From the NCBI GenBank assembly GCA_029204225.1, contig MU832107.1, positions 1-64,000 of the forward strand: a stretch of 64,000 nt of DNA. The letters are read 5' to 3'. Position numbers and translations under genes: made by a program. The DNA comes from Diphasiastrum complanatum. Taxonomy: Eukaryota; Streptophyta; Lycopodiopsida; Lycopodiales; Lycopodiaceae. Shown one piece after another: positions 1-64,000 of the stretch. The notes beneath the pieces are model-generated. The model searched no databases. It saw only the letters and a list, made by a program, of their open reading frames with translations, and was not told where the DNA came from. How positions within the stretch are numbered: the stretch's first letter is position 1; each line of letters starts with the position of its first letter.

Positions 1-530
1 TATTAAATATTGATTTTTTCTACTTTTACATATAATATTAGTAGCAAAATGTTTTTTTCTAGATATTATGTTTAAATTAATCAATCTAATATACTCTTGG
101 CTTGACCCATAGTAAAGTTCTTACAAGGTGCATGCTATTCTAGCCTTGTGTTAAAAATATAGTGCTAAACAAAGTGCATGCCATTCTAGCCTTGTTCGTC
201 AAGGACTACACCTTCGGACATTCCACCCGAAGTAAGGGATTCTGCCCTCGGGATGACACCTTTTCTTGGGCGGATGCCCTCGGAGGTCGACTTCCCCCAA
301 CCCCCTTGAATTTTTATACAAATCTTGTAAGTCATTTATCCTTTTTCATTAATATTTCAATTGATCCAAATTTTGGGAGCACAATAATCAATATCAAATG
401 TTAAACTTGTATATCGTAATATATATTAGAAATTATAATGATTAAGAAATACTTGTATGGTCTTTGTAATTAACAAGAAATAAAGTGGCATGCACTTTCT
501 TAAAAATTCATTGTGAGTCACAACACGATG
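1..530. repeat. Interspersed repeat, family A copy 1
   Basis: This AT-rich stretch recurs in the window. Positions 1-200 match 22690-22890, 200-380 match 21640-21800, and 430-520 match 22155-22240, each at high identity. The blocks occur in a different order here than at 21.6-22.9 kb. I see no coding potential and no recognisable family; the 80-aa ORF inside is not convincing. Confidence 0.75.
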
Positions 531-599
531 ACATTTGTTTTGGAACTTTGAACTATAAAAGAGTAGTCTTTTTCGGTATTTTTTAATAGTCCTAGTTCA

Positions 600-1153
600 G
601 GCCCAAAATCATGGTTTTTTTAAGGATATTTCAAAAGTGTCTAGGTACCAAGCATCTGGTTCGATGGAAGGGATGTACGAACGATGACGATTCCCTTGGA
701 AACAGGAAAGGAAGCTTAAGGAGGAACTTTCTCAGTTTTGAGTTATGAGGACAAAACTTGACTAAGGGGGGAGCATGTCATGCCCATGACTGGTCTCGGG
801 TAGCGTGTCCACGCTAGGGACCGATAGACACAACAACCCGTAAGTTAATTGTGACTATAAGGGAATTGGGGCCCTTATGTGTAATGGTCATAATTGTAGG
901 CCTAAACACTTGATGGTGGATTTGTATGGTCTATCAGTGAGTCATTGAAGAACTGGATGGACGTGGCCCAGATAGGCTGCAGAGGTGTCAGTGAGGTGTC
1001 ACAGTGCACTATTAGTGGTGCATGGGCCTTGGAGGATATAAGTATTCCTGCTGGGGCTCTCACTAGTGTACGTTTGATAGCATGACCGGTGGCTAGATGT
1101 TGCTGGTGTGATGTCATACTCCTCTTTGTGATTGATCCATAGCTTGGGGGCAA
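600..1153 (+). mobile_element. Ty3/gypsy 3' internal remnant plus left part of its LTR
   Basis: A purine tract at about 763-773 is followed at 776 by an LTR starting TGTCATGCCC. The same purine-tract and LTR arrangement appears on the minus strand at 40832-41962. About 130 bp before the purine tract also match that copy, whose equivalent stretch encodes a chromodomain-like integrase tail. The LTR runs to 1153, where another LTR element is inserted, and resumes at 5956. It is an old, 5'-truncated fossil. Confidence 0.75.
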
Positions 1154-2371
1154 TGTAGCGCAGGCATCCCAAAGGGAGCCGGGAACCACGACTTAGCTTC
1201 CCAGCCTTCAACCCTTGCCATCCAAACTCACTTGACATACAAGCAACCAACTCGCCAACAACGATCAGACTTAACCAACTTGAAGTTCCGAAAACCAACA
1301 TTGAGATCCAACCTGGCGCCATGCCAGATTGGGGTCCCGATGTGGGTGACTTCCCTCCAAGCAAGCCGCCCGACATACATCAAACTTAACCAACTCGAAG
1401 CTTTGTTACAAACGAGTAACATCCATTCCAAGCAAGCGGTCTGACTTACATCAGACTTAACCAACTGAAAGCTTTGTCACGAACGCTAGAAGCCAACCTG
1501 GCGCCACGCCAGACTGGACAGCCATAAACAGGTAACATCCACCCAAGCAAGCCATCCAACTCAGCCGACAGGTTAGAGCCCGTTCCCCAAGAGCTTAACC
1601 CATTCACGTTCATGCAAGGAACACTCAGAACCACAAGCCGCGACAGATATGGAAACAACCAGTTCCTGGACCAAATAGTCTCGACAGCATACCGCTGGCA
1701 CCACGGACCGAATGGTCCCGACGGCATACTGTTGGCGTCCCGGGATACGACCCTCAGCTATGTGCCAAGTTAAAAATTTTGAAAGCGGCCTTACAAATGG
1801 CGCTTTTACCGAACATTGAAACCCAGAAGGTAATCAGAGTCAGTTTGAGGAAAATCCCACTTTATTGATAAATCTGAGAAGGTTACATTTCAAGTGTGTG
1901 ACCGACCCTAGTCTCCGGGGCGCTAGCATGCCAAGGCGAGAGCCATGACAACATTCCAGCAAGGGAGGCTAGACTTGGTTGGAGCTCGCCCTGAGTCGCA
2001 ACCCACACTCCCCTATAGTATTGGTGTGATTCGGCACCCCCCCCCTCATACCAAGCACTCTACCCAAGCTGATAAAGCACATTTTTCTCTCTCTAGGATT
2101 TTCTCTTTCTAGAAAGTCATTTTCTCTCTCTAGATTTTATTGATCCCCAGGCTTCCTTTAATCATGCCTAGATCGTGTGAGGTGATTGCACAACGATCTG
2201 AGCTCTTTGGACTCCGCTAGAACCGATCAAAGATTTTCAGCCATAGGAACTTGGCGCCAGCTGAATTCTGGTCACAGTGGCGCTGGGAGCAGCAGGGGCG
2301 CTGCTGGCGCCGGGGACATAGCTGGCACCGATGGCGCCGGAAGTAAAGCTTGTAAAGGTAGCTTTACAACA
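1154..2371 (-). repeat. LTR of the nested element (downstream, 3' LTR)
   Basis: About 1.2 kb, nearly identical to 4713-5955. Its inner edge carries the candidate polypurine tract (minus strand, about 2372-2390). GGCGCC-rich short repeats lie near 2270-2345. Confidence 0.85.
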
Positions 2372-2954
2372 TCCACCCCACCTTTATAAAATCTGATGTC
2401 CTCATCAGATGTCAGATTAAAGTAAAGGTGTCTCCCAATTAAAATAACTATACATTTAAGCTACTTGGCACAATACTCAATTTACTGGCCACTTTTTATT
2501 AACATTGAAGCTGGCACACCACAAGTCGGAGGCTCAGCTCTTTGTACTGAAAAATTACATAATTTGAAAATATATCTTTGTCTGGGAAAAGCGTAGATTT
2601 GATATCGCTTTCGTAAAACCCGAGAACCTTATTAACTGGTGACAGAGGCCTTTCTTTGAAATGTTCGCCCCTGTCGCTTCTGACATTCGACTTTGGAACT
2701 CCTTTGAGCTCCTGATTTGTCCTTGATGCACTTTGTGTTGAGCTCCCTGAGCTCCAGATTTGTTCAGTTCCGCACAGGTATCAAGGCTCCCTGAGCCGAA
2801 GGATTTATCGTTTGATTGCCCACTTTATGGTCCACTCCGTGCCTTGTTGCTTCTACACCTTGATTTCTCTCCTTGTCCCAGCCTGATCTTGATACTTTTC
2901 CATCTTGGCTCTTTAAGGTAGGCAAAGATTGAGTACTCCGCAATGCACCTCTCA

Positions 2955-3335
2955 CTTAGCTTGAAGTAGCTCTTTGAATCAGCCCAAATGTAACCATTGA
3001 CCTCGTGGAAAGCCAAAGGGTCGCACCAGTTTGATCCGCATCCGAACTACCTCTTCGCGTTTGTTTGAGGCACCATGTCCGTCACGCAAAACTTGACTTT
3101 CACAATTCCATCACTGGTCAGTTGCCTCACAGTCAAAACAAGAAGTGTACATCGAGCTTGGCTTCAAGTAGCTCTCTTTGAATCAGACACATGCACCCAG
3201 AGTTTGCACTAGTCTGATCTCAACGCGAACTGTCCCTTAGCGTCCGTTCGAAATACCAAGTCTCTCATGCAAGACTCAACTTTCACAGTTCCTCCATTGA
3301 TCAGCTGCCTTACACGTAACACAAGCCAGCGTACT
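2955..3335. repeat. Imperfect tandem duplication inside the LARD-like element
   Basis: Two units of about 190-200 bp start near 2957 and 3157. Each opens with a GCTT-AAGTAGCTCT-type motif and ends with a CAACTTTCACA/ACTTTCACA block. No convincing ORF spans them. The duplication belongs to the non-coding internal region. Confidence 0.55.
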
Positions 3336-4249
3336 CATATGTTTCCTCATCATTGTTGGTCCAGAGAAAGCCTATAACAAACTTTCCTTTCCACAACAAA
3401 AACTTGTCAACTTATTAAGTCCAAAGTTCGCCAGTCTCCTCATGTGAGTATGGCTAGGTCACCTTGAATTTGTCCCCATTTTGATCAACTTTCATTCAAA
3501 ATTTGCCCCAAGAGAGAGGTGTGTGTGATAGTTCCCCTCCACTTATAAAATCAGCTGATCGGACTTAGAGTAGAGTTTTTTGGACAAAAAGCCTTTCCAA
3601 CACTTTGCTTCCCATCTGCTAGGATTATGGCTCGATCCAACTTGTTGCCAATCTCTGAAGAGGATCCTAGTCTTTTCCCTTTTGAGGAAAAACCCAACTG
3701 ATACTGGGTATCACCCATGCTCAGTGAGTTTCAGTTCCGAAGGTGGCCGTCCCAAAATGAAGACCAACTGCTCCATAGAATATCTCCTCTGAAATTGCCC
3801 TTTCCAACTTTTGACTTCCTGCTTGCGTCTGGTGGGCGTTGTCGTAAATGAAACTAACCCAAGAAACAGGCTAGCCATCCATCCTTTGCAAACATTGAGT
3901 CGTTTCGTTGTCATTCACGTGTGAGTACTTGAACTGCAAATCCCCCCCACAGATTCTATAGTCCTCTTTGTTTGATGGTATCAGCCTTCAAAAGAAAAGG
4001 TTCCTTCTCGAGCCATCAGCTCCTTGTATCACAAGCAATCATGCAAACCAGGCAAAGCACGAGTACTAAGACTCACCACGAATACATACAAGTAAGACAC
4101 TCAGGCAGGTTTACTAGCAAGTAACAAAGACAAGGTCCCCCTTTGAGATGGTCCTGCCAATGGACCTTTGCCTGGCCGCGCCCATACAAATCGATCACGG
4201 AATCAGCCCACATAGGACACCCCTCCAACTATGCGTGCTTTCACCATTA

Positions 4250-4625
4250 AGCAGCACATTGCCTCAGTCACGCCCCACCACTTTTTGGTCGATAACCCTT
4301 ATAGCTAAACGATCGGCAGCTATCCCGCACCGGCAGCTAACCACCCGTGCTTTACACCCGACTTCGAGTAGCATCTCTGTATCAATGGTTAACCCGTACA
4401 GTTCGAATATGTCACCCCGCACCCCACAAGGCACAGACCGTGCTTACACCAACCTAATGGCAGCACACTGCCTCATCTGTCCTACGTGCAAACAGCGCCA
4501 GGCCCGAACCGTGAGAACTGGCCGTGCTTACACCTCAAGGGCAGCACTTTGACTCATCAAGTCCCTCGTTCTGCCGACCACCCCGACTGTGGACGCACCC
4601 GTGCTTACACTAGGGGCAGCACCTT
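4250..4625. repeat. Short imperfect repeats beside the primer site
   Basis: A motif of the form CGTGCTTACAC...GCAGCAC recurs near 4438, 4512 and 4598, with a partial copy near 4255, at spacings of about 75-90 bp. It occupies the part of the internal region nearest the primer site, where retroelement packaging signals usually lie. Function is unknown. Confidence 0.5.
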
Positions 4626-4698
4626 GCACAACAGTTTTCTTGATGAACCCCAAACCGTGGCCATTTTTGTGAGATCCACATAGCTGACCGGCCAGTTG

Positions 4699-4710
4699 GC
4701 TCTGATACCA
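4699..4710 (-). other. Primer-binding site (initiator tRNA-Met)
   Basis: The plus strand reads GCTCTGATACCA, so the minus strand reads TGGTATCAGAGC, the standard plant tRNA-iMet primer site. It lies 2 bp inside the right-hand LTR and fixes the element's orientation. Confidence 0.85.
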
Positions 4711-4712
4711 CA

Positions 4713-5955
4713 TGTAGCGCAGGCATCCCAAAGGGAGCCGGGAACCACGACTTAGCTTCCCAACCTTCAACTCTTGCCATCCAAACCCACTTGACATACA
4801 AGCAGCCAACTCGCCAACAACGATCAGACTTAACCAACTTGAAGTTCCGAAAACCAACATTGAGATCCAACCTGGCGCCATGCCAGATCGGGGGTCCCGA
4901 TGTGGGTGACTTCCCTCCAAGCAAGCCGCCCGACATACATCAAACTTAACCAACTCGAAGCTTCGTTACAAACGAGTAACATCCATTCCAAGCAAGCGGT
5001 CTGACTTACATCAAACTTAACCAACTGAAAGCTTCGTCACGAGCGCTGGAAGCCAACCTGGCGCCACGCCAGACTGGACAGCCATAAACAGGTAACATCC
5101 ACCCAAGCAAGCCATCCAACTCAGCCGACAGGTTAGAGCCCGTTCCCCAAGAGCTTAACCCATTCACGTTCATGCAAGGAACACTCAGAACCACAAGCCG
5201 CGACAGATATGGAAACAACCAGTTCCTGGACCAAATAGTCCCAACAGCATACCGCTGGCGCCACGGACCGAATAGTTCCGACGGCATACCGCTGGCGTCC
5301 CGGGATACGACCCTCAGCTATGTGCCAAGTTAAAAATTTTGAAAGCGGCCTTACAACTGGCGCTTTTACCGAACACTGAAAGTCAGAAGGTAATCAGAGT
5401 CAGTTTGAGAAAAATCCCACTTTATTGATAAATCTGAGAAGGTTACATTTCAAGTGTGTGACCGACCCTAGTCTCCGGGGCGCTAGCATGCCAAGGCGAG
5501 AGCCATGACAACATTCCAGCAAGGGAGGCTGAGACTTGGTTGGAGCTCGTCCTGAGTCGCAACCCGCACTCCCCTATAGTATTGGTGTGATTCGGCACCC
5601 CCCCTCATACCAAGCACTCTACCCAAGATGGTAAAGCACGTTTTTCTCTCTCTAGGATTTTCTCTTTCTAGAAAGTCATTTCTCTCTCTAGATTTTATTG
5701 ATCCCCATGCTTCCTTTAATCATGCCTAGATCGTGTGAGGTGATTGCACATCGATCTGAGCTCTCTGGACTCCGCTAGAACCGATCAAAGATTTTCAGCC
5801 ATAGGAACTTGGTGCCGGCTGGATTCTGGTCACAGTGGAGCCAGGAGCGGCGCCGGCGCTGTTGGCGCCGGAGCAGCAGGGGCGCTGCTGGCGCCGAGGA
5901 CATAGCTGGCACCGATGGCGCTGGAAGTAAAACTTGTAAAGGTAGCTTTACAACA
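4713..5955 (-). repeat. LTR of the nested element (upstream, 5' LTR)
   Basis: About 1.24 kb. It is longer than its partner mainly because of extra GGCGCC-type repeat units near 5835-5885. Confidence 0.85.
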
Positions 5956-6032
5956 AGCTAGATCCGTTCGATCTAGGTTGGTTGGGTTGGTTTGTCCACC
6001 ATCAGGTTCCCTTGTGTTGCTTGTGATTGGCA
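5956..6032 (+). mobile_element. Right part of the split gypsy LTR
   Basis: This continues the LTR that stops at 1153. The order CTAGATCCGTTCG...CCCTTGTGTTG matches the uninterrupted LTR copies at 40832-41962. The exact LTR end is uncertain (6032 to about 6058), because similarity runs slightly further. Confidence 0.7.
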
Positions 6033-7562
6033 TGTTTAGAATAATCCAAGGACTTTACAAAAGGCATGCCAGTCATATGGCACAATCGTGGGGCCAGGGA
6101 ATGCCAAGAAGGATTCCACTATTTGACTCAACAGCGTGGACTGAATTCTGTCCTTACGAAATGTTGAAACAACTAGAAAGTTGTTCAACAAATGCGCAGC
6201 TGCCTAATATGACTGGTTCCGTGATAGCCTCTATCAAGTAATCGTTGTTAGTTTGGATGGGGTGATGAAAGGTTTGATCAGGCTTTTTGTCTGATGATGG
6301 GAGATGGGCTGACGGTCACCGGACATAATGCCAGTGGTGACCATCGAGTCCGCGTTAATCCTAACCTTGTACGCGTGGTACCTTGGTACAAGAAGTGGAA
6401 GCGCAACTTCGATGCGTCCCAGGTGGCGTAAGCGTGAAGGGCAAGGCCTATGTTAATCTTAGATTGGAAAAGCGCCGAAAAAAAAACACATTGCCTCAAG
6501 AAGTGGGCCAGCAGTTTGAAGCCATGGTTGAATCAGAGTGTTAGAGGGTAAGGGCCATATCTATGTGGCCGAGGGTATTTCACGCTGGATCACCTGCTTG
6601 GTGCCAGAGTCTTCAGAGGATGAAGAGGCCATGTTAGCAATGATAGTTAAAGGAGGAAAAAGAAGGAAAAACGATGGAAAAGATAAAAAAAAGAGGTGGA
6701 AACGACAAAAATTGTGAATAACAAGTGGTGGATTGTAGGAATTGTAGTTCAGAGCGCAGATCTGTGTTTAGAATGTGCAGATGATAGCTTGTATGAAATT
6801 TGATCGCAAATAGAGAACTTGGAAATTTTAGTGAAAATTTGAGCAGAGGTTTACCAGCAAAGGTGACAAATGACTCGAATTCAGCCCTAATGTAGTAGAA
6901 TTTAGAGTGCGTGTTAGGTGAAATCCACTTTCCCTTGCCCAATCCACCCAGATTTTGGCAGGGACCTTCTTCACAGAATTCTAAGACCTCAGAAAAGTCT
7001 GTGAGAGTTCAGAAGGTGATTTGACTGCCTTGCGAAGGTTCTACGAGGGTTCAGACTGTCTGTGAGGGTTCAACTCTTGTAGGAGGTGATCTCTATCACA
7101 ACATGTCCCTGTGGTTGGATTTTCAAGATCAGACCATGTAGGTAGGCTAATTTCACTGCTCTGATACCATTTATGCCCCTTGCGAATGTTGGTAGGATGA
7201 TCTTGATGCTCTGCAAAGGTTTTGAAGATTTAGCTTTTAGGAACCTCGCATACACTCAAAAATGATGATTTCTCCATCATGAACTCTCGCAGATATTTTC
7301 ATGGATGCATTTGGGTCAGATCTAGTGAATGTCCAAGTTTCAAGAGCTACCTCCCAGGAGATCTCCAAAAATCATGAAAAAAGTGCTCTTTTAGAGTGTT
7401 TTTTGACGAGATCTTGAGATTCTCTGATTTTTAACTCTTGCAAACTGGTAATCAGCTTCATCCATGTTTGATCTGATTGTTGGTAGTTCTTTGGAAGTTC
7501 TAATGGATATTTGGTAATAGATCCATCAGTTTTGGGTGAATTTTGCCCTTAATTCTCCATAG
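6033..7562. other. No gene recognised
   Basis: No supported gene. A stretch near 6300-6437 reads in one plus-strand frame as a short coding-like segment containing VVPWYKKWKRNF, but I cannot assign it. A sequence like a tRNA-iMet primer site occurs on the minus strand near 7161-7173, without a clear LTR next to it. Short ORFs on both strands look like chance. Confidence 0.4.
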
Positions 7563-8265
7563 TTACTGAGATCGAGGTCTCAGATCTACAAATTTGGGAG
7601 ACTTATTGGCATAATCTGATGATGTGCTTCCTTCTTGATCCCATCTGAATCTGGATCCCTCTTGGATCCTAGTGGATTTTTTGATCTTGCCATATCTAGC
7701 TGAATCTTGATGGATATGCTTGTCGCGATCGCTGACTATCTCCACCGGACATCCAAGCACACAATGCTATTTTCATAAAGGAACCTGGCAGTTGTCCTAT
7801 TATCAGCTACTTCACAGGGATACAATCCCCACTTTTCGAAGGGTGCTTGGGCTAAGACTGGGTGTAGTAGATCATAATTCAATCTTGTTGTTCTCCTTGA
7901 CCTTTGGCACATCGCACTTCCTTAGGTATTCCTACGTATCCTTATGAATCGTTGCACCAACATCTTGAATGCAGAATCATGCGAACTGTAATGTCGGATG
8001 CAAAATGGCATCCACCCATGCCTTCATCTGAAAGCGAAATGATTTGGGTGGTCTCATGTGAAAGAATACACCGTCAAAGAATCCCATATGGTCCTCTTCG
8101 ATACAATTGGCCGGCAATCAGCTGATAAGGTCTAGCTTTCAAGATCAATCTCCGCTGATCCGCCTTTGGTAGTGACTTGTCTGGTTGGCCCCGCATTAGA
8201 TATTCAACAATGTCGGCAGCCCATTCCGGTACTTTGTCCACGTAAAATAAGACAGCATCAGCCAA
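7563..8265 (-). mobile_element. Ty3/gypsy integrase fragment
   Basis: On the minus strand, 8265-8074 encodes the pre-integrase linker (EWAADIVEYL, then YQLIAGQLYRRG). The following stretch encodes the H2C2 zinc-binding region, and about 7760-7710 encodes a GCPVEIVSDR integrase-core motif. It is truncated at both ends and carries several breaks: an old fossil with no visible LTRs. Confidence 0.8.
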
Positions 8266-8665
8266 CTCATCTAGCTAGCCTTTCCATGTTTACAGATACT
8301 TATGTACATGTTTTTAGATCTATCGTTTTGATTCGTACATTTGCCAAGGTCATAGGGATGTAGCTAGTTAATATGTATTTTTGAACCCTGACTAGTTATG
8401 TAATTGAGTTGTATTTGGCCCTAAACCATGTAGGAATGTTTAATTTGTTTGTTTTAAAGTGTAATTATTCACATGTATTGACTCGAACGACATGTAATCT
8501 CAGTATTTGTGATTATTAGGGTGTAATGTAATCTATTTATCTATGGTTGAATGTAAGGAGTGACTTATTGTATTAGACTCTAAACCCTAAAATCATTTAT
8601 TTAAATTTATTTCTTGCACTCATTAATTCTATAGGGTTTTATTTTTAAAAACTATATTTTGTTGC
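8266..8665. other. AT-rich spacer, nothing recognised
   Basis: No ORF of note and no repeat shared elsewhere in the window. It could contain the promoter of the downstream pseudogene, but no clear elements are visible. Confidence 0.4.
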
Positions 8666-9830
8666 TTGATGATCCCATACGTATCCTTAATGTCTTGTGA
8701 CACATCCTCAAGTCATGGATCTAGCCACAGTCACGAGTTGTCCCTTTTTTCATCCATGAGTGACGATGAGGTCCTCAGTTATATGGATGAGATGTCTCCT
8801 TCGCGTGCAAGCAAGATTATGGAGAGACTACGGGCTCATTGGGAGGCACAGAGTTCTAGTAGGTTGGTCGACTACCATCCACATCCTCTCATTCAGTAGG
8901 TTGCCTCATACAAGTGATCACACGACCACCGCGTTCATCCTCCACTAGGTGTGGAGAAGCACATAGTGGAGGATGAGCGCGATGGTCATGTGAAACACAT
9001 AGTGGAGGATGAGCGCGTTGGTCATGTGATCACTCGCATGAAGCAACTCACACATGTCATCTTCAACAAGGACATTTTCAAAAACTGGCACAAACAAAGT
9101 GATGACGACAAGAATTATGTCGTTGACCATTTGTATAGACAGTTTTTGCAATTTGCTCAAAAATGGATGGTGGGCCTCATGGGAGGCTTGATGAGCCAGC
9201 ACAAATCAGAGATCCAAGATGCGGTGAGAGCTGGCCATTGTAGGCCATATTACGTGCACAAAGACGATTGGAATTTTGCAAAGAAAGAATTTTGAGAAAA
9301 TCCAGATTGTCAAGCAACAACGAGAGGCAGCTAAGAAGCGACTGGAGACTGCAAGGCCTTCTCACCTTGGCAGTGCCGACCAAAGTTCTTTTCATGCCCA
9401 TTTCGTAAGTTTCCCCACCCATATGTTGAATTTGATATTATCGTAATTTAAATTTTATTTGTGAATTTGTTTAAATTAAATAACAATCACCAATCTGTAG
9501 ATTCATGCAGAAATCTGTCGTAAACTAGTCTCCAACAAAAGATGAGTATAAGTATGCTTATTCCAACAACATGCAATCATTGGAGAGACGAGGAGTGAGA
9601 ATTGATTAGGATGGATATTCTGAGGTATATATGGCTTCAAGATATATTTTAACGTCAACACATTCGTGTGATCGGACACTCTAACATCATCAATTACAAA
9701 ATTTAAACATCTTTATTGTACGCAACAAGTATCGTAGTCCCAATCTCATGCATCGCAGTCACATGAGTTTGATGACCATGGCCAAGACGGGGATGATTCA
9801 ACTGGATCTAATAATTACTCATTTCATTTT
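8666..9830 (+). pseudogene. Ptta/En-Spm (Transposase_24)-like transposon protein, broken
   Basis: Coding pieces in order are: a Ser-rich N-terminus with DDEVLSYMDEMSPSRASKIM (8666-8899); a central block with HVIFNKDIFKNWHKQ and YVVDHLYRQF (8951-9298); a KQQREAAKKRLE helix (about 9300-9405) ending at a possible donor GTAAGT near 9406; and a downstream piece with KYAYSNNMQSLERRG. The Lys/Arg-rich helix, the late DEY-type motif and the layout recall plant accessory proteins of CACTA-type transposons; this is my reading, not a search result. The frame is interrupted by at least one in-frame stop and several frame changes, and a local inverted duplication sits inside. A gypsy scrap follows directly. 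An uncharacterised host gene family is the main alternative. Confidence 0.5.
8912..9035. repeat. Inverted plus tandem duplication (hairpin) in the pseudogene
   Basis: An arm of about 30 bp near 8916-8946 is the imperfect reverse complement of the segment near 8964-8993 (shared core GAGGATGAGCGCG). That segment is then repeated in direct orientation near 9000-9030. The result is a hairpin with a loop of about 20 bp plus an extra tandem arm, inside a formerly coding region. Confidence 0.75.
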
Positions 9831-9905
9831 GATATATGTTCATAATTGGAACATTTATGTAAAAATATATATAATTTGTTTAATTTAAGTACTCTACATG
9901 AATCT
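9817..9905 (+). repeat. 3' flank shared with the methyltransferase pseudogene
   Basis: About 90 bp aligning with 17024-17112 at roughly 85-87% identity by eye. In both places it begins just after the last coding-like segment. Here it is cut off by the gypsy fragment at about 9900. Confidence 0.7.
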
Positions 9906-10085
9906 TTTATATGGACCATCAACCCTTGCTCTATCTTGTTAACAAAACTTGCAACACAAGGAGAATCACCAAATGGCTACTTCTGTTGTTGGAGTTTGAT
10001 TTTTGGATAGTAGTCCATAAGGGAAAACAACACTACATGGCAGATCATGTGTCACAAATCAAGAGAAAAGAGGTTGAAACCCAAC
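9900..10085 (+). mobile_element. Ty3/gypsy RNase H fragment
   Basis: One plus-strand frame reads TRRITKWLLLLLEFDF followed by HKGKQHYMADHVS, the usual end of the gypsy RNase H domain. It is short, isolated and has no LTRs. Confidence 0.75.
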
Positions 10086-13000
10086 TATAGAGCTAAAACA
10101 CTAGCTAGATCTATTTGATCCATCCTCATCTCGTTCGTCAGATGGGGCTTGTTGTTAATGCACGTGCAACAAACATGAATTAGATTTCTGATAAATGCAT
10201 CTGACCCTAGATCAATGATCAATAAACGTGCAAGAGAAATCTTGAAATAGAAAATAGCATTCACCAAGGAGAAAACTGTGGACTTAATTTCCAATAATCC
10301 CTCTTAAGGTCACGGTTGGTGGTTTGGCATCTTCATCATGTTTAGCATGTTGAAAAACTTTTGATTCTCAATCTTGGGAAGTGCTTTGGTGAATATGTCT
10401 ACAACCATTTCTGTTGTGGAGCAATATTGAAGAGTCACTTGTCCTCAAAAAATCTTTTTCCAAATGAAATGATACTAGATTTCTCTGTGCTTGGACTTGC
10501 CATGAAATCTAGGATTCAGAGACAATGAAATATAGCTCAAATTGTCACACAAAATGGTAGTTGGCCGAACCTGAGTGTGATGTAAGTTGAGAAGTAATAA
10601 CCTAATCCATATAGCTTCTTTTGAAGCTTGACATGCTACGATGTACTCTACCTTGATTGAAAAAAATGCAACTGATTCTGCTTTCTTGAATTCCACGAAA
10701 TCGGCCCCCCTGCCAAATAGAAACAGAACCCAGAGGTAGATTTTCTAGTAGAGATTGTTCATCTCCAATCTGAGTCGGAGTAGTCTCGTAGGATGAGTGG
10801 GTCGATAGCATTTCCATCATAACATAAAATGTGATCTAAACTTCCTTGAATGTACTTCATCACTCTCTTTAATGCTTTCCAAAGCAAGATCCTAGGATTA
10901 GAGATGTATTGACTTAACGTGCCAACAGTGTATGCTAGATCTAGTTTGGTGCACATCATGACATACATTAAACATCCTATAAGTGAATGAGAAGGATACT
11001 TTGCTAAGTCTTGTACTTCACTTTCAGAATCATCACAAGAAGGTTTAGTCAATACTACACTTGGATCCATTGGTGTGTCAATCGGTTTGCAATCAAACAT
11101 ACGAAATTTTCCTAGAATATTTTCTAGATATTTCTACTGGCTAAGATAGATTTTCTTTTGTAACCTATTTCTAGTAATGTGAATTCCTAGCAAAGAATGA
11201 ACAACGTCTAGATTAGTCATGTCAAATTTCTTGACTAATTACTCTTAGTAGTGTGCAATATAAAAGTGTCATTAGACAAAATAAATGCATCATCTAAGTA
11301 AAGAGCTATGTGAACTAAATGGCCACCTAGATGTTTAGAATAAACATTACAATTAGCTGAATTGTTTGCAAAACCCAATCGAAACAAGATAAGCATTGAT
11401 TCTTTTGAACCAAGCCCTTGCGGCCTATTTCAAGCCATAGATCACTTTGTGCAATTTGCACACTTTGTGCTTTTGGCCTTTGACTTCGACTCCTTTTGGC
11501 TAGAAAGTATATAGCTACGTCGAAGAAATGTTTTCTTGATATCCATCTTATCAATCTCGAGCTCTTTCGTGGCTGCTAACGTGATCAGAGTCTTAATTGA
11601 CTGCATTTTGACAACAAGAGTGAAAATTTCTTGATAGTCCACTCGTTGGACTTGAGTGAATCCTTTAGCCACCAGTCGTGCTTTCCATTTTGCAATGGAA
11701 CCATCAAATTTGATCTTCTTCTTGAAGATCCACTTGTTGTCGATAACTCTCTTATGAGTGAAAATGTCGACTAGTGTCCAGGTCTGGTTTGTCAAAAGTG
11801 AGTTGTACTCGCTTTCCATAGCTTCTTGCCACTTCACAACATCCTTAGAGTTAATTTCTTTGGCTAGGGTCTCTGGATCTTCTGATGAAGTCTAGAAAGA
11901 TTGAGTCGTATACTTCTCAGGAACTATTTAGATCCGTGAGGATCTTTGGACAGTCAGCAATTGACCAAATTGCGATGGTGCTTCTTCTTAAAGTTGTCTA
12001 GATCTGTTCGAGCTAGCTTGTCTTGGTCTTGTGATAGGTATTGTTGACTAATCGGCTTCTGTAGCTGTAGCTGTAGGTTTTGTAGAAGAAACATCATTAT
12101 TGGAAGATTGCATGCTGCATAAAATAGGATGAAATATCACAGCATCATTTATCGATGGTTGTTGAAAGTCATAGAATGTATCTTCTTTGAAGATGACATC
12201 CCTAGAAACAAATGTTACATTGGTGGATGGATCATAAACTCTATAAGCTTTATGCTCATCAGGATAGCCAGTGAAAATGCATTGATTTGTTCTATGATCC
12301 GGCTTCTTCCTAAGTTGTTTAGGAACATGAATGAAACATATTTGAACCAGATATTATTAAATGGTTGACACTACTCTTGTTTCTATGCCATACTTGATAA
12401 GGAGTCTTGTTATTAATGGCTCAATTCATCAACTAAATTATTATAGTGCATGTAAGAAAGTGATCGTGTATTCTCGTGTCTGAATCGACTATGCCACAAT
12501 ATAGCATGATAGTTCACATTTTCATTTGAAAAACTAGCTAATGCAACTGAGTCAGATAGTACATATACATTCTCAACTCGTTACTCAGAGTAGTATCTTC
12601 ATTGAAGATTGTACATTGTTCAGATGAGAAAGTAACAGTGTAGCCCACATCATTTATCTTAAAAGAGTGTTCGTGAACACAATCTTGATTGTCCCTTTGC
12701 CTTCAATGCGTTGTCCTTGCATAACTCCTTGAATTCTGTGGAGATATACTCTCCCCCTCCATTTGTACATAGAGTCTTGATCTTCCTCTGGGTCTGGTTT
12801 TCTGCATACGCTTTGAACTGCCTAAAGAACTTGAACGCTTCGGATTTGTTCTTCATAAAGTAAGTAGCAGTCCTTTTGAGAAAATGTCAATGAATAGAGA
12901 GCTCTCTCTGTGGAAGTAGTCTGCTTCGGGTTACAAATGTCGCTATGTACAAGGTCAAGCAAGCCCTTGGATGTATGAACTGAATCTGAAATGAAAGGGC

Positions 13001-14598
13001 TTCTAGCATGCTTGCTGATTATACTGCTTTTGCATGGAGAAGTTGGCTTGCTGACAGAAGACAGATCTTGTACTAATCTCTAAGCAGACATTGCTAGATA
13101 CTATTCAAATTGAGGTGGCCAAGTCTGCCACAACATATCAGTTGATTCAAAAGCGGTTGTGTGAAGAGCTTGAATGTTAGAAGAGTAGCAGTGGCTGAGT
13201 TTGTAAAGATAGCCGCTTCTTCTTCCGAAGGCTAGAACCTTTCGGGATTTGTCAGGAATTGTGCAGCCATCTGTATCGAATTTGACCTTCCGATCTAAAT
13301 CGGTGATTCTGCTAACTGAGAGCAGATTCTTGGTCAGATTTGGAACGTGGAGAACGTTTGACAACAATTTGACTTCACTTTTTTGGAATTCCACTCTGAA
13401 TGTTCCTTCACCTTTGATTGAATGTAATGAGTTGTCTCCAAGTTGTACAACTCGAGAGTGCATGAATGACTTATAGTCTTTGAACTAGTCGCAATTTTGA
13501 GTCATATGTTGAGTTGCTCTAGAGTCTAGATACCAGGAATCGATATCTTCTTGTTCTCCAACTTTGGTCATGATAGCAGCTTGATCTTCTTCCTGTTGCT
13601 GAATCGAGTGATTGGTTGTAGCACTGTGTGCCTGTTGTTGGAACTGTTTTTTCTTTTCATTGTTGTACTTCAAAGTTTGGCAGTCCTTGATTTCGTGGCC
13701 ATCCCTCATATAGCATCTATAGAAGAGTTTTTGCACTAGTTGGAATGAAGAACTTGAATTTGATTCTGAACCAAAATTTGGTCCAGACTGCATGTTGCTC
13801 TTCTTGTCAGAATAACCTGACTTTATAAATCTCTTGGATCTAAACTTCTGATTTTTTTAATATAGAGCTTGAGGATCCGATCCTGAGCCTAAGGAGGATG
13901 CTAATCTTCTGATCTCCTCTTGTAGGAGTTGTGAAATTACTCTTGACAAAGTGAGGTGCTCTTCGGTTAGAATTGCCATGATCCAATTTTTGTAGGCTTC
14001 AAGTACACTCGATAATAGAGTCATGAGAGCATCAGAATCTTCTATGACTGAGCCAGTTGCAGTCATTTGCTCCATAAGATTTTTGAAAGTGTTGAGGTGA
14101 TTCAAAACACTATCTACGTCAGACATTCTCAAGGTGAAGAATTTCTTCCTCAAGTGTAGCTTGGAAGCCACATCCTTGATATCGTAGAGGGTTGCTAGGA
14201 TGTCCCATGCATTTTTAGTAGTTTGAGCGACACATACATGGCTAATCTGAGTATCCTTGATGTTGAGGGTGATCATGGCAAATGCTTGCCATCTCTCAGT
14301 CTCCACTTAGTGATGCTGGCTACATCACCTTTTGGTTTGAGCTCTGTGCCATCAACAATGTCCCACAGTTCTTTGGCTAGTTGTATAACCTTTATCTTGA
14401 ATTTCCAGAGATGGTAGTTGTCTCCATCGAGTTTGTCAATGAGAGATGAACTAGATGATGGATCCATTCTGGTTGAACGAGATCGTGGGTAGAAACAACA
14501 ATTGTCGGAATATTGTTGCCTACGCGCTTGCTAGAAAGACGTCTTGGTAAAAACAAGACTGATAGTCTGTAGTAAAAATGCAGATTACTGAAATGTCG

Positions 14599-14610
14599 GC
14601 TCTGATACCA
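14599..14610 (-). other. Primer-binding site of the copia element
   Basis: The plus strand reads GCTCTGATACCA, the complement of the tRNA-iMet type primer site TGGTATCAGAGC. It directly abuts the LTR starting at 14611. Confidence 0.85.
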
Positions 14611-14971
14611 TGTCGTAAAACGTGAGGATGGTTGGCAATGGAAGCTTGAGCATAGGCGTGTAGGAATGGAAACACAACAATTAGCAACAGAAATATTCAA
14701 GATGAATCATTCATACAAAATTGCACAAATGAACAATACAATAGTGAGACAAAATTGCACTCTGATTAATATCAATAGTGAGTACAATGGCTTGAAGTGA
14801 TAACTTCAGCTTGCTGAGCGTGATAACGCTAGCTATAGACGAACTCTGATTATAATGTTAAAAACCAATACTCTCATTGCTTGATTCAACTAGCAATATA
14901 CATTTACAAGTGTCTTCTAAAATATCTTACAAGCTTTTAATGTTATTTACGCCAGTCTTTGTATATGTACA
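14611..14971 (-). repeat. 5' LTR of the copia element
   Basis: About 361 bp between the primer site and a terminal TGTACA (minus strand TGTACATATAC). The outer boundary is inferred from TG...CA ends and is not confirmed by a second copy. Confidence 0.6.
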
Positions 14972-15059
14972 AAGTGGGTAACCGCTCTTGGGATATTTTA
15001 GCAGTCCAGCTATTTTTAGGATTTATGATAAGTTGGCGGCGTCGGTCTGCCAATGTTGG

Positions 15060-15390
15060 AGAAACCTGAAAAATGCGAAGGTGCCCTTGAACAGAAAAGC
15101 ATGTAAATCCCGAAGGTGCGAAAATCCCAAAGGTGCCTTAAAAAGCGAAGGCAGAAAAAATGCAAAAACTCGACAGTGCCTTTAAACTAAACTTTGGTCA
15201 CAGTGTCACATTTTTCCTAAAGGCAGAGAAATGTGAAAATCGCGATAGTGCCTTTAAAGTAACTTTTGGTCACAATGTCGCATTTTTTCAGTAACTGCAA
15301 AAAATGCGAAAAACCCGACATTGCCCTTAAATTAAGTCTAGTCACAGTGTCGCATTTTTTAGTAAGTGCAAAAATGCAAACTTAAAGCGA
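15060..15390. repeat. Tandem repeat of about 72 bp with internal hairpins
   Basis: A core of the form CGA-AGTGCCTTTAAA recurs at 15171, 15243 and 15316, with a looser copy before 15100. Each unit carries TCGCATTTTT and AAAAATGCGA in inverted orientation, so single strands could fold into a series of stems. No coding is seen. Confidence 0.7.
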
Positions 15391-15559
15391 AAATGTTTTA
15401 AGTAAAAAACAAAGTTTTGGGAAAAATGTGAAGGTCCGAAATATGTCATTGGCCTTCGGCTGTTTTTCAGGATGCTCATTACTTGAGCGATTTGTTAAGG
15501 CTGAGCATAAGAAATCTAACACTCACTTTATTTTTTTATTTTATTTAGAGATATGGCAT

Positions 15560-16310
15560 TCACTTCACTTATGCTTAGCATAGAAATATATTAATTTTTT
15601 ATTTCAAACATTCATAGCTTATGCTAAGCATAGAATTGTATTCTCTAAGCTAGAATATCAAGCTTAGCATAAATTGAATTTTTTAATTATTTATTATGTT
15701 CATTCTATGCTAAGCATAGTTCATTCTTCATTTTTCCTTGGTTAACATCCTATGGTAAGCATAGTTTCATTCTCTCTTCTTTCAGTCTACTGAAGACAAA
15801 AGAATAAAGTCCTTCCAGAGTAGTTTAAACGACAAATTTTAAAAATGAAGGCAGAGAAAAGAGATAGAGAAAGATTGGCACGGGGTGAGACCCTTGTCGA
15901 GGAGGATTCAACATAAACATACATCCCAAAATGTGTTGATGATCAACCGTGTTTTTACATTGTGGAGGAAGGAGATTGTAGGGAGATTTCTAAGTTTTTA
16001 AAGAAAAGACCTTACACTCTTTGCATTGCAGACATTCCCTATGGATTTCAAGTGAAAGAATCACTAAATGATGTTTTCGATTTAAATTCACTGAGATCCA
16101 TAGTGTGATGTAGGGATTCCTTGAAGGCACAACTTCTCCTATTTGGAGAGTTGTAATATTTCATTCAAGCTGGCAGTTGGCTTTAGTGCAAAAAGCTCTT
16201 TTGACTTTTTGCAATACTGTAATTGAAAATGCTATTTGGTATGTTTTCAACTTTGTTAAAAACTTAATTTTGTTTGTTTTATATGTTGAACTTATATGCT
16301 TAGCATAGAT
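15560..16310. repeat. Array of the palindrome TATGCTWAGCATA
   Basis: The 13-bp palindrome TATGCTTAGCATA or TATGCTAAGCATA, or a one-change variant, recurs near 15568, 15619, 15660, 15707, 15752 and 16290. The copies lie upstream of the methyltransferase pseudogene and in its intron. The symmetry suggests binding sites for a dimeric protein or a small satellite; which is unknown. Confidence 0.65.
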
Positions 16311-16998
16311 CATTGTTAAAAATAGTAATTTACTTTTCTTTTTGTAGGTACAAGCCCAATGTTCGCAATGTTGGTGGTGCACAACTGTGCAATGAGATTG
16401 AATACATAACCATTGGTTATTATTTATTGGATGGCAAACGATCTATGTTGCATGACAACACCACCATCTTGACTAGCTTTGGGAATTTGTTCCAATTTCC
16501 AATAGTCACAAAAAAAAACCGAAAAATCCGATGACAGGTTCTGTGGCTTGTCCTTATTAAAAGCCACAACAATCAATTAATCATATTATTGAAATTTTTT
16601 TCCACCTAGCAGATTGGGTGTTAGATTTGTTTGGCGGAAGCGGCACTACAAGCACATGCGCTGTGCAAAAAGGCAGGCATGTTGCTGCTGTAGAATTAGA
16701 TTCTAGTTTAGTAGAATTTATAAAAATGCGAATGAAATCCATATTAGTTTTGCTGCACGAATTAGTTGAGGTAGGAAAGTCTACAGATGATGAAGACTCT
16801 GTAATTCCTCTGTCTAAAGAACCACAATCTCCCACTAGTGAGAAAGTGAGTGACACAGGGGACTTTGCAGATGTACTCCTAGTTGAAGATTATAATGTTC
16901 TCACTGTTGAAGAGGTTGTTGTTTTGTCTACTGAGGCTGCTCCAGAAAAGCCCAAAGACGTCAACGACCTTGATGATTTCTGGGAAGCATGTACATGA
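15845..16998 (+). pseudogene. Beta-class DNA amino-methyltransferase-like gene (N6_N4_Mtase family), broken
   Basis: The first exon region (from ATG 15845) encodes a charged start, then CIADIPYGFQ near 16026, a variant of catalytic motif IV (usually DPPY). Next comes SPIWRVVIFHSSW and an intron with clean borders (GTATGT at 16239, AG ending 16347). The junction gives AIWYKPN, the pre-TRD motif typical of these enzymes. The last part has KPQQSINHIIE, then LDLFGGSGTT and GRHVAAVELD, matching S-adenosylmethionine-binding motif I, followed by an acidic C-terminal tail ending at 16998. Motif IV before motif I is the beta-class order. Known members methylate the amino group of adenine or cytosine in DNA and are mainly bacterial or phage. 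At least three interruptions of the frame make it inactive here. It could be a host gene or cargo of a mobile element. Confidence 0.7.
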
Positions 16999-17023
16999 CT
17001 ATTTTATCATTTTGAAATTACAT

Positions 17024-17112
17024 GTTTCATTCTGATATATGTTTCTAATTGCAACATTTATGTATGAATATATATAATTTGTTTAACTTAAGTCCTCTAA
17101 ATGAATCTTCAA
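17024..17112 (+). repeat. 3' flank shared with the pseudogene at 8666-9830
   Basis: Aligns with 9817-9905 over about 90 bp, starting about 25 bp after the methyltransferase stop codon. Shared UTR-like sequence suggests that both genes derive from the same type of unit. Confidence 0.7.
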
Positions 17113-17984
17113 TTACATGGAATGCAATTTAAATGTTTTTTATTTATCAATTATGAACAAATGATTCTGCTTACCAACCACATAAGTAGTGGTGCAAAAG
17201 ACTCATGGGGTTGGATGGAGTCCACTTTTAGGACTCCAAATCTTTTTTCCCATTTGCAGCCTCGGAATAAACCTAGGAATAGGATGCCTTGTTAAGAGGG
17301 ATATACCAAGGGACATCCCTTTGGTATATCCCTCGGAAAACACATGCCAGCAACAGCCTTTTTAGAGTAATATACCGAGTTCCCTCGATATATCCCTCGG
17401 TTTATACATGCTATAAACAAAGCAAAAATGAGATGAAGAAGCCTCGATTACCGAGATATTTCTGAGATATACTTCATGGTGTATACCGAGGTTTGGAAAC
17501 TTTTTTCAAAAAAAAAAAATTCCAATAATAGGGTCGGAAAACCTCCAGAATGTTGTAATGTTATCTATCTTGAGTTTTGGGAGTGCTATGCCAAATCCAC
17601 TCCGTGTACATTTATAAATATGTGATTGACTTGGATTAGCTCATGATAGTATAGGTTGCTTACACTTGGCTTGATGGTAGAGGGCAAGTGACTATGCACC
17701 TCATAATGTCATTTGACCATGGGGACCAACCATAGGAAAAGAGGTGCACCAAAATGGTCCAATCAAAGTAAGAGGTGGTTTAAGTGTGGTCCAATCATTA
17801 TAAGAGGTGGTAAAATAAACACCAACCGAGACCCATTTTTTCAAAAGTCTAATCTGTTCTTAAAAAATGCCAATTTCAAATATTAAGTTTACAAAAATTA
17901 TTAAAAATTTTAAAAAAAAATCATTTTATTATAATTTACAAACATGAAGAAACCTAAGCTAACAATTGTAGGTCTTGTTTTTTT
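17113..17984. other. No gene; palindromic ATACCGAGG/CCTCGGTATA motifs
   Basis: Motifs of the form ATACC(A/G)AGG and CCTTGGTATA/CCTCGGTTTATA alternate between about 17300 and 17490. The rest is AT-rich with homopolymer runs. No ORF is supported. Confidence 0.4.
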
Positions 17985-18330
17985 TTTTTTAATCTCTACA
18001 ACACCATTATGTTGTGGTGTACATGGTGTAGTATTTGTTTTTTGATCCTCTACTCCTTACAAAACTCATTGAAAGTATCTAACAAGTACTCTTGACCATT
18101 TTCAAATCTAACACTCTTGATTTGACAATCACTTTGCTTTTCAACAAGATTCCTAAATTCACCAAAATGATCAAAAACATGTTGACATGGATCCACGCCT
18201 TCATGCGAAAATTATTGATACATGTAATGAAATAATAAGAATCACTTATAGATCTTGTGTGCATTGGTCCACAAACTTTAGTATTTTCATTTCCAAATTT
18301 GTTACTAATAAACAAATTCAAATGTGAACA
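17985..18330 (-). mobile_element. Ty1/copia integrase fragment
   Basis: The minus-strand frame at 18321-18079 contains CGPMHTRSI and SYYFITCI. Adjacent frames give SVRFENGQEYLLDTF-like and HHNIMVL-like text, the usual copia integrase core. It is isolated, short and broken. Weakly similar sequence may extend to about 18900. Confidence 0.7.
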
Positions 18331-18885
18331 GATTATTGAAACAAAAAAATTTAGAATAATTTCAAGTTTTTAAACTTAAAATATTCAGCTTATTGACAAA
18401 CAATTGTGATTTTAAGTGTTTTGAACAATTAAAAAAATTCTAGGGTTAACTTATTTGCTACAAGAATTTGAAAATATGCATATTTGAGATATTTAGTACT
18501 AACTAGAAAAGACACATCAACTCTTTGAACATCATTTACCTCTTTGCATCAAAGCTAAAAATCATATTGATAACTCAATATGTTAGACTAAAAATTTGAA
18601 ACTATAAAAAAATGAAACACACTTTCATTTATCTTTGTCTTATGATGTGGAAACGATGGAGATGAAACAGTGCCACTCCAAACATATTCAGATCCAAACA
18701 TATTAACAATTATAAGGACAGGCATATTTGATGAAGACGTATAAATGGCTTCATATGCCAATTTTTAATTAGGTTTCACATGTAATTTAAAAGTATGCAA
18801 GTTCCCAAAATTTTACAAACCACCGACAACATCAACTTTGTCACTTGAGTTGCAAATTGAAGAACATCAAAATTAACACCTTTGC

Positions 18886-19220
18886 GATATTATGCACTCG
18901 ATATACAACAATAGTCTTCTGAAAGTTTGAAACTTTGTTCATATCAAATGCACAAGAATCATGGGAATATATTGATCTCAAATCTGTAGCAGGGTGTTGG
19001 TGATATTATGCACTGGATATACAATAACAGTCTTCTGAAAGTTTGAAACTTTGTTCATATCAAATGCCAAGAATCCTGGGAATACATTGATATCAAATCT
19101 GTAGCAGGGTGTTAGTGATATTATGCACTGGATATACAATAACAGTCTTCTGAAAGCTTGAAACTTTGTTCATATCAAATGCACAAGAATCATGGGAATA
19201 TATTGATCTCAATTCTATTG
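18886..19220. repeat. Tandem repeat, about 2.9 copies of 115-116 bp
   Basis: Units start at 18886, 19002 and 19117 with GATATTATGCACT and are nearly identical. The third is cut short near 19215. The sequence is non-coding, and the high similarity suggests recent duplication. Confidence 0.85.
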
Positions 19221-20164
19221 CATATTGCCCCATTGAACCATTCAACCCTTAAACTTCAAAAACTACGGAAGTCGTCTATCCTTGCAATTAATGTTGTCCT
19301 AACAAGAGACCCCTTAGACAGTGTCATATTGCAGAAAGTGCAAAAATTAGTGTCAGCTGAACGTCACGCAGAACCCATCTCAGAAATTGCAAACTGCAGT
19401 TCAAAGAATTTGTTCAGGAGCTCCAGAACAGTGTTCCTCGTGCAATTACAATATAGCATACAGATACCGCTTCTGACTTCATCCAAGAAAGACGTGCTCC
19501 ACAAAGGAACCAAGCATATCAGGAATTATTCGTCACCGCTTCATAAGCAAAAAATATATAAATATGTCACAAGTGCTTTATTTCTCGGAAGCCAGAGTCA
19601 AGAAAGGCTTGCGTGTAGCAGGGACTTAGGTATGCGAGCTGGCAATAAAGCTAGTCTATATATACGAAGGCTTCAGTTCAAAGAGTAACGGCTATTGCAA
19701 ATAATATAAGCTTATGGAGCCGATTGTGACGTTCAAACCAACAAAGTTTAGTAAGATGATGCACAACACTAGACTACAGGTCAAAAAACGTAAAGTCACA
19801 AACTGATTGATTCTTGATGATATTCCGAGTACTCTGATATTATATCACCAAGCAAATTCTATGAATTAACTTGCACTCTGTAATTGGAATCACACTCGTC
19901 CTATCTTGTGTGCTGGAGCGGGCACTACGTAGGACACGATGTATTTCAGAGAACTCATGTAGCAGCGGACAGAAGAGAAAGATAGCATAGCGGAGAGAGA
20001 GAGAGAGCAACATTAACTACATTCTTTTATCAATTGATTAACGAGAGAATGGCGAACTGCCCATTACATAGAAGAGAGGATGACGTTATGAAATAACACG
20101 TCGTTTCAGGACCCAAACCAGGTGTGAAGGCATACATTATTATCCTTAACACGACACACTCATC
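19221..20164. other. No gene recognised (3' side of the germin-like gene)
   Basis: A 176-aa plus-strand ORF begins in the tandem repeat (19158-19688). It has no recognisable domain or composition signal and I do not accept it. The part near 19900-20164 is presumably the 3' untranslated and downstream region of the germin-like gene, with a short GA run near 19996-20010. Confidence 0.4.
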
Positions 20165-20836
20165 TCATGGCGTGAATTTCTTCTTCAATTGATGAATTAT
20201 ACCCTCATCCAGCTGGAAGGTCTTCTGAAGCACAGTATCGGGGACTCCAGAGCCAAACAACGTGTTCTGAAGTGCCTCAACATCAGGATTCTGGCTGTTA
20301 AATATCGCCAAAATCACAGCGGGAGTTCCTCCGATGTTATGCTGGTAGTGAACCAGTCCTCTAGGATTGATAAAAACATCTCCTTGCTCAAGTTTCTTTG
20401 AGAAAAGTGTATTGTTCGATGACACAAAACCCGCTTCAAACTTCCCTTGCATCACGAAAACTAGCTCAGATGCTCGAGGGTGGACATGAAGAGGGCTGAT
20501 GCCATCAGGAGCAAAGTCTGCCCTCACGATAGAAAGCCCCAGAGTGTTGAGACCGGGCATTTGCGGCACCAAGGCAACTGTTGGGACGAATCCAAGGACA
20601 GTGTTGGCAGCGTTGCGTGTGGTGCGAAAACCCGTGAAGGTGAAATCATCTGCGTTGACAGATGAGGGATCTTTGCAAGCGAATCCATTGACGTGCAGGT
20701 GGGAGTTAAGATCTGCGACACAGAAGTCTTGTAATGGGTCCTCGTCAGTTGCAAGTGCGTAGCCACTGAATGCCGTCAAAAACAACAAGACACGAATAGC
20801 CACACTCAGAGACTCATGCGCCATGGCGGCCAGCAT
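20165..20836 (-). CDS. Germin-like protein (secreted cupin)
   Basis: Intact single-exon ORF of 223 aa, the normal length for germin-like proteins, which are apoplastic Mn-binding cupins often linked to superoxide dismutase or oxalate oxidase activity and defence. A signal peptide ends near residue 30 (YALA). Cys39 and Cys54 fit the conserved N-terminal disulphide. Cupin box 1 supplies His117, His119 and Glu124; box 2 (GDVFINPRGLVHYQHN) supplies His163. These are the four expected metal ligands. Asn141 is a possible glycosylation site. The second ATG (Met5, codon 20824-20822) sits in GCCGCCATGG, a near-ideal context, so the protein may be 219 aa. I see no introns. A GA microsatellite lies about 230 bp upstream. 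Substrate and subfamily cannot be told. Confidence 0.95.
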   Translation of the reverse strand: MLAAMAHESLSVAIRVLLFLTAFSGYALATDEDPLQDFCVADLNSHLHVNGFACKDPSSVNADDFTFTGFRTTRNAANTVLGFVPTVALVPQMPGLNTLGLSIVRADFAPDGISPLHVHPRASELVFVMQGKFEAGFVSSNNTLFSKKLEQGDVFINPRGLVHYQHNIGGTPAVILAIFNSQNPDVEALQNTLFGSGVPDTVLQKTFQLDEGIIHQLKKKFTP

Positions 20837-21065
20837 AATTAGTCGACGTAGCAGCAGCTGCTAATTAATTCTATGAAGACAACCTTGCCTGGAAACCTTA
20901 TTTCTTTGACCTTTGTTGTTGCTGCTGTGAATTGTGATAAGAATGCAAAGAGCTACCTTATGTCTACAACCACAGATTGAGTGCAGGATTGAGATTACTG
21001 CAGCAAAACACTCTTGTACCAACAGCCGTGTCGAAAGATGGATGTATTTGGATAGCTAGTCTCAC

Positions 21066-21069
<4 letters not shown>

Positions 21070-21105
<36 letters not shown>
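21070..21105. repeat. (AG)n microsatellite upstream of the germin-like gene
   Basis: About 18 uninterrupted AG units, roughly 235 bp upstream of the germin-like start codon. In plants such tracts can act as GAGA-type promoter motifs; here this is only positional. Confidence 0.9.
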
Positions 21106-21107
<2 letters not shown>

Positions 21108-21635
21108 ACCTACCCAGAAATAATTCAGTTAGCAAGGAATAATTGAATAAATTATCACTCTATTCAGTATTCTGCACCAGTGCAGTGACAATGGTGAGCT
21201 AAATCATAGCATTTAAGGAGAGGATGTGAGCCCACACCACCACTAGAGAGGACCACCACCAGGGTGTGAGCCCACTCCACTGACACTCATCTAAATGATT
21301 CAACCACCAATAAATTTTTACTAGGTATCCAAAACTTACATGTCCACTCTCATTGAATGCATAAATTTTTTTGTCCAACCTAGCATTCTATCTATTAAAA
21401 AGAATTGCTATAGGCTTGTTAGCAACTCATGAGCTAAAAGCCTACACATTTTATATGAATAAGTCTTAAAAAAATTATTTCAAGAAGACGTAATCTTATT
21501 TTTACCTTTTTAATGAAGAAGAGACGCTTCCCTGCGCAGAATTTGTGCCCCTCTCCTTTTTTTTGAAACTCGTGAAGATACATATAATAAAATTAGGGCA
21601 AAATAAATATTTAAGAAAAATAAACTGAAATTATG

Positions 21636-22260
21636 ACAAGGACTACACCTCCGGGCATTCCGCTCAAGGAAGGGCTTCTGCCCTCGGGCAGACACCTTTC
21701 TTGGGTGGAATGGGCCCCCTGCCCCTTTGAATTTAAATACAAAGCCCTGTAAGTCATTTATCCTTTTTCATTAATATTTCAATTGATTCAAATTTTGGGT
21801 GATGCAATAATTCGAGTGCTGCCCGGGACCCTTTTTTTTTTAATTTTCCTTCATGTTTTTCTTTCAGGCAACGGTCACACTGTCCCATGGGCAATCCCTG
21901 CCCAGAAAATAAACTCCCCATATTTCAAATTTTTAACCCTCCCGTCCAAAACCCTATTCTGCCCTCCCAAAAGTGGTGCTCCAAATGTGATCAGATAAGC
22001 CACTGCTATGTCGTAAACATCCCAAGATCTCCTCATAAAGAGCCATCTTTGCTAAAACAATATATGTGGAGAAACCAAGGTCACGAAGTTCTCTGAATGA
22101 GCAGGGAGCGTGGTACAGATTGCTCGCCCGTAGACTTGTAGGCCCACATGGTTAATAATGATTAAGAAATACTTGTATGGTCTTTGCATTTAACAAGAAA
22201 TAAAATGGCAATGCACTTTGTTAAAAAATCATTATGAGTCACTCAAATAATGCATTAAGG
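21636..22260. repeat. Interspersed repeat, family A copy 2
   Basis: 21636-21802 matches 200-380. The block near 21815-21970 matches 59462-59640, including a GTGCCCGGGAC-like start and a CCTGCCCAGAAAA motif. 22155-22240 matches 430-520. It is non-coding and of unknown class. Confidence 0.7.
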
Positions 22261-22549
22261 CCTAGAGACACACTTATGATTTTTAAATCTTAAACTAAAG
22301 AAATTTAAGTAATAATTTGTATGAAAAAGAAAACCTATAATTTGATATTTGATAGGCTCATAACCTATAAGGGCTTATAGAACCTACCAAAATTTTCCTA
22401 GCAGGTAAATTTTAAATCTGGTAGGCTTTTTTGTATGCATTATGGGTTTTTGGCAAGCACTGTCAATGACAGACAGCTTGAGCCCTTTATTCAGCATATC
22501 AAATATTAAACTTTTGAGTTTTTTGCATAATATAGTAGCAACTACTCTT

Positions 22550-22900
22550 TTTTCTTATACACTGAGTTTATTAAATATCAATTTTTCTGACTTTTACATA
22601 TATTAGTAGCAAAATGATTTTAATGTCTAGATATTTATGTTTACCAACTTAAATTAATCAAACTAGTCTTCTTTCTTATACACTGAGTTTATTGTAAAAT
22701 TGATTTTTTTGACTTTTACATATAATATTAGTAGCAAAATGTTTTTTTCTAGATATTTATCTTTATAAACTTAAATTAATCAATCTAATATACTCTTGGC
22801 TGACCCATAGTAAAGTACTAACAAGGTGGATGCTATTCTAGACTTGTGTTCAAAATATAGTGCTAACAAAGTGCATGCCATTGTAGCCTTGTGCTAAAAC
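22550..22900. repeat. Family A block with a local tandem duplication
   Basis: Two adjacent units of about 120 bp, each starting TTATACACTGAGTTTATT (near 22555 and 22677), are followed by sequence matching 60-200 at the window start. AT-rich and non-coding. Confidence 0.75.
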
Positions 22901-23729
22901 ATAAAAACCCTCCAAATATTTCAACATTGTTATTAGTTTTTAACATATATTTATATGCACAAATTCAACATTGTGATATTGATTGTTGCATTAGATAAAG
23001 TAGGAATTCACATGATAAGAAATAAAGGCATTTAATATATAACGTATAAGGTCTTGTATCTAAATTTAAGATTCTCAATTTAGAGCTATTAGGCTTTGGC
23101 ACATGAGTCACTTAAAAGCCTACTAAGATTAAAGTTCATAGGTTTTGTATTGGGTTTCAAAAAAGTTTTTGGCAAGCATGGGAGAGAATGAGAATATGAT
23201 TAAAGTACTCCTAATTTTAAACAAACATGTTTGCTATACTTACACTGGTGTCACTATCCACAACAAGAAATATCTTGCTAGGACGTTCCCAAGTCTTATT
23301 CTTTGTTCTATTTACAAAGTGCTTTCCATGTTTATGAGCATGTTTCTAGAACATTTGTCCCCACAGATAGTTATAGAATAAAGGACTATGTCAATATATT
23401 TTGGATTGCATTTGGATTCCGTAGAAAAAATATCATATTTTAATCAACATAATTTCAATTATTTAGGTCCTATGAATAGAGTAAACAATATCAAGTTTAA
23501 GATCAATGTCAACAAATGCATCAGTGTATGTGATTAAATATCTACATCAAGAATCAGTTTTCCTCAAGGACAGGGAGCTAACATTCTTGAAAATATGATA
23601 AAATCAATAGTGCATAACATGGCATAACATTCTTAAAAATATGATATAAGCAATAAGTAATAGTCTAGTACTTGATATCATTCCCTTTAGGTCTGGAGTT
23701 CAACTCCAATTTGGTACCCAAATGAGGAC

Positions 23730-23731
<2 letters not shown>

Positions 23732-23808
<77 letters not shown>
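23732..23808. repeat. (GA)n microsatellite
   Basis: About 38 uninterrupted GA units. The poly-Leu/Ser minus-strand ORF across it is an artefact of the repeat. Confidence 0.95.
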
Positions 23809-23810
<2 letters not shown>

Positions 23811-26800
23811 AGTAGAGGAAATAACAGAAGGAAAAAAGGCTCAAGAGGAAGAATTGTGAGAAAATGATGTAGCTGAATATCCTAACAAACATATGTGAAA
23901 GGGAAGCACAAACTGCATGCACAAAAACAATTTGGTCATTGAGATACATATATGCACAATGAGACTTTGGTCCACTCAGCTTGTTGTCCCTTGTGAAGGC
24001 ACCCTTTAGACATCGCAATGTGTTCTGTCGGAGTTCAAAACAAGGCTATTGCCTTCTTTACAATCATCTCTTCTCTCCTTGAGAAGATCCATGGAGCCTT
24101 TGGGAGATTGAATTCCCCACCGATTGTGGCCATAAATTGGCCATCTTTTCCACTCATTAGAGGAATTCTCAATATAAAAAAGACCCTTTCAGGAATGCCA
24201 TGTAGGATAAAGAAAAATATCAAAATAAAAAAACAATATTTGGCCTTCCCCTCTTTTAGACTTTTTGAGGGTCTGGTGACCTCTTTGTGTGCATTGTTTT
24301 TTTTGCATGATTGCATATACCAAGTTCTTAATACTTAAGGACTTTTGGCATGCATGTGTTTTTGGTGTTAAGGTTGAATCGTTGCATGGTAGAATTGTAA
24401 CTTAATGAATTGCTATCTATGTGCATCAATGCTTATTACATGTCGGACAATAAAGGGTTGTGAAATTTTTGACGATTGGTAATTTCAAAGTTGGTTTGAA
24501 AATGGAATTGCTAAATCAACTCACGAAATTTAGGTTACTAGCACCTAGTAGTGAAATTTCGATTTCATGGTGTCTGGATGTCAAGATTTTCAAACCTTGG
24601 TTCCCGTTTTTTGGTTAGAAGTAATTGGATTTTCTTCCATGAACAATATGCATGTTTTAAGCTCTTATCAACTTGGCATTTGGCTTTCAGTAATGTAAGC
24701 CCAAATATTGTGGAACTTTAATACCGTTGGATCTTTGGTCAAGCTATAAAATTGGTAGCTAGAACGAAGTTTTTTAAATCGATCTTGACGGAAAGGGGAG
24801 AATGGTATGGTTCTCAGGCATATACCCAGTTCAGGAATTCGATTCCTTGGTATGATGCTATTTAAACCAATTAATTCTGGAGTATTGGTACTCCCCGTAA
24901 ATGGAGTTAAATTGTGTTTTTTTGGGTTTTTCCTTTCAAATCAGTGGAACACCGATCAGTTGGTTGTTATGGTTTTGATGAATTTGGTCATTAAAAGAGA
25001 ACAAACCAAAGTTTTGAGATGCTTGTTAAATAAGTAATAGTGGAAAATTCAAAGTATTTGGAGGTAATTCTTTATTCAACAATATTATTTGGAGTGAATA
25101 CAGTGTGAAAGGTACCCGAATCAAAATTTTATTTTCCATTAATTACATACATTTAACGAAGTAATTCTTAAGCCAGTAGTGAAAAGGGAGAACAGTCCAA
25201 TTTTATTGGAAAAATGCGTAATAAAAAAAACTAATTTCATTTCCAGTTAAATCCTATATTGAATTATATTCAAAAGAACAGACTAGTAGTATTTATATAT
25301 TAGTAGAAGATTTTTTTGTATATCAGTTATTTAGCCCAAGTATAGGTTAGAAATGTTGAAATAGATTTTCAGGAAACTGAAAATTCTGAGAGAAGAGGAG
25401 TAAACATCAGTGGTAAGTGTGATCGAGAAATGTATTTCGCAATTAGGATTTTGGTAATCTCAGTATATAATTGCTTAATACCAATTATTAATTTCTTGGA
25501 TAGAATTATCTTGTGACCATTGAGGTATCCGCAGTTTTGGATGTCAATTGTGATGTTAGAAGTAGATTTTAATACATGGATTGCATTGGATCTGTTAATT
25601 GATAGAAGCTTGTCCCTAGAGTTAATGCTCTTGGATCCATGGGGATTCGAAGCTTATCATTAAACTGGAAGGATCATAATGTAATATTGAACCATGTTAA
25701 ATCTTCTGTTTAGAGCACAAGATCAGGTGTGGATTTGTGATATCCATCTGATTGGCATGACTAGTCATTCAAATAAATGGATTCTCCAGTGTTTGGGAAC
25801 AGGAGATAATATCTTATATGGATTATAGGACAACTAGATGATCAATGGATCTCTAAAATATCAGATAAGGCGATTAAGGGTTTTCTGGAAGGAAAAGTTG
25901 ATGGTATGGGACATCAGTAATTTTGGAAAGGAAATTCTAGGACTGTAAAGATCTGATGATCAATGGTGCGTTCTAGTACCTAGTCGCGATATGGAAAAAA
26001 ATAAAAATCGTTTGATCAAATGTGGGGTATTTTGGAAAATTTTGAGGTTTAATCTAGATCCCAATGTGGTATCTCATTATTTACAAAATCAGAGGCCCTC
26101 AAATCTATTTCTCGCTTTCTTAATTAATCCTTTACTTCTTAGTAATCTCTCAAATATAGATATCAGACTGGTTTATATGATTCTTTCCAACATGAAGTTA
26201 TTCTTCTGAAAGACTGTTATGTCATATAAGTGACTACTTGTGTGAATAGACTTGGAATTTAAATAAATTCTAAGGTTAAAGTGTTTCAATTTCTTAATCT
26301 AAAATATCTCTTTTTGCATAAATGGATTTTGATAAAATGGTAGTTTCTGTCACTCAAGTTGAAAGTATTTGAAGGAAAAGTCATGTTTGTAATAGAGTGA
26401 ATCTTTTAGTGGAATCACTTATTACTGACTTTTCTTGGATTTGGATATTTTCATATATCATCTCCAGGTAGCTTTTATTGAGTTATAATTTCTCTAAAAG
26501 GAGAGGTGAAGTGGTGGGATAAAATTCTTTTTGGGAATCTGTGGGTTGCATAGTTTTCGGAAGAGAACCAGTTGTGGTATAAAAATGAGCTTTGGTCTGA
26601 AAGTAATTTCGGATAGATTCAGAGTAAGATACCTAATTGGAACTTTTCGAATAAGAGAAATTCTCTAGGGATTGTGTGGACAATCTGGAACTAGAACAGG
26701 TTTGGATTTTTGAATCATTATCTATAAGTAGTACAATGAAAGGTCAAAGGTTAGTAATTCCATTTTGATTGGAATAGAAGTAAGTTTGATCAGAATTTAA

Positions 26801-27904
26801 GTCTGAGAGTTCTGTATTGGGATCAACCTAATCTTAGTTTGAGTACTAGGAACAGAGAGGGGTTGATTGAGTGGAAGAAATTATGTAATTAGAGGTAAGA
26901 TGGATTGGAAAACTGTTGAGAGTGAATGTTATTCATCTTAGAGATTTTTTGGATATGTTATTTACTCATGAGAAATAGAAATTATTTTGTAGCTGAGTTA
27001 CAAGATCTCAGTGAGATATGTGAGTAACATATGTGGATTCTGGAGGAATTTGCCAGATAAAAATGTGTTTATGTACTGGGACATAGTGAGATTATTCACA
27101 TATGTGCACGATTAATTGTGTATGAGTCTACTGTGTATTCCTAGTTACTAGGTTATCTGGTGCACTTAACCTAGTCAGCGAACATAAGCATATGATCAAG
27201 TATTGTTTTGACAGATACTTGCAGAGTTAACAAATCTTTGTGTGGAGGATTTATGGATTATCTTATGAATGATTTGGGTACGGATCTAAATGTGGTGTTA
27301 TACTATAGACAATTAATTAATCGCATTCACGAACTGTTCGTTTCTAGACAAAAGTCCTCAACAACTTAAGTCCAAGGTTATGGTTAAAGAGCATGAATAG
27401 TTTCAGAGCACGTTAGAAATTTATGTCAGTTACAAGCGAGAACACAGATCAAAGACTCAATTCTTCAGACAGGGACTGTCATCTCAAATGTATACATACA
27501 GTTTTATTCAATGATCATGCTAGACTGTACCAAATGTAGACGTTATTCGAGTGCCGAAAAGAAAGTATTCGCAACAGACGAATAAGATGACTTTAAGACA
27601 GTCCCTTAGAGCATATTTATGGATACACAGCAAACTTATGTAATGCGCTAGAGAGTCTGTCTGATCAGAGAGTAATTCATGTAATGCGGTAGAGATTGCT
27701 AGTAGACTCAGAATCACTCACACTCAATAGTGCGGAGAACAGAGATAAGGGAGAATACCTCTCAACATTCACTTCTCTTTTGAGCATCTGGCCTTGGAGC
27801 TGGTTCATTTTTGGAAGGTCGATTGTGATAGAGCCTACATTGCTGCAAAGAGCAAGCGCAGCTCCTGTCTTTATTCTTGTTGTTCAGTCCTCCTGCAAAT
27901 GTTT
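23809..27904. other. About 4 kb with no supported gene
   Basis: AT-rich DNA with only short ORFs. Around 26650-26720 one frame reads SLGIVWTIW and then NRFGF, reminiscent of the region after the reverse transcriptase of plant LINEs, so a very old LINE is possible; this is weak. Nothing else is recognised. Confidence 0.35.
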
Positions 27905-29151
27905 CTAGAAGGCGACATTATGCTTATTGGAATCCAGCAATTGTTGCCTTAAATAATTAATATTAGTCTGATAATTGACATACTTGGCCTCAATCGCCTT
28001 ATTGATCTGCCTCAAAGAATCAGCTTCATTGATTAGAGTCTGAAGCTGTGTTTTGAAAGAACAATTTCGTTCAATCAATTGATTGTTATCTGATTCGAGC
28101 GGGTCGATCTTCTCGTAAGACTCTTTGAGAGAGACTTGATATTTCCGCTTTGCTTTTATCAAGTCCAAAATGTTTTTCTGATTGTGGCGATCAAATTCAT
28201 AAATATCAACCAGTAGATTCTTGGCTTTCTCTATCATGGTGCAGAACCACTGGGGCTGGTGGTCAGGTTCATCATCATCTTTAGCAGCTGCCCTAGTGTC
28301 ACCTACTGCTGCTGCTCGAGCCATGTCTGAAGTGTCGGACTGAGTTGCATCTCCATCCGAGGTGCTTGGACTCTTCATCTGCTTCTGTGAGGTTGAAGCA
28401 GAGACTGGCTTTGATGGTTCTGCAGCAATAGCTCCATCTGTATCCATGGTGGTGGTAGCAACTGCATCTGTCTGAGAAGGTACAACATCTATCTCCATAG
28501 CAGTTGTAGCTGCTACTTCGATTACTGGCTCAATAGCTGCTGGAGTGACTGTGGTAGGAATGGTCAGGAGGCTGGAAAGGTCAATTGGTGTTGGACGCAA
28601 CATCCTTCCCATCAACATGGTTTTCTCTTGATCAGTCAGGACTTCAAAATGATCACACAATCGCAAAACATGCACTCCCACTCCAGAAAACTTTTGGTGT
28701 TTGATCCACCTCAACAAAGCCTTGTGTGCGATGATACCAAAGCATACAAGATTTCCGGCTAGCACATCCAATAGATACCCAAAAATTTGCATTGAAATGG
28801 TTGCATCCGCATCTGTCAAAAATATAGCTTGATTGGAGTATTTACAAAACAGCTGAAGGTGGTATCCTTGATCGTGGAGATTTTATACCCCTTCGTGGGT
28901 ACAAAGCAATTGCTTAAAAAGTGGGCAGCTTCATCCACTGAATCTCTATTTGTAGAAACAATTTTACCATCCAATGGTAATCCTAGAGCTGTGCATAACA
29001 CTTCTTCATAAATAGTATAAAAATTCCCTCGCACATGTACTTTGAAATCCACCTCAAATACTGCGTGGATGGAATTCATGAATTCAGTATTGACGTTAGA
29101 AAGGATGATTGAAGGGTCCACTTTCAAATTACCCAGTCTGCATTGATCCAA
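27905..29151 (-). CDS. Unrecognised ORF block, probably retroelement-associated
   Basis: Two adjoining minus-strand frames. The upstream one (29151-28816, 111 aa) has NTEFMNSIHAVFEVDFKV and an RGNFYTIYEEVLCTALGLPL stretch, a layout I associate loosely with gag-like or 'putative plant transposon protein' ORFs. The downstream one (28819-27905, 304 aa) begins LTDADATISMQIFGYLLDVL, continues with a low-complexity Thr/Ala/Ser/Asp linker, and ends in a long predicted coiled coil (about residues 200-300). A Ser-rich ATG start may lie near 29231. Both frames share composition and probably belong to one ancestral protein. It could be a retroelement ORF or a host gene. A gypsy integrase on the same strand lies just upstream. 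Confidence 0.4.
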
Positions 29152-29661
29152 AAAGGACTAGATTGATGTCAGGCAAATTCTTGCGCATGCTTTCCAAGTA
29201 ATTGAAGAGCTAGAGCTCGATCGAGAAGCCATTGCGTCGAATAATTGATGACAGCTCCACAGATCACATTAGGTCGTAAGAGATCACTTTGATCGCAAAG
29301 AGAGTGAGCGCAAGAAAGCATAAAAACGCAAGAAGAAAGTGTGAGGAGGAAAATAGAAAATGACTATGATATGCAGTGGTGGTGTGGAGAGGATGTTGAC
29401 GTGTCATGGTGACAAGACATCTATCATTTCCATTATTAAGGGTGTGCATGGCTCATAGTCTCAAAATATGATTTGACAGATCAGTCTTAATGACGGTAAA
29501 GACCGTTTGTGAAAAACAAATGAATAAAAACAACATCTATTTTGATGTGTAGGCATACACACGTGTGAAGAAGATGACCACGTGGCCATCATCTTTAATG
29601 GATGAATACAAAAAGTAGGTCAAGAGATTTTCGAAATATTCTCAAAAATATGCTAGAAATA

Positions 29662-30003
29662 TTCTAGAAAGTTCTGCAAAACCTTCTCGCAAGATCCTAA
29701 AAAGATACTAGAAAATTTCTCGAAAAATTGGAGAAAGATACTAAAAAGATTCTAGAAAAATTCTCGAAAACGATCCGCGAAAATTAAAACACGTTTTTAT
29801 TAAAAAATGGGTGTTGCAAAAAATTCTTGAAAAGCACTTTGAAAATGTCTTGAGAGATTTTGAAAGTGGTCTAAAAAAATTCTCGAAAATTTCTGGAAAA
29901 ATATTGGAAGGCGTCTAGAAATATTCTCAAAAAGATTTCAAAAAAGTCATACATTCGCAAAAAATTCTAGAAAGTCATACAAAAGTTGTGAACAATTCCA
30001 GAA
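29662..30003. promoter_or_regulatory. Cluster of nine TTCnnGAA (heat-shock-element-like) motifs
   Basis: Perfect TTCnnGAA occurs at 29662, 29717, 29750, 29761, 29824, 29880, 29891, 29965 and 29996. The first is extended to TTCTAGAAAGTTC, a three-part array. Many near matches lie between them. Chance would give about 0.1 in this length at even base composition. It overlaps the 3' end of a gypsy integrase and may be part of that element's LTR. A diverged satellite built on GAAAATTCTNGAAA would look the same. Confidence 0.5.
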
Positions 30004-31140
30004 AAATCCTAGAGAAGAAAACTTTCTGGTCAAAGATAATATTTCTTTTGGACCCATTAATTCGTGTCGGTAATAGTTTGCCTTCAAGTGATTGGAGTTG
30101 TACAGAACCATTCTCAAACACCTCTATAACTTTGTAAGGTCCGAGCCATCTCATATGAAGTTTTTTAGGGAACTTTCGATGTTGACTATCATAGGTCAGC
30201 GCAAAGTCATCAGCTTTAAGATAACATTTTCTGATACAACTATCATACTTTTTTTCCCGTTGTTCTTGGATTTCCTCCGTTAATTTTTGTGAATTTGCAC
30301 GAGCTTCGGATAGTTCTTCAATAGTGGTCAACCTTTCGTTAATACTTTCTACATTTGTTCGTTGAGCTTGAATACGAAAAGTTGTCACCTCAAATTCAAT
30401 AGGCAAAATAGGATGCATATCATAAGGAAATATGGTGTTTGCTTCGTCGTGATCTTTTCTTGTATTACGATAAGCCCAGAGAACTGATGGTAATTTTTGA
30501 TCCCAATCCGTCGCATGTGCAATAGTAATCTTGTTCAGGATCTTACATAATATTCCATTAGTTCTCTCAGTCAACCCGTTTGCGTTTGGATTATAAGGGG
30601 TTGTCTTTCTGTGTTTAATCAGAAAATATGTTGTTAGCAGCCCTATTGTGTCATTTAGAAAATGTGTACCACGGTCACTTACTAGTTCAAGAGGACAACC
30701 ATATCTTGTGATTATGGTTTTGAATAAGAACGTCGCGACAATTTTTGCATCGTTTCGTTTCGTCGCTTCTGCTTCGACGTTCTTTGTAGCATAATCCGTT
30801 GCAACAAGAATATAACAACATTTCGTATGTCGAGTCACAGGTTTGATTGGACCGACAAAGTTTGTTGGATTTATTTTCTCTACTCACCTAAATCCCATTT
30901 TAATCTGCCTCCATTCATGTTGCATATTTACTCGCATTGTCGTGCAATCTGCATAATAACATACAAATTCTCATAGGCAAAGAAAAGACGAAAGAATCAT
31001 GACACTGTTTTTTTACACGTGTTCAGGTGACAACCAACGTTCACCTCAGCAAAGGCTGATGTCGCATCCTTTTCACGCTCATCTCTGCGCTGACAGACTG
31101 GACAACGATTGCAGCCACCCATGATCTCCTACAGGCAGCA
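29975..31140 (-). mobile_element. Ty3/gypsy integrase fossil
   Basis: The minus strand encodes an integrase core with the motifs LVATDYATK, CPLELVSDRGTHF and NPNANGLTERTNG, where the catalytic D, D and E fall in place. A C-terminal RWLGPYKVIEVFENGSVQL segment follows. The reading continues upstream towards about 31140, where Cys pairs occur. Gag, protease and reverse transcriptase are absent and LTRs were not found. It is partial, with few breaks in the core. Confidence 0.85.
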
Positions 31141-31168
31141 GATCCACCATGTACTTTCTTCATCAACA

Positions 31169-32370
31169 CACCTGAAATATTATGTATATATATTGAATAC
31201 CATTTGTGTATTCAGCAATGACGATGGAGACGAAAAGATAGGAAGAGGAGAGTGTATGTAAATTAGCACCAGAGGCTTATCAGAGAGATAGACAGAGTAG
31301 ATGCCTTGTGCATTGATTCTTTATTGTCAGTCATAAGGTTTCATTCTTTACAGATTGAATTAGCTTCGTAGAGCACACGGTTTCGTCCACTATTGTCTTG
31401 TGTCCTACCGCGTTATTGACATGTATACTTGATATACTTAATGTGATAATAGTCTTTGTTCTGTGTTCAGCTCTGTGTTAATATTGCTATGCTTATTATT
31501 ATTCATTTTGTCTGACTTTTTCAATTGCTCATTTTTGGTAATAGACGACTATCATCCAGTCTTGTCTTTTGCGAATCTTTCACGACTAATTATCAGTCGA
31601 GCACTGTCTAGCTCGTCGCGAATCATTCGCGACACATAATTTGTCTTGCTATTCGCGACAAATTATTCTTCTGGCACTTCATTTATTAAGGTTTGGCTAC
31701 GTAATCAAGAATGACCATGATTTCCATCACTAACATTATGTTCGTTCTGATACACGTAGTCATGCTTACGGAGAGAGTCATATAGCTTGTTCCGCTGCGC
31801 ACAAACACTTTCTTGTTCGAGCTCGTTTCTCGTTCGTGTTTCGTTTCTCGTTCGTGTTTCGTTTCTCATTCGTGTTCGTCTTACCCCCCTTGCACACACG
31901 ACACTTTTCTCCTCTCTTCTCATCTCTCTCTCTCCAACATAGTATCAAAGCTATTTTCATAGCTTGATAAGCTTCCACAATACTAGACTCTACTAGCCAA
32001 TAGAGTAACTGATTTCTTGTTCTATATTTTCAATATCAAATTTTCATACTTAAGTCACTGATAGTTTCTCTATCACTTAGACTAATTCTTCCACATGGAT
32101 TCCCAAGGGAAAGCCAGTCCTATTATGGACAAGCTTGATGGAGCCAATTACCATCTGTGGAAATTTAAGATAAAAATTGTATTAATGGCTAAAGAATTGT
32201 ATGATGATGTTACAGGTGCAGAAGGGAAACCCGATGCAGACGACGCAGCAATCGCCAGATGGAAGCTAAAGGATGGAAAGGCTTTCGTGTTGATCAACCA
32301 CAACATCACGGATATCCAGATCGGCCATGTATCCGAGGCTCAGACATCGAAAGAAGTCTGGGACATCTTG
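31169..32370 (+). mobile_element. Ty1/copia 5' LTR and gag start
   Basis: A likely LTR runs from about 31169 to 31938 (TG...CA) and is followed by a primer-site-like TAGTATCAAAGC. Gag begins at 32095 with [18 protein letters not shown] and [13 protein letters not shown], the UBN2 copia gag. The element stops near 32370, where gypsy reverse transcriptase sequence takes over. Confidence 0.75.
31805..31877. repeat. 18-bp tandem repeat in the copia LTR
   Basis: Three units of CGTTTCTCGTTCGTGTTT type sit near the LTR end. The NETRT-type peptide repeats read on the other strand are an artefact of it. Confidence 0.7.
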
Positions 32371-33328
32371 ATGAACAATTTATTTCATCCATATTTGGGG
32401 AAGTTTGTGGTTGTATTCTTAGACAACATTCTTGTTTATAGTAAATCCTTGGTGGAACACGTAGAACACTTAAAAATTGTCTTGATGAAACTCCGTCGGG
32501 AGTTACTCTAAGCTAGAGTCCAAGTGTGAATTCTTTAAGCAAGAGTTGTTTTATCTCGGTCCTAAGATCACAGTAAATGGGATCAAGATTGACTAGGATA
32601 AAATCAAGATTGTAATTGACTGGCCAATTCCGGAAACTGTGAAGCAAGTAAAGTCATTTTTAGGTTTTACACTCTTTTCTTCAAGAGATTTATTGAGAGT
32701 TATGCTAAGTTAGCAACACCGCTTAATAATTTGACAAAAGGGTTTGTTAATCAAAAGAAAAAGAGGAATCAACCTATTCCGCCTATTGTTTGGAACGAAG
32801 AATTGAATCAATGTTTTGAGAAACTTAAAACAATGATTGTTTCAACTCCCATGTTACAAATTGCAAATCTAGATTTTACCTTACATCGTGAGAACGGACT
32901 TACAAATGGATAGGCCACTAGCGTTTGAGAGCAAAAAATTCACTGGTCCTTAGTTGTGTTATACTACGCAGGAAAAGGAATTGTTTGTTGTAATCCATGC
33001 ACTTAAAACCTGGAGACACTAATTGTATGGTAGTAAGTTTATAATGTATACCGATCACCAGCCTCTTAAGTATTTTTGTAATCAACATGATCTTTGGGGG
33101 AGAAAAGCTCGATGGGCTAAATTGATGCAAGAATTCGATCATGAAATCCATTACATGAGAGGCAGCTCTAATCAAGTTGCAGATGTTCTTAGTCGGATCA
33201 GTGAACTGAACGAGTTGTCATTCACCCAAATTTCTACGGATCTCAAGGAGCCGTCTCTAAAAAATCCTAAACCCTCGATGAGTGTTAAGGCCATTTTTTA
33301 CGGGGGTTTGGTCGCCAAAACGTTCTAA
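32371..33328 (+). mobile_element. Ty3/gypsy reverse transcriptase-RNase H fragment
   Basis: Motifs in order are: [15 protein letters not shown] (reverse transcriptase active-site region, about 32405), a thumb/connection region (32600-32900), then RNase H text FIMYTDHQPLKYF (about 33040) and SSNQVADVLSRI (about 33170). It joins the preceding copia gag without a gap. No integrase follows. It has several breaks. Confidence 0.85.
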
Positions 33329-36300
33329 AAGGGTCAAGGGGTCCCACCTCTAATGGCGGTTCGGCCCTACATGAGCAACAGAGGATTTGCCACTTCCAAC
33401 CCTGATGGCCCTCTCTATTGCCCCTTGCTCCTCAACCGATGAGAGTTTTCCAGGCTCTCAGAGATACGGTTGCAAGGAGGGGGTGCTAATACTTTTGGTG
33501 CAATGATTCACTAGCTTTCTAGAATTATGATAAAAACTTTTGATCGCTAATTCGCTAATGTCTCTTTCCCCATTGAATTCGGCTTACAATTAGTAAAGAT
33601 CTTACATGGGCTGGAAACCGATTTACTGTTTATGATGTGCTCGTGGGGTGCAAGTTATACGCACCGCTTTGTTTGCTAAGCGGCGGTATTTTCGCCGACC
33701 GTCGGGTCTAGGTATTTCGCTAGACAGTACCAACGGTGGGTGTGACTAGTGTGACGCTTAACTAAGCCAGTGTATTTCAACCGCGGATGGTGGACGGCCC
33801 GCTCTAGTGTTTCACAGAGTTCAGGTCCAATTAATACGCTTCATAATGGAAAACAAACGATTCCAATTTGACGATTTCCACAATTTATCAATCATGCCGC
33901 ATGTCAACTAGTTTATAGACCGGCCAACAACACATGCAGTTACTATGAAGGAAAACCAGGCTCCACTACTCGCAATATATGATCTACTAGTAGAACATTG
34001 TTTTAACTTTAAAATGAAGAAGCGATTCCATGGCATGTACAATTCAACTCATGAACCGATTGTCCCCTCTTTCCTAACGGAAAACAATTCCATTGTCAGT
34101 CTAGTTCAAATCATTTAAAAATAGCAATTACGGCATAAATACTGATACCCTAGATGACGCATGGAGTAAATGGAAAACCTCAATAGCTACTCCCTATCCG
34201 GCCAAAATCACAAACAATTTCATCATGTCAAAACAATAACAAGTACGGAATCTTTGGAGTGCATGGTTCTTGAAACACTACACACCAGCATACTACCATT
34301 TTGGTTCTAAAATTTTTAGTACGATTCACTACAGTGCACAATCGGCCCGTTATTCACTCAGTTGAACGAGCGTAACCACAAAATGCAAACGCATCCGAAC
34401 TCAAATTTATAGACCTTGTTACTAAACAAATGTAAGCGGTCTATAAAACCTTGCTTGCTTCACAAAAAAGCTTTATAAAAACCTTATTCACATGTAGCTG
34501 ACTAGCAATAACCTCACATTGCATTCCAATTTAATTTAAAAAAAACTTACAACCAGAACTTCATGAAACTTACTTGCTTCCCAACAAAAAACGCTTATAA
34601 CGATTTAGTTGGAAATGTGGAAAAACCCTACTATCACACACCATAACATGTTCATGACAAAACATACTACTTTATGTTTATTGGTACAAATAGACTTTGA
34701 AAAATCACAAAATACCTCAATGCGCAATTAGGTAGCCGATTCGTGGAAACTCTAGTCATGAATCTTGTAGCAAAAATCAGAGCCAGGCATGTTGACGCAG
34801 TTTTCTCCACTTTACGCATGTCCGATCGAATTGGTGTAAAAAGAGAAAATGAAGAAAATGAAAGCTTTTGAAATATGAAGGTGCGATTGAAATGTTAACG
34901 GTTCAGTTGAGAGAAAACTGAACCGAAAGTCTGTAAAAAAAAACAGGCCAGAAAGATACAATGGCTAAAAAAATCAGCAACCCATCACTCACACCAAGCC
35001 CTCAAGCAAACCATCCCACTCATTCAAGATATAAGCCTACTAGTAGGACAATGGACTTCAACCAACCAACCAACCCTCACCATGAAATCACTCTCAACAA
35101 AAGCAATTCTCTCAACACATTACTCTAATGTTCAAGCACAACCCACTTTTTCCATCAACAAGCATAGATTCAATCCCAAGGAGTGCAAACAAAAACTCCA
35201 TCAACCCAATCAAGCCTCCAACAATCAATCAACTAATTGGAGAGAAAAACACAACTCTCAAACCAAACCACAAGCACCCAACCTATCCACTCTCAATCCA
35301 CTAACAAGCATTCAACCCCAAACATCCATCACTCCACAAGCAACTATGCAAGACAATACTTGTACCAATGCATAAGCATACTATAAGGCAAAAACCACAT
35401 TTAAGCATCCATCAAACCAAACTTACAAGGAGTCAAACCTACTCATCAACAAAGATCTCTCAAGCAAGCACCCATCTTCCAAAAACTTTCAACTCTAAAA
35501 AACTCTCAACCAACATCACATCAAACTATCACATCATCATCTAACTCACCCAACTATCATCCAACTATCAATCAACTATATCTTAACACAAAGAGTGGCC
35601 TCCTTTTATAGTAAATCCCAAGTGTCCCCCTTCAAAATGAGGCTTTGCCAATTTTCATACCCTTCAAGCCCTCTTTGCCATTTGTCCTCAACCCATTTGA
35701 TAGTACACCTAGTGGCCTCCATAAGAGAGTGGGGGAGTGGTGCATTCAAGGCCCTCTTCCAAAACTAGCCAAGATGCCATTTTTGTCAAAGGCTAGGGAG
35801 GCCATTCAAGTTTCCCCTTTTGTACATCCTAGAAGCCCAAAATGTCAATGGCTAGTGGGTGTACCTCCCAAATTTTTTAGCCTCCAAGGTGTTTTGGCAT
35901 TTAATATCCAAATTTTGGGTGAGGCCCTTTTTCAACCCCTATTTTTAGTAGGCGGCCTTCATTTTTTCTTTGGGTACCTTTGTTTTTGGCCTTTCTTCGA
36001 TTTTTCAAGGGTCGTGCGCCTATTGCTTATTTGTCTGGATTTTTGGCCTGTTGGGTAACCACTTGTCCCGCATATTTCGTTAATTGCCCGTAAATTGCCC
36101 AAACTTTGTCATTAGGGTTTCTGTGACTCCTTGACACTAAATCCATATTTCCTGGTCCCGTTTTTACCTGAAACTTTTCTTTCTCGATTTTTTCTTCTGT
36201 GGTTGACTTTTCTTGCATTCATGACTAGGGCTCCCATGACAACACGGTTTCCCTGAAAAATACACTGAGTGATCATATATTAGTAAAAATGGACTCAGTA

Positions 36301-36722
36301 CATGGTGGGATTTTAGCACGGTCATACCGGCTATTTTTTTTACAACTGGCCATTTTTTTGGAAAGCCGTAAACTATTTACCGGCCATTTCTAAGGCCGCA
36401 ATATTTGCTCTAGCCTCATTTAGGACGGGTTGGGACCCAATTCTAGGTGGACCGGCACTTTTGGCTCGGTCTTACAAAAATCGACCACAATATTTTTGAC
36501 GGTTTTTTCAAAAAGTCAGTTTCTTACTTTTAAACTGTGTCTAGCCACTTTAGGGTTTTACATGCCGGTTTTCTCACTTATTGCAAACTTAAACTTCAAT
36601 ATTAGCCCGATTTTTCTGTGCGAAAATATCGGCTAAAATGAGGCTTTTGTAAAGTAGAAAACAAGCAAAGAAGAATGTTCGTAAAGTAGAGAAAGCAAAA
36701 AAAAGAGTGGCAACGGTGCCAA
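33329..36722. other. Non-coding DNA, probably the interior of a minus-strand gypsy-type element
   Basis: No convincing ORF. The right edge carries a tRNA-Asp-type primer site on the minus strand, so at least the right part is retroelement interior. 34960-35600 is rich in C and A on the plus strand. CGGCCATTTTT-like motifs repeat near 36300-36420. A plus-strand purine tract with a possible LTR start lies near 33470-33485. Confidence 0.4.
36706..36722 (-). other. Primer-binding site (tRNA-Asp type)
   Basis: The minus strand reads TTGGCACCGTTGCC directly after the LTR end ...GCTAACA. This closely matches the TGGCGCCGTTGCC site common in plant gypsy elements. Confidence 0.7.
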
Positions 36723-37363
36723 TGTTAGCGCTTCAGCATCCACACTGGCTATGGCTCCATCTAGTATGGGTTATGGTTTCTCCCAACTAACCCTCACTAA
36801 GGCTCTCCTAGCTAGCTTGGATATGGATACTAAAAAGACAGGTTAAGCATAGGATGAGTATTCTGAGGGTAAGATCCGCTCTTCTCTTGTTTCTCTACTT
36901 AGGAACTGACTCAAATGACGGAGTAACCTAATTCAATAACGGCTTAACCTAAAACCCAACTTCACAAAGGCTTAACCTACTTGTGAAAGGCCCAACGATA
37001 AAATAAAACTAATTAACTTGATTCATAGAAAGGAATTATAATACATAGTGTAACAACTATAAAATCGTCACAGAGGAGAACTCTCAATGGAAGAAGATAG
37101 AGCTCTATTATGCAAATGGGGTTCTTTTGGCAAAATGGACTCTTCCACTCCTATATATACTTGGAGTGGTGGTCACTTACAAAAAGGCACCATGGGACAA
37201 ATAGACCACATCGACTTAACTTAATTAAATTGGTGCCATGGGACAAACCCCCCAATGGACCCTAAACAACTGAAATCACTTAAGTTGTACTTATTCAGAC
37301 TAGTTTAAGTTCCAATCTTCTAGACTTAGGCTTCGAACTAAATAACTTTAAGTTGTTACAACA
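36723..37363 (-). mobile_element. Ty3/gypsy LTR
   Basis: About 641 bp with TG...CA ends (minus strand TGTTGTAAC...GCTAACA), abutting the primer site at 36722. A TATA-like CTATATATAC lies near 37160. No partner LTR was found in the window. Confidence 0.6.
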
Positions 37364-37849
37364 TGGCGCAAAGGCCTAAACTTGACTGATCCAGTTCTAG
37401 GCTTAAGTCTGTGTCCTTTTCAAAATGGCTCGAATATTCCTTGGAATATCAGCCTACATTGGACTTGGCCGATTTTTAGAGCATTGGAAAAGCCTAAGTG
37501 GTGGCTACAAGATTGCATATCAAGTTTTAGACAATTGCATGTACATTTTGAAATATTCAATTTTTGTCAAAACTCTAATTTTGATTGGATCTCTAGATTG
37601 TGAGGTTACTAACTTCATTTGAATGTGTTTCAATCTTAGGAAGCGGCAAGAGTCATTAGATTGAGGATAGATCATAGGTTGATCAAGGTTTCACTATTCT
37701 ATGTGTTGATTTGCTTGGTATAAGTGCTAGAAGAGAATTGAGAAGTTTCATATCTTTTTTATAATTTCCTTTTGAAAATATTTGTTGTTGTTAAAAGGAG
37801 TGCTTTGTGCATTGAAACAGGTTGAAAGAGAGGATCAGGTCTTTGCTAC
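37364..37849. other. Spacer, nothing recognised
   Basis: It lies between the gypsy LTR and copia gag. The part nearest 37850 is probably the untranslated leader or LTR of the copia copy, but I found no primer site. Confidence 0.4.
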
Positions 37850-39590
37850 ATGGCTACATCAAGTGGAGTCATGTTGGAAGCCAATGATAGGCGTACCTCA
37901 AGTAGCTATTCATTGTGAAAAGTGAGGATGGAATCACTTCTTGAGATGAATGATGTTTTGGATATTGTTGTAGGTTTGGAGGAGAGACCAGCAACACAAC
38001 AAGATCAAATGAGGTATGACAAGAGGGCCAAAATGGCTCTACACATGATAAAGATGAATGTTAACAATGAGCTTCTCAAGGAAATTGGTAAGAGTACTTC
38101 ATCAAAGGATGGTTGGGATTCATTGAAGAAGCTTTATGAATCCAATTCTACTTCTAGAGTTTTGACTCTAAGAAGACAAATCTTTTCTTGTTTGCAAAAG
38201 AGTGAAGAAAGTCCAAATGCTTTTATTTTGAGAGTGAAAGCATTGAATGATGAGTAAGCTTGCATTGATGAGAGCATTAAGGAAGGAGAGCTTGTTCAAG
38301 TTATTCTTAATGGATTGTTGGATGCTCATGCTAACATTGTTCAAAGTCTTGCCATTCAAAAGACTTTTCCAATTTTGATTTATCTTCAAGAGATATTGAT
38401 CAATGAAGAATATAGGCTTCAAGCAAGAGGTGGATCTTCATCAACATCTCAAGTTAGAGAGGAGGCTATGTTCATCAAGGGCAAATTTAAGGGCAAAAAT
38501 AAAAGTAAGTGGTCTAAAGAGAAAGATCAAGGAGAGGCTTCTTCAAATGGAAGAAAGAAAGATAGATCAAAGCTCAAGTGCTTCTATTGTGGCTTCAAAG
38601 GACACTTTGTTGAGTGCTACAACAAGAAGAGAGATCAAGGAGACAAGCAAAGTTATCTTACTCTTGATGAGGTTGGTTTTGATGTTCAAAATGCAAATGA
38701 TGATGCTTTTTTGATGTCTTCATGTATGCTTGCTAATGATGGAGATCTAGATCCATGGTGGATTGATAGTGGAGCAAGTTCACACATGACTTTTCACAAA
38801 GAGTATTTCACTTCCTTGTTGGCATATGGAGATGACAAGAGGGTGATCTACACGGCCAATGGTGGTGAGTGTGCAATCAAAGGGCACATTTCCTATTTCT
38901 CTCTCTACAACTAGGAATGTTCATTTAAAGGATGTTTTGTTCATTCCGTCTATTACCAAGAATTTTAGTGTAAGTCATTTGCTAAGTAAAGGCCTCAAAG
39001 TTGAGTTAGATGGAGATGCTTGTATGATCAAAAGGAAGAATATCTTGATTGCAAAAGGTAAAAGACAAGGGAAGTTGTTCAAACTAGATGCTTGTGTTGT
39101 TGCTAACCAAGTTGGATGTGTTGCAAGAGAGCATATACCTATTCAAGAGGTTTGGCATAAAAGGATGGGGCACCTCAACTTCAAGTCATTGAAGGTAATG
39201 GTTAGGAATCAAGTTGTGATTGGTCTTCAAAGTTCCTTAAAAAGTATCAATCATGTTTGTGAGTCTTGTGCTTTGTCAAAGTCACATAGACTACCTTGTA
39301 CTAGCTCTACAAAGCCTTTTCAAGTTGTACATTCAAATGTTCATGAAATTATTACAATTAGCAATATTGGAGCTAAGATGTATGTAACTTTCATTGATGA
39401 TTTTAGTAGATTTTGTTGGATTTATTTACTAAAGATCAAAGATGAAGTGTATGATGTCTTTGTTAAGTTCAAGAATGCAAGGGAGAACCAATTTTCCACA
39501 AAGATCAAGTGCTTAAGGAGTGACAATGCATTCCTTTTTGTCAAGATGTTGTTTTTGACTTTTCAACTATTCAACGTACACTTAGCCTAG
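37850..39590 (+). mobile_element. Ty1/copia gag-protease-integrase fragment
   Basis: Gag starts with MATSSGV at about 37850. Further parts are a UBN2-like helix region, a zinc knuckle CFYCGFKGHFVECY (about 38580), protease WWIDSGASSHMT (about 38758), pre-integrase VWHKRMGHLNFKSLK (about 39150), a Cys pair CESC, and integrase start FIDDFSRFCWIY (about 39390) to LRSDNA. The reading stops near 39590; reverse transcriptase and LTRs are absent. It has few breaks and is moderately old. Confidence 0.9.
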
Positions 39591-39867
39591 TTATATATTT
39601 ACACCTGTGAAAGACCGTAACGTTGTTTGCCAGTCAAATTTTTTTTGGAACTTTTCAATCATATTGCTTCCCGTGAGTTTCTTGAGTGCCCGGGACTTAA
39701 CACTTGTTGTTAAAGTAAGTCTATTTTGATCTAATTGTAGTTAGAGTAACATATATGATTCACATAAGACCGTCAGCATTTATTACAAATTTGGTTTTTT
39801 ATTTTCATACTGATTCCTCTACTTTTAGTTTCAAACTCTATTGTTCATCTTCATTTAGCTTTGCAAT

Positions 39868-40574
39868 GGCTTCTGGAAGCCGTAGACCACAAAGCAATAT
39901 TGTCTCAGTTTCTGTTTGTAATGAAAAAGATTCTGATGGCTCATGGATACCACATATCTATAGAAAATTTCAGTGGGTTTTCATGCATCCCTCATCCAGA
40001 GGTGTTTTTGGTAAAAAAGAGAAAATCAAATATGGATATAGGAGTTTTTTGGAAGATAGAATTTTAGACTTCAAAGTTTCACCTGGTGGTCGATCCATTT
40101 CAGAGGTCTTGGTTCAACATGTCTACATGCATAAGGAAATTAGAGTGGAAGGCATAAGTTCAAATGACAAACTCAAATGAAATTGTAAGTTTTGGAGAAT
40201 TTCTTACTTTGAGCTTTTCATCAATCGTTTTATGGGTTTTTGTAGATTTGTATCCATCAAGCATAATCGAATGGCAACCTATACAATGCCTTGTCGGCAG
40301 CATGGATGTTATTCATTCTGATATTGGTCTTCTGCAATACAAGAACTGCTCCACGAGATTACTTTTGGATTCTTGTATTTTTTTCTATGGTCCATCTTAC
40401 ACACCATCCAGTTTAGGTGGTAGATTAAAGGCAATATCATTACCCTCTTTCTCAAGAAAAGAATGGATTCTTCTGGATTCTACCATAGCAGAGAGCTTCC
40501 GATCAAGATTTTTTATGGAAATTCAAAACTGTATGAAATGTAGGACATGTTCAAAAAACAATAGATTGCACTAG
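39868..40574 (+). CDS. Unrecognised coding-like segments
   Basis: A frame from the ATG at 39866 gives about 104 aa beginning MASGSRRPQSNIVSVSV and containing KFQWVFMHPSSRGVFGKKEK. The next segment, up to 40574, reads IEWQPIQCLVGSMDVIHSD and ends with the Cys-rich ESFRSRFFMEIQNCMKCRTC. Composition looks coding and the two frames overlap by a few bases. I do not recognise the family. Together with 41964-42215 they may be exons of one gene that a gypsy element has entered. Possible splice sites near 40184 and 40243 do not give a consistent frame. Confidence 0.3.
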
Positions 40575-40831
40575 TTTCTGCCTTTTACAATGTTTGTAGA
40601 TTTTCTTGTTACATGTAATATTCTTAGAACAGAGAGGGTAGTGATTTAACAGACAATATGTTATCAAGCCTCCTAGATGATCAATGGGATAAAATGAGTA
40701 ATGGCAATATCGAGTGCATAGTTAATAGATCGCCACTGAAATTTAGATATCTTATAGAAAAACAAATGCTTTCTTTAACATGTTATTACAGATGATTATA
40801 AAGTCTTAAACCAAGAATCTTATTCTAAGCA

Positions 40832-41962
40832 TGTCAATAACAAACAACACAAGGGAAATGGATAGTGGACAAACCAACCCACCTAGACCGAACGGATCTA
40901 GCCCCCAAGCTATGGATCAATCTCAAAGAGGAGTGAGATATCACACCAGCAGCATACGGCTACTAGTCTCACAATCAAAGATACACTAGTGAGAGCCCGA
41001 TAGGTATACTCTACCCTCCAAGGCCCCATGCACCACTAGTAGTGCATTTTGTGACACCCCACTGGACACCTCTGTAGCCTATCTAGGCCACGTCATCCAG
41101 TTCCTCAATGACTCACGGATAGACCCATATAATCCACCATCATGAGTTTGGGCCTACAACCATTAATTATGACCTTATATACATAAGGGCCCCAATTCTC
41201 TTATAGTCACAATTAACTTACGAGTTGTTGGTCTACTGATCCCTAGCGTGGACACGCTACCCGGGACCAATCGTGGGCATGACATTATTCCCCCCTTATT
41301 CAAGTTCTGTCTTCAGAACTTAAAACTAGGGAAGTTCTTCCTTAAGCTCACCTTCCTGTTACAGGAATCATCATTGTCTTTGTGACTCTTCCATCGAACT
41401 AGATGCTTGGTAACTATACAATTTCTCAATCGTTTAGTTCTTGTATACAAGATCCTTCCAGGTTCAAGTCGAGACACCTCCGATGATTTACCAGTATAAA
41501 TTTCTAAACCAATACAGACAACACAAGGGAAATGGATGGTGGACAAACCAACCCAACCAATCCTAGATCGAATGGATCTAGCCCCCAAGCTATGGATCTA
41601 TCTCAAAGAGGAATGAGATATCACACCAGCAGCATACAGCTACCAGTCTCACAATCAAGGATACACTAGTGAGAGCCCAATAGGTATACTTATACCCTCC
41701 AAGGCCCATGCACCATTAGTAGTGCATTGTGACACCTCATTGGACACCTCTGCAACCTATCTGGGCCATGTCATACAGTTCCTCAATGACTCACTGATAG
41801 ACCCATACCAATCCACCATCACGAGTTTAGGCCTACAACCATTAATTATGACCTTATACACATAAGGGCCCCAATTCCCTTATAGTCACAATTAACTTAT
41901 GGGTTTTTGACTACTGATCCCTAGCATGGACACGCTACTTGAGACCAGTCGTGGACACGACA
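40832..41962 (-). mobile_element. Shrunken Ty3/gypsy element (two LTRs, tiny interior)
   Basis: Two direct repeats of about 440 bp (about 40832-41287 and 41520-41962) on the minus strand flank about 230 bp. That interior encodes a gypsy integrase tail (TKRLRNCIVTKHLVRWKS) and ends in an AAGGGGGG purine tract beside the second LTR. The LTRs match the split copy at 776-1153/5956-6032. Most of the interior is gone: an internally deleted fossil. Confidence 0.85.
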
Positions 41963-41963
41963 A

Positions 41964-42215
41964 AGATGGTCCAAAGTTGGCAATGAATGGGAAGCATTGG
42001 ATCAGGATTTTACAATGAATCATCAAGATCAAATAGAAATCCAAGTGAAGCAAAATGATTCTACTCTTACAACAATTGAGGTGGAGAAAAATTGGGCACT
42101 TGATCACATTCGATCAGAGCTTACCTTGCTGCAATATGATATTCTTGAATACTTTTGTTTTCTAGTCAATAAGAGAGTGGTAAATGGATGTGTGTTTTCT
42201 TTAGTACACATTTGA
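41964..42215 (+). CDS. Exon-like fragment, possible ubiquitin-like (beta-grasp) start
   Basis: Directly after the gypsy LTR a plus-strand frame reads RWSKVGNEWEALDQDF, then IEIQVKQNDSTLTTIEVEKN and WALDHIRSELTLLQYDI, with stop at 42215. The pattern of two strands, a helix and FCFLVNKRVV resembles a ubiquitin-like fold, but this is a guess from pattern alone. A GTAAAT near 42179 could be a splice donor. It may belong with 39868-40574. Confidence 0.3.
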   Translation, partial: RWSKVGNEWEALDQDFTMNHQDQIEIQVKQNDSTLTTIEVEKNWALDHIRSELTLLQYDILEYFCFLVNKRVVNGCVFSLVHI

Positions 42216-43804
42216 AATGACTTTCAATGACTTTATTTAAACTTGTTTTAGTGTTTTCAGTATTTTGATATTGCATTTGAAATAATCTCAATGTTCATAT
42301 TGTTTAACAAGTTTCTTTAATGTATATGTAAGACCAAGACAAGAAAATCGCATACAATGCAAGGATTCAAATAGAAGCGTAGAAATTGTCGAAACTGCAT
42401 AAATATTGGAATGGTAGATGTGCAACAATGTGCCTTTCAAAAAAAATCAATACAAAACTTTCTCAAATGACTTCAAGATTTCATCAAACAAATAGTATTC
42501 AGTATTTTGGAAAATGTACATTGTTCTTAAAGTCGAAATAAAATATTTGTGGCTTTCAATAATAGCCCACTTTCTCTTTGTCTATCTCTTCTATGCATCA
42601 TCATGTGATGATATCTTTATATACATTTGTATTTGTATTTTTATATTTACATTTCAATCATAAGTGCTTGAGGCAAATCTTCAAGCACCGCAACCTCACT
42701 ATCCACCTCTAGGACAGCTTCATTTGCAACAACTTCATGCTTGTAGGGCCTTGTAGAGGATAGTAGGATTTGCAACATTTCGTGTCACAACTGATGAATA
42801 GCATTCGTTGATTCTTCAGGACATTGGAACTGCAAAGGATCGAAAAATTTCCAGCTTATTTTTCGAACCAATGTCAATTTTGTCAAAGAGAGATTTTTCG
42901 AACCTAGTCGGTTTGGATCGGTTCTAATTTTTGTCGAGCACCTTCGAACTTGTTCGGTTTGGATCTGTTCTAAGTTTTTCGAGCCTATGTATATTTTTGA
43001 ACCAGTGTTTATTTTTCGAACCTTTGTAAAATTCCAACCCTTTGTACTATCAACTCGGAAATCCGACCCACGTCGCGATGTTGACAGTCCGCCTACCTCT
43101 GTACATAACTCTCTCTGGCAAAAATGACTGCTATCTAGTGCAAGACGAATGTATTAATTAAGTAGGTCAATGTAAGCTTTCAATGTACTGATCATCTGAC
43201 TTTCAATCATCAAGGAAGATATACTGTAGTCAGCGCTCTAATCAGGTTATCATCATGCAGGCATTATGTTGTAAATAGTCAAGTAGTTTTTGAATCGATT
43301 AGTTAGCCATCATTGAACTCAGCTGAAGACTGACTAGTGCCCATTGTTTTGCGCCAGCTTCAAGCTTATGTACTCAATTTTGATTATTATCAGAGTGCAT
43401 TTTTGTTACACTACTATCTTGTTCCATTGCGCATTGTAATATTCGATCCATCTTGAATTCTAGCTAGTAACTGTTGCACTTCCGATTCATCCATGCACCA
43501 CCTGCTCCACTTCCGCTGCTCAACACCATTTCCACTGATTCCCCGCTTGGCATCAAAAAAAGAATATGTCTCTATCAGACCTCTACTAATCCAATACTAG
43601 TCGATCATCTCTGAATCCACCAAAATCCGACATCACTACTATATTCTGGTGGCTCAAGCGTGATCCAATCCAACCCCGCCTCCATAGCCTAAGTCAGAGA
43701 CCTGCGGCTCATTGTCTGTGACTAGTGTATCCACATTATGGTCAGCGGTTCTTTACATCGAGTAAAAAGTAAAAACGTGGGTTTACAATTTTTTTGCTAG
43801 TGAC
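42216..43804. other. No gene recognised
   Basis: AT-rich. TTCGAACC-type motifs recur about six times between 42840 and 43020. No ORF is supported. Confidence 0.4.
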
Positions 43805-43945
43805 GACGGGGAAGGCCCCTGTCCTCGGGCCTTCCCCAATTTAAGGCCCTGGGCCCTCGAGCCCAACAAGGGCCTTAAATCGGGGAAGGCCCCCAAGGCC
43901 TTAAATTGTGGAAGGCCCTCGGACTAGGGCCTTCCCCTTTAAGTA
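43805..43945. repeat. GC-rich inverted repeats (GGGAAGGCCC / GGGCCTTCCCC)
   Basis: Alternating GGGGAAGGCCC and GGGCCTTCCCC, with intervening AAGGCC/GGCCTT palindromes, form several overlapping hairpins in an otherwise AT-rich region. The same motif pair reappears at 45110-45140. Confidence 0.75.
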
Positions 43946-44428
43946 AAGCACTCCAAAAAAATTCCGTGTATCAATTAATAACTTTAATTGCAAGAATATG
44001 ATAGCTGTAGCAACTCCATATGTACGAGGAACCTTACACTCTGTAAGGTTCCTCGTAAACAATTGTTGTACCCAGTGGTAAAAATCACATATGTTTTTAC
44101 CAACAATAAAAAATTATTACCTAATGGCTGTGAAAATTATGTAGAAACAACTACAAAAATTCTGTAATTCTGTAAATTAAATAGCTTTCTGTTCTTCACT
44201 AGCAATTGCATCTGCCACCATCTACTGATTGATGGATAATCCTTTCGGGTTCTCCTTCTCCAATTGTTTCCATACATCAGATATTTGTTGTTTATACACT
44301 CAAAAGATTTTATATGTAAATGTAGAGGATGACCCACAAACTAATCCTTTCACCTTACTTCCAAGCGTTAAGGCAATGAAATTTCATCAATAGAAAGGTG
44401 GAGCTTTGCGAACAAAATCCTCAACTAC

Positions 44429-45010
44429 ATGTCACCAGCAGTTATGGCGACTCGGGTTACTTCTGGAAAGGCGTGCTTTCTGCTTTTGATATTGTGTTAT
44501 TGCTCCTTGTACAGTTCACTAGGAGACAAGTGTTGTGCGTTGACGCTTCTTATAAATGTATCCGCAGAAGCCCATAGCTTTGAGCAGGAAACAGAGTTAA
44601 GTGAGCACAGAGTTCTGCAATCTCATGCTCCAAATGAAGTGGGTATGTGTCTAAGCCTCATCCATCGCTATTCCATCCAGTCTCCATACTAAAATAAGAA
44701 TCTGGCTCCAGCAGAAATATTGTTACATTTGATGGAAATGGACAGTCTTAGATCCATTGAGTTCCAATGTGGCTTGATGAAAAGAAAGCCACAGCAGCGA
44801 GAATCTATAGCCAATGGCGATCGTCAAGCTTCTGACTCTGATGGTTACAAAGTGATGTTCTCTGCTGAGACATTCCGAGATCAAACGTATACTGTGGGGT
44901 CTCGCTCGGTCTGGGTCAGCATGTAGTAGAGTTTTGGCTTGGATCTCCTGCTCAGAGATTCCTACTGATAGTAGACACAGGCCCTCGGATGCGCGACCCC
45001 CGTCTGCAAG
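44429..45010 (+). pseudogene. A1-type aspartyl protease (nepenthesin/CND41-like), truncated
   Basis: The N-terminus has a hydrophobic signal-like segment (ACFLLLILCYCSLYSSLG). It is followed by a pro-region signature: CLSLIHRYSIQSPY, then NKNLAPAEILLH and MEMDSLRS. This matches the SLIHRDSP-type opening of plant aspartyl protease precursors, which are secreted or vacuolar. Near 44926-45000 another frame reads EFWLGSPAQRFLLIVDTG, the strand leading into the first catalytic DTG motif. The gene is interrupted by an in-frame stop (44690) and a frame change, and ends just after DTG at an A-run and GC-rich insert. No second catalytic motif is present, so it cannot make an enzyme. Confidence 0.75.
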
Positions 45011-45104
45011 CAATTGAAAAAAAAAAAGGGCGGGGAGGCAAATTTTGGGCCTTGGTAATTTGTATGGAACTTTTTAGAAGTCAAAATGTTTTGACTTGCT
45101 TTAC

Positions 45105-45140
45105 TTCAGGGAAGGCCCGAGGGCGGGGGCCTTCCCCTAT
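45105..45140. repeat. GGGAAGGCCC hairpin, second copy
   Basis: GGGAAGGCCCGAGGGC is followed by GGGGGCCTTCCCC: the same motif pair as 43805-43945. It lies about 100 bp after the break in the aspartyl protease. Confidence 0.7.
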
Positions 45141-45325
45141 ACTTAAGTTGCCTTAGCATGGCATTGATTATTCTCCATGTGTACAACCATGTCATGACAA
45201 GACGATTATGTAGTAGGTAATTGGGAGGCAAATTCTCTAAAACAATCAAGGGAGCCATGGGAGTGGTGAGTTTGATTTGTTTTATAGGCAATTCGGCAAC
45301 AAATGGCCATACACTAACATAATTG

Positions 45326-45333
45326 GTTCAAAT
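45326..45333. repeat. hAT target-site duplication, left
   Basis: GTTCAAAT, identical to 50517-50524. An 8-bp duplication is diagnostic for hAT insertion. Confidence 0.95.
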
Positions 45334-45425
45334 CATAGTTGCAGCGAATCGCGATTCGCCAGCTTCGCGATTCGGGAATCGCGATTCGCGATTCGCTACA
45401 GCGAATCGTGGACAGAATCGCAAAA
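45334..45425. repeat. hAT left terminus and subterminal repeats
   Basis: CATAGTTGCA is followed by clustered GCGAATCGC, TCGCGATTCG and GAATCGCGATTCGC motifs in both orientations, ending at an A-run. Probable transposase-binding sites. Confidence 0.85.
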
Positions 45426-46302
45426 AAAAAAAAACAAAAACTCGATTTTCGGCCTCCTCCTCGCGCACAGAACCGCGCCAACAGTGGAGGAGGCAAATTT
45501 TTTTTCTAAGAGCCGTGGGCGTCCAATCTTCGCAAGTGAATACTTGGCAGGCATCTACTCGACGATACGGAGTTGGTGTGCACGGTGCCGGGTGGGTTTG
45601 AGCTTCGTGGAGAGCGGAACGACCAAATTTTGATATTTGGTAAGTGTAGGCTTGATATTTTGCAATTGTTGACATTGAGCTGTAGGCAACCAAATCGAGC
45701 GTAGTCTGGCTCTAGACCACCTTTCTTCACGCCCACAGTGATTTTTACAGCATCAGTTTCAGCCGTCACGACACGCCTAGCGAGATTTGAACACCACATT
45801 CCAAATGCTTGTGTATTTTGGCCATTTCCACGGAATGGCTTGTTGGAAACCGAGTGAGGTGATGTCTGAGCCTAAAATGCATTTCCACATGCTTGCACAG
45901 ACTCCTATGACCTCCGTTCCGCCCGTCTACGTCCGTATCACAAATTTCAATTTTCATGCCCTGATTCCATACTTTTTAGGGTTTCGGCGTGGACCATCGT
46001 GCAAACATCTACTAGGGGCGCGGTTTAGGCCCACACTGCACTTCTTTATGCCTGCATGGACTCCGACGCTAACGTCAGTCGCCTGTTATCCCTCATACAG
46101 AAATTATTCTATCCCACGCCCTAATCTCATGTTCTTCTTTGGCACTTGATATAATGTGTGAACTGGAATCGTTCTGATGTATGCTCTGGTATTTTGAGCT
46201 CTATTTGAGCTCGGTAATGTTGTTCAATGCAATGTATTTTTTCTTCTACTGAACATTTGCCTGATTATTTGTTGTTTGCAGGTTTAGGGTCGTGTTGATA
46301 CG

Positions 46303-49300
46303 ATGCCAGTGCGGGACCGAGGCCTTTGGGCCGAGCTTACCGATGGGGATGTGGGCACACACCATGGCTCAGGCACCCGCAGATGGAGATGCTTGCATTG
46401 CGGTGGTCACTTCACGGGATCACTCACCAGGGTTAGGGCTCACTTGCTGCAGTCAGAGGGCCAGATGGGCGGACATTGGGCATATCTGATTGCCCCAGGA
46501 TTTCTGATGAGGATCTGCAGAGGTTGTCTACCATGTACGGGCCCGATACTGCATCACAGGGTTCTAGACAGGGACAGGCAGCAGGAGCAGCTACAGGTAG
46601 GCATACAGGAGGGCTCACAGGCAGACATGCAGGGCCTACCATGGATATTGGGCCCAGTACATCACGGGCAAGGCATGGTATAGCTGCAGGGCGTACATCA
46701 TGGGTTGGGCATGGTATAGGTGTAGGGCCCAGTACATCACAAGCAGAGCATGGTACAGCTGCAGGGCCCAATATAGCACGGGCAGAGCATGGTTCAGGTG
46801 CAAGGCCCAGTAGAGCACCTTCAGTTCCATCCGCAGCAGCAGCAGGACCATCAGATGAGCATGTTGGTTCAGCAGCAGCGGGTGCTTCTCGACCCTCCTC
46901 CTCGGCAGTAGATGCACCACATGCTTCGGCAGATGTTGCCAGAGAGAGTGACACACCCACAGATCAGCCATCCGTTGGGCATGCCAGACCACGAGCACCA
47001 TATACACAGCAGAGAGGGGTTAGGCCCGGGCAGCAGACCCTTGATCGATGCGGCTGGCAGAGAGAGCAACGGGCCCGTTGCACTCGACTGTGTGGCCAGT
47101 TCTTTTACGAGTGTGGCATTGCCTTTGCTATTGCTGACACTTGGGTGTTCAAGGGAGTTCTGTGCACAGATGGCGGCCATGGATGCTACATGGACACCTC
47201 CCAGGCGAGAGGCACTACGAGACAGGTTGCTTCGTCAGGAGGAGGAGACCATCACGCGGGAGTTGAGTTCCATTCGCTCAGCTTGGCAGCAGTAAGTAAC
47301 TTGTCTTTGTAATCTCTTTGCATGTGTTTAGGATTTACTGGTGCCGTAATTTTTGCATGTAGCTAATGGGTGTTTTGCGACAGGTATGGATGCACGATAC
47401 TGAGCGATGGATGGACCGACATTCGTCGGCGATCCGTCATCAATGTCTTGGTTTCTTGTCCGCTTGGCACAGTATTCCTACGTGGCGTGGATGTCACTCG
47501 AGGTGGTGACGCCATCACAGCCGATTTCATATGGGAGGTCATTAGAGATGTTATTGCTGACATCGGAGATGAGCACGTGGTTCAGGTTGTCACCAACAAC
47601 ACCTCGAACTGCAAGCAGATGGGCGAGATTATGATGAGGGAGCACCCCAGCATTGTGTGGACACCCTGTGCTGCACCTTGCATAGACTTGCTCATCCATG
47701 ACCTATGTGCGCTTCCATGGATCAGAGAGGTATAGTTTGTTCTATTTGCTATGCTTTCTTCCTTCGATGCTGCTAACCACGTCTCAACTACTGTCTAAAC
47801 TTTTTTACTGGGTGTTTGTGTTGCAGATCACTTCTACGGCCATGCGCCTGGTCACTTTTGTCACCAGGAAGAGGCGTGTGTTGGCCCTGTTCCGCACCTT
47901 CTCCACCCTAAACCTGAAGAAGCCCGCACCCACACGCTTTGCGTTTTACTTCTTGGTGCTAGAGCGATTGGTGGTGGTGAAGGATGCATTGCGGCGGATG
48001 GTTTCCAGCGTGGCCTTCCGGGACTTTACAGACCTCCCCCATTCGACATTTTTCCAGTCCACTGTGTACGGCGACGAGTTCTGGAGAGCTGCTGAGGAGA
48101 TTAGTGGGATCCTACTACCCATTTACAGAGTGCTGCGTCTGGTAGACCGTGAGGGGTGCACCCTCGGTCTCATTTACGAGTTCATGGAGTGCATCGGCGA
48201 GGGGATTCTGTTGTCAGCCTTGGACGAGCATAGGTATGACTCTTCAGTGTCTAGTTTGTTGTTTCTCACTCGAGTCTGATGCATTTCTTTTATGCTATGG
48301 TTTAGTGATTGTTGTAATTTGTCTGTTGCAGGAGGCGCGAGATCTCACGCATCTGGGAGGCCAGATGGGACTACTTCCACCGACCCATCCATGCCGTAGC
48401 CCACATGTTACACCCCTTGTGGCGCTCTACACGAGAGAGGGACGATCCAAAGCTGCACCGGGGATGGGTGGAGTACACGGAGCGCGTATGGCCCGGACCA
48501 GGTACGTGTGAGAAATCATTTGGTAGCAATGTTACTGCAGTATTGTACTCATTGGTAGTGTCTGAATTTGAGGGGTCTTACATGTGCCATGTTTTTCCTT
48601 TTGCCAATAGGTCCGATGTTGGCCAACATTGCAAGCCAGCTGCTCGCATTTGAGCGCTTCCAGTTTCCTTTCGATGGAGAGCAGAGTCGGCGGAGGGAGG
48701 ATCAGCTGAGGCCCGTTACATGGTGGTGCATCCACGGGCACAGCACAGGTGACCTGAGGCGATTGGCTGAGAGAGTCCTTGCACAGGACTGCTCTGCAGG
48801 AGCTTGTGAACGGAATTGGAGCACTTGGGCCTTGTATCACACGCAGAAGAGCAACAGGTTGTCCATCGAGCAATGTAGGCGGTTGCTGTTTGTGAACACC
48901 AACGGCCGTATGCTGAGGCGCACACGAGGAGAGGGTCAGATGCTCGAGGTGAGTCACATCATCACCCCTTTTTTCTTGGTATGCTTTGGTGAATTGATTT
49001 GCTTTCAAAATATGCAGTGAGTTGCACAATACCTGCCTAACAACAATGTATTGTTTTTGGTTGCAGGTGGACCCCGACACTTGCTTGGTGGATTCGATAG
49101 CTGCTGCTCCTCGGGCACCACCCACACAGGAGGAGATGGATGATGAGATCCATAGAGAGCTCTACAGACAGGCACAGGTTGACGCACGGGCTTTACGGCG
49201 GCAGAGGAGGACAGAGAGGCAGAGGGAGAGGGCTGAGGAGGGAGATGACGAGGTCTCGGAGGGTGGAGAGATGCTCGGGGCAGACTATGTGGAGGAGGAG

Positions 49301-49844
49301 GAGTGGGTTGAGGGAGATACAGAGGAGGACGAGGAGATGTGGGCGGAGGCACAGGGGGAAGACCTGGCTGACCTGCTGGTGGACCCTGATGCAGAGACAG
49401 AGGAGGAGCCAGCCATTCCTGCACGTAGGCCTAGGGAGAGACCTAGAGGTTCTAGGAGGGGGGGGGCTGAGTACTCTTTTTGTAGACAGGAGTGGAGCAT
49501 CACAGGCAGTCGTCGGCCAGGCATCATCACAGTGGGTAGGGCCATCCCAGGGCGTAGGGTTACGGCCACCTGACACACAGGCACGACGGAGTAGACACAG
49601 GGCTGGGGGCAGCCAGATGGGGGCTAGAGGAGGGGAGAGAGGCAAAGGCAAAGGCAGAGGTAGAGGCAGGGAGAGGGGGGTGGTCCAGAGCCAGGGCACG
49701 CAGCAGGGATCCAGAGCACGCAGCAGAGCCAGGGCCACACCACGACATATGGCTCCCTCCAGTTCCGATTCATCTGCGGACCCATGGGATCTGCAGTCCA
49801 CAGATTCGGATGATTTATCCTACCACGACTCTGACGAGCCTTAG
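46303..49844 (+). CDS. hAT transposase (BED finger, DUF659, hAT dimerisation)
   Basis: Exons inferred from clean GT-AG borders are about 46303-47291, 47384-47729, 47827-48233, 48332-48501, 48611-48948 and 49067-49844. Domains in order: a BED-type zinc finger RWRCLHCGGHFTG...RAHLL; a Gly/Ala/Ser/Pro-rich linker; a helical region ending REALRDRLLRQEEETI; DUF659 opening YGCTILSDGWTDIRRRS with TPCAAPCIDLLIHDL; a mid region with RPIHAVAHMLHPLW; and the dimerisation motif SAGACERNWSTWALYH (about 48800). The tail is acidic, then Arg/Gly-rich. The protein would bind the element ends and catalyse cut-and-paste transposition. The frame differs between the BED finger and the linker (about 46465-46476), again before the REALRD block, and probably at a G-run near 49455, so this copy may not make a full protein. 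Confidence 0.85.
46640..46830. repeat. Minisatellite inside the transposase linker
   Basis: Units of the form GGGCCCA(G/A)TA...GCA(G/A)AGCATGG-CAG-TGCA recur about every 50-60 bp and encode a GPSTS...ARHG/AEHG repeat. They expand the disordered linker between the BED finger and the catalytic core. Confidence 0.65.
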
Positions 49845-50013
49845 TTATATAGTTTTCATTACGTTCATGGAATATCATTGTACCCCTTTTTGGTGCCATG
49901 TGGCCCGATATTATATATTATGATGATCCTATTCACAGCATTGTCGTGATTCAGTATTGTTCTTTGTGGTTTTAGTTCAGTAACTTCGGTTTTATGGTTT
50001 ATGATTTATGGTT

Positions 50014-50014
<1 letters not shown>

Positions 50015-50095
<81 letters not shown>
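50015..50095. repeat. (GA)n microsatellite in the hAT 3' region
   Basis: About 40 GA units about 170 bp after the transposase stop. The poly-Arg/Glu ORF here is an artefact. Confidence 0.95.
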
Positions 50096-50098
<3 letters not shown>

Positions 50099-50439
50099 GG
50101 TTGTTTTGTCAAAAATTGTTTCATTTAAGGCTAAAGTTCAGAATGATTCAGCTAGGTTTTTGTTCAGCATGCTTTTAGTTCCGTTTGTTGTGAATCGTGA
50201 TCAGAGAGAGATAGAGAGAGGGAGAATCAGAAAAAGGGAGATTCCTGCTATGTTCACTAGGAATGCCCCAATGTGTTCTCTTTTTTTTATATGGGATGCA
50301 GCTTTAGCGTAAAGGGACCATCCTGCACCTGAAACAGTCGGCAAACTACACAATCATACTCCCCTCGATCAAAGCTTTCATCTGATACCCATATTGCACA
50401 AAAAAATTTCAAAAAAAAAAAAAAACAATTCGATTCTAC

Positions 50440-50516
50440 ACGATTCTGGGAAAATCCCGAATCGCGAATCGGGATCGCGATTCTGATCGCGATTCGCGAA
50501 TCTCGGTGCAACTATG
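50440..50516. repeat. hAT right terminus and subterminal repeats
   Basis: Clustered GAATCGCGAATCGGGATCGCG-like motifs precede the terminal TGCAACTATG, mirroring the left end. Confidence 0.85.
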
Positions 50517-50524
50517 GTTCAAAT
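50517..50524. repeat. hAT target-site duplication, right
   Basis: GTTCAAAT, identical to 45326-45333. Confidence 0.95.
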
Positions 50525-50568
50525 ATTGCCTAAGTAGCAAATATTTTGAAGAGGTTTGCAATGGAAAA

Positions 50569-51406
50569 TTATTCAAAAAAGTCCACAAAAATCTTGCAGA
50601 TGATCAAGATTTCCAAGGGAAATGCATTGGGAAACAGCCAATCAGATAGATTCAGAGAATAATGTACTACATGATCAGAGGCTGCCGTTCTCGTCCTAGA
50701 CAGAGAAAGTGGAATGCTAACAGGATGGAGAGTTATAATCTTCCTCTTGCCTTTCTTTGTTATTACTAACCGAATACGCCTCGGTTTTTGTACTGCCAGT
50801 CTAATTCTGCTTCCAGGAAGCCAGATCTTATTGTAGCTATGTTGTCTCAATCCTGTGCTTGGGTTCCTCCATTTTATATTCTTTTGTAGACCAGCATCTG
50901 ATCCACCGTTGCTGGTTGTAAAATCACGAGTAGCAGGAGGTCGATGGGTATCTCGCCAATTGCTCTGATTTATTAGAGTTTGATTGCTGCTATCTGGAGC
51001 TGGCTGATAGCTCTGATTTCATTGCTTGCTCTAGCTGCTTGATTGCTCTGATCTCTGCGATGTGTAGCTGGCTGATTGCTTTGATTTCTGAGAGTTTGAT
51101 TGCTGCGACCTGTAGCTGGCTGCTGATTTCTCTGATTTCTTAGAGTCCGATCTATCCTGCGATGTGGGTTCTGGAAGTCATCCGACCGTGAGGACTCCTG
51201 CGGCGCCTGCAGTGGGTTTGCCAGCTCTGGAACTTGCCATGATACCCTACAAATGCTGTCGATGAGCTTTCCTCGATACGCCTGTGAGTTTCAGTCGGGA
51301 AGGGCCCTTCAGCCTCACTACCAAGCATGAAGGGAAGCGCATAATGGCATATTAGGCGTCCTCTTTTTATGAAGGAAAATCCCCTCATTGCCCACCCAAC
51401 CAACAT
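50569..51406 (-). CDS. Unrecognised Gln/Asn-rich protein remnant
   Basis: The minus strand has a coding-like run in different frames. 51406-51250 reads LICHYALPFMLGSEAEGPFP. The next part reads YRGKLIDSICRVSWQVPELA and then a repetitive Gln/Asn/Ser/Arg segment (RNQRNQQPATGRSNQTLRNQ type, about 51180-50960). The end reads WRDTHRPPATRDFTTSN and continues, rich in Arg and Lys, to a stop at 50569. Composition suggests a former gene with a disordered low-complexity centre. I do not recognise the family. At least two frame changes make it a probable pseudogene or a gene with unmarked introns. The hAT element ends about 50 bp from its stop. Confidence 0.35.
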
Positions 51407-51717
51407 CCATGATTATCTTCCAAACCCTAGAGCCCTAGGACAAAGCATTAGTGAAAATAGTTTAAAGAATGCACAAATTCATGCTGCTGCTGCTGCTCTA
51501 TTGATCAATCGATGATGATGCTGCTGTTGGATCGATCGATCAAGTGCATGTGAATATGGGCTTCTGTGATCATTTTTTAAATGGTGTTCTTCAAAATGCT
51601 GATATGGGTTTTTATTGCTCCTCGGAATGTAAGCTTCACACTCCCACGATTTGCAAATGGTGTGTTGAAACTCTCTTGATCGGTCTTGTCACAGACAGTG
51701 CAATAACAGCATCCATT

Positions 51718-51990
51718 GCATATTTAGATTCCTGGCAAACATTAGTCAAGAGCTTGCTTGCAATCACATCGTTGGCAGATACAGTTTTGTTGTATGTTAA
51801 TATGCTGTGTAGCACACAATGCACATTGTTTTGGCTCTAGATCAGATAGCATCGCATATTTGGATTCCTGGCAGACATTAGTCAAGGGCTTGCTTGCAAT
51901 CACATCATTGGCAGATACAGTTTTGTTGTATGTTAATATGCTGATGCAGCACACAATGTACATTGTTTTGGATCTAGATCAGATAGCATC
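51718..51990. repeat. Tandem duplication of 136 bp upstream of the glycosyltransferase
   Basis: Units start at 51718 and 51854 (GCATATTT-GATTCCTGGCA) and are about 95% identical. The second ends about 36 bp before the glycosyltransferase ATG, so the copies probably lie in its 5' leader or core promoter. Confidence 0.9.
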
Positions 51991-52025
51991 CTGATGGTTG
52001 TGGATCACTTTGGAGATTCTGCTCA

Positions 52026-54767
52026 ATGGAAGAATCATTGAAGATCAGAGTTCAAAGACGCGTAGTCTATAGAAGCAGAAAAGAGCTATGGGCACTATTG
52101 CTTGGGGTAACTTCTCTTTGCATATGTGTAATCTTTGTTAACAATTTAGCATCAATTGTTTCTCGGGTGGATTCACCCTCTGAGTTTGTAGACAAGGAAG
52201 AAGATTTGAGGAGGCAGGCGGCTATTTGTGATCAGACGCTGTATCCTGCAGCCTGGGAACTCAAAGCAGATCAGATCACAATACTTGTGAATGGATTTGC
52301 CGAAGCTCGCCTTCCCCTTTTGCAGGCATCCATGCAGAAATACTCAGCCTCTCCTGAGGTGCACTCCATCTTCATCCTCTGGGGCAATGTGTCCACTCCT
52401 CGCTCGGTCCTTCAGAGCGCTACCTTCGTCAGCGTGGGCTCACCGATCTATGTTGTGAGACAAGACTCCACAAGCTTGAACGATCGATTTCTGCCTAGGC
52501 CTTATATCAAAACCAGAGCAGTGATGGTTTGTGATGATGATATCACCATTGAGCTCGAAGATCTCAAATTTGCACTGCAAGCGTGGAGTGAGAATCAGAG
52601 GCGAATTGTGGGCTTTTTTCCAAGAACTCATTCCTATAATCTGAACACCAAGTCTTGGATCTACACCAAAAGCGCAACGCGGTACTCGATCATGCTAACA
52701 AAGCTCATGATTATAGCCACAGAATTCCTATATCTCTATACCTGTAAGATGCCTCCGGGCGTGAAAGAGTATGTGGATGAAGGAATGAACTGTGAGGATA
52801 TTGCTATGAATTTCCTCGTGTCAAGCTATGGCGGACAAGGTCCCTTGTTTGTAGCAGGAAAGCCACAAGACTGGGGAGACACTCGGTCCTCGGCCAATGA
52901 CCTGAATACTATGGGGCTTAGTGCTCGCGTAGGGCACAGAAAGGATCGAGGGGATTGCATTGGGGCGTTTCAGAGGCTGTGGGGAAGCATGGAATTGAGG
53001 TATAGTTCTATCAAAGCAATCCCGGATGTGGAAGAACAGGTTCTCTGTGATAAATTTGGAGTTTTGATCCACTGTGATGCTCTTGTCTTCTCTCGGCGTG
53101 AAGCCCTGAGAATTGCTGGCAAACAGATAATAGCATCCAAGGCTCTCTTTGCATATGTGACAATTCTGCCATCTTGCAATCTCCTGAATGCTTCTTTTGT
53201 GCTGGCACAATCCCTTCGCAGCACAGGCACTGTTCATGATCTTGTAGCTCTGCTGCATCCCTCTGCCAACATCAGCGATGAGCATCCTCTATTGCAGGAG
53301 CACTTTGATGTTGTCAGACAGATCCAGTGGAGACATGAGAGCAGGCTTTTTAGGAAAGGCATTGAAAAACTGACTCTTTGGCTGCTCTCAGAGTACACAA
53401 AAGTAGTTTATGTGGATGTTGAGGCATTGGTGATTTCTAATCTAGATCATCTATTTGAACTTTCGGATTTTGCTGCAGGATCTCAGATGCTCAATCCACA
53501 GTACTTCGATTCAGGGTTTCTTGTATTAAGACCATCGATTGCAACCTACAAGGCAATGATAGATACACTAGAAAAAGCTAACATCTCCCATTTGCTAACC
53601 GCTGATCATTTCCTGAATGCCTTCTTCAATAGCTGGCTTGAGATGCCAACAAATTATAGGTTACCAATGTGCTATACCGCAGTGCTACACCATATTTCTG
53701 AATCAGAATATCCTCCAGGTTTTGACAGGAAATTTTTTGATCGAAAATTGGGCAATCTTGCAGTTATTCGCTTGCCCAATTTGACATTTGCTTTGGCTGC
53801 TATTGATCCACTGCAGCAAGCATGCACCCACATCTGGTGTAATGTTTGGATTCAAGTTTTTGAAGCTCTGGTGAGGAATTCTTTTCAACCATATGAAAAC
53901 GAGAGTCTGCCTGTCTCACAAGTTTACCCTGCTAACCTCACATTGCCTGAGATTTCTATTTCAAGATCAGCAACAGACAGCACTCTGGAGCAAGGCCAGT
54001 CCCAGCTTGAAGCTTTTGCAACAGTCATTTATGAAAATAATACCTTCTGTCTTGAGGGATGGCTGGTGTCCTTCCAGGAGTACCACTTTCTTAGTAGATC
54101 TGTTGACACATTGTTGATTGTGGTGTCTACCGTGGATGAGCAACTGTGGAAGTCATACGCAGAACTGTTCGACAATGTTGTGGTGGTGGATCCAGTTGCA
54201 TTAAATGGAGACATAATCCACTCGTCATTTGCATTGCTATACTTATGGAATCAAACTTCATATGCGAGGCTAGTTTATGTTGATTTATGCTCCATATTTT
54301 TGAAATCCTGCAATGCCCTACTAGATTATTATACTCCACTGGCGGCCATTCCAAATATTTTACTTCCGGACACATTCTCCACGGAGGTGGTAGTGTTGCA
54401 GCCTAATAAGCTAACTTACCAGTCGCTTTCGGAAGGCCTTAAAACCTACAAGGTCTTGGATCAATCCTTTGAAAGTTATGCAAACTTTTACTACAGGGAT
54501 TGGCACACATGGCCTGCAAAGCACAGACTTGTTCCGTCATTTCGAATTGACATGAGATTTCATACACAGCTCTTTGAACAAATTGAACATTCAACAAAGC
54601 TTTTGGTATTCTCTAGCAATCCTCCTATCTGGAGCAGCTCCACCAATTGGACTCCTTTAGAAAAATTGAAGGTTAAGAAGCGTTGGAAAAGAACTTTGTG
54701 TAGCAAAAAATATGCAATCCAAGCAGGTCCTGGTAATGTGACTAAAATATGCAACAATTTGGAGTAA
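52026..54767 (+). CDS. Type II membrane glycosyltransferase: GT64-like + GT8-like + degenerate GT8-like
   Basis: Intact single-exon gene, 913 aa. A basic tail and one membrane anchor (about residues 21-45) indicate a Golgi type II protein. Residues 83-350 match the exostosin-like GT64 fold: ITILVNGFAEARLPLLQ, DRFLPRPYIKTRAVMVCDDD with the metal-binding DDD at 170-172, and MNCEDIAMNFLVS. Residues 374-612 match a glycogenin-like GT8 domain: LRKGI-type LFRKGIEKLTLWLL, VVYVDVEALV (DVE in place of the usual DxD), NPQYFDSGFLVLRPS, DHFLNAFFNSWLEMPT. Residues 664-880 look like a further GT8-type domain whose motif is only YVDLC, so probably not catalytic. Several N-glycosylation sites (such as Asn121, Asn388, Asn415) support a lumenal location. 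Plant GT64 and GT8 enzymes act on sphingolipids, xylan and other wall glycans; the substrate here is unknown. The start follows the in-frame membrane anchor. Confidence 0.9.
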   Translation: MEESLKIRVQRRVVYRSRKELWALLLGVTSLCICVIFVNNLASIVSRVDSPSEFVDKEEDLRRQAAICDQTLYPAAWELKADQITILVNGFAEARLPLLQASMQKYSASPEVHSIFILWGNVSTPRSVLQSATFVSVGSPIYVVRQDSTSLNDRFLPRPYIKTRAVMVCDDDITIELEDLKFALQAWSENQRRIVGFFPRTHSYNLNTKSWIYTKSATRYSIMLTKLMIIATEFLYLYTCKMPPGVKEYVDEGMNCEDIAMNFLVSSYGGQGPLFVAGKPQDWGDTRSSANDLNTMGLSARVGHRKDRGDCIGAFQRLWGSMELRYSSIKAIPDVEEQVLCDKFGVLIHCDALVFSRREALRIAGKQIIASKALFAYVTILPSCNLLNASFVLAQSLRSTGTVHDLVALLHPSANISDEHPLLQEHFDVVRQIQWRHESRLFRKGIEKLTLWLLSEYTKVVYVDVEALVISNLDHLFELSDFAAGSQMLNPQYFDSGFLVLRPSIATYKAMIDTLEKANISHLLTADHFLNAFFNSWLEMPTNYRLPMCYTAVLHHISESEYPPGFDRKFFDRKLGNLAVIRLPNLTFALAAIDPLQQACTHIWCNVWIQVFEALVRNSFQPYENESLPVSQVYPANLTLPEISISRSATDSTLEQGQSQLEAFATVIYENNTFCLEGWLVSFQEYHFLSRSVDTLLIVVSTVDEQLWKSYAELFDNVVVVDPVALNGDIIHSSFALLYLWNQTSYARLVYVDLCSIFLKSCNALLDYYTPLAAIPNILLPDTFSTEVVVLQPNKLTYQSLSEGLKTYKVLDQSFESYANFYYRDWHTWPAKHRLVPSFRIDMRFHTQLFEQIEHSTKLLVFSSNPPIWSSSTNWTPLEKLKVKKRWKRTLCSKKYAIQAGPGNVTKICNNLE

Positions 54768-57700
54768 CGAGTGCTTATTCTCACTACAAACCGATAAGAT
54801 GGTATTGAGCACAAGTGGTCTGGAAAATGATTTCGACCAGAAGGGCATTTTGGGGGAATACAGCCTTCCGGCTCTATCAGCCACAACTTGGAGATTGAAC
54901 TCTTTCTTGATGTAAGGATAATGAACCAGATGTGGCTTCTGTTTTGTCTGTGTCAAAAGCTTTACTCGTGAACACTATGGTTACAGTTAGGAATCTTGCA
55001 CTGTTTTCCATCTTCTAGCATGTCATTTTATACCTTCTTTTGCTTATAGTTGCTGAAGGAATCAGTGAGTACATCATAATGCATAGTAATTGGCAAACGA
55101 CAGTGCTCAAGTGATTATTGACTCTTTCCAATGTGATATCTAGAAATCATCTCGCTTATAGTGCACTGCTGGAGGAATCAGTGAGTACTTCAAAATGCAT
55201 CATTATCAGGCAGCAGTAGAACAAGTGGACCTTGAAGATGTCATTAAGTCTCACTTTTTATGATCGACATTCTTTGCTCTTTGCAAGTGTTACCAACTAA
55301 TTGGCAAAGAATATTACTTAAGTGATTCTTGACTTTTTGAAATGCAATATCTAGAAAAGGTTTAGACTATGTATTTGCCCTGTATTTTATTCCAGCAGCT
55401 ATTTTTAGAACAATTTTTATGGCCGGATAGCCTGGGTAGGTAGCTTTTGACTGGTTTCAGCAATTGCAGGCTGTTGATGTTTATTCTCATGTTGCAAAGC
55501 TGTCTTTTAGCTGATCTACTCTTGTACAGGTTAGCATTGATGTAGACTCAAATGATTACATCTTTTTTGCTATTTAAGATTTTATAATCTTTTATTAATG
55601 ACTTCCTAATTTACTCCTGGGTGCTGATGATGTGACAGGGCAGCGAAGATGTCACCAAGTCTGGCATTTTTTTATCAAAGATCTTGGTTGTTTGCCTGTA
55701 TCACCAAATGATTGCCAAAGTGATACCATTCTAATGCCTGCAAGGAGCTCCAACACAAAGCCAGTCAGATAACAGAATCTGGCGTTTTTCTGCTGAGGAT
55801 CTTGCATTTGACAGTCTCACCAAGCAAATTGCCAAAGTGAGACTGCCCGAACGACCAATCACTCCTGTATTTCCTGGATATTGGAAGGGGTTCGTTCCTT
55901 AAAGTCGGTGCCCTATTATAATTTCAGTACCTGAATGATTTTCCAGCATGTGCTTATAGTTGATATCCCCAGAAGATGCCTATTGATTTGCCCATTTTCA
56001 TGAACTTACTTTGTTGGAAAGCTTCGATAGCACCCAGTATTTGCCAATGCAGGCTATTGTATTTACGCGGCTACTATATGGGGGTGACATATTAATTCAC
56101 AGGCATATGACTTGCTTTTTGTGGTTATTATAGCCTTTGTTAACGACTCTTCCTACTCTTATATTCTTACGGAATGGCGAATTGATGACATGTGTAGGGA
56201 TGTCGGAGAATCCAATCCATGCATAATAAAGTTAATGGTCCTCAGCTTCGGGGTGGTTTAGATGATGCCAATTATTACCATATTTTTTGTCATGCTTGTG
56301 TATTCAGCACTGACATTTATACTCAAGCTACAAAATACAAATGTGGCTACCTACATATTGAGTGGTTTTTTGTTGGAATATGCCACCTCATGAGTATGGT
56401 GCACAGAAGAATTAGAAAGGATGACATTGTTTTGGAAAAGATAAGCCCTGTCCTCCACAGCAGTCGTATATAAAGTTGGAACCCACATAGGTGCAGGCTC
56501 AAATCCTAGCTGTTGCGCAAGTGGAGTTTTGGAGCCTTTTGCTCCTTTGTTTGGCCTTATTATGTGTGTTTTGGACTTTTTATGTGATGTAAAGTGTACA
56601 TGATGATGCTAGTTGAATCAGTGACTATTGGCAGAAAAAAGAATAAGCCCCATTATATTTCACATTGAAGTTCACCTTGCATTGCCTCTTCTTCTTAGTT
56701 TTGGTATGGATTCAAAGTAACGGAGTATAAGTTTTGTTTCTTTTTTATATGTAAGTCTACTAAACAAGAGTTCAACTTGAAAAAATATTTTGTTATAAAA
56801 GTTGCTTCAAAGGCTTAATTGTCATCAACATGCAAGCCTATCGTCACAAAATCATAAATATTTTTGGGTGGACACAACTGACTGCTCTTTTCATATTTAA
56901 TCTGGCAAATGTGTTTTGCTCTGTAAAACATATGAGAATCAAGATTATGTGACAGGATAATCCTCATTTACAAGGCTAGAAATTTGGGGCCCTACACACC
57001 CTCTTGATGCATTCCTGTAAAACTTGTAGCAACCTTTTAGAAGATTCTTGACAAGGCTCCAAATGCCACACACATATTCTTTGGTATCAGACAAAAGATG
57101 TTAACTGTCTTTGGCAATGGCAAGATTTTAATAACTGAAGCCCGACCAAACAAGGTAATTTGAAGTTGAGGTGTAGTTCTACCTTAACCTTTTCTGGTGA
57201 TTGTGTGTAACACTGTTGGGTTTTCCACCAAGTAAATGATAATGAACCTTTTACTGGCAAGCCCTATTAGAAATAGCAAATGCAGGTAAGCCACATGGAA
57301 GGCAAGTCTTGGATATTAAAGAGTCCAACTCTGTAATTTATGTTCTCTTTCATTTGTAAGCTGTGAGAGCGCTAGTTCCATCTCTTGTTCAAGCTTTGTG
57401 TGCTCTTTGAAGATGCGCATTGAATTTGTGGTTTTATGTTTATGCAAAATTTGTGATGTGATGCTTGTGAAGAGATGTTTACGCTTCAGTGGTAGGTTCT
57501 CTTATGTCATACTACCACACCCTTGTTTGCACGCATTTTTTAGAAAATGGCTTGCTTGAGGTTATCTTCATCTAGCAGAGTAGAAGCCTCTCTATTTCCT
57601 GAAAATGACAATAAGAATATCTTAAAGTAGTCAGGATTTTTTATCTTGAAACGCCCTGAGTGTGTACCTACATTAGCAAGTACATTAGAGGAAGTTAAGA

Positions 57701-58739
57701 CTGGCTTCACAGTTAGAACATTTTATCTCGGAAAGCCCTGAGCTTGCACCTACATTGGCAAGTAGATTAGAGGAAATTAGTACTGGCAATGAAGCTGTAG
57801 GAGGAAATAGACAGGAGAAAAATTTGGAAAAAGAAAGAAAATGTTAAAGAAGAATCAAGAGAAAACAAGAGAAGGTAAAAACAGAAGTGAAAGAGAAAGG
57901 GGCAAAATAAATTGCAAGAAAGGTGATTTAGCAATATATAGATTGAAATTGAGGCTTGTTACCACACTCGAGTTTCTAAGTTCATTTCTTGCCTACTCAG
58001 TGTGTGATTAAATCCTAAACAATCTGCATACTGGCCCTAGGACGTATCCTGGAACCATTGCAATAGGCCTTTAAGGTGGAAAATGTACGCAGGTTTCCTC
58101 ATGTCGATAATGGGGTGGAACATGCCAGTGCTACAGAAGTTCATACCGGGGGCTAGTTTTGGTTTTCTTGTTCAGTTCAAACGCTAGCAAGGATTCTTAT
58201 TTTAGCATTTTTGAGCACGCATGACCTCAGACAGTACTATGATCCATTGTGATACAGAGAATTTTCATCTGCAAAACTACTGCATCTACAAATGTCCAAA
58301 ATTTTGCAGAATGGCAGCTTTTCGTTTTTCATGTTGTTTGTTTCTTTTTGAATAGTACAAACCTGCATTCATTTCAAATGGTCGGAATTGTTTTCCAAAA
58401 CTCTTGCATTTATATGTGAAGAATGAGGGTTAGAAGTTCTTTCTACACTAAACATTCACAAGGTTGTGGATTGCAAAAGTTTGAAAATTTCCTACAGATT
58501 TACAATTACTTCTAAGAACATACTGAACATTTTGTAGGCCAAATCAAGAGTTCTTGCAAAACACTCGTAAACTTCAACTCTCATCTAAAACAACATTACA
58601 GATCATGTTTGTGGATGCAAGGATAAAACATACTGTCTGATTAGAGTCATCCAGTGTAGGTTCTATTTTCATTCATTATAGCTTATACACACCCTTTCAC
58701 TAACTACTTCTAATGAAAATTTATCAGATCTAAGGAGAA
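54768..58739. other. About 4 kb with no supported gene
   Basis: Downstream DNA of the glycosyltransferase. Local imperfect duplications occur: GGAATCAGTGAGTAC near 55060 and 55180; TTGCCAAAGTGA near 55710 and 55830; and a unit of about 80 bp (CCCTGAG...ACCTACATT) near 57645 and 57735. Short ORFs look like chance. Confidence 0.4.
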
Positions 58740-58990
58740 TAAAAACCGTTGGGCATCATGTGCTGGGTAGCTCCAAAGTCAAGGTACCAACAATCTTCAT
58801 TAGAAAGTGATGAAGCTTCAGACATAAATAACGTATGCTGCTACCTTTCACTCTCATTGAATACTCTAGTTCTACAATCTTTGATGTCACGTCCATGTTT
58901 TTAACAATACCTACAAAACAAATTTTAATTGTCTAGAGTTGAAGTAGGCTTTGGTGTTAAATCTAGTTTTTGCTCCATATTGTTGACAAG
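58740..58990 (-). mobile_element. Ty1/copia gag-protease scrap
   Basis: The minus strand near 58790-58745 reads CWYLDFGATQHMMPNG, the copia protease motif. About 58925-58880 reads a zinc-knuckle-like FCRYC...KHGRDIKDC. Isolated and old. Confidence 0.75.
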
Positions 58991-59187
58991 AACAGAAGAT
59001 TTAGCATTCTTGGAATAAAATGATACAATGATCACTCCACTTCAAAATGAAATCCATAAATGGGCTCGTTTCATGACTTAATAGTCGCAGTTTTTTTTTT
59101 TTTTTGAAAAAATGCATTTTGAAAAAAAAGAATGTCACATTCAGAAACGAAATGCATTTTATTTTGGAACAAACATTTTTCAAAACA

Positions 59188-59189
<2 letters not shown>

Positions 59190-59234
<45 letters not shown>

Positions 59235-59240
59235 ACACAC
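59190..59240. repeat. (CA)n microsatellite
   Basis: About 25 CA units with one interruption at about 59230. Cys/Val-repeat ORFs across it are artefacts. Confidence 0.95.
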
Positions 59241-59439
59241 AAGAACAACAACAAGTAGGCAGGGTTTGAATTGACATTTGACTTATGTTGTCATCAATAT
59301 CTAATTGTTCTAAGTGTAGAAGTCATTTTATAAGGTTCAAAGCATTAATATGTATTAACCCATAAAATTATTAAGCCTCATAAGTTGTTGCAAAAACCTT
59401 TATTGAATCTATTATAATTAAAATTTTGGTGTTTCCGAG

Positions 59440-59660
59440 TAGCAGGCAGTGCTCACGCTGTGATGGGCAGCGTGCCCGGGACTCTCTTTTTTGAAATTTT
59501 CCTTCATGTATTTTTTTTTGGGGCAGCAGTCGCATTGCCCCACGTGCAGCCTGACCCTGCCCAGAAAAAAAACTCCCCAATTTTCAAATTTTTAACCATC
59601 CCCTTTGCCCACTCGCCCAAAACCCTGCCCTGCCTGCCCTAAACGCCTGCCTACCCGCAA
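59440..59660. repeat. Interspersed repeat, family A copy 3 (partial)
   Basis: GTGCCCGGGACT, a T-run, TTTCCTTCATG and CCTGCCCAGAAAA occur in the same order and spacing as at 21815-21970. Positions 59400-59460 carry unrelated flank. Confidence 0.7.
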
Positions 59661-59829
59661 CCTTGAGGGCTCACATCGCTAGTATGTATCATAAAACATT
59701 TCATTCTTTCATATTGCGTAACTACGACAAAGTGTGAAGTTACCTAGAAATCTATCTCGTGAAACTGGTAAGTGGAATAATGAACTGTCTTTCATTTGAG
59801 AAAGATTGTCAGATGATGTCCGATAAAGA

Positions 59830-60254
59830 TGTCTGAAATGGTGAACTCTTGCAACCTTGTCAAAGAGATCCCGAAGGTCGAAGACACCCCAAAGGTCGAA
59901 GACACCTCAAAGATCGAAGATATCCCGAAGGACGAAGACAACCCAAAGGATGAAGATTGTCCGAAGACCGCGACCGAGGATGAACCTTTTGCCGAAACCG
60001 AAAGTCGGACAAGTCAAACTAATAGTTGGCAGCTCGATGAGCGTGGAGTAGTGTACTATCACGCTCAAAGGCAACGTTATCAGAGGGTAGCTATAACATT
60101 AAAGCTGTCTTGTAAACTGTTGCTAAGTGATCTTGTAATTTTCCTATATGGGATAAAAATAGGATACGGCCTCACACCTTCTGAGGATAGTACCTATACG
60201 GGACTGTAAACAGAGATTAAAGTATTCAAGCATACAAGAGCATTCCACTCATCA
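59830..60254 (+). mobile_element. Ty1/copia LTR, plus orientation
   Basis: About 425 bp with TG...CA ends, starting TGTCTGAAATGG. It matches the reverse complement of 62789-63195. Inside is an 18-bp tandem repeat (about five units of AAAGGTCGAAGACACCCC type), which creates the false KVEDTP-repeat ORF. Confidence 0.75.
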
Positions 60255-61499
60255 AAACTCAAGACAAAAGGTAAGTTGTGGGTACACAATAGGGTTACCT
60301 AATGGCTTGCATCACATGAAGAAGCCAATTCCTAGTTGTGTAGCTAGGAACTAGTGTCGAAAACCAACTTTTGCCCACATGGGACAAATTTATGAGCTAG
60401 TTTTTGGCACTCCAATTTTATGGCACTCCAGTTTTGTGGCAACACAATCGAGATGTGCTCTTTTGCACAACTAGGAACTGGTTGGTTGAGGCAGCCAGTT
60501 CTTGGCGCACATCAGAAACTAGGCTCAAAAAAGCCTCGTGTGGGCAGGCTAAGAAAAGCCAATCATAATGAGGGGTGAGAAAAGGCTTTAGAATTTTTAG
60601 CACGAAAAGAATTTGCATTTGTAGTGGATTCTGAGTGGCCATGCTCTTCATTCAACTATCAAAATAGATAGTTTGGAGAAGATCATCAATAACAACTTAT
60701 CAGCAGGTCGATACAGAGTGCAATTAGCCTGGAAACTTGGCTTCTTGGCATGTAGAGAGAGACAAAAAATGAGAGTAGTTGATTAGTGGATCATCTAATG
60801 GAAAGGCTGTCTACAGATAATGTTGCCACAAAGGGTCAGTTGATAATAGACCTTCATTTGATCCTAGCATTTGCAACAAATCTCTCATTTATGGAAACTT
60901 TCTAAAGCTTGCTAACTTGGATCATCCTTGGGAAGTTCTACTTCTGTAGTATATCGTTCTTCAATGCTTGTGCCTATGGCTATCATGTTACAACCTATCT
61001 TCAAGGATATTTTTAGATATGCTGCACACTATAAATTCACGGGCGCTTTCAAAGCCTTTATCTCCTTTGCTGGCATGTTGTTTGGGATCAAACAATGGAG
61101 ACTGGCATCTACTAGAGATATTCGTTTCTCCAAGCATTTTCTTATTGATAGTAGTCCAAAATGCTTTATTTTTGCCAATCTTATTAGAAAAAGCTTTCTT
61201 GTACTTGATCTTATTTATGATAGTCTTCATTATAATCTACTAAAAATAAACTTAGTTCACTTTATTCCGTTTGTTGTCTTTAGTCTTTCAATCTTTAATA
61301 CCCTCTCTTTTTGGTGTCTTGAGTTGGAGATAATGTCAAAACTTAATATTGGCCTTAAATTTTTGTATCATTATCTTGATAACAAATGGAATAGGCTTGA
61401 TCAACCATGCTTTTGGAAGTGGTGTTTTTCTCTCTATACCAATATAACTTATCCCAAGTTCCCGTGTATTTGCTTATTGTATACTTACTATGTCACCTC
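60255..61499. other. No gene recognised
   Basis: It lies between a copia LTR and copia integrase on the same strand, so it may be degraded element interior, but no gag or protease motif is visible. Confidence 0.4.
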
Positions 61500-62788
61500 C
61501 CCTCAAAACTAAATGTCTTTACTGAATATATCTCTACCGAATTCAAGGAGTATTGCCTTAGCAATGGCATTGAGCAACAATACATTACCTCCTATTTGCC
61601 TCAGTCGAATGGTCTTGCTGAGAGAAAGAACAAAACCTTAGTCAAATCGGCAAAGTGCATGTTATCACAAGTGACACTTCCGAAGTCCTTCTGGGCTAAA
61701 GCAGTTTCAACTGCAACTTATATTCAAAACAGATGTCCTACTAAAGGTCTCTTAGACAAAACACCATACGAAGTTTGGACTGGCTCTAAACCTTCTGTAT
61801 CACACTTACAAGTTTTTGGATGTATCGCTTATGCGCAAATTCCGCATGATCTCAGGAAGAAGCTCGACTTCCAGAGTATCAAATCAATTTTCATCAGCTA
61901 ATTACTTCAAATAAAGTTTATAAGTTGTATAGTCCTGTTGAGTCGAAGATATTCACCTGCCGGGATGTCATCTTCATCGAAGATCAATTTATCAACCTCA
62001 AACGTAAGGGCAAAGCTCATATAGCCGAATTATCGGACCCGATATATCGAACTTTCCAGTTCAAAAGTCGACTATTTCTATTAAGGTCCAAGCTCATCTA
62101 CTCTCGACAAACAACTTATCAACAACAAATCCGAAGATGATGATGTTGTAGTTCAGCAACTACAACATGATGAAGATTAACTTTCTCTCAGGTACACAAC
62201 ATCGACTACACTGAGACTTTCAGTTCGGTAGTTAAACATTCTTCTATCAGACTTCTATTGTCATTTGTTGTTGCAACAAATGTGGAAATACATCAAATGG
62301 ATGTACAGACAGCATATCTTATTGGAGTTATCGAAGAGGACATTTACATGGTGCAATCTGAAGGTTACAAAGTCGAAGGTAAACACAATCATGTGTGTAA
62401 ACTCCATAAAGCACTTTATGGCTTGAAGCAATCTGCTCGAGCATGGTTTCAAAGGATCAATACTTTTTTTATTGATCACGGCTACACATCAAGCTCTTTA
62501 TATTAGAATGTCTACTTCAAGTCAGTGCAACATTCTTTTATCATTATCACTTTGTATGTGGACGACACATTTTTTTCAACAACAGTTGACCAAAGAGACA
62601 GAAAACTGAACTTGATTTATATTTCTCAACAAAGATACATTCCCAATGTCTTAATCAGATATAATCTGATGAATTACAAATTAGCTCTCTCACCAATGGA
62701 TCCAAGACTCAAGATGTCGAAGGACCAGCGTCCCCGAACAATTGAAAAATTGCTATGTTTTGCTCATTGGCAGACTTTCATGCATCGC
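61500..62788 (+). mobile_element. Ty1/copia integrase-reverse transcriptase fragment
   Basis: Integrase end: STEFKEYCLSNGIEQQY, YLPQSNGLAERKNKTLV, FWAKAVSTATYIQNRCPT, then YEVWTGSKPSVSHLQVFGC. Reverse transcriptase: VEIHQMDVQTAYLIGVIEED, KLHKALYGLKQSARAWFQRI, ITLYVDDTFF. It stops where the opposite-strand LTR begins at 62789. Several breaks. Confidence 0.9.
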
Positions 62789-64000
62789 TGATAATGCTAA
62801 CAATATGCAACACTTCTCTCTCTTTTTGCTCTCGTTCTATTCTATACTTATCCCATCTCAGAAAATTATGAGATCACTTAGCAATAGTTTACAAGACAGG
62901 TTTAATGCTAATCAATTGGTTAGCTACCCTCTTACAACGTTGTCTTTGGCGGCTGAGCGTGATAGTACACTACTCCACACTCGTCGAGCTACCAACTGTT
63001 AGTTCGACTTGTCCGACTTTCAGTTTCGGCAAAAGATTCATCCTCAGTACTTCTTGGTCTTCAGGAAATCTTCTTCCTTCAGGTTATCTTCGTCCTTCGG
63101 GATATCTTTGATTTTTGAGGTGTGTTTGACCTTCGGGGTGTCTTTGACCTTCGGGATCTCTTTGACAAAGTTGCAAGAGTTCACCATTTCAGACACTCCC
63201 TCTTGAACGTTGCAACCTTTGTGTATGTCCAGTCCTATTGCCTTTCTTTGTTTTGTGAAGAGTGGTTTGTTGGGCGGCTTTTGAGCAAATCTGCAACCAT
63301 GTCTTCAAATTTTATAATTGGACATTTAGTTCTCCTTTCGAGATCAGGTCTCAAATGTGAGAATCCTAGGATAAATATATGGCACTCTGAGAATCCATCA
63401 TCATCGTGCATGGTTTTCTTTGTTGTATGCCAATTGCCTCCAGCATCATCTGCAACCATATTACCTCATTCACCATCTTCAAAGCTACGACATATTCAAC
63501 TTCGCATGAGGATTGAGCCACTAATGTTTGTTTCTTGCATGTCCAGCTGATTGTTGCTCTGCACACAATCCTCTAGATCTCCGTGGAGAAAGGCTGTTTT
63601 AACATCAATCTGGTGTAATTTTATATTGTGTTGTGTTGCGTATGCAAAGAGTAGTCGAATGCTTGCCATCTTGACCATTGGTGAGTATGTATCGAAGTAA
63701 GCGATGCCATACCTCTGTGTGTAGCCCTTGGCGACAAGTTTGGCCTTGTAGCATCCGATAGTGCCCTCTGATTTTATTTTCTTTTTATAAACCCATTTGC
63801 AGTCGACGATCTTTTTATCTTCAGGCAGTGGCTCTAGTGTCCATGCCTCATTCTGTCTCGCTCCATTGAAGATTGTCAGTGTATCAATCTAGATGTCTTC
63901 TTTGACTTGTTGACCTTCTTGGTCCTATTCGTCACTGCTGGTTCGTGTCTTCTTCAACAGATTGATCATCGGCTTTCTACTCTGGAGTTTGGGCTCGACA
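62789..64000 (-). mobile_element. Ty1/copia 3' part: LTR, RNase H and reverse transcriptase
   Basis: On the minus strand, reverse transcriptase text (SIRLLFAYATQHNIKL, HQIDVKTAFLHGDLED) passes into RNase H (ISWTCKKQTLVAQSSCEVEY, MDSQSAIYLS), then a purine tract (AAGAGGGAG, 63204-63196) and an LTR of 407 bp (62789-63195). The element continues beyond the window. The LTR is of the same family as 59830-60254 but in opposite orientation. Several breaks. Confidence 0.9.

Follow-up and report, generated by a model that had tools for sequence, protein, structure and literature searches.

A decayed beta-class DNA amino-methyltransferase gene with a probable spliceosomal intron in plant-like surroundings

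The window, i. e. the whole 64-kb stretch of DNA analysed here, harbors a DNA amino-methyltransferase gene at positions 15845-16998 of the plus strand that, upon reading in three frames, falls into four reading-frame pieces. The first piece (15845-16105) has a candidate ATG at 15845 and a stop at 15914-15916, after which the frame is open from 15917 to 16105 and encodes GDC as well as DIPYGF (16031-16048). The second piece (16114-16238) lies in another frame, runs from VVIFHSSWQ to ENAIW, aligns with relatives and ends at a putative 5′ splice site. Behind a candidate intron, the third piece (16348-16531; YKPNVRNVGGAQLCNEIEY and onward) covers the target-recognition region, which was also aligned with relatives; on its own, this piece is not significant. 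The 3′ piece (16561-16998) comprises 145 open codons and encodes a KP block, LDLFGGSGTT (16621-16650) and, at its C-terminal end, an acidic tail. When the region 15501-17500 was shuffled 300 times, one shuffle contained a stop-free run as long as the 145 codons at 16561-16995. Here and below, DIPYGF, P..KP and LDLFGGSGTT are referred to as motifs IV, X and I, respectively.

The pieces are separated by several lesions. Near 16106-16114, a frame change coincides with a stop (TGA at 16106 or TAG at 16111, depending on the frame). A second frame change is located between about 16505 and 16545, and another stop follows at 16558-16560, while the stop at 15914-15916 counts as an extra break only if coding begins at ATG 15845. 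One of the frame changes lies within an A-rich run and might be a sequencing error, an explanation that does not apply to the stops. With at least two stops and two frame changes, the gene is hence a pseudogene, as a preliminary description of this DNA had proposed, and the copy at 15845-16998 is unable to give a full enzyme. The same description had placed the start of the last exon at 16560. This is wrong: the open frame 16561-16998 is merely what follows a stop, and the true last exon extends from 16348 to 16998 across two breaks.

The enzyme family can be recognized without any joining of the pieces. In Pfam, 16561-16998 alone matches PF01555 (N6_N4_Mtase) with an E value of 8.5e-9 and 36.1 bits at a curated cut-off of 26.7, and the pieces entered together with X at the breaks reach an E value of 3.4e-12. 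Among solved structures, a CcrM chain (6pbd) is the best match (E 5.1e-8), followed by RsrI and MboIIA; the 6pbd alignment spans residues 66-250 of the pieces entered together, and a weak separate stretch is found at motif IV. DNA methyltransferases are also top-ranked for the 3′ piece in NCBIfam and PHROGs, with the NCBIfam model for CcrM (NF050803), whose cut-off is 830 bits, giving 26 bits (E 4.1e-6) for the last piece and 42.9 bits for the pieces entered together. A profile was in addition built from 55 of 92 relatives (37 were removed by ORF length) and run on all 2,055 ORFs of at least 20 amino acids in the window. It detected 16561-16995 at E 1.8e-16 and 15917-16105 at E 3.2e-4, with the next of the 2,055 ORFs at 1.1, and these values are, unlike those from Pfam, partly circular, as the relatives were chosen by similarity to the joined pieces. 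The best ORF per shuffled window scored between 0.51 and 6.9 in five shuffles. Taken individually, neither 16352-16522 nor 15917-16105 matched a Pfam family, the two middle pieces gave no PHROG match at E up to 1, and 16304-16531 obtained E 15 with the profile; the two middle pieces are supported by their position and by the spliced join.

In an alignment with 12 plasmid and phage relatives, which are 19-26% identical to the pseudogene, 16 columns are invariant. These include the D and the P-Y of motif IV, P..KP, and the D...G.G of motif I, while in W-x-K-x-N the K and N are invariant and the W nearly so. The motifs follow each other in the order IV (DIPYGF), IWYKPN, X (P..KP) and I (LDLFGGSGTT), which is the permuted order of the beta class. 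Position and alignment thus uphold the earlier reading of DIPYGF, IWYKPN and LDLFGGSGTT as an ordered beta-class set, and PF01555, the CcrM structure match, the motif order, the invariant columns and the profile together bear out the assignment to the beta-class amino-methyltransferases. A non-methyltransferase Rossmann protein, which had been named as the finding that would speak against this assignment, is not the best match; the best matches are DNA methyltransferases.

Motif IV is of an uncommon type. Relative to the pattern (D/S)PP(Y/F/W), DIPY retains the D, the second P and the Y, and the first P is substituted. A pattern count in the 92 relatives yielded DPPY in 60, SPPY in 20, DPPF in three, DIPY in two (L020 and L025) and DLPY in one (L010), the remainder being two doubtful cases and four relatives without the motif. 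L020 and L025 are related methyltransferases from IMG/VR in which DIPYG replaces DPPYG, so that the variant does occur in phage-type open frames. According to excerpts of PMC8885841, SPPY is typical of most bacterial N4C enzymes and DPPY of bacterial N6A enzymes; given this usage, N6-adenine is a likelier target than N4-cytosine for an enzyme with Asp in motif IV, as far as a decayed gene may tell. The same excerpts caution that either specificity evolved repeatedly in this domain.

The codons for IWYKPN are split by a candidate GT-AG intron of 109 nt at 16239-16347 (plus strand), with the upstream exon ending in TTTG at 16238 and the downstream exon starting with GTACAAG at 16348. To examine the position of the gap, excisions with a first cut from 16150 and a last removed base up to 16439 were scored with a stop-free frame as a requirement. 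This gave 6,776 frame-compatible excisions, 26 of which have GT-AG ends. The top profile score of 13.5 is common to six excisions that are one base apart and produce the same protein at the join, owing to the GGTA at either end of the stretch, and 16239-16347 is the only GT-AG pair among these six. The second-best GT-AG candidate reaches 7.7, against a median of 1.5 over all 6,776 excisions. Hence, the cut required by the protein coincides with the position of splice signals. The composition agrees with this: 16239-16347 contains 50% T, compared to 30-35% in the exons, 40% in the upstream flank and 38% in the downstream flank, and its 3′ end is rich in pyrimidines. When the flanks were divided into 152 overlapping windows of 109 nt, one attained a T content of 50%. 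Excision test and composition thus corroborate the GT-AG intron that had been proposed inside the IWYKP codons, and they support 16239-16347 as a spliceosomal intron that was probably removed by splicing. Another candidate, located by eye at about 16539-16610 based on an in-frame join and a pyrimidine-rich AG end, was rejected, since the conserved P..KP block and a length matching the relatives fall inside it.

The GGTA at both ends also permits a different view of the 109 nt, namely as a piece that was inserted, with duplication of a GGTA target, into an already decaying gene that never had introns, for example after a late transfer; such an event with its 4-bp duplication would leave the same picture. 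The stretch moreover shares sequence with the upstream region. A 15-bp palindrome, CTATGCTWAGCATAG, is present in four copies upstream of the gene (15569-15764, plus strand) and in a fifth at 16294-16308 within the 109 nt, and the portion 16260-16317 is 75% like 15671-15728. At up to two mismatches, this palindrome occurs five times in the 64 kb, always between 15569 and 16308, where 0.15 occurrences are expected and none of 100 shuffles reaches five; a looser 13-base search added one place, at 40821. An insertion would, however, have to account for GT and AG ends at the sole fitting register, a pyrimidine-rich 3′ end and a T content rare in the flanks, and a search within 16239-16347 found no terminal inverted repeat. 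In addition, the usual splice consensus itself includes a G at the exon edges. An insertion is thus decidedly unlikely, and a spliceosomal intron is the preferred reading.

Other repeats are found on both sides of the gene. A repeat search detected a 72-bp tandem array with 3.1 copies upstream (15155-15374, plus strand), and the segment 17016-17121 (plus strand) in the 3′ flank has an 85% identical copy at 9813-9915, where a further decayed gene-like ORF (about 8627-9842) has its 3′ end. The palindromes, the array and the shared flank could be marks of a transposable element or common regulatory repeats. In the former case, the methyltransferase may have been cargo of an element that methylated its own DNA to evade silencing, and the gene described here would be a dead copy. 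The recurrence of the flank at the end of a second decayed ORF fits such a scenario, as do the upstream array and the palindrome cluster, yet the similarity of the flanks is confined to about 105 bp, the four pieces of the ORF at about 8627-9842 yielded no Pfam match with an E value under 0.04, and none of the 18 inverted pairs in 14600-17700 convincingly resembles element ends. The gene is also the single methyltransferase copy within the 64 kb: tblastn of three peptide pieces against the window revealed no second one, the best weak match having an E value of 0.58. Overall, the cargo scenario is unlikely. Rfam at gathering thresholds returned nothing in the window. Elsewhere, the window contains a 1.2-kb direct repeat with 94.6% identity (1153-2371 and 4712-5955), and inverted copies of the adjacent segment 634-1151 lie near 40.9-42.0 kb.

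The surroundings of the pseudogene are plant-like. Inspection by eye placed copia-like retrotransposon ORFs on the minus strand of the left flank (about 10.4-14.5 kb) and integrase-like remnants on the minus strand of the right flank (17.9-18.4 kb), so that retrotransposon-like remnants lie at about 0.9 kb from the gene on either side. Adjoining a probable LTR, the minus strand carries TGGTATCAGAGC at 14599-14610, a sequence that commonly serves plant copia elements as primer-binding site. A germin-like cupin gene is located at 20168-20860 (minus strand; Cupin_1, E 6.1e-40 in Pfam), and a single open frame of 926 amino acids at 51987-54764 (plus strand) encodes a GT64 domain at residues 97-344 followed by a long remainder that hardly matches Pfam. 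A DUF659 domain, presumably a mark of hAT-type transposon proteins, was observed at 47367-47732 (plus strand; E 1.6e-38). The methyltransferase locus has 37% GC and an observed/expected CpG ratio of 0.39, as compared to 0.55 for the window, 0.72 for the cupin frame and 0.43 for the GT64 frame.

Relatives of the joined pieces are numerous, albeit distant. A phage collection contained 235 matching records at E ≤0.1, of which 22 extend over at least 80% of the query, and a plasmid collection gave 966 matches at E ≤0.01, with 17 over at least 80%; the long matches in both show 21-27% identity, among the matches listed. When the last piece was scanned against prokaryote species genomes and a single sequence against IMG/VR, 90 and four candidate stretches came up, respectively, none of which was confirmed. 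An alignment-based scan of IMG/VR retrieved at least 90 relatives in at least 600 candidate stretches, and the 80 that were kept are diverged enzymes of the same family with 22-53% identity in short best segments. Because PF01555 is chiefly a bacterial and phage family, bacterial DNA joined into the assembly was considered as a source of the gene. Such contamination, already named as a caveat in the preliminary description, is opposed by the GT-AG intron and by the plant-type flanks with their retrotransposon-like remnants (assigned by eye) on both sides. The GC content and CpG ratio of the locus speak against it as well, as does the lack of a near relative in the plasmids or in the scan of prokaryote genomes, and it is next to impossible. 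Alternatively, the gene might stem from an integrated fragment of a large DNA virus of algae or plants, as chloroviruses, which infect green algae, have many DNA methyltransferases according to excerpts of PMC7248222. A GT-AG intron within the conserved core would be unexpected for such a fragment, Pfam scans of ten other ORFs of the window found no viral gene, and the retained IMG/VR relatives are of low identity, all of which makes this origin very improbable.

A tree built by a quick method from 84 rows, i. e. the pseudogene as entered and 83 of the 92 relatives (ORFs of 190-460 amino acids), gives the pseudogene no supported kin and a branch length of 3.16 changes per column. The pseudogene joins the long branch of L002, from a Bosea plasmid, with an SH-aLRT value of 81, a grouping flagged as doubtful. 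With 26% as the best identity, a recent transfer from any of the compared relatives appears unlikely.

Taken together, the locus very probably represents a now defunct gene from the nucleus of a plant-like eukaryote, a gene that had a prokaryotic or viral ancestor and encoded a SAM-dependent DNA amino-methyltransferase of the beta class (PF01555). This judgement would be still firmer but for the GGTA at either end of the intron, which is compatible with a plain insertion. In the ancestral enzyme, motif IV (D-I-P-Y) would have bound a base flipped out of the DNA, while SAM was held by the C-terminal FGGSGTT loop, and the methyl group could then have been transferred to the exocyclic amino group. 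Presumably, the gene stayed in a eukaryote long enough to bear a spliceosomal intron as well as the acidic C-terminal tail, before it may have decayed through stops and frame changes. This hints that the lineage once ran a bacterial-type DNA methyltransferase and may still do so elsewhere.

An intron-bearing gene of this type in a plant-like genome is a handle on the writers of N6-methyladenine or N4-methylcytosine in plants; the copy described here is dead, and what makes it interesting is that it predicts intact relatives. N4-methylcytosine in plants is known from Marchantia, as far as the excerpted sources go. The writing of N6-methyladenine into plant DNA is disputed in excerpts of PMC12695648, in which the MT-A70 family, belonging to another class, is given as the source of eukaryotic 6mA. 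More speculatively, the pseudogene could belong to a second, older and as yet undescribed land-plant lineage of D-type (adenine) enzymes, apart from the Marchantia 4mC enzymes and spread by a transposable element, of which intact copies at other places in the genome would write N6-methyladenine; we regard this as unlikely. Among the literature titles and abstract openings searched, neither a PF01555 pseudogene nor an adenine-type PF01555 enzyme is reported for plants. Likewise, no DNA methyltransferase of bacterial origin was found in the excerpted text of the Ceratopteris genome paper (PMC9477723), 4mC terms are absent from PMC13398078, and PMC12746709, as excerpted, contains no more than a citation of Walker 2025.

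Comparison with known systems places the pseudogene among the bacterial and phage enzymes of the CcrM/PF01555 type, with which it shares the order IV-X-I, KP, GSGTT and an alignment along its length. It differs from these relatives in its low identity (19-26%), DIPY instead of DPPY, the intron and its decay, and it carries an acidic tail where CcrM has a C-terminal part of its own. In plants, Marchantia polymorpha provides a counterpart with MpDN4MT1a/b, a DNA amino-methyltransferase described as bacterial in origin; excerpts of PMC8566409 describe these enzymes and 4mC in sperm, with the donor unnamed. The pseudogene may be a decayed orthologue or paralogue of this plant 4mC family, a bacterial gene acting in sperm DNA methylation, which would differ from the explanation preferred here solely in the base and the subfamily. 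MpDN4MT1a/b are, after all, published plant 4mC methyltransferases of bacterial origin. By their description, the functional Marchantia enzymes write 4mC, whereas motif IV of the pseudogene starts with D and not with the S of the SPPY that prevails among bacterial N4C enzymes; moreover, the Marchantia enzyme is without extra N- or C-terminal domains according to excerpts of PMC8885841, in contrast to the acidic tail of about 75 residues found here. Membership in the MpDN4MT1 family is a real possibility, though one short of even chances. The N4CMT of bdelloid rotifers resembles the pseudogene as a horizontally acquired PF01555 gene with introns, but is, as described in the excerpts of PMC8885841, an active enzyme of an animal host with SPPY, a chromodomain and five conserved intron positions, whereas the pseudogene has DIPY, and the Pfam matches listed at E up to 10 include no chromodomain. 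Both the Marchantia and the rotifer enzymes are called bacterial acquisitions in excerpts of PMC12344493. Horizontally acquired PF01555 enzymes of eukaryotes are thus already known from Marchantia (4mC) and bdelloids (N4CMT), and these published cases lessen the novelty of the present one; what is new is another such gene with an unusual D-type motif.
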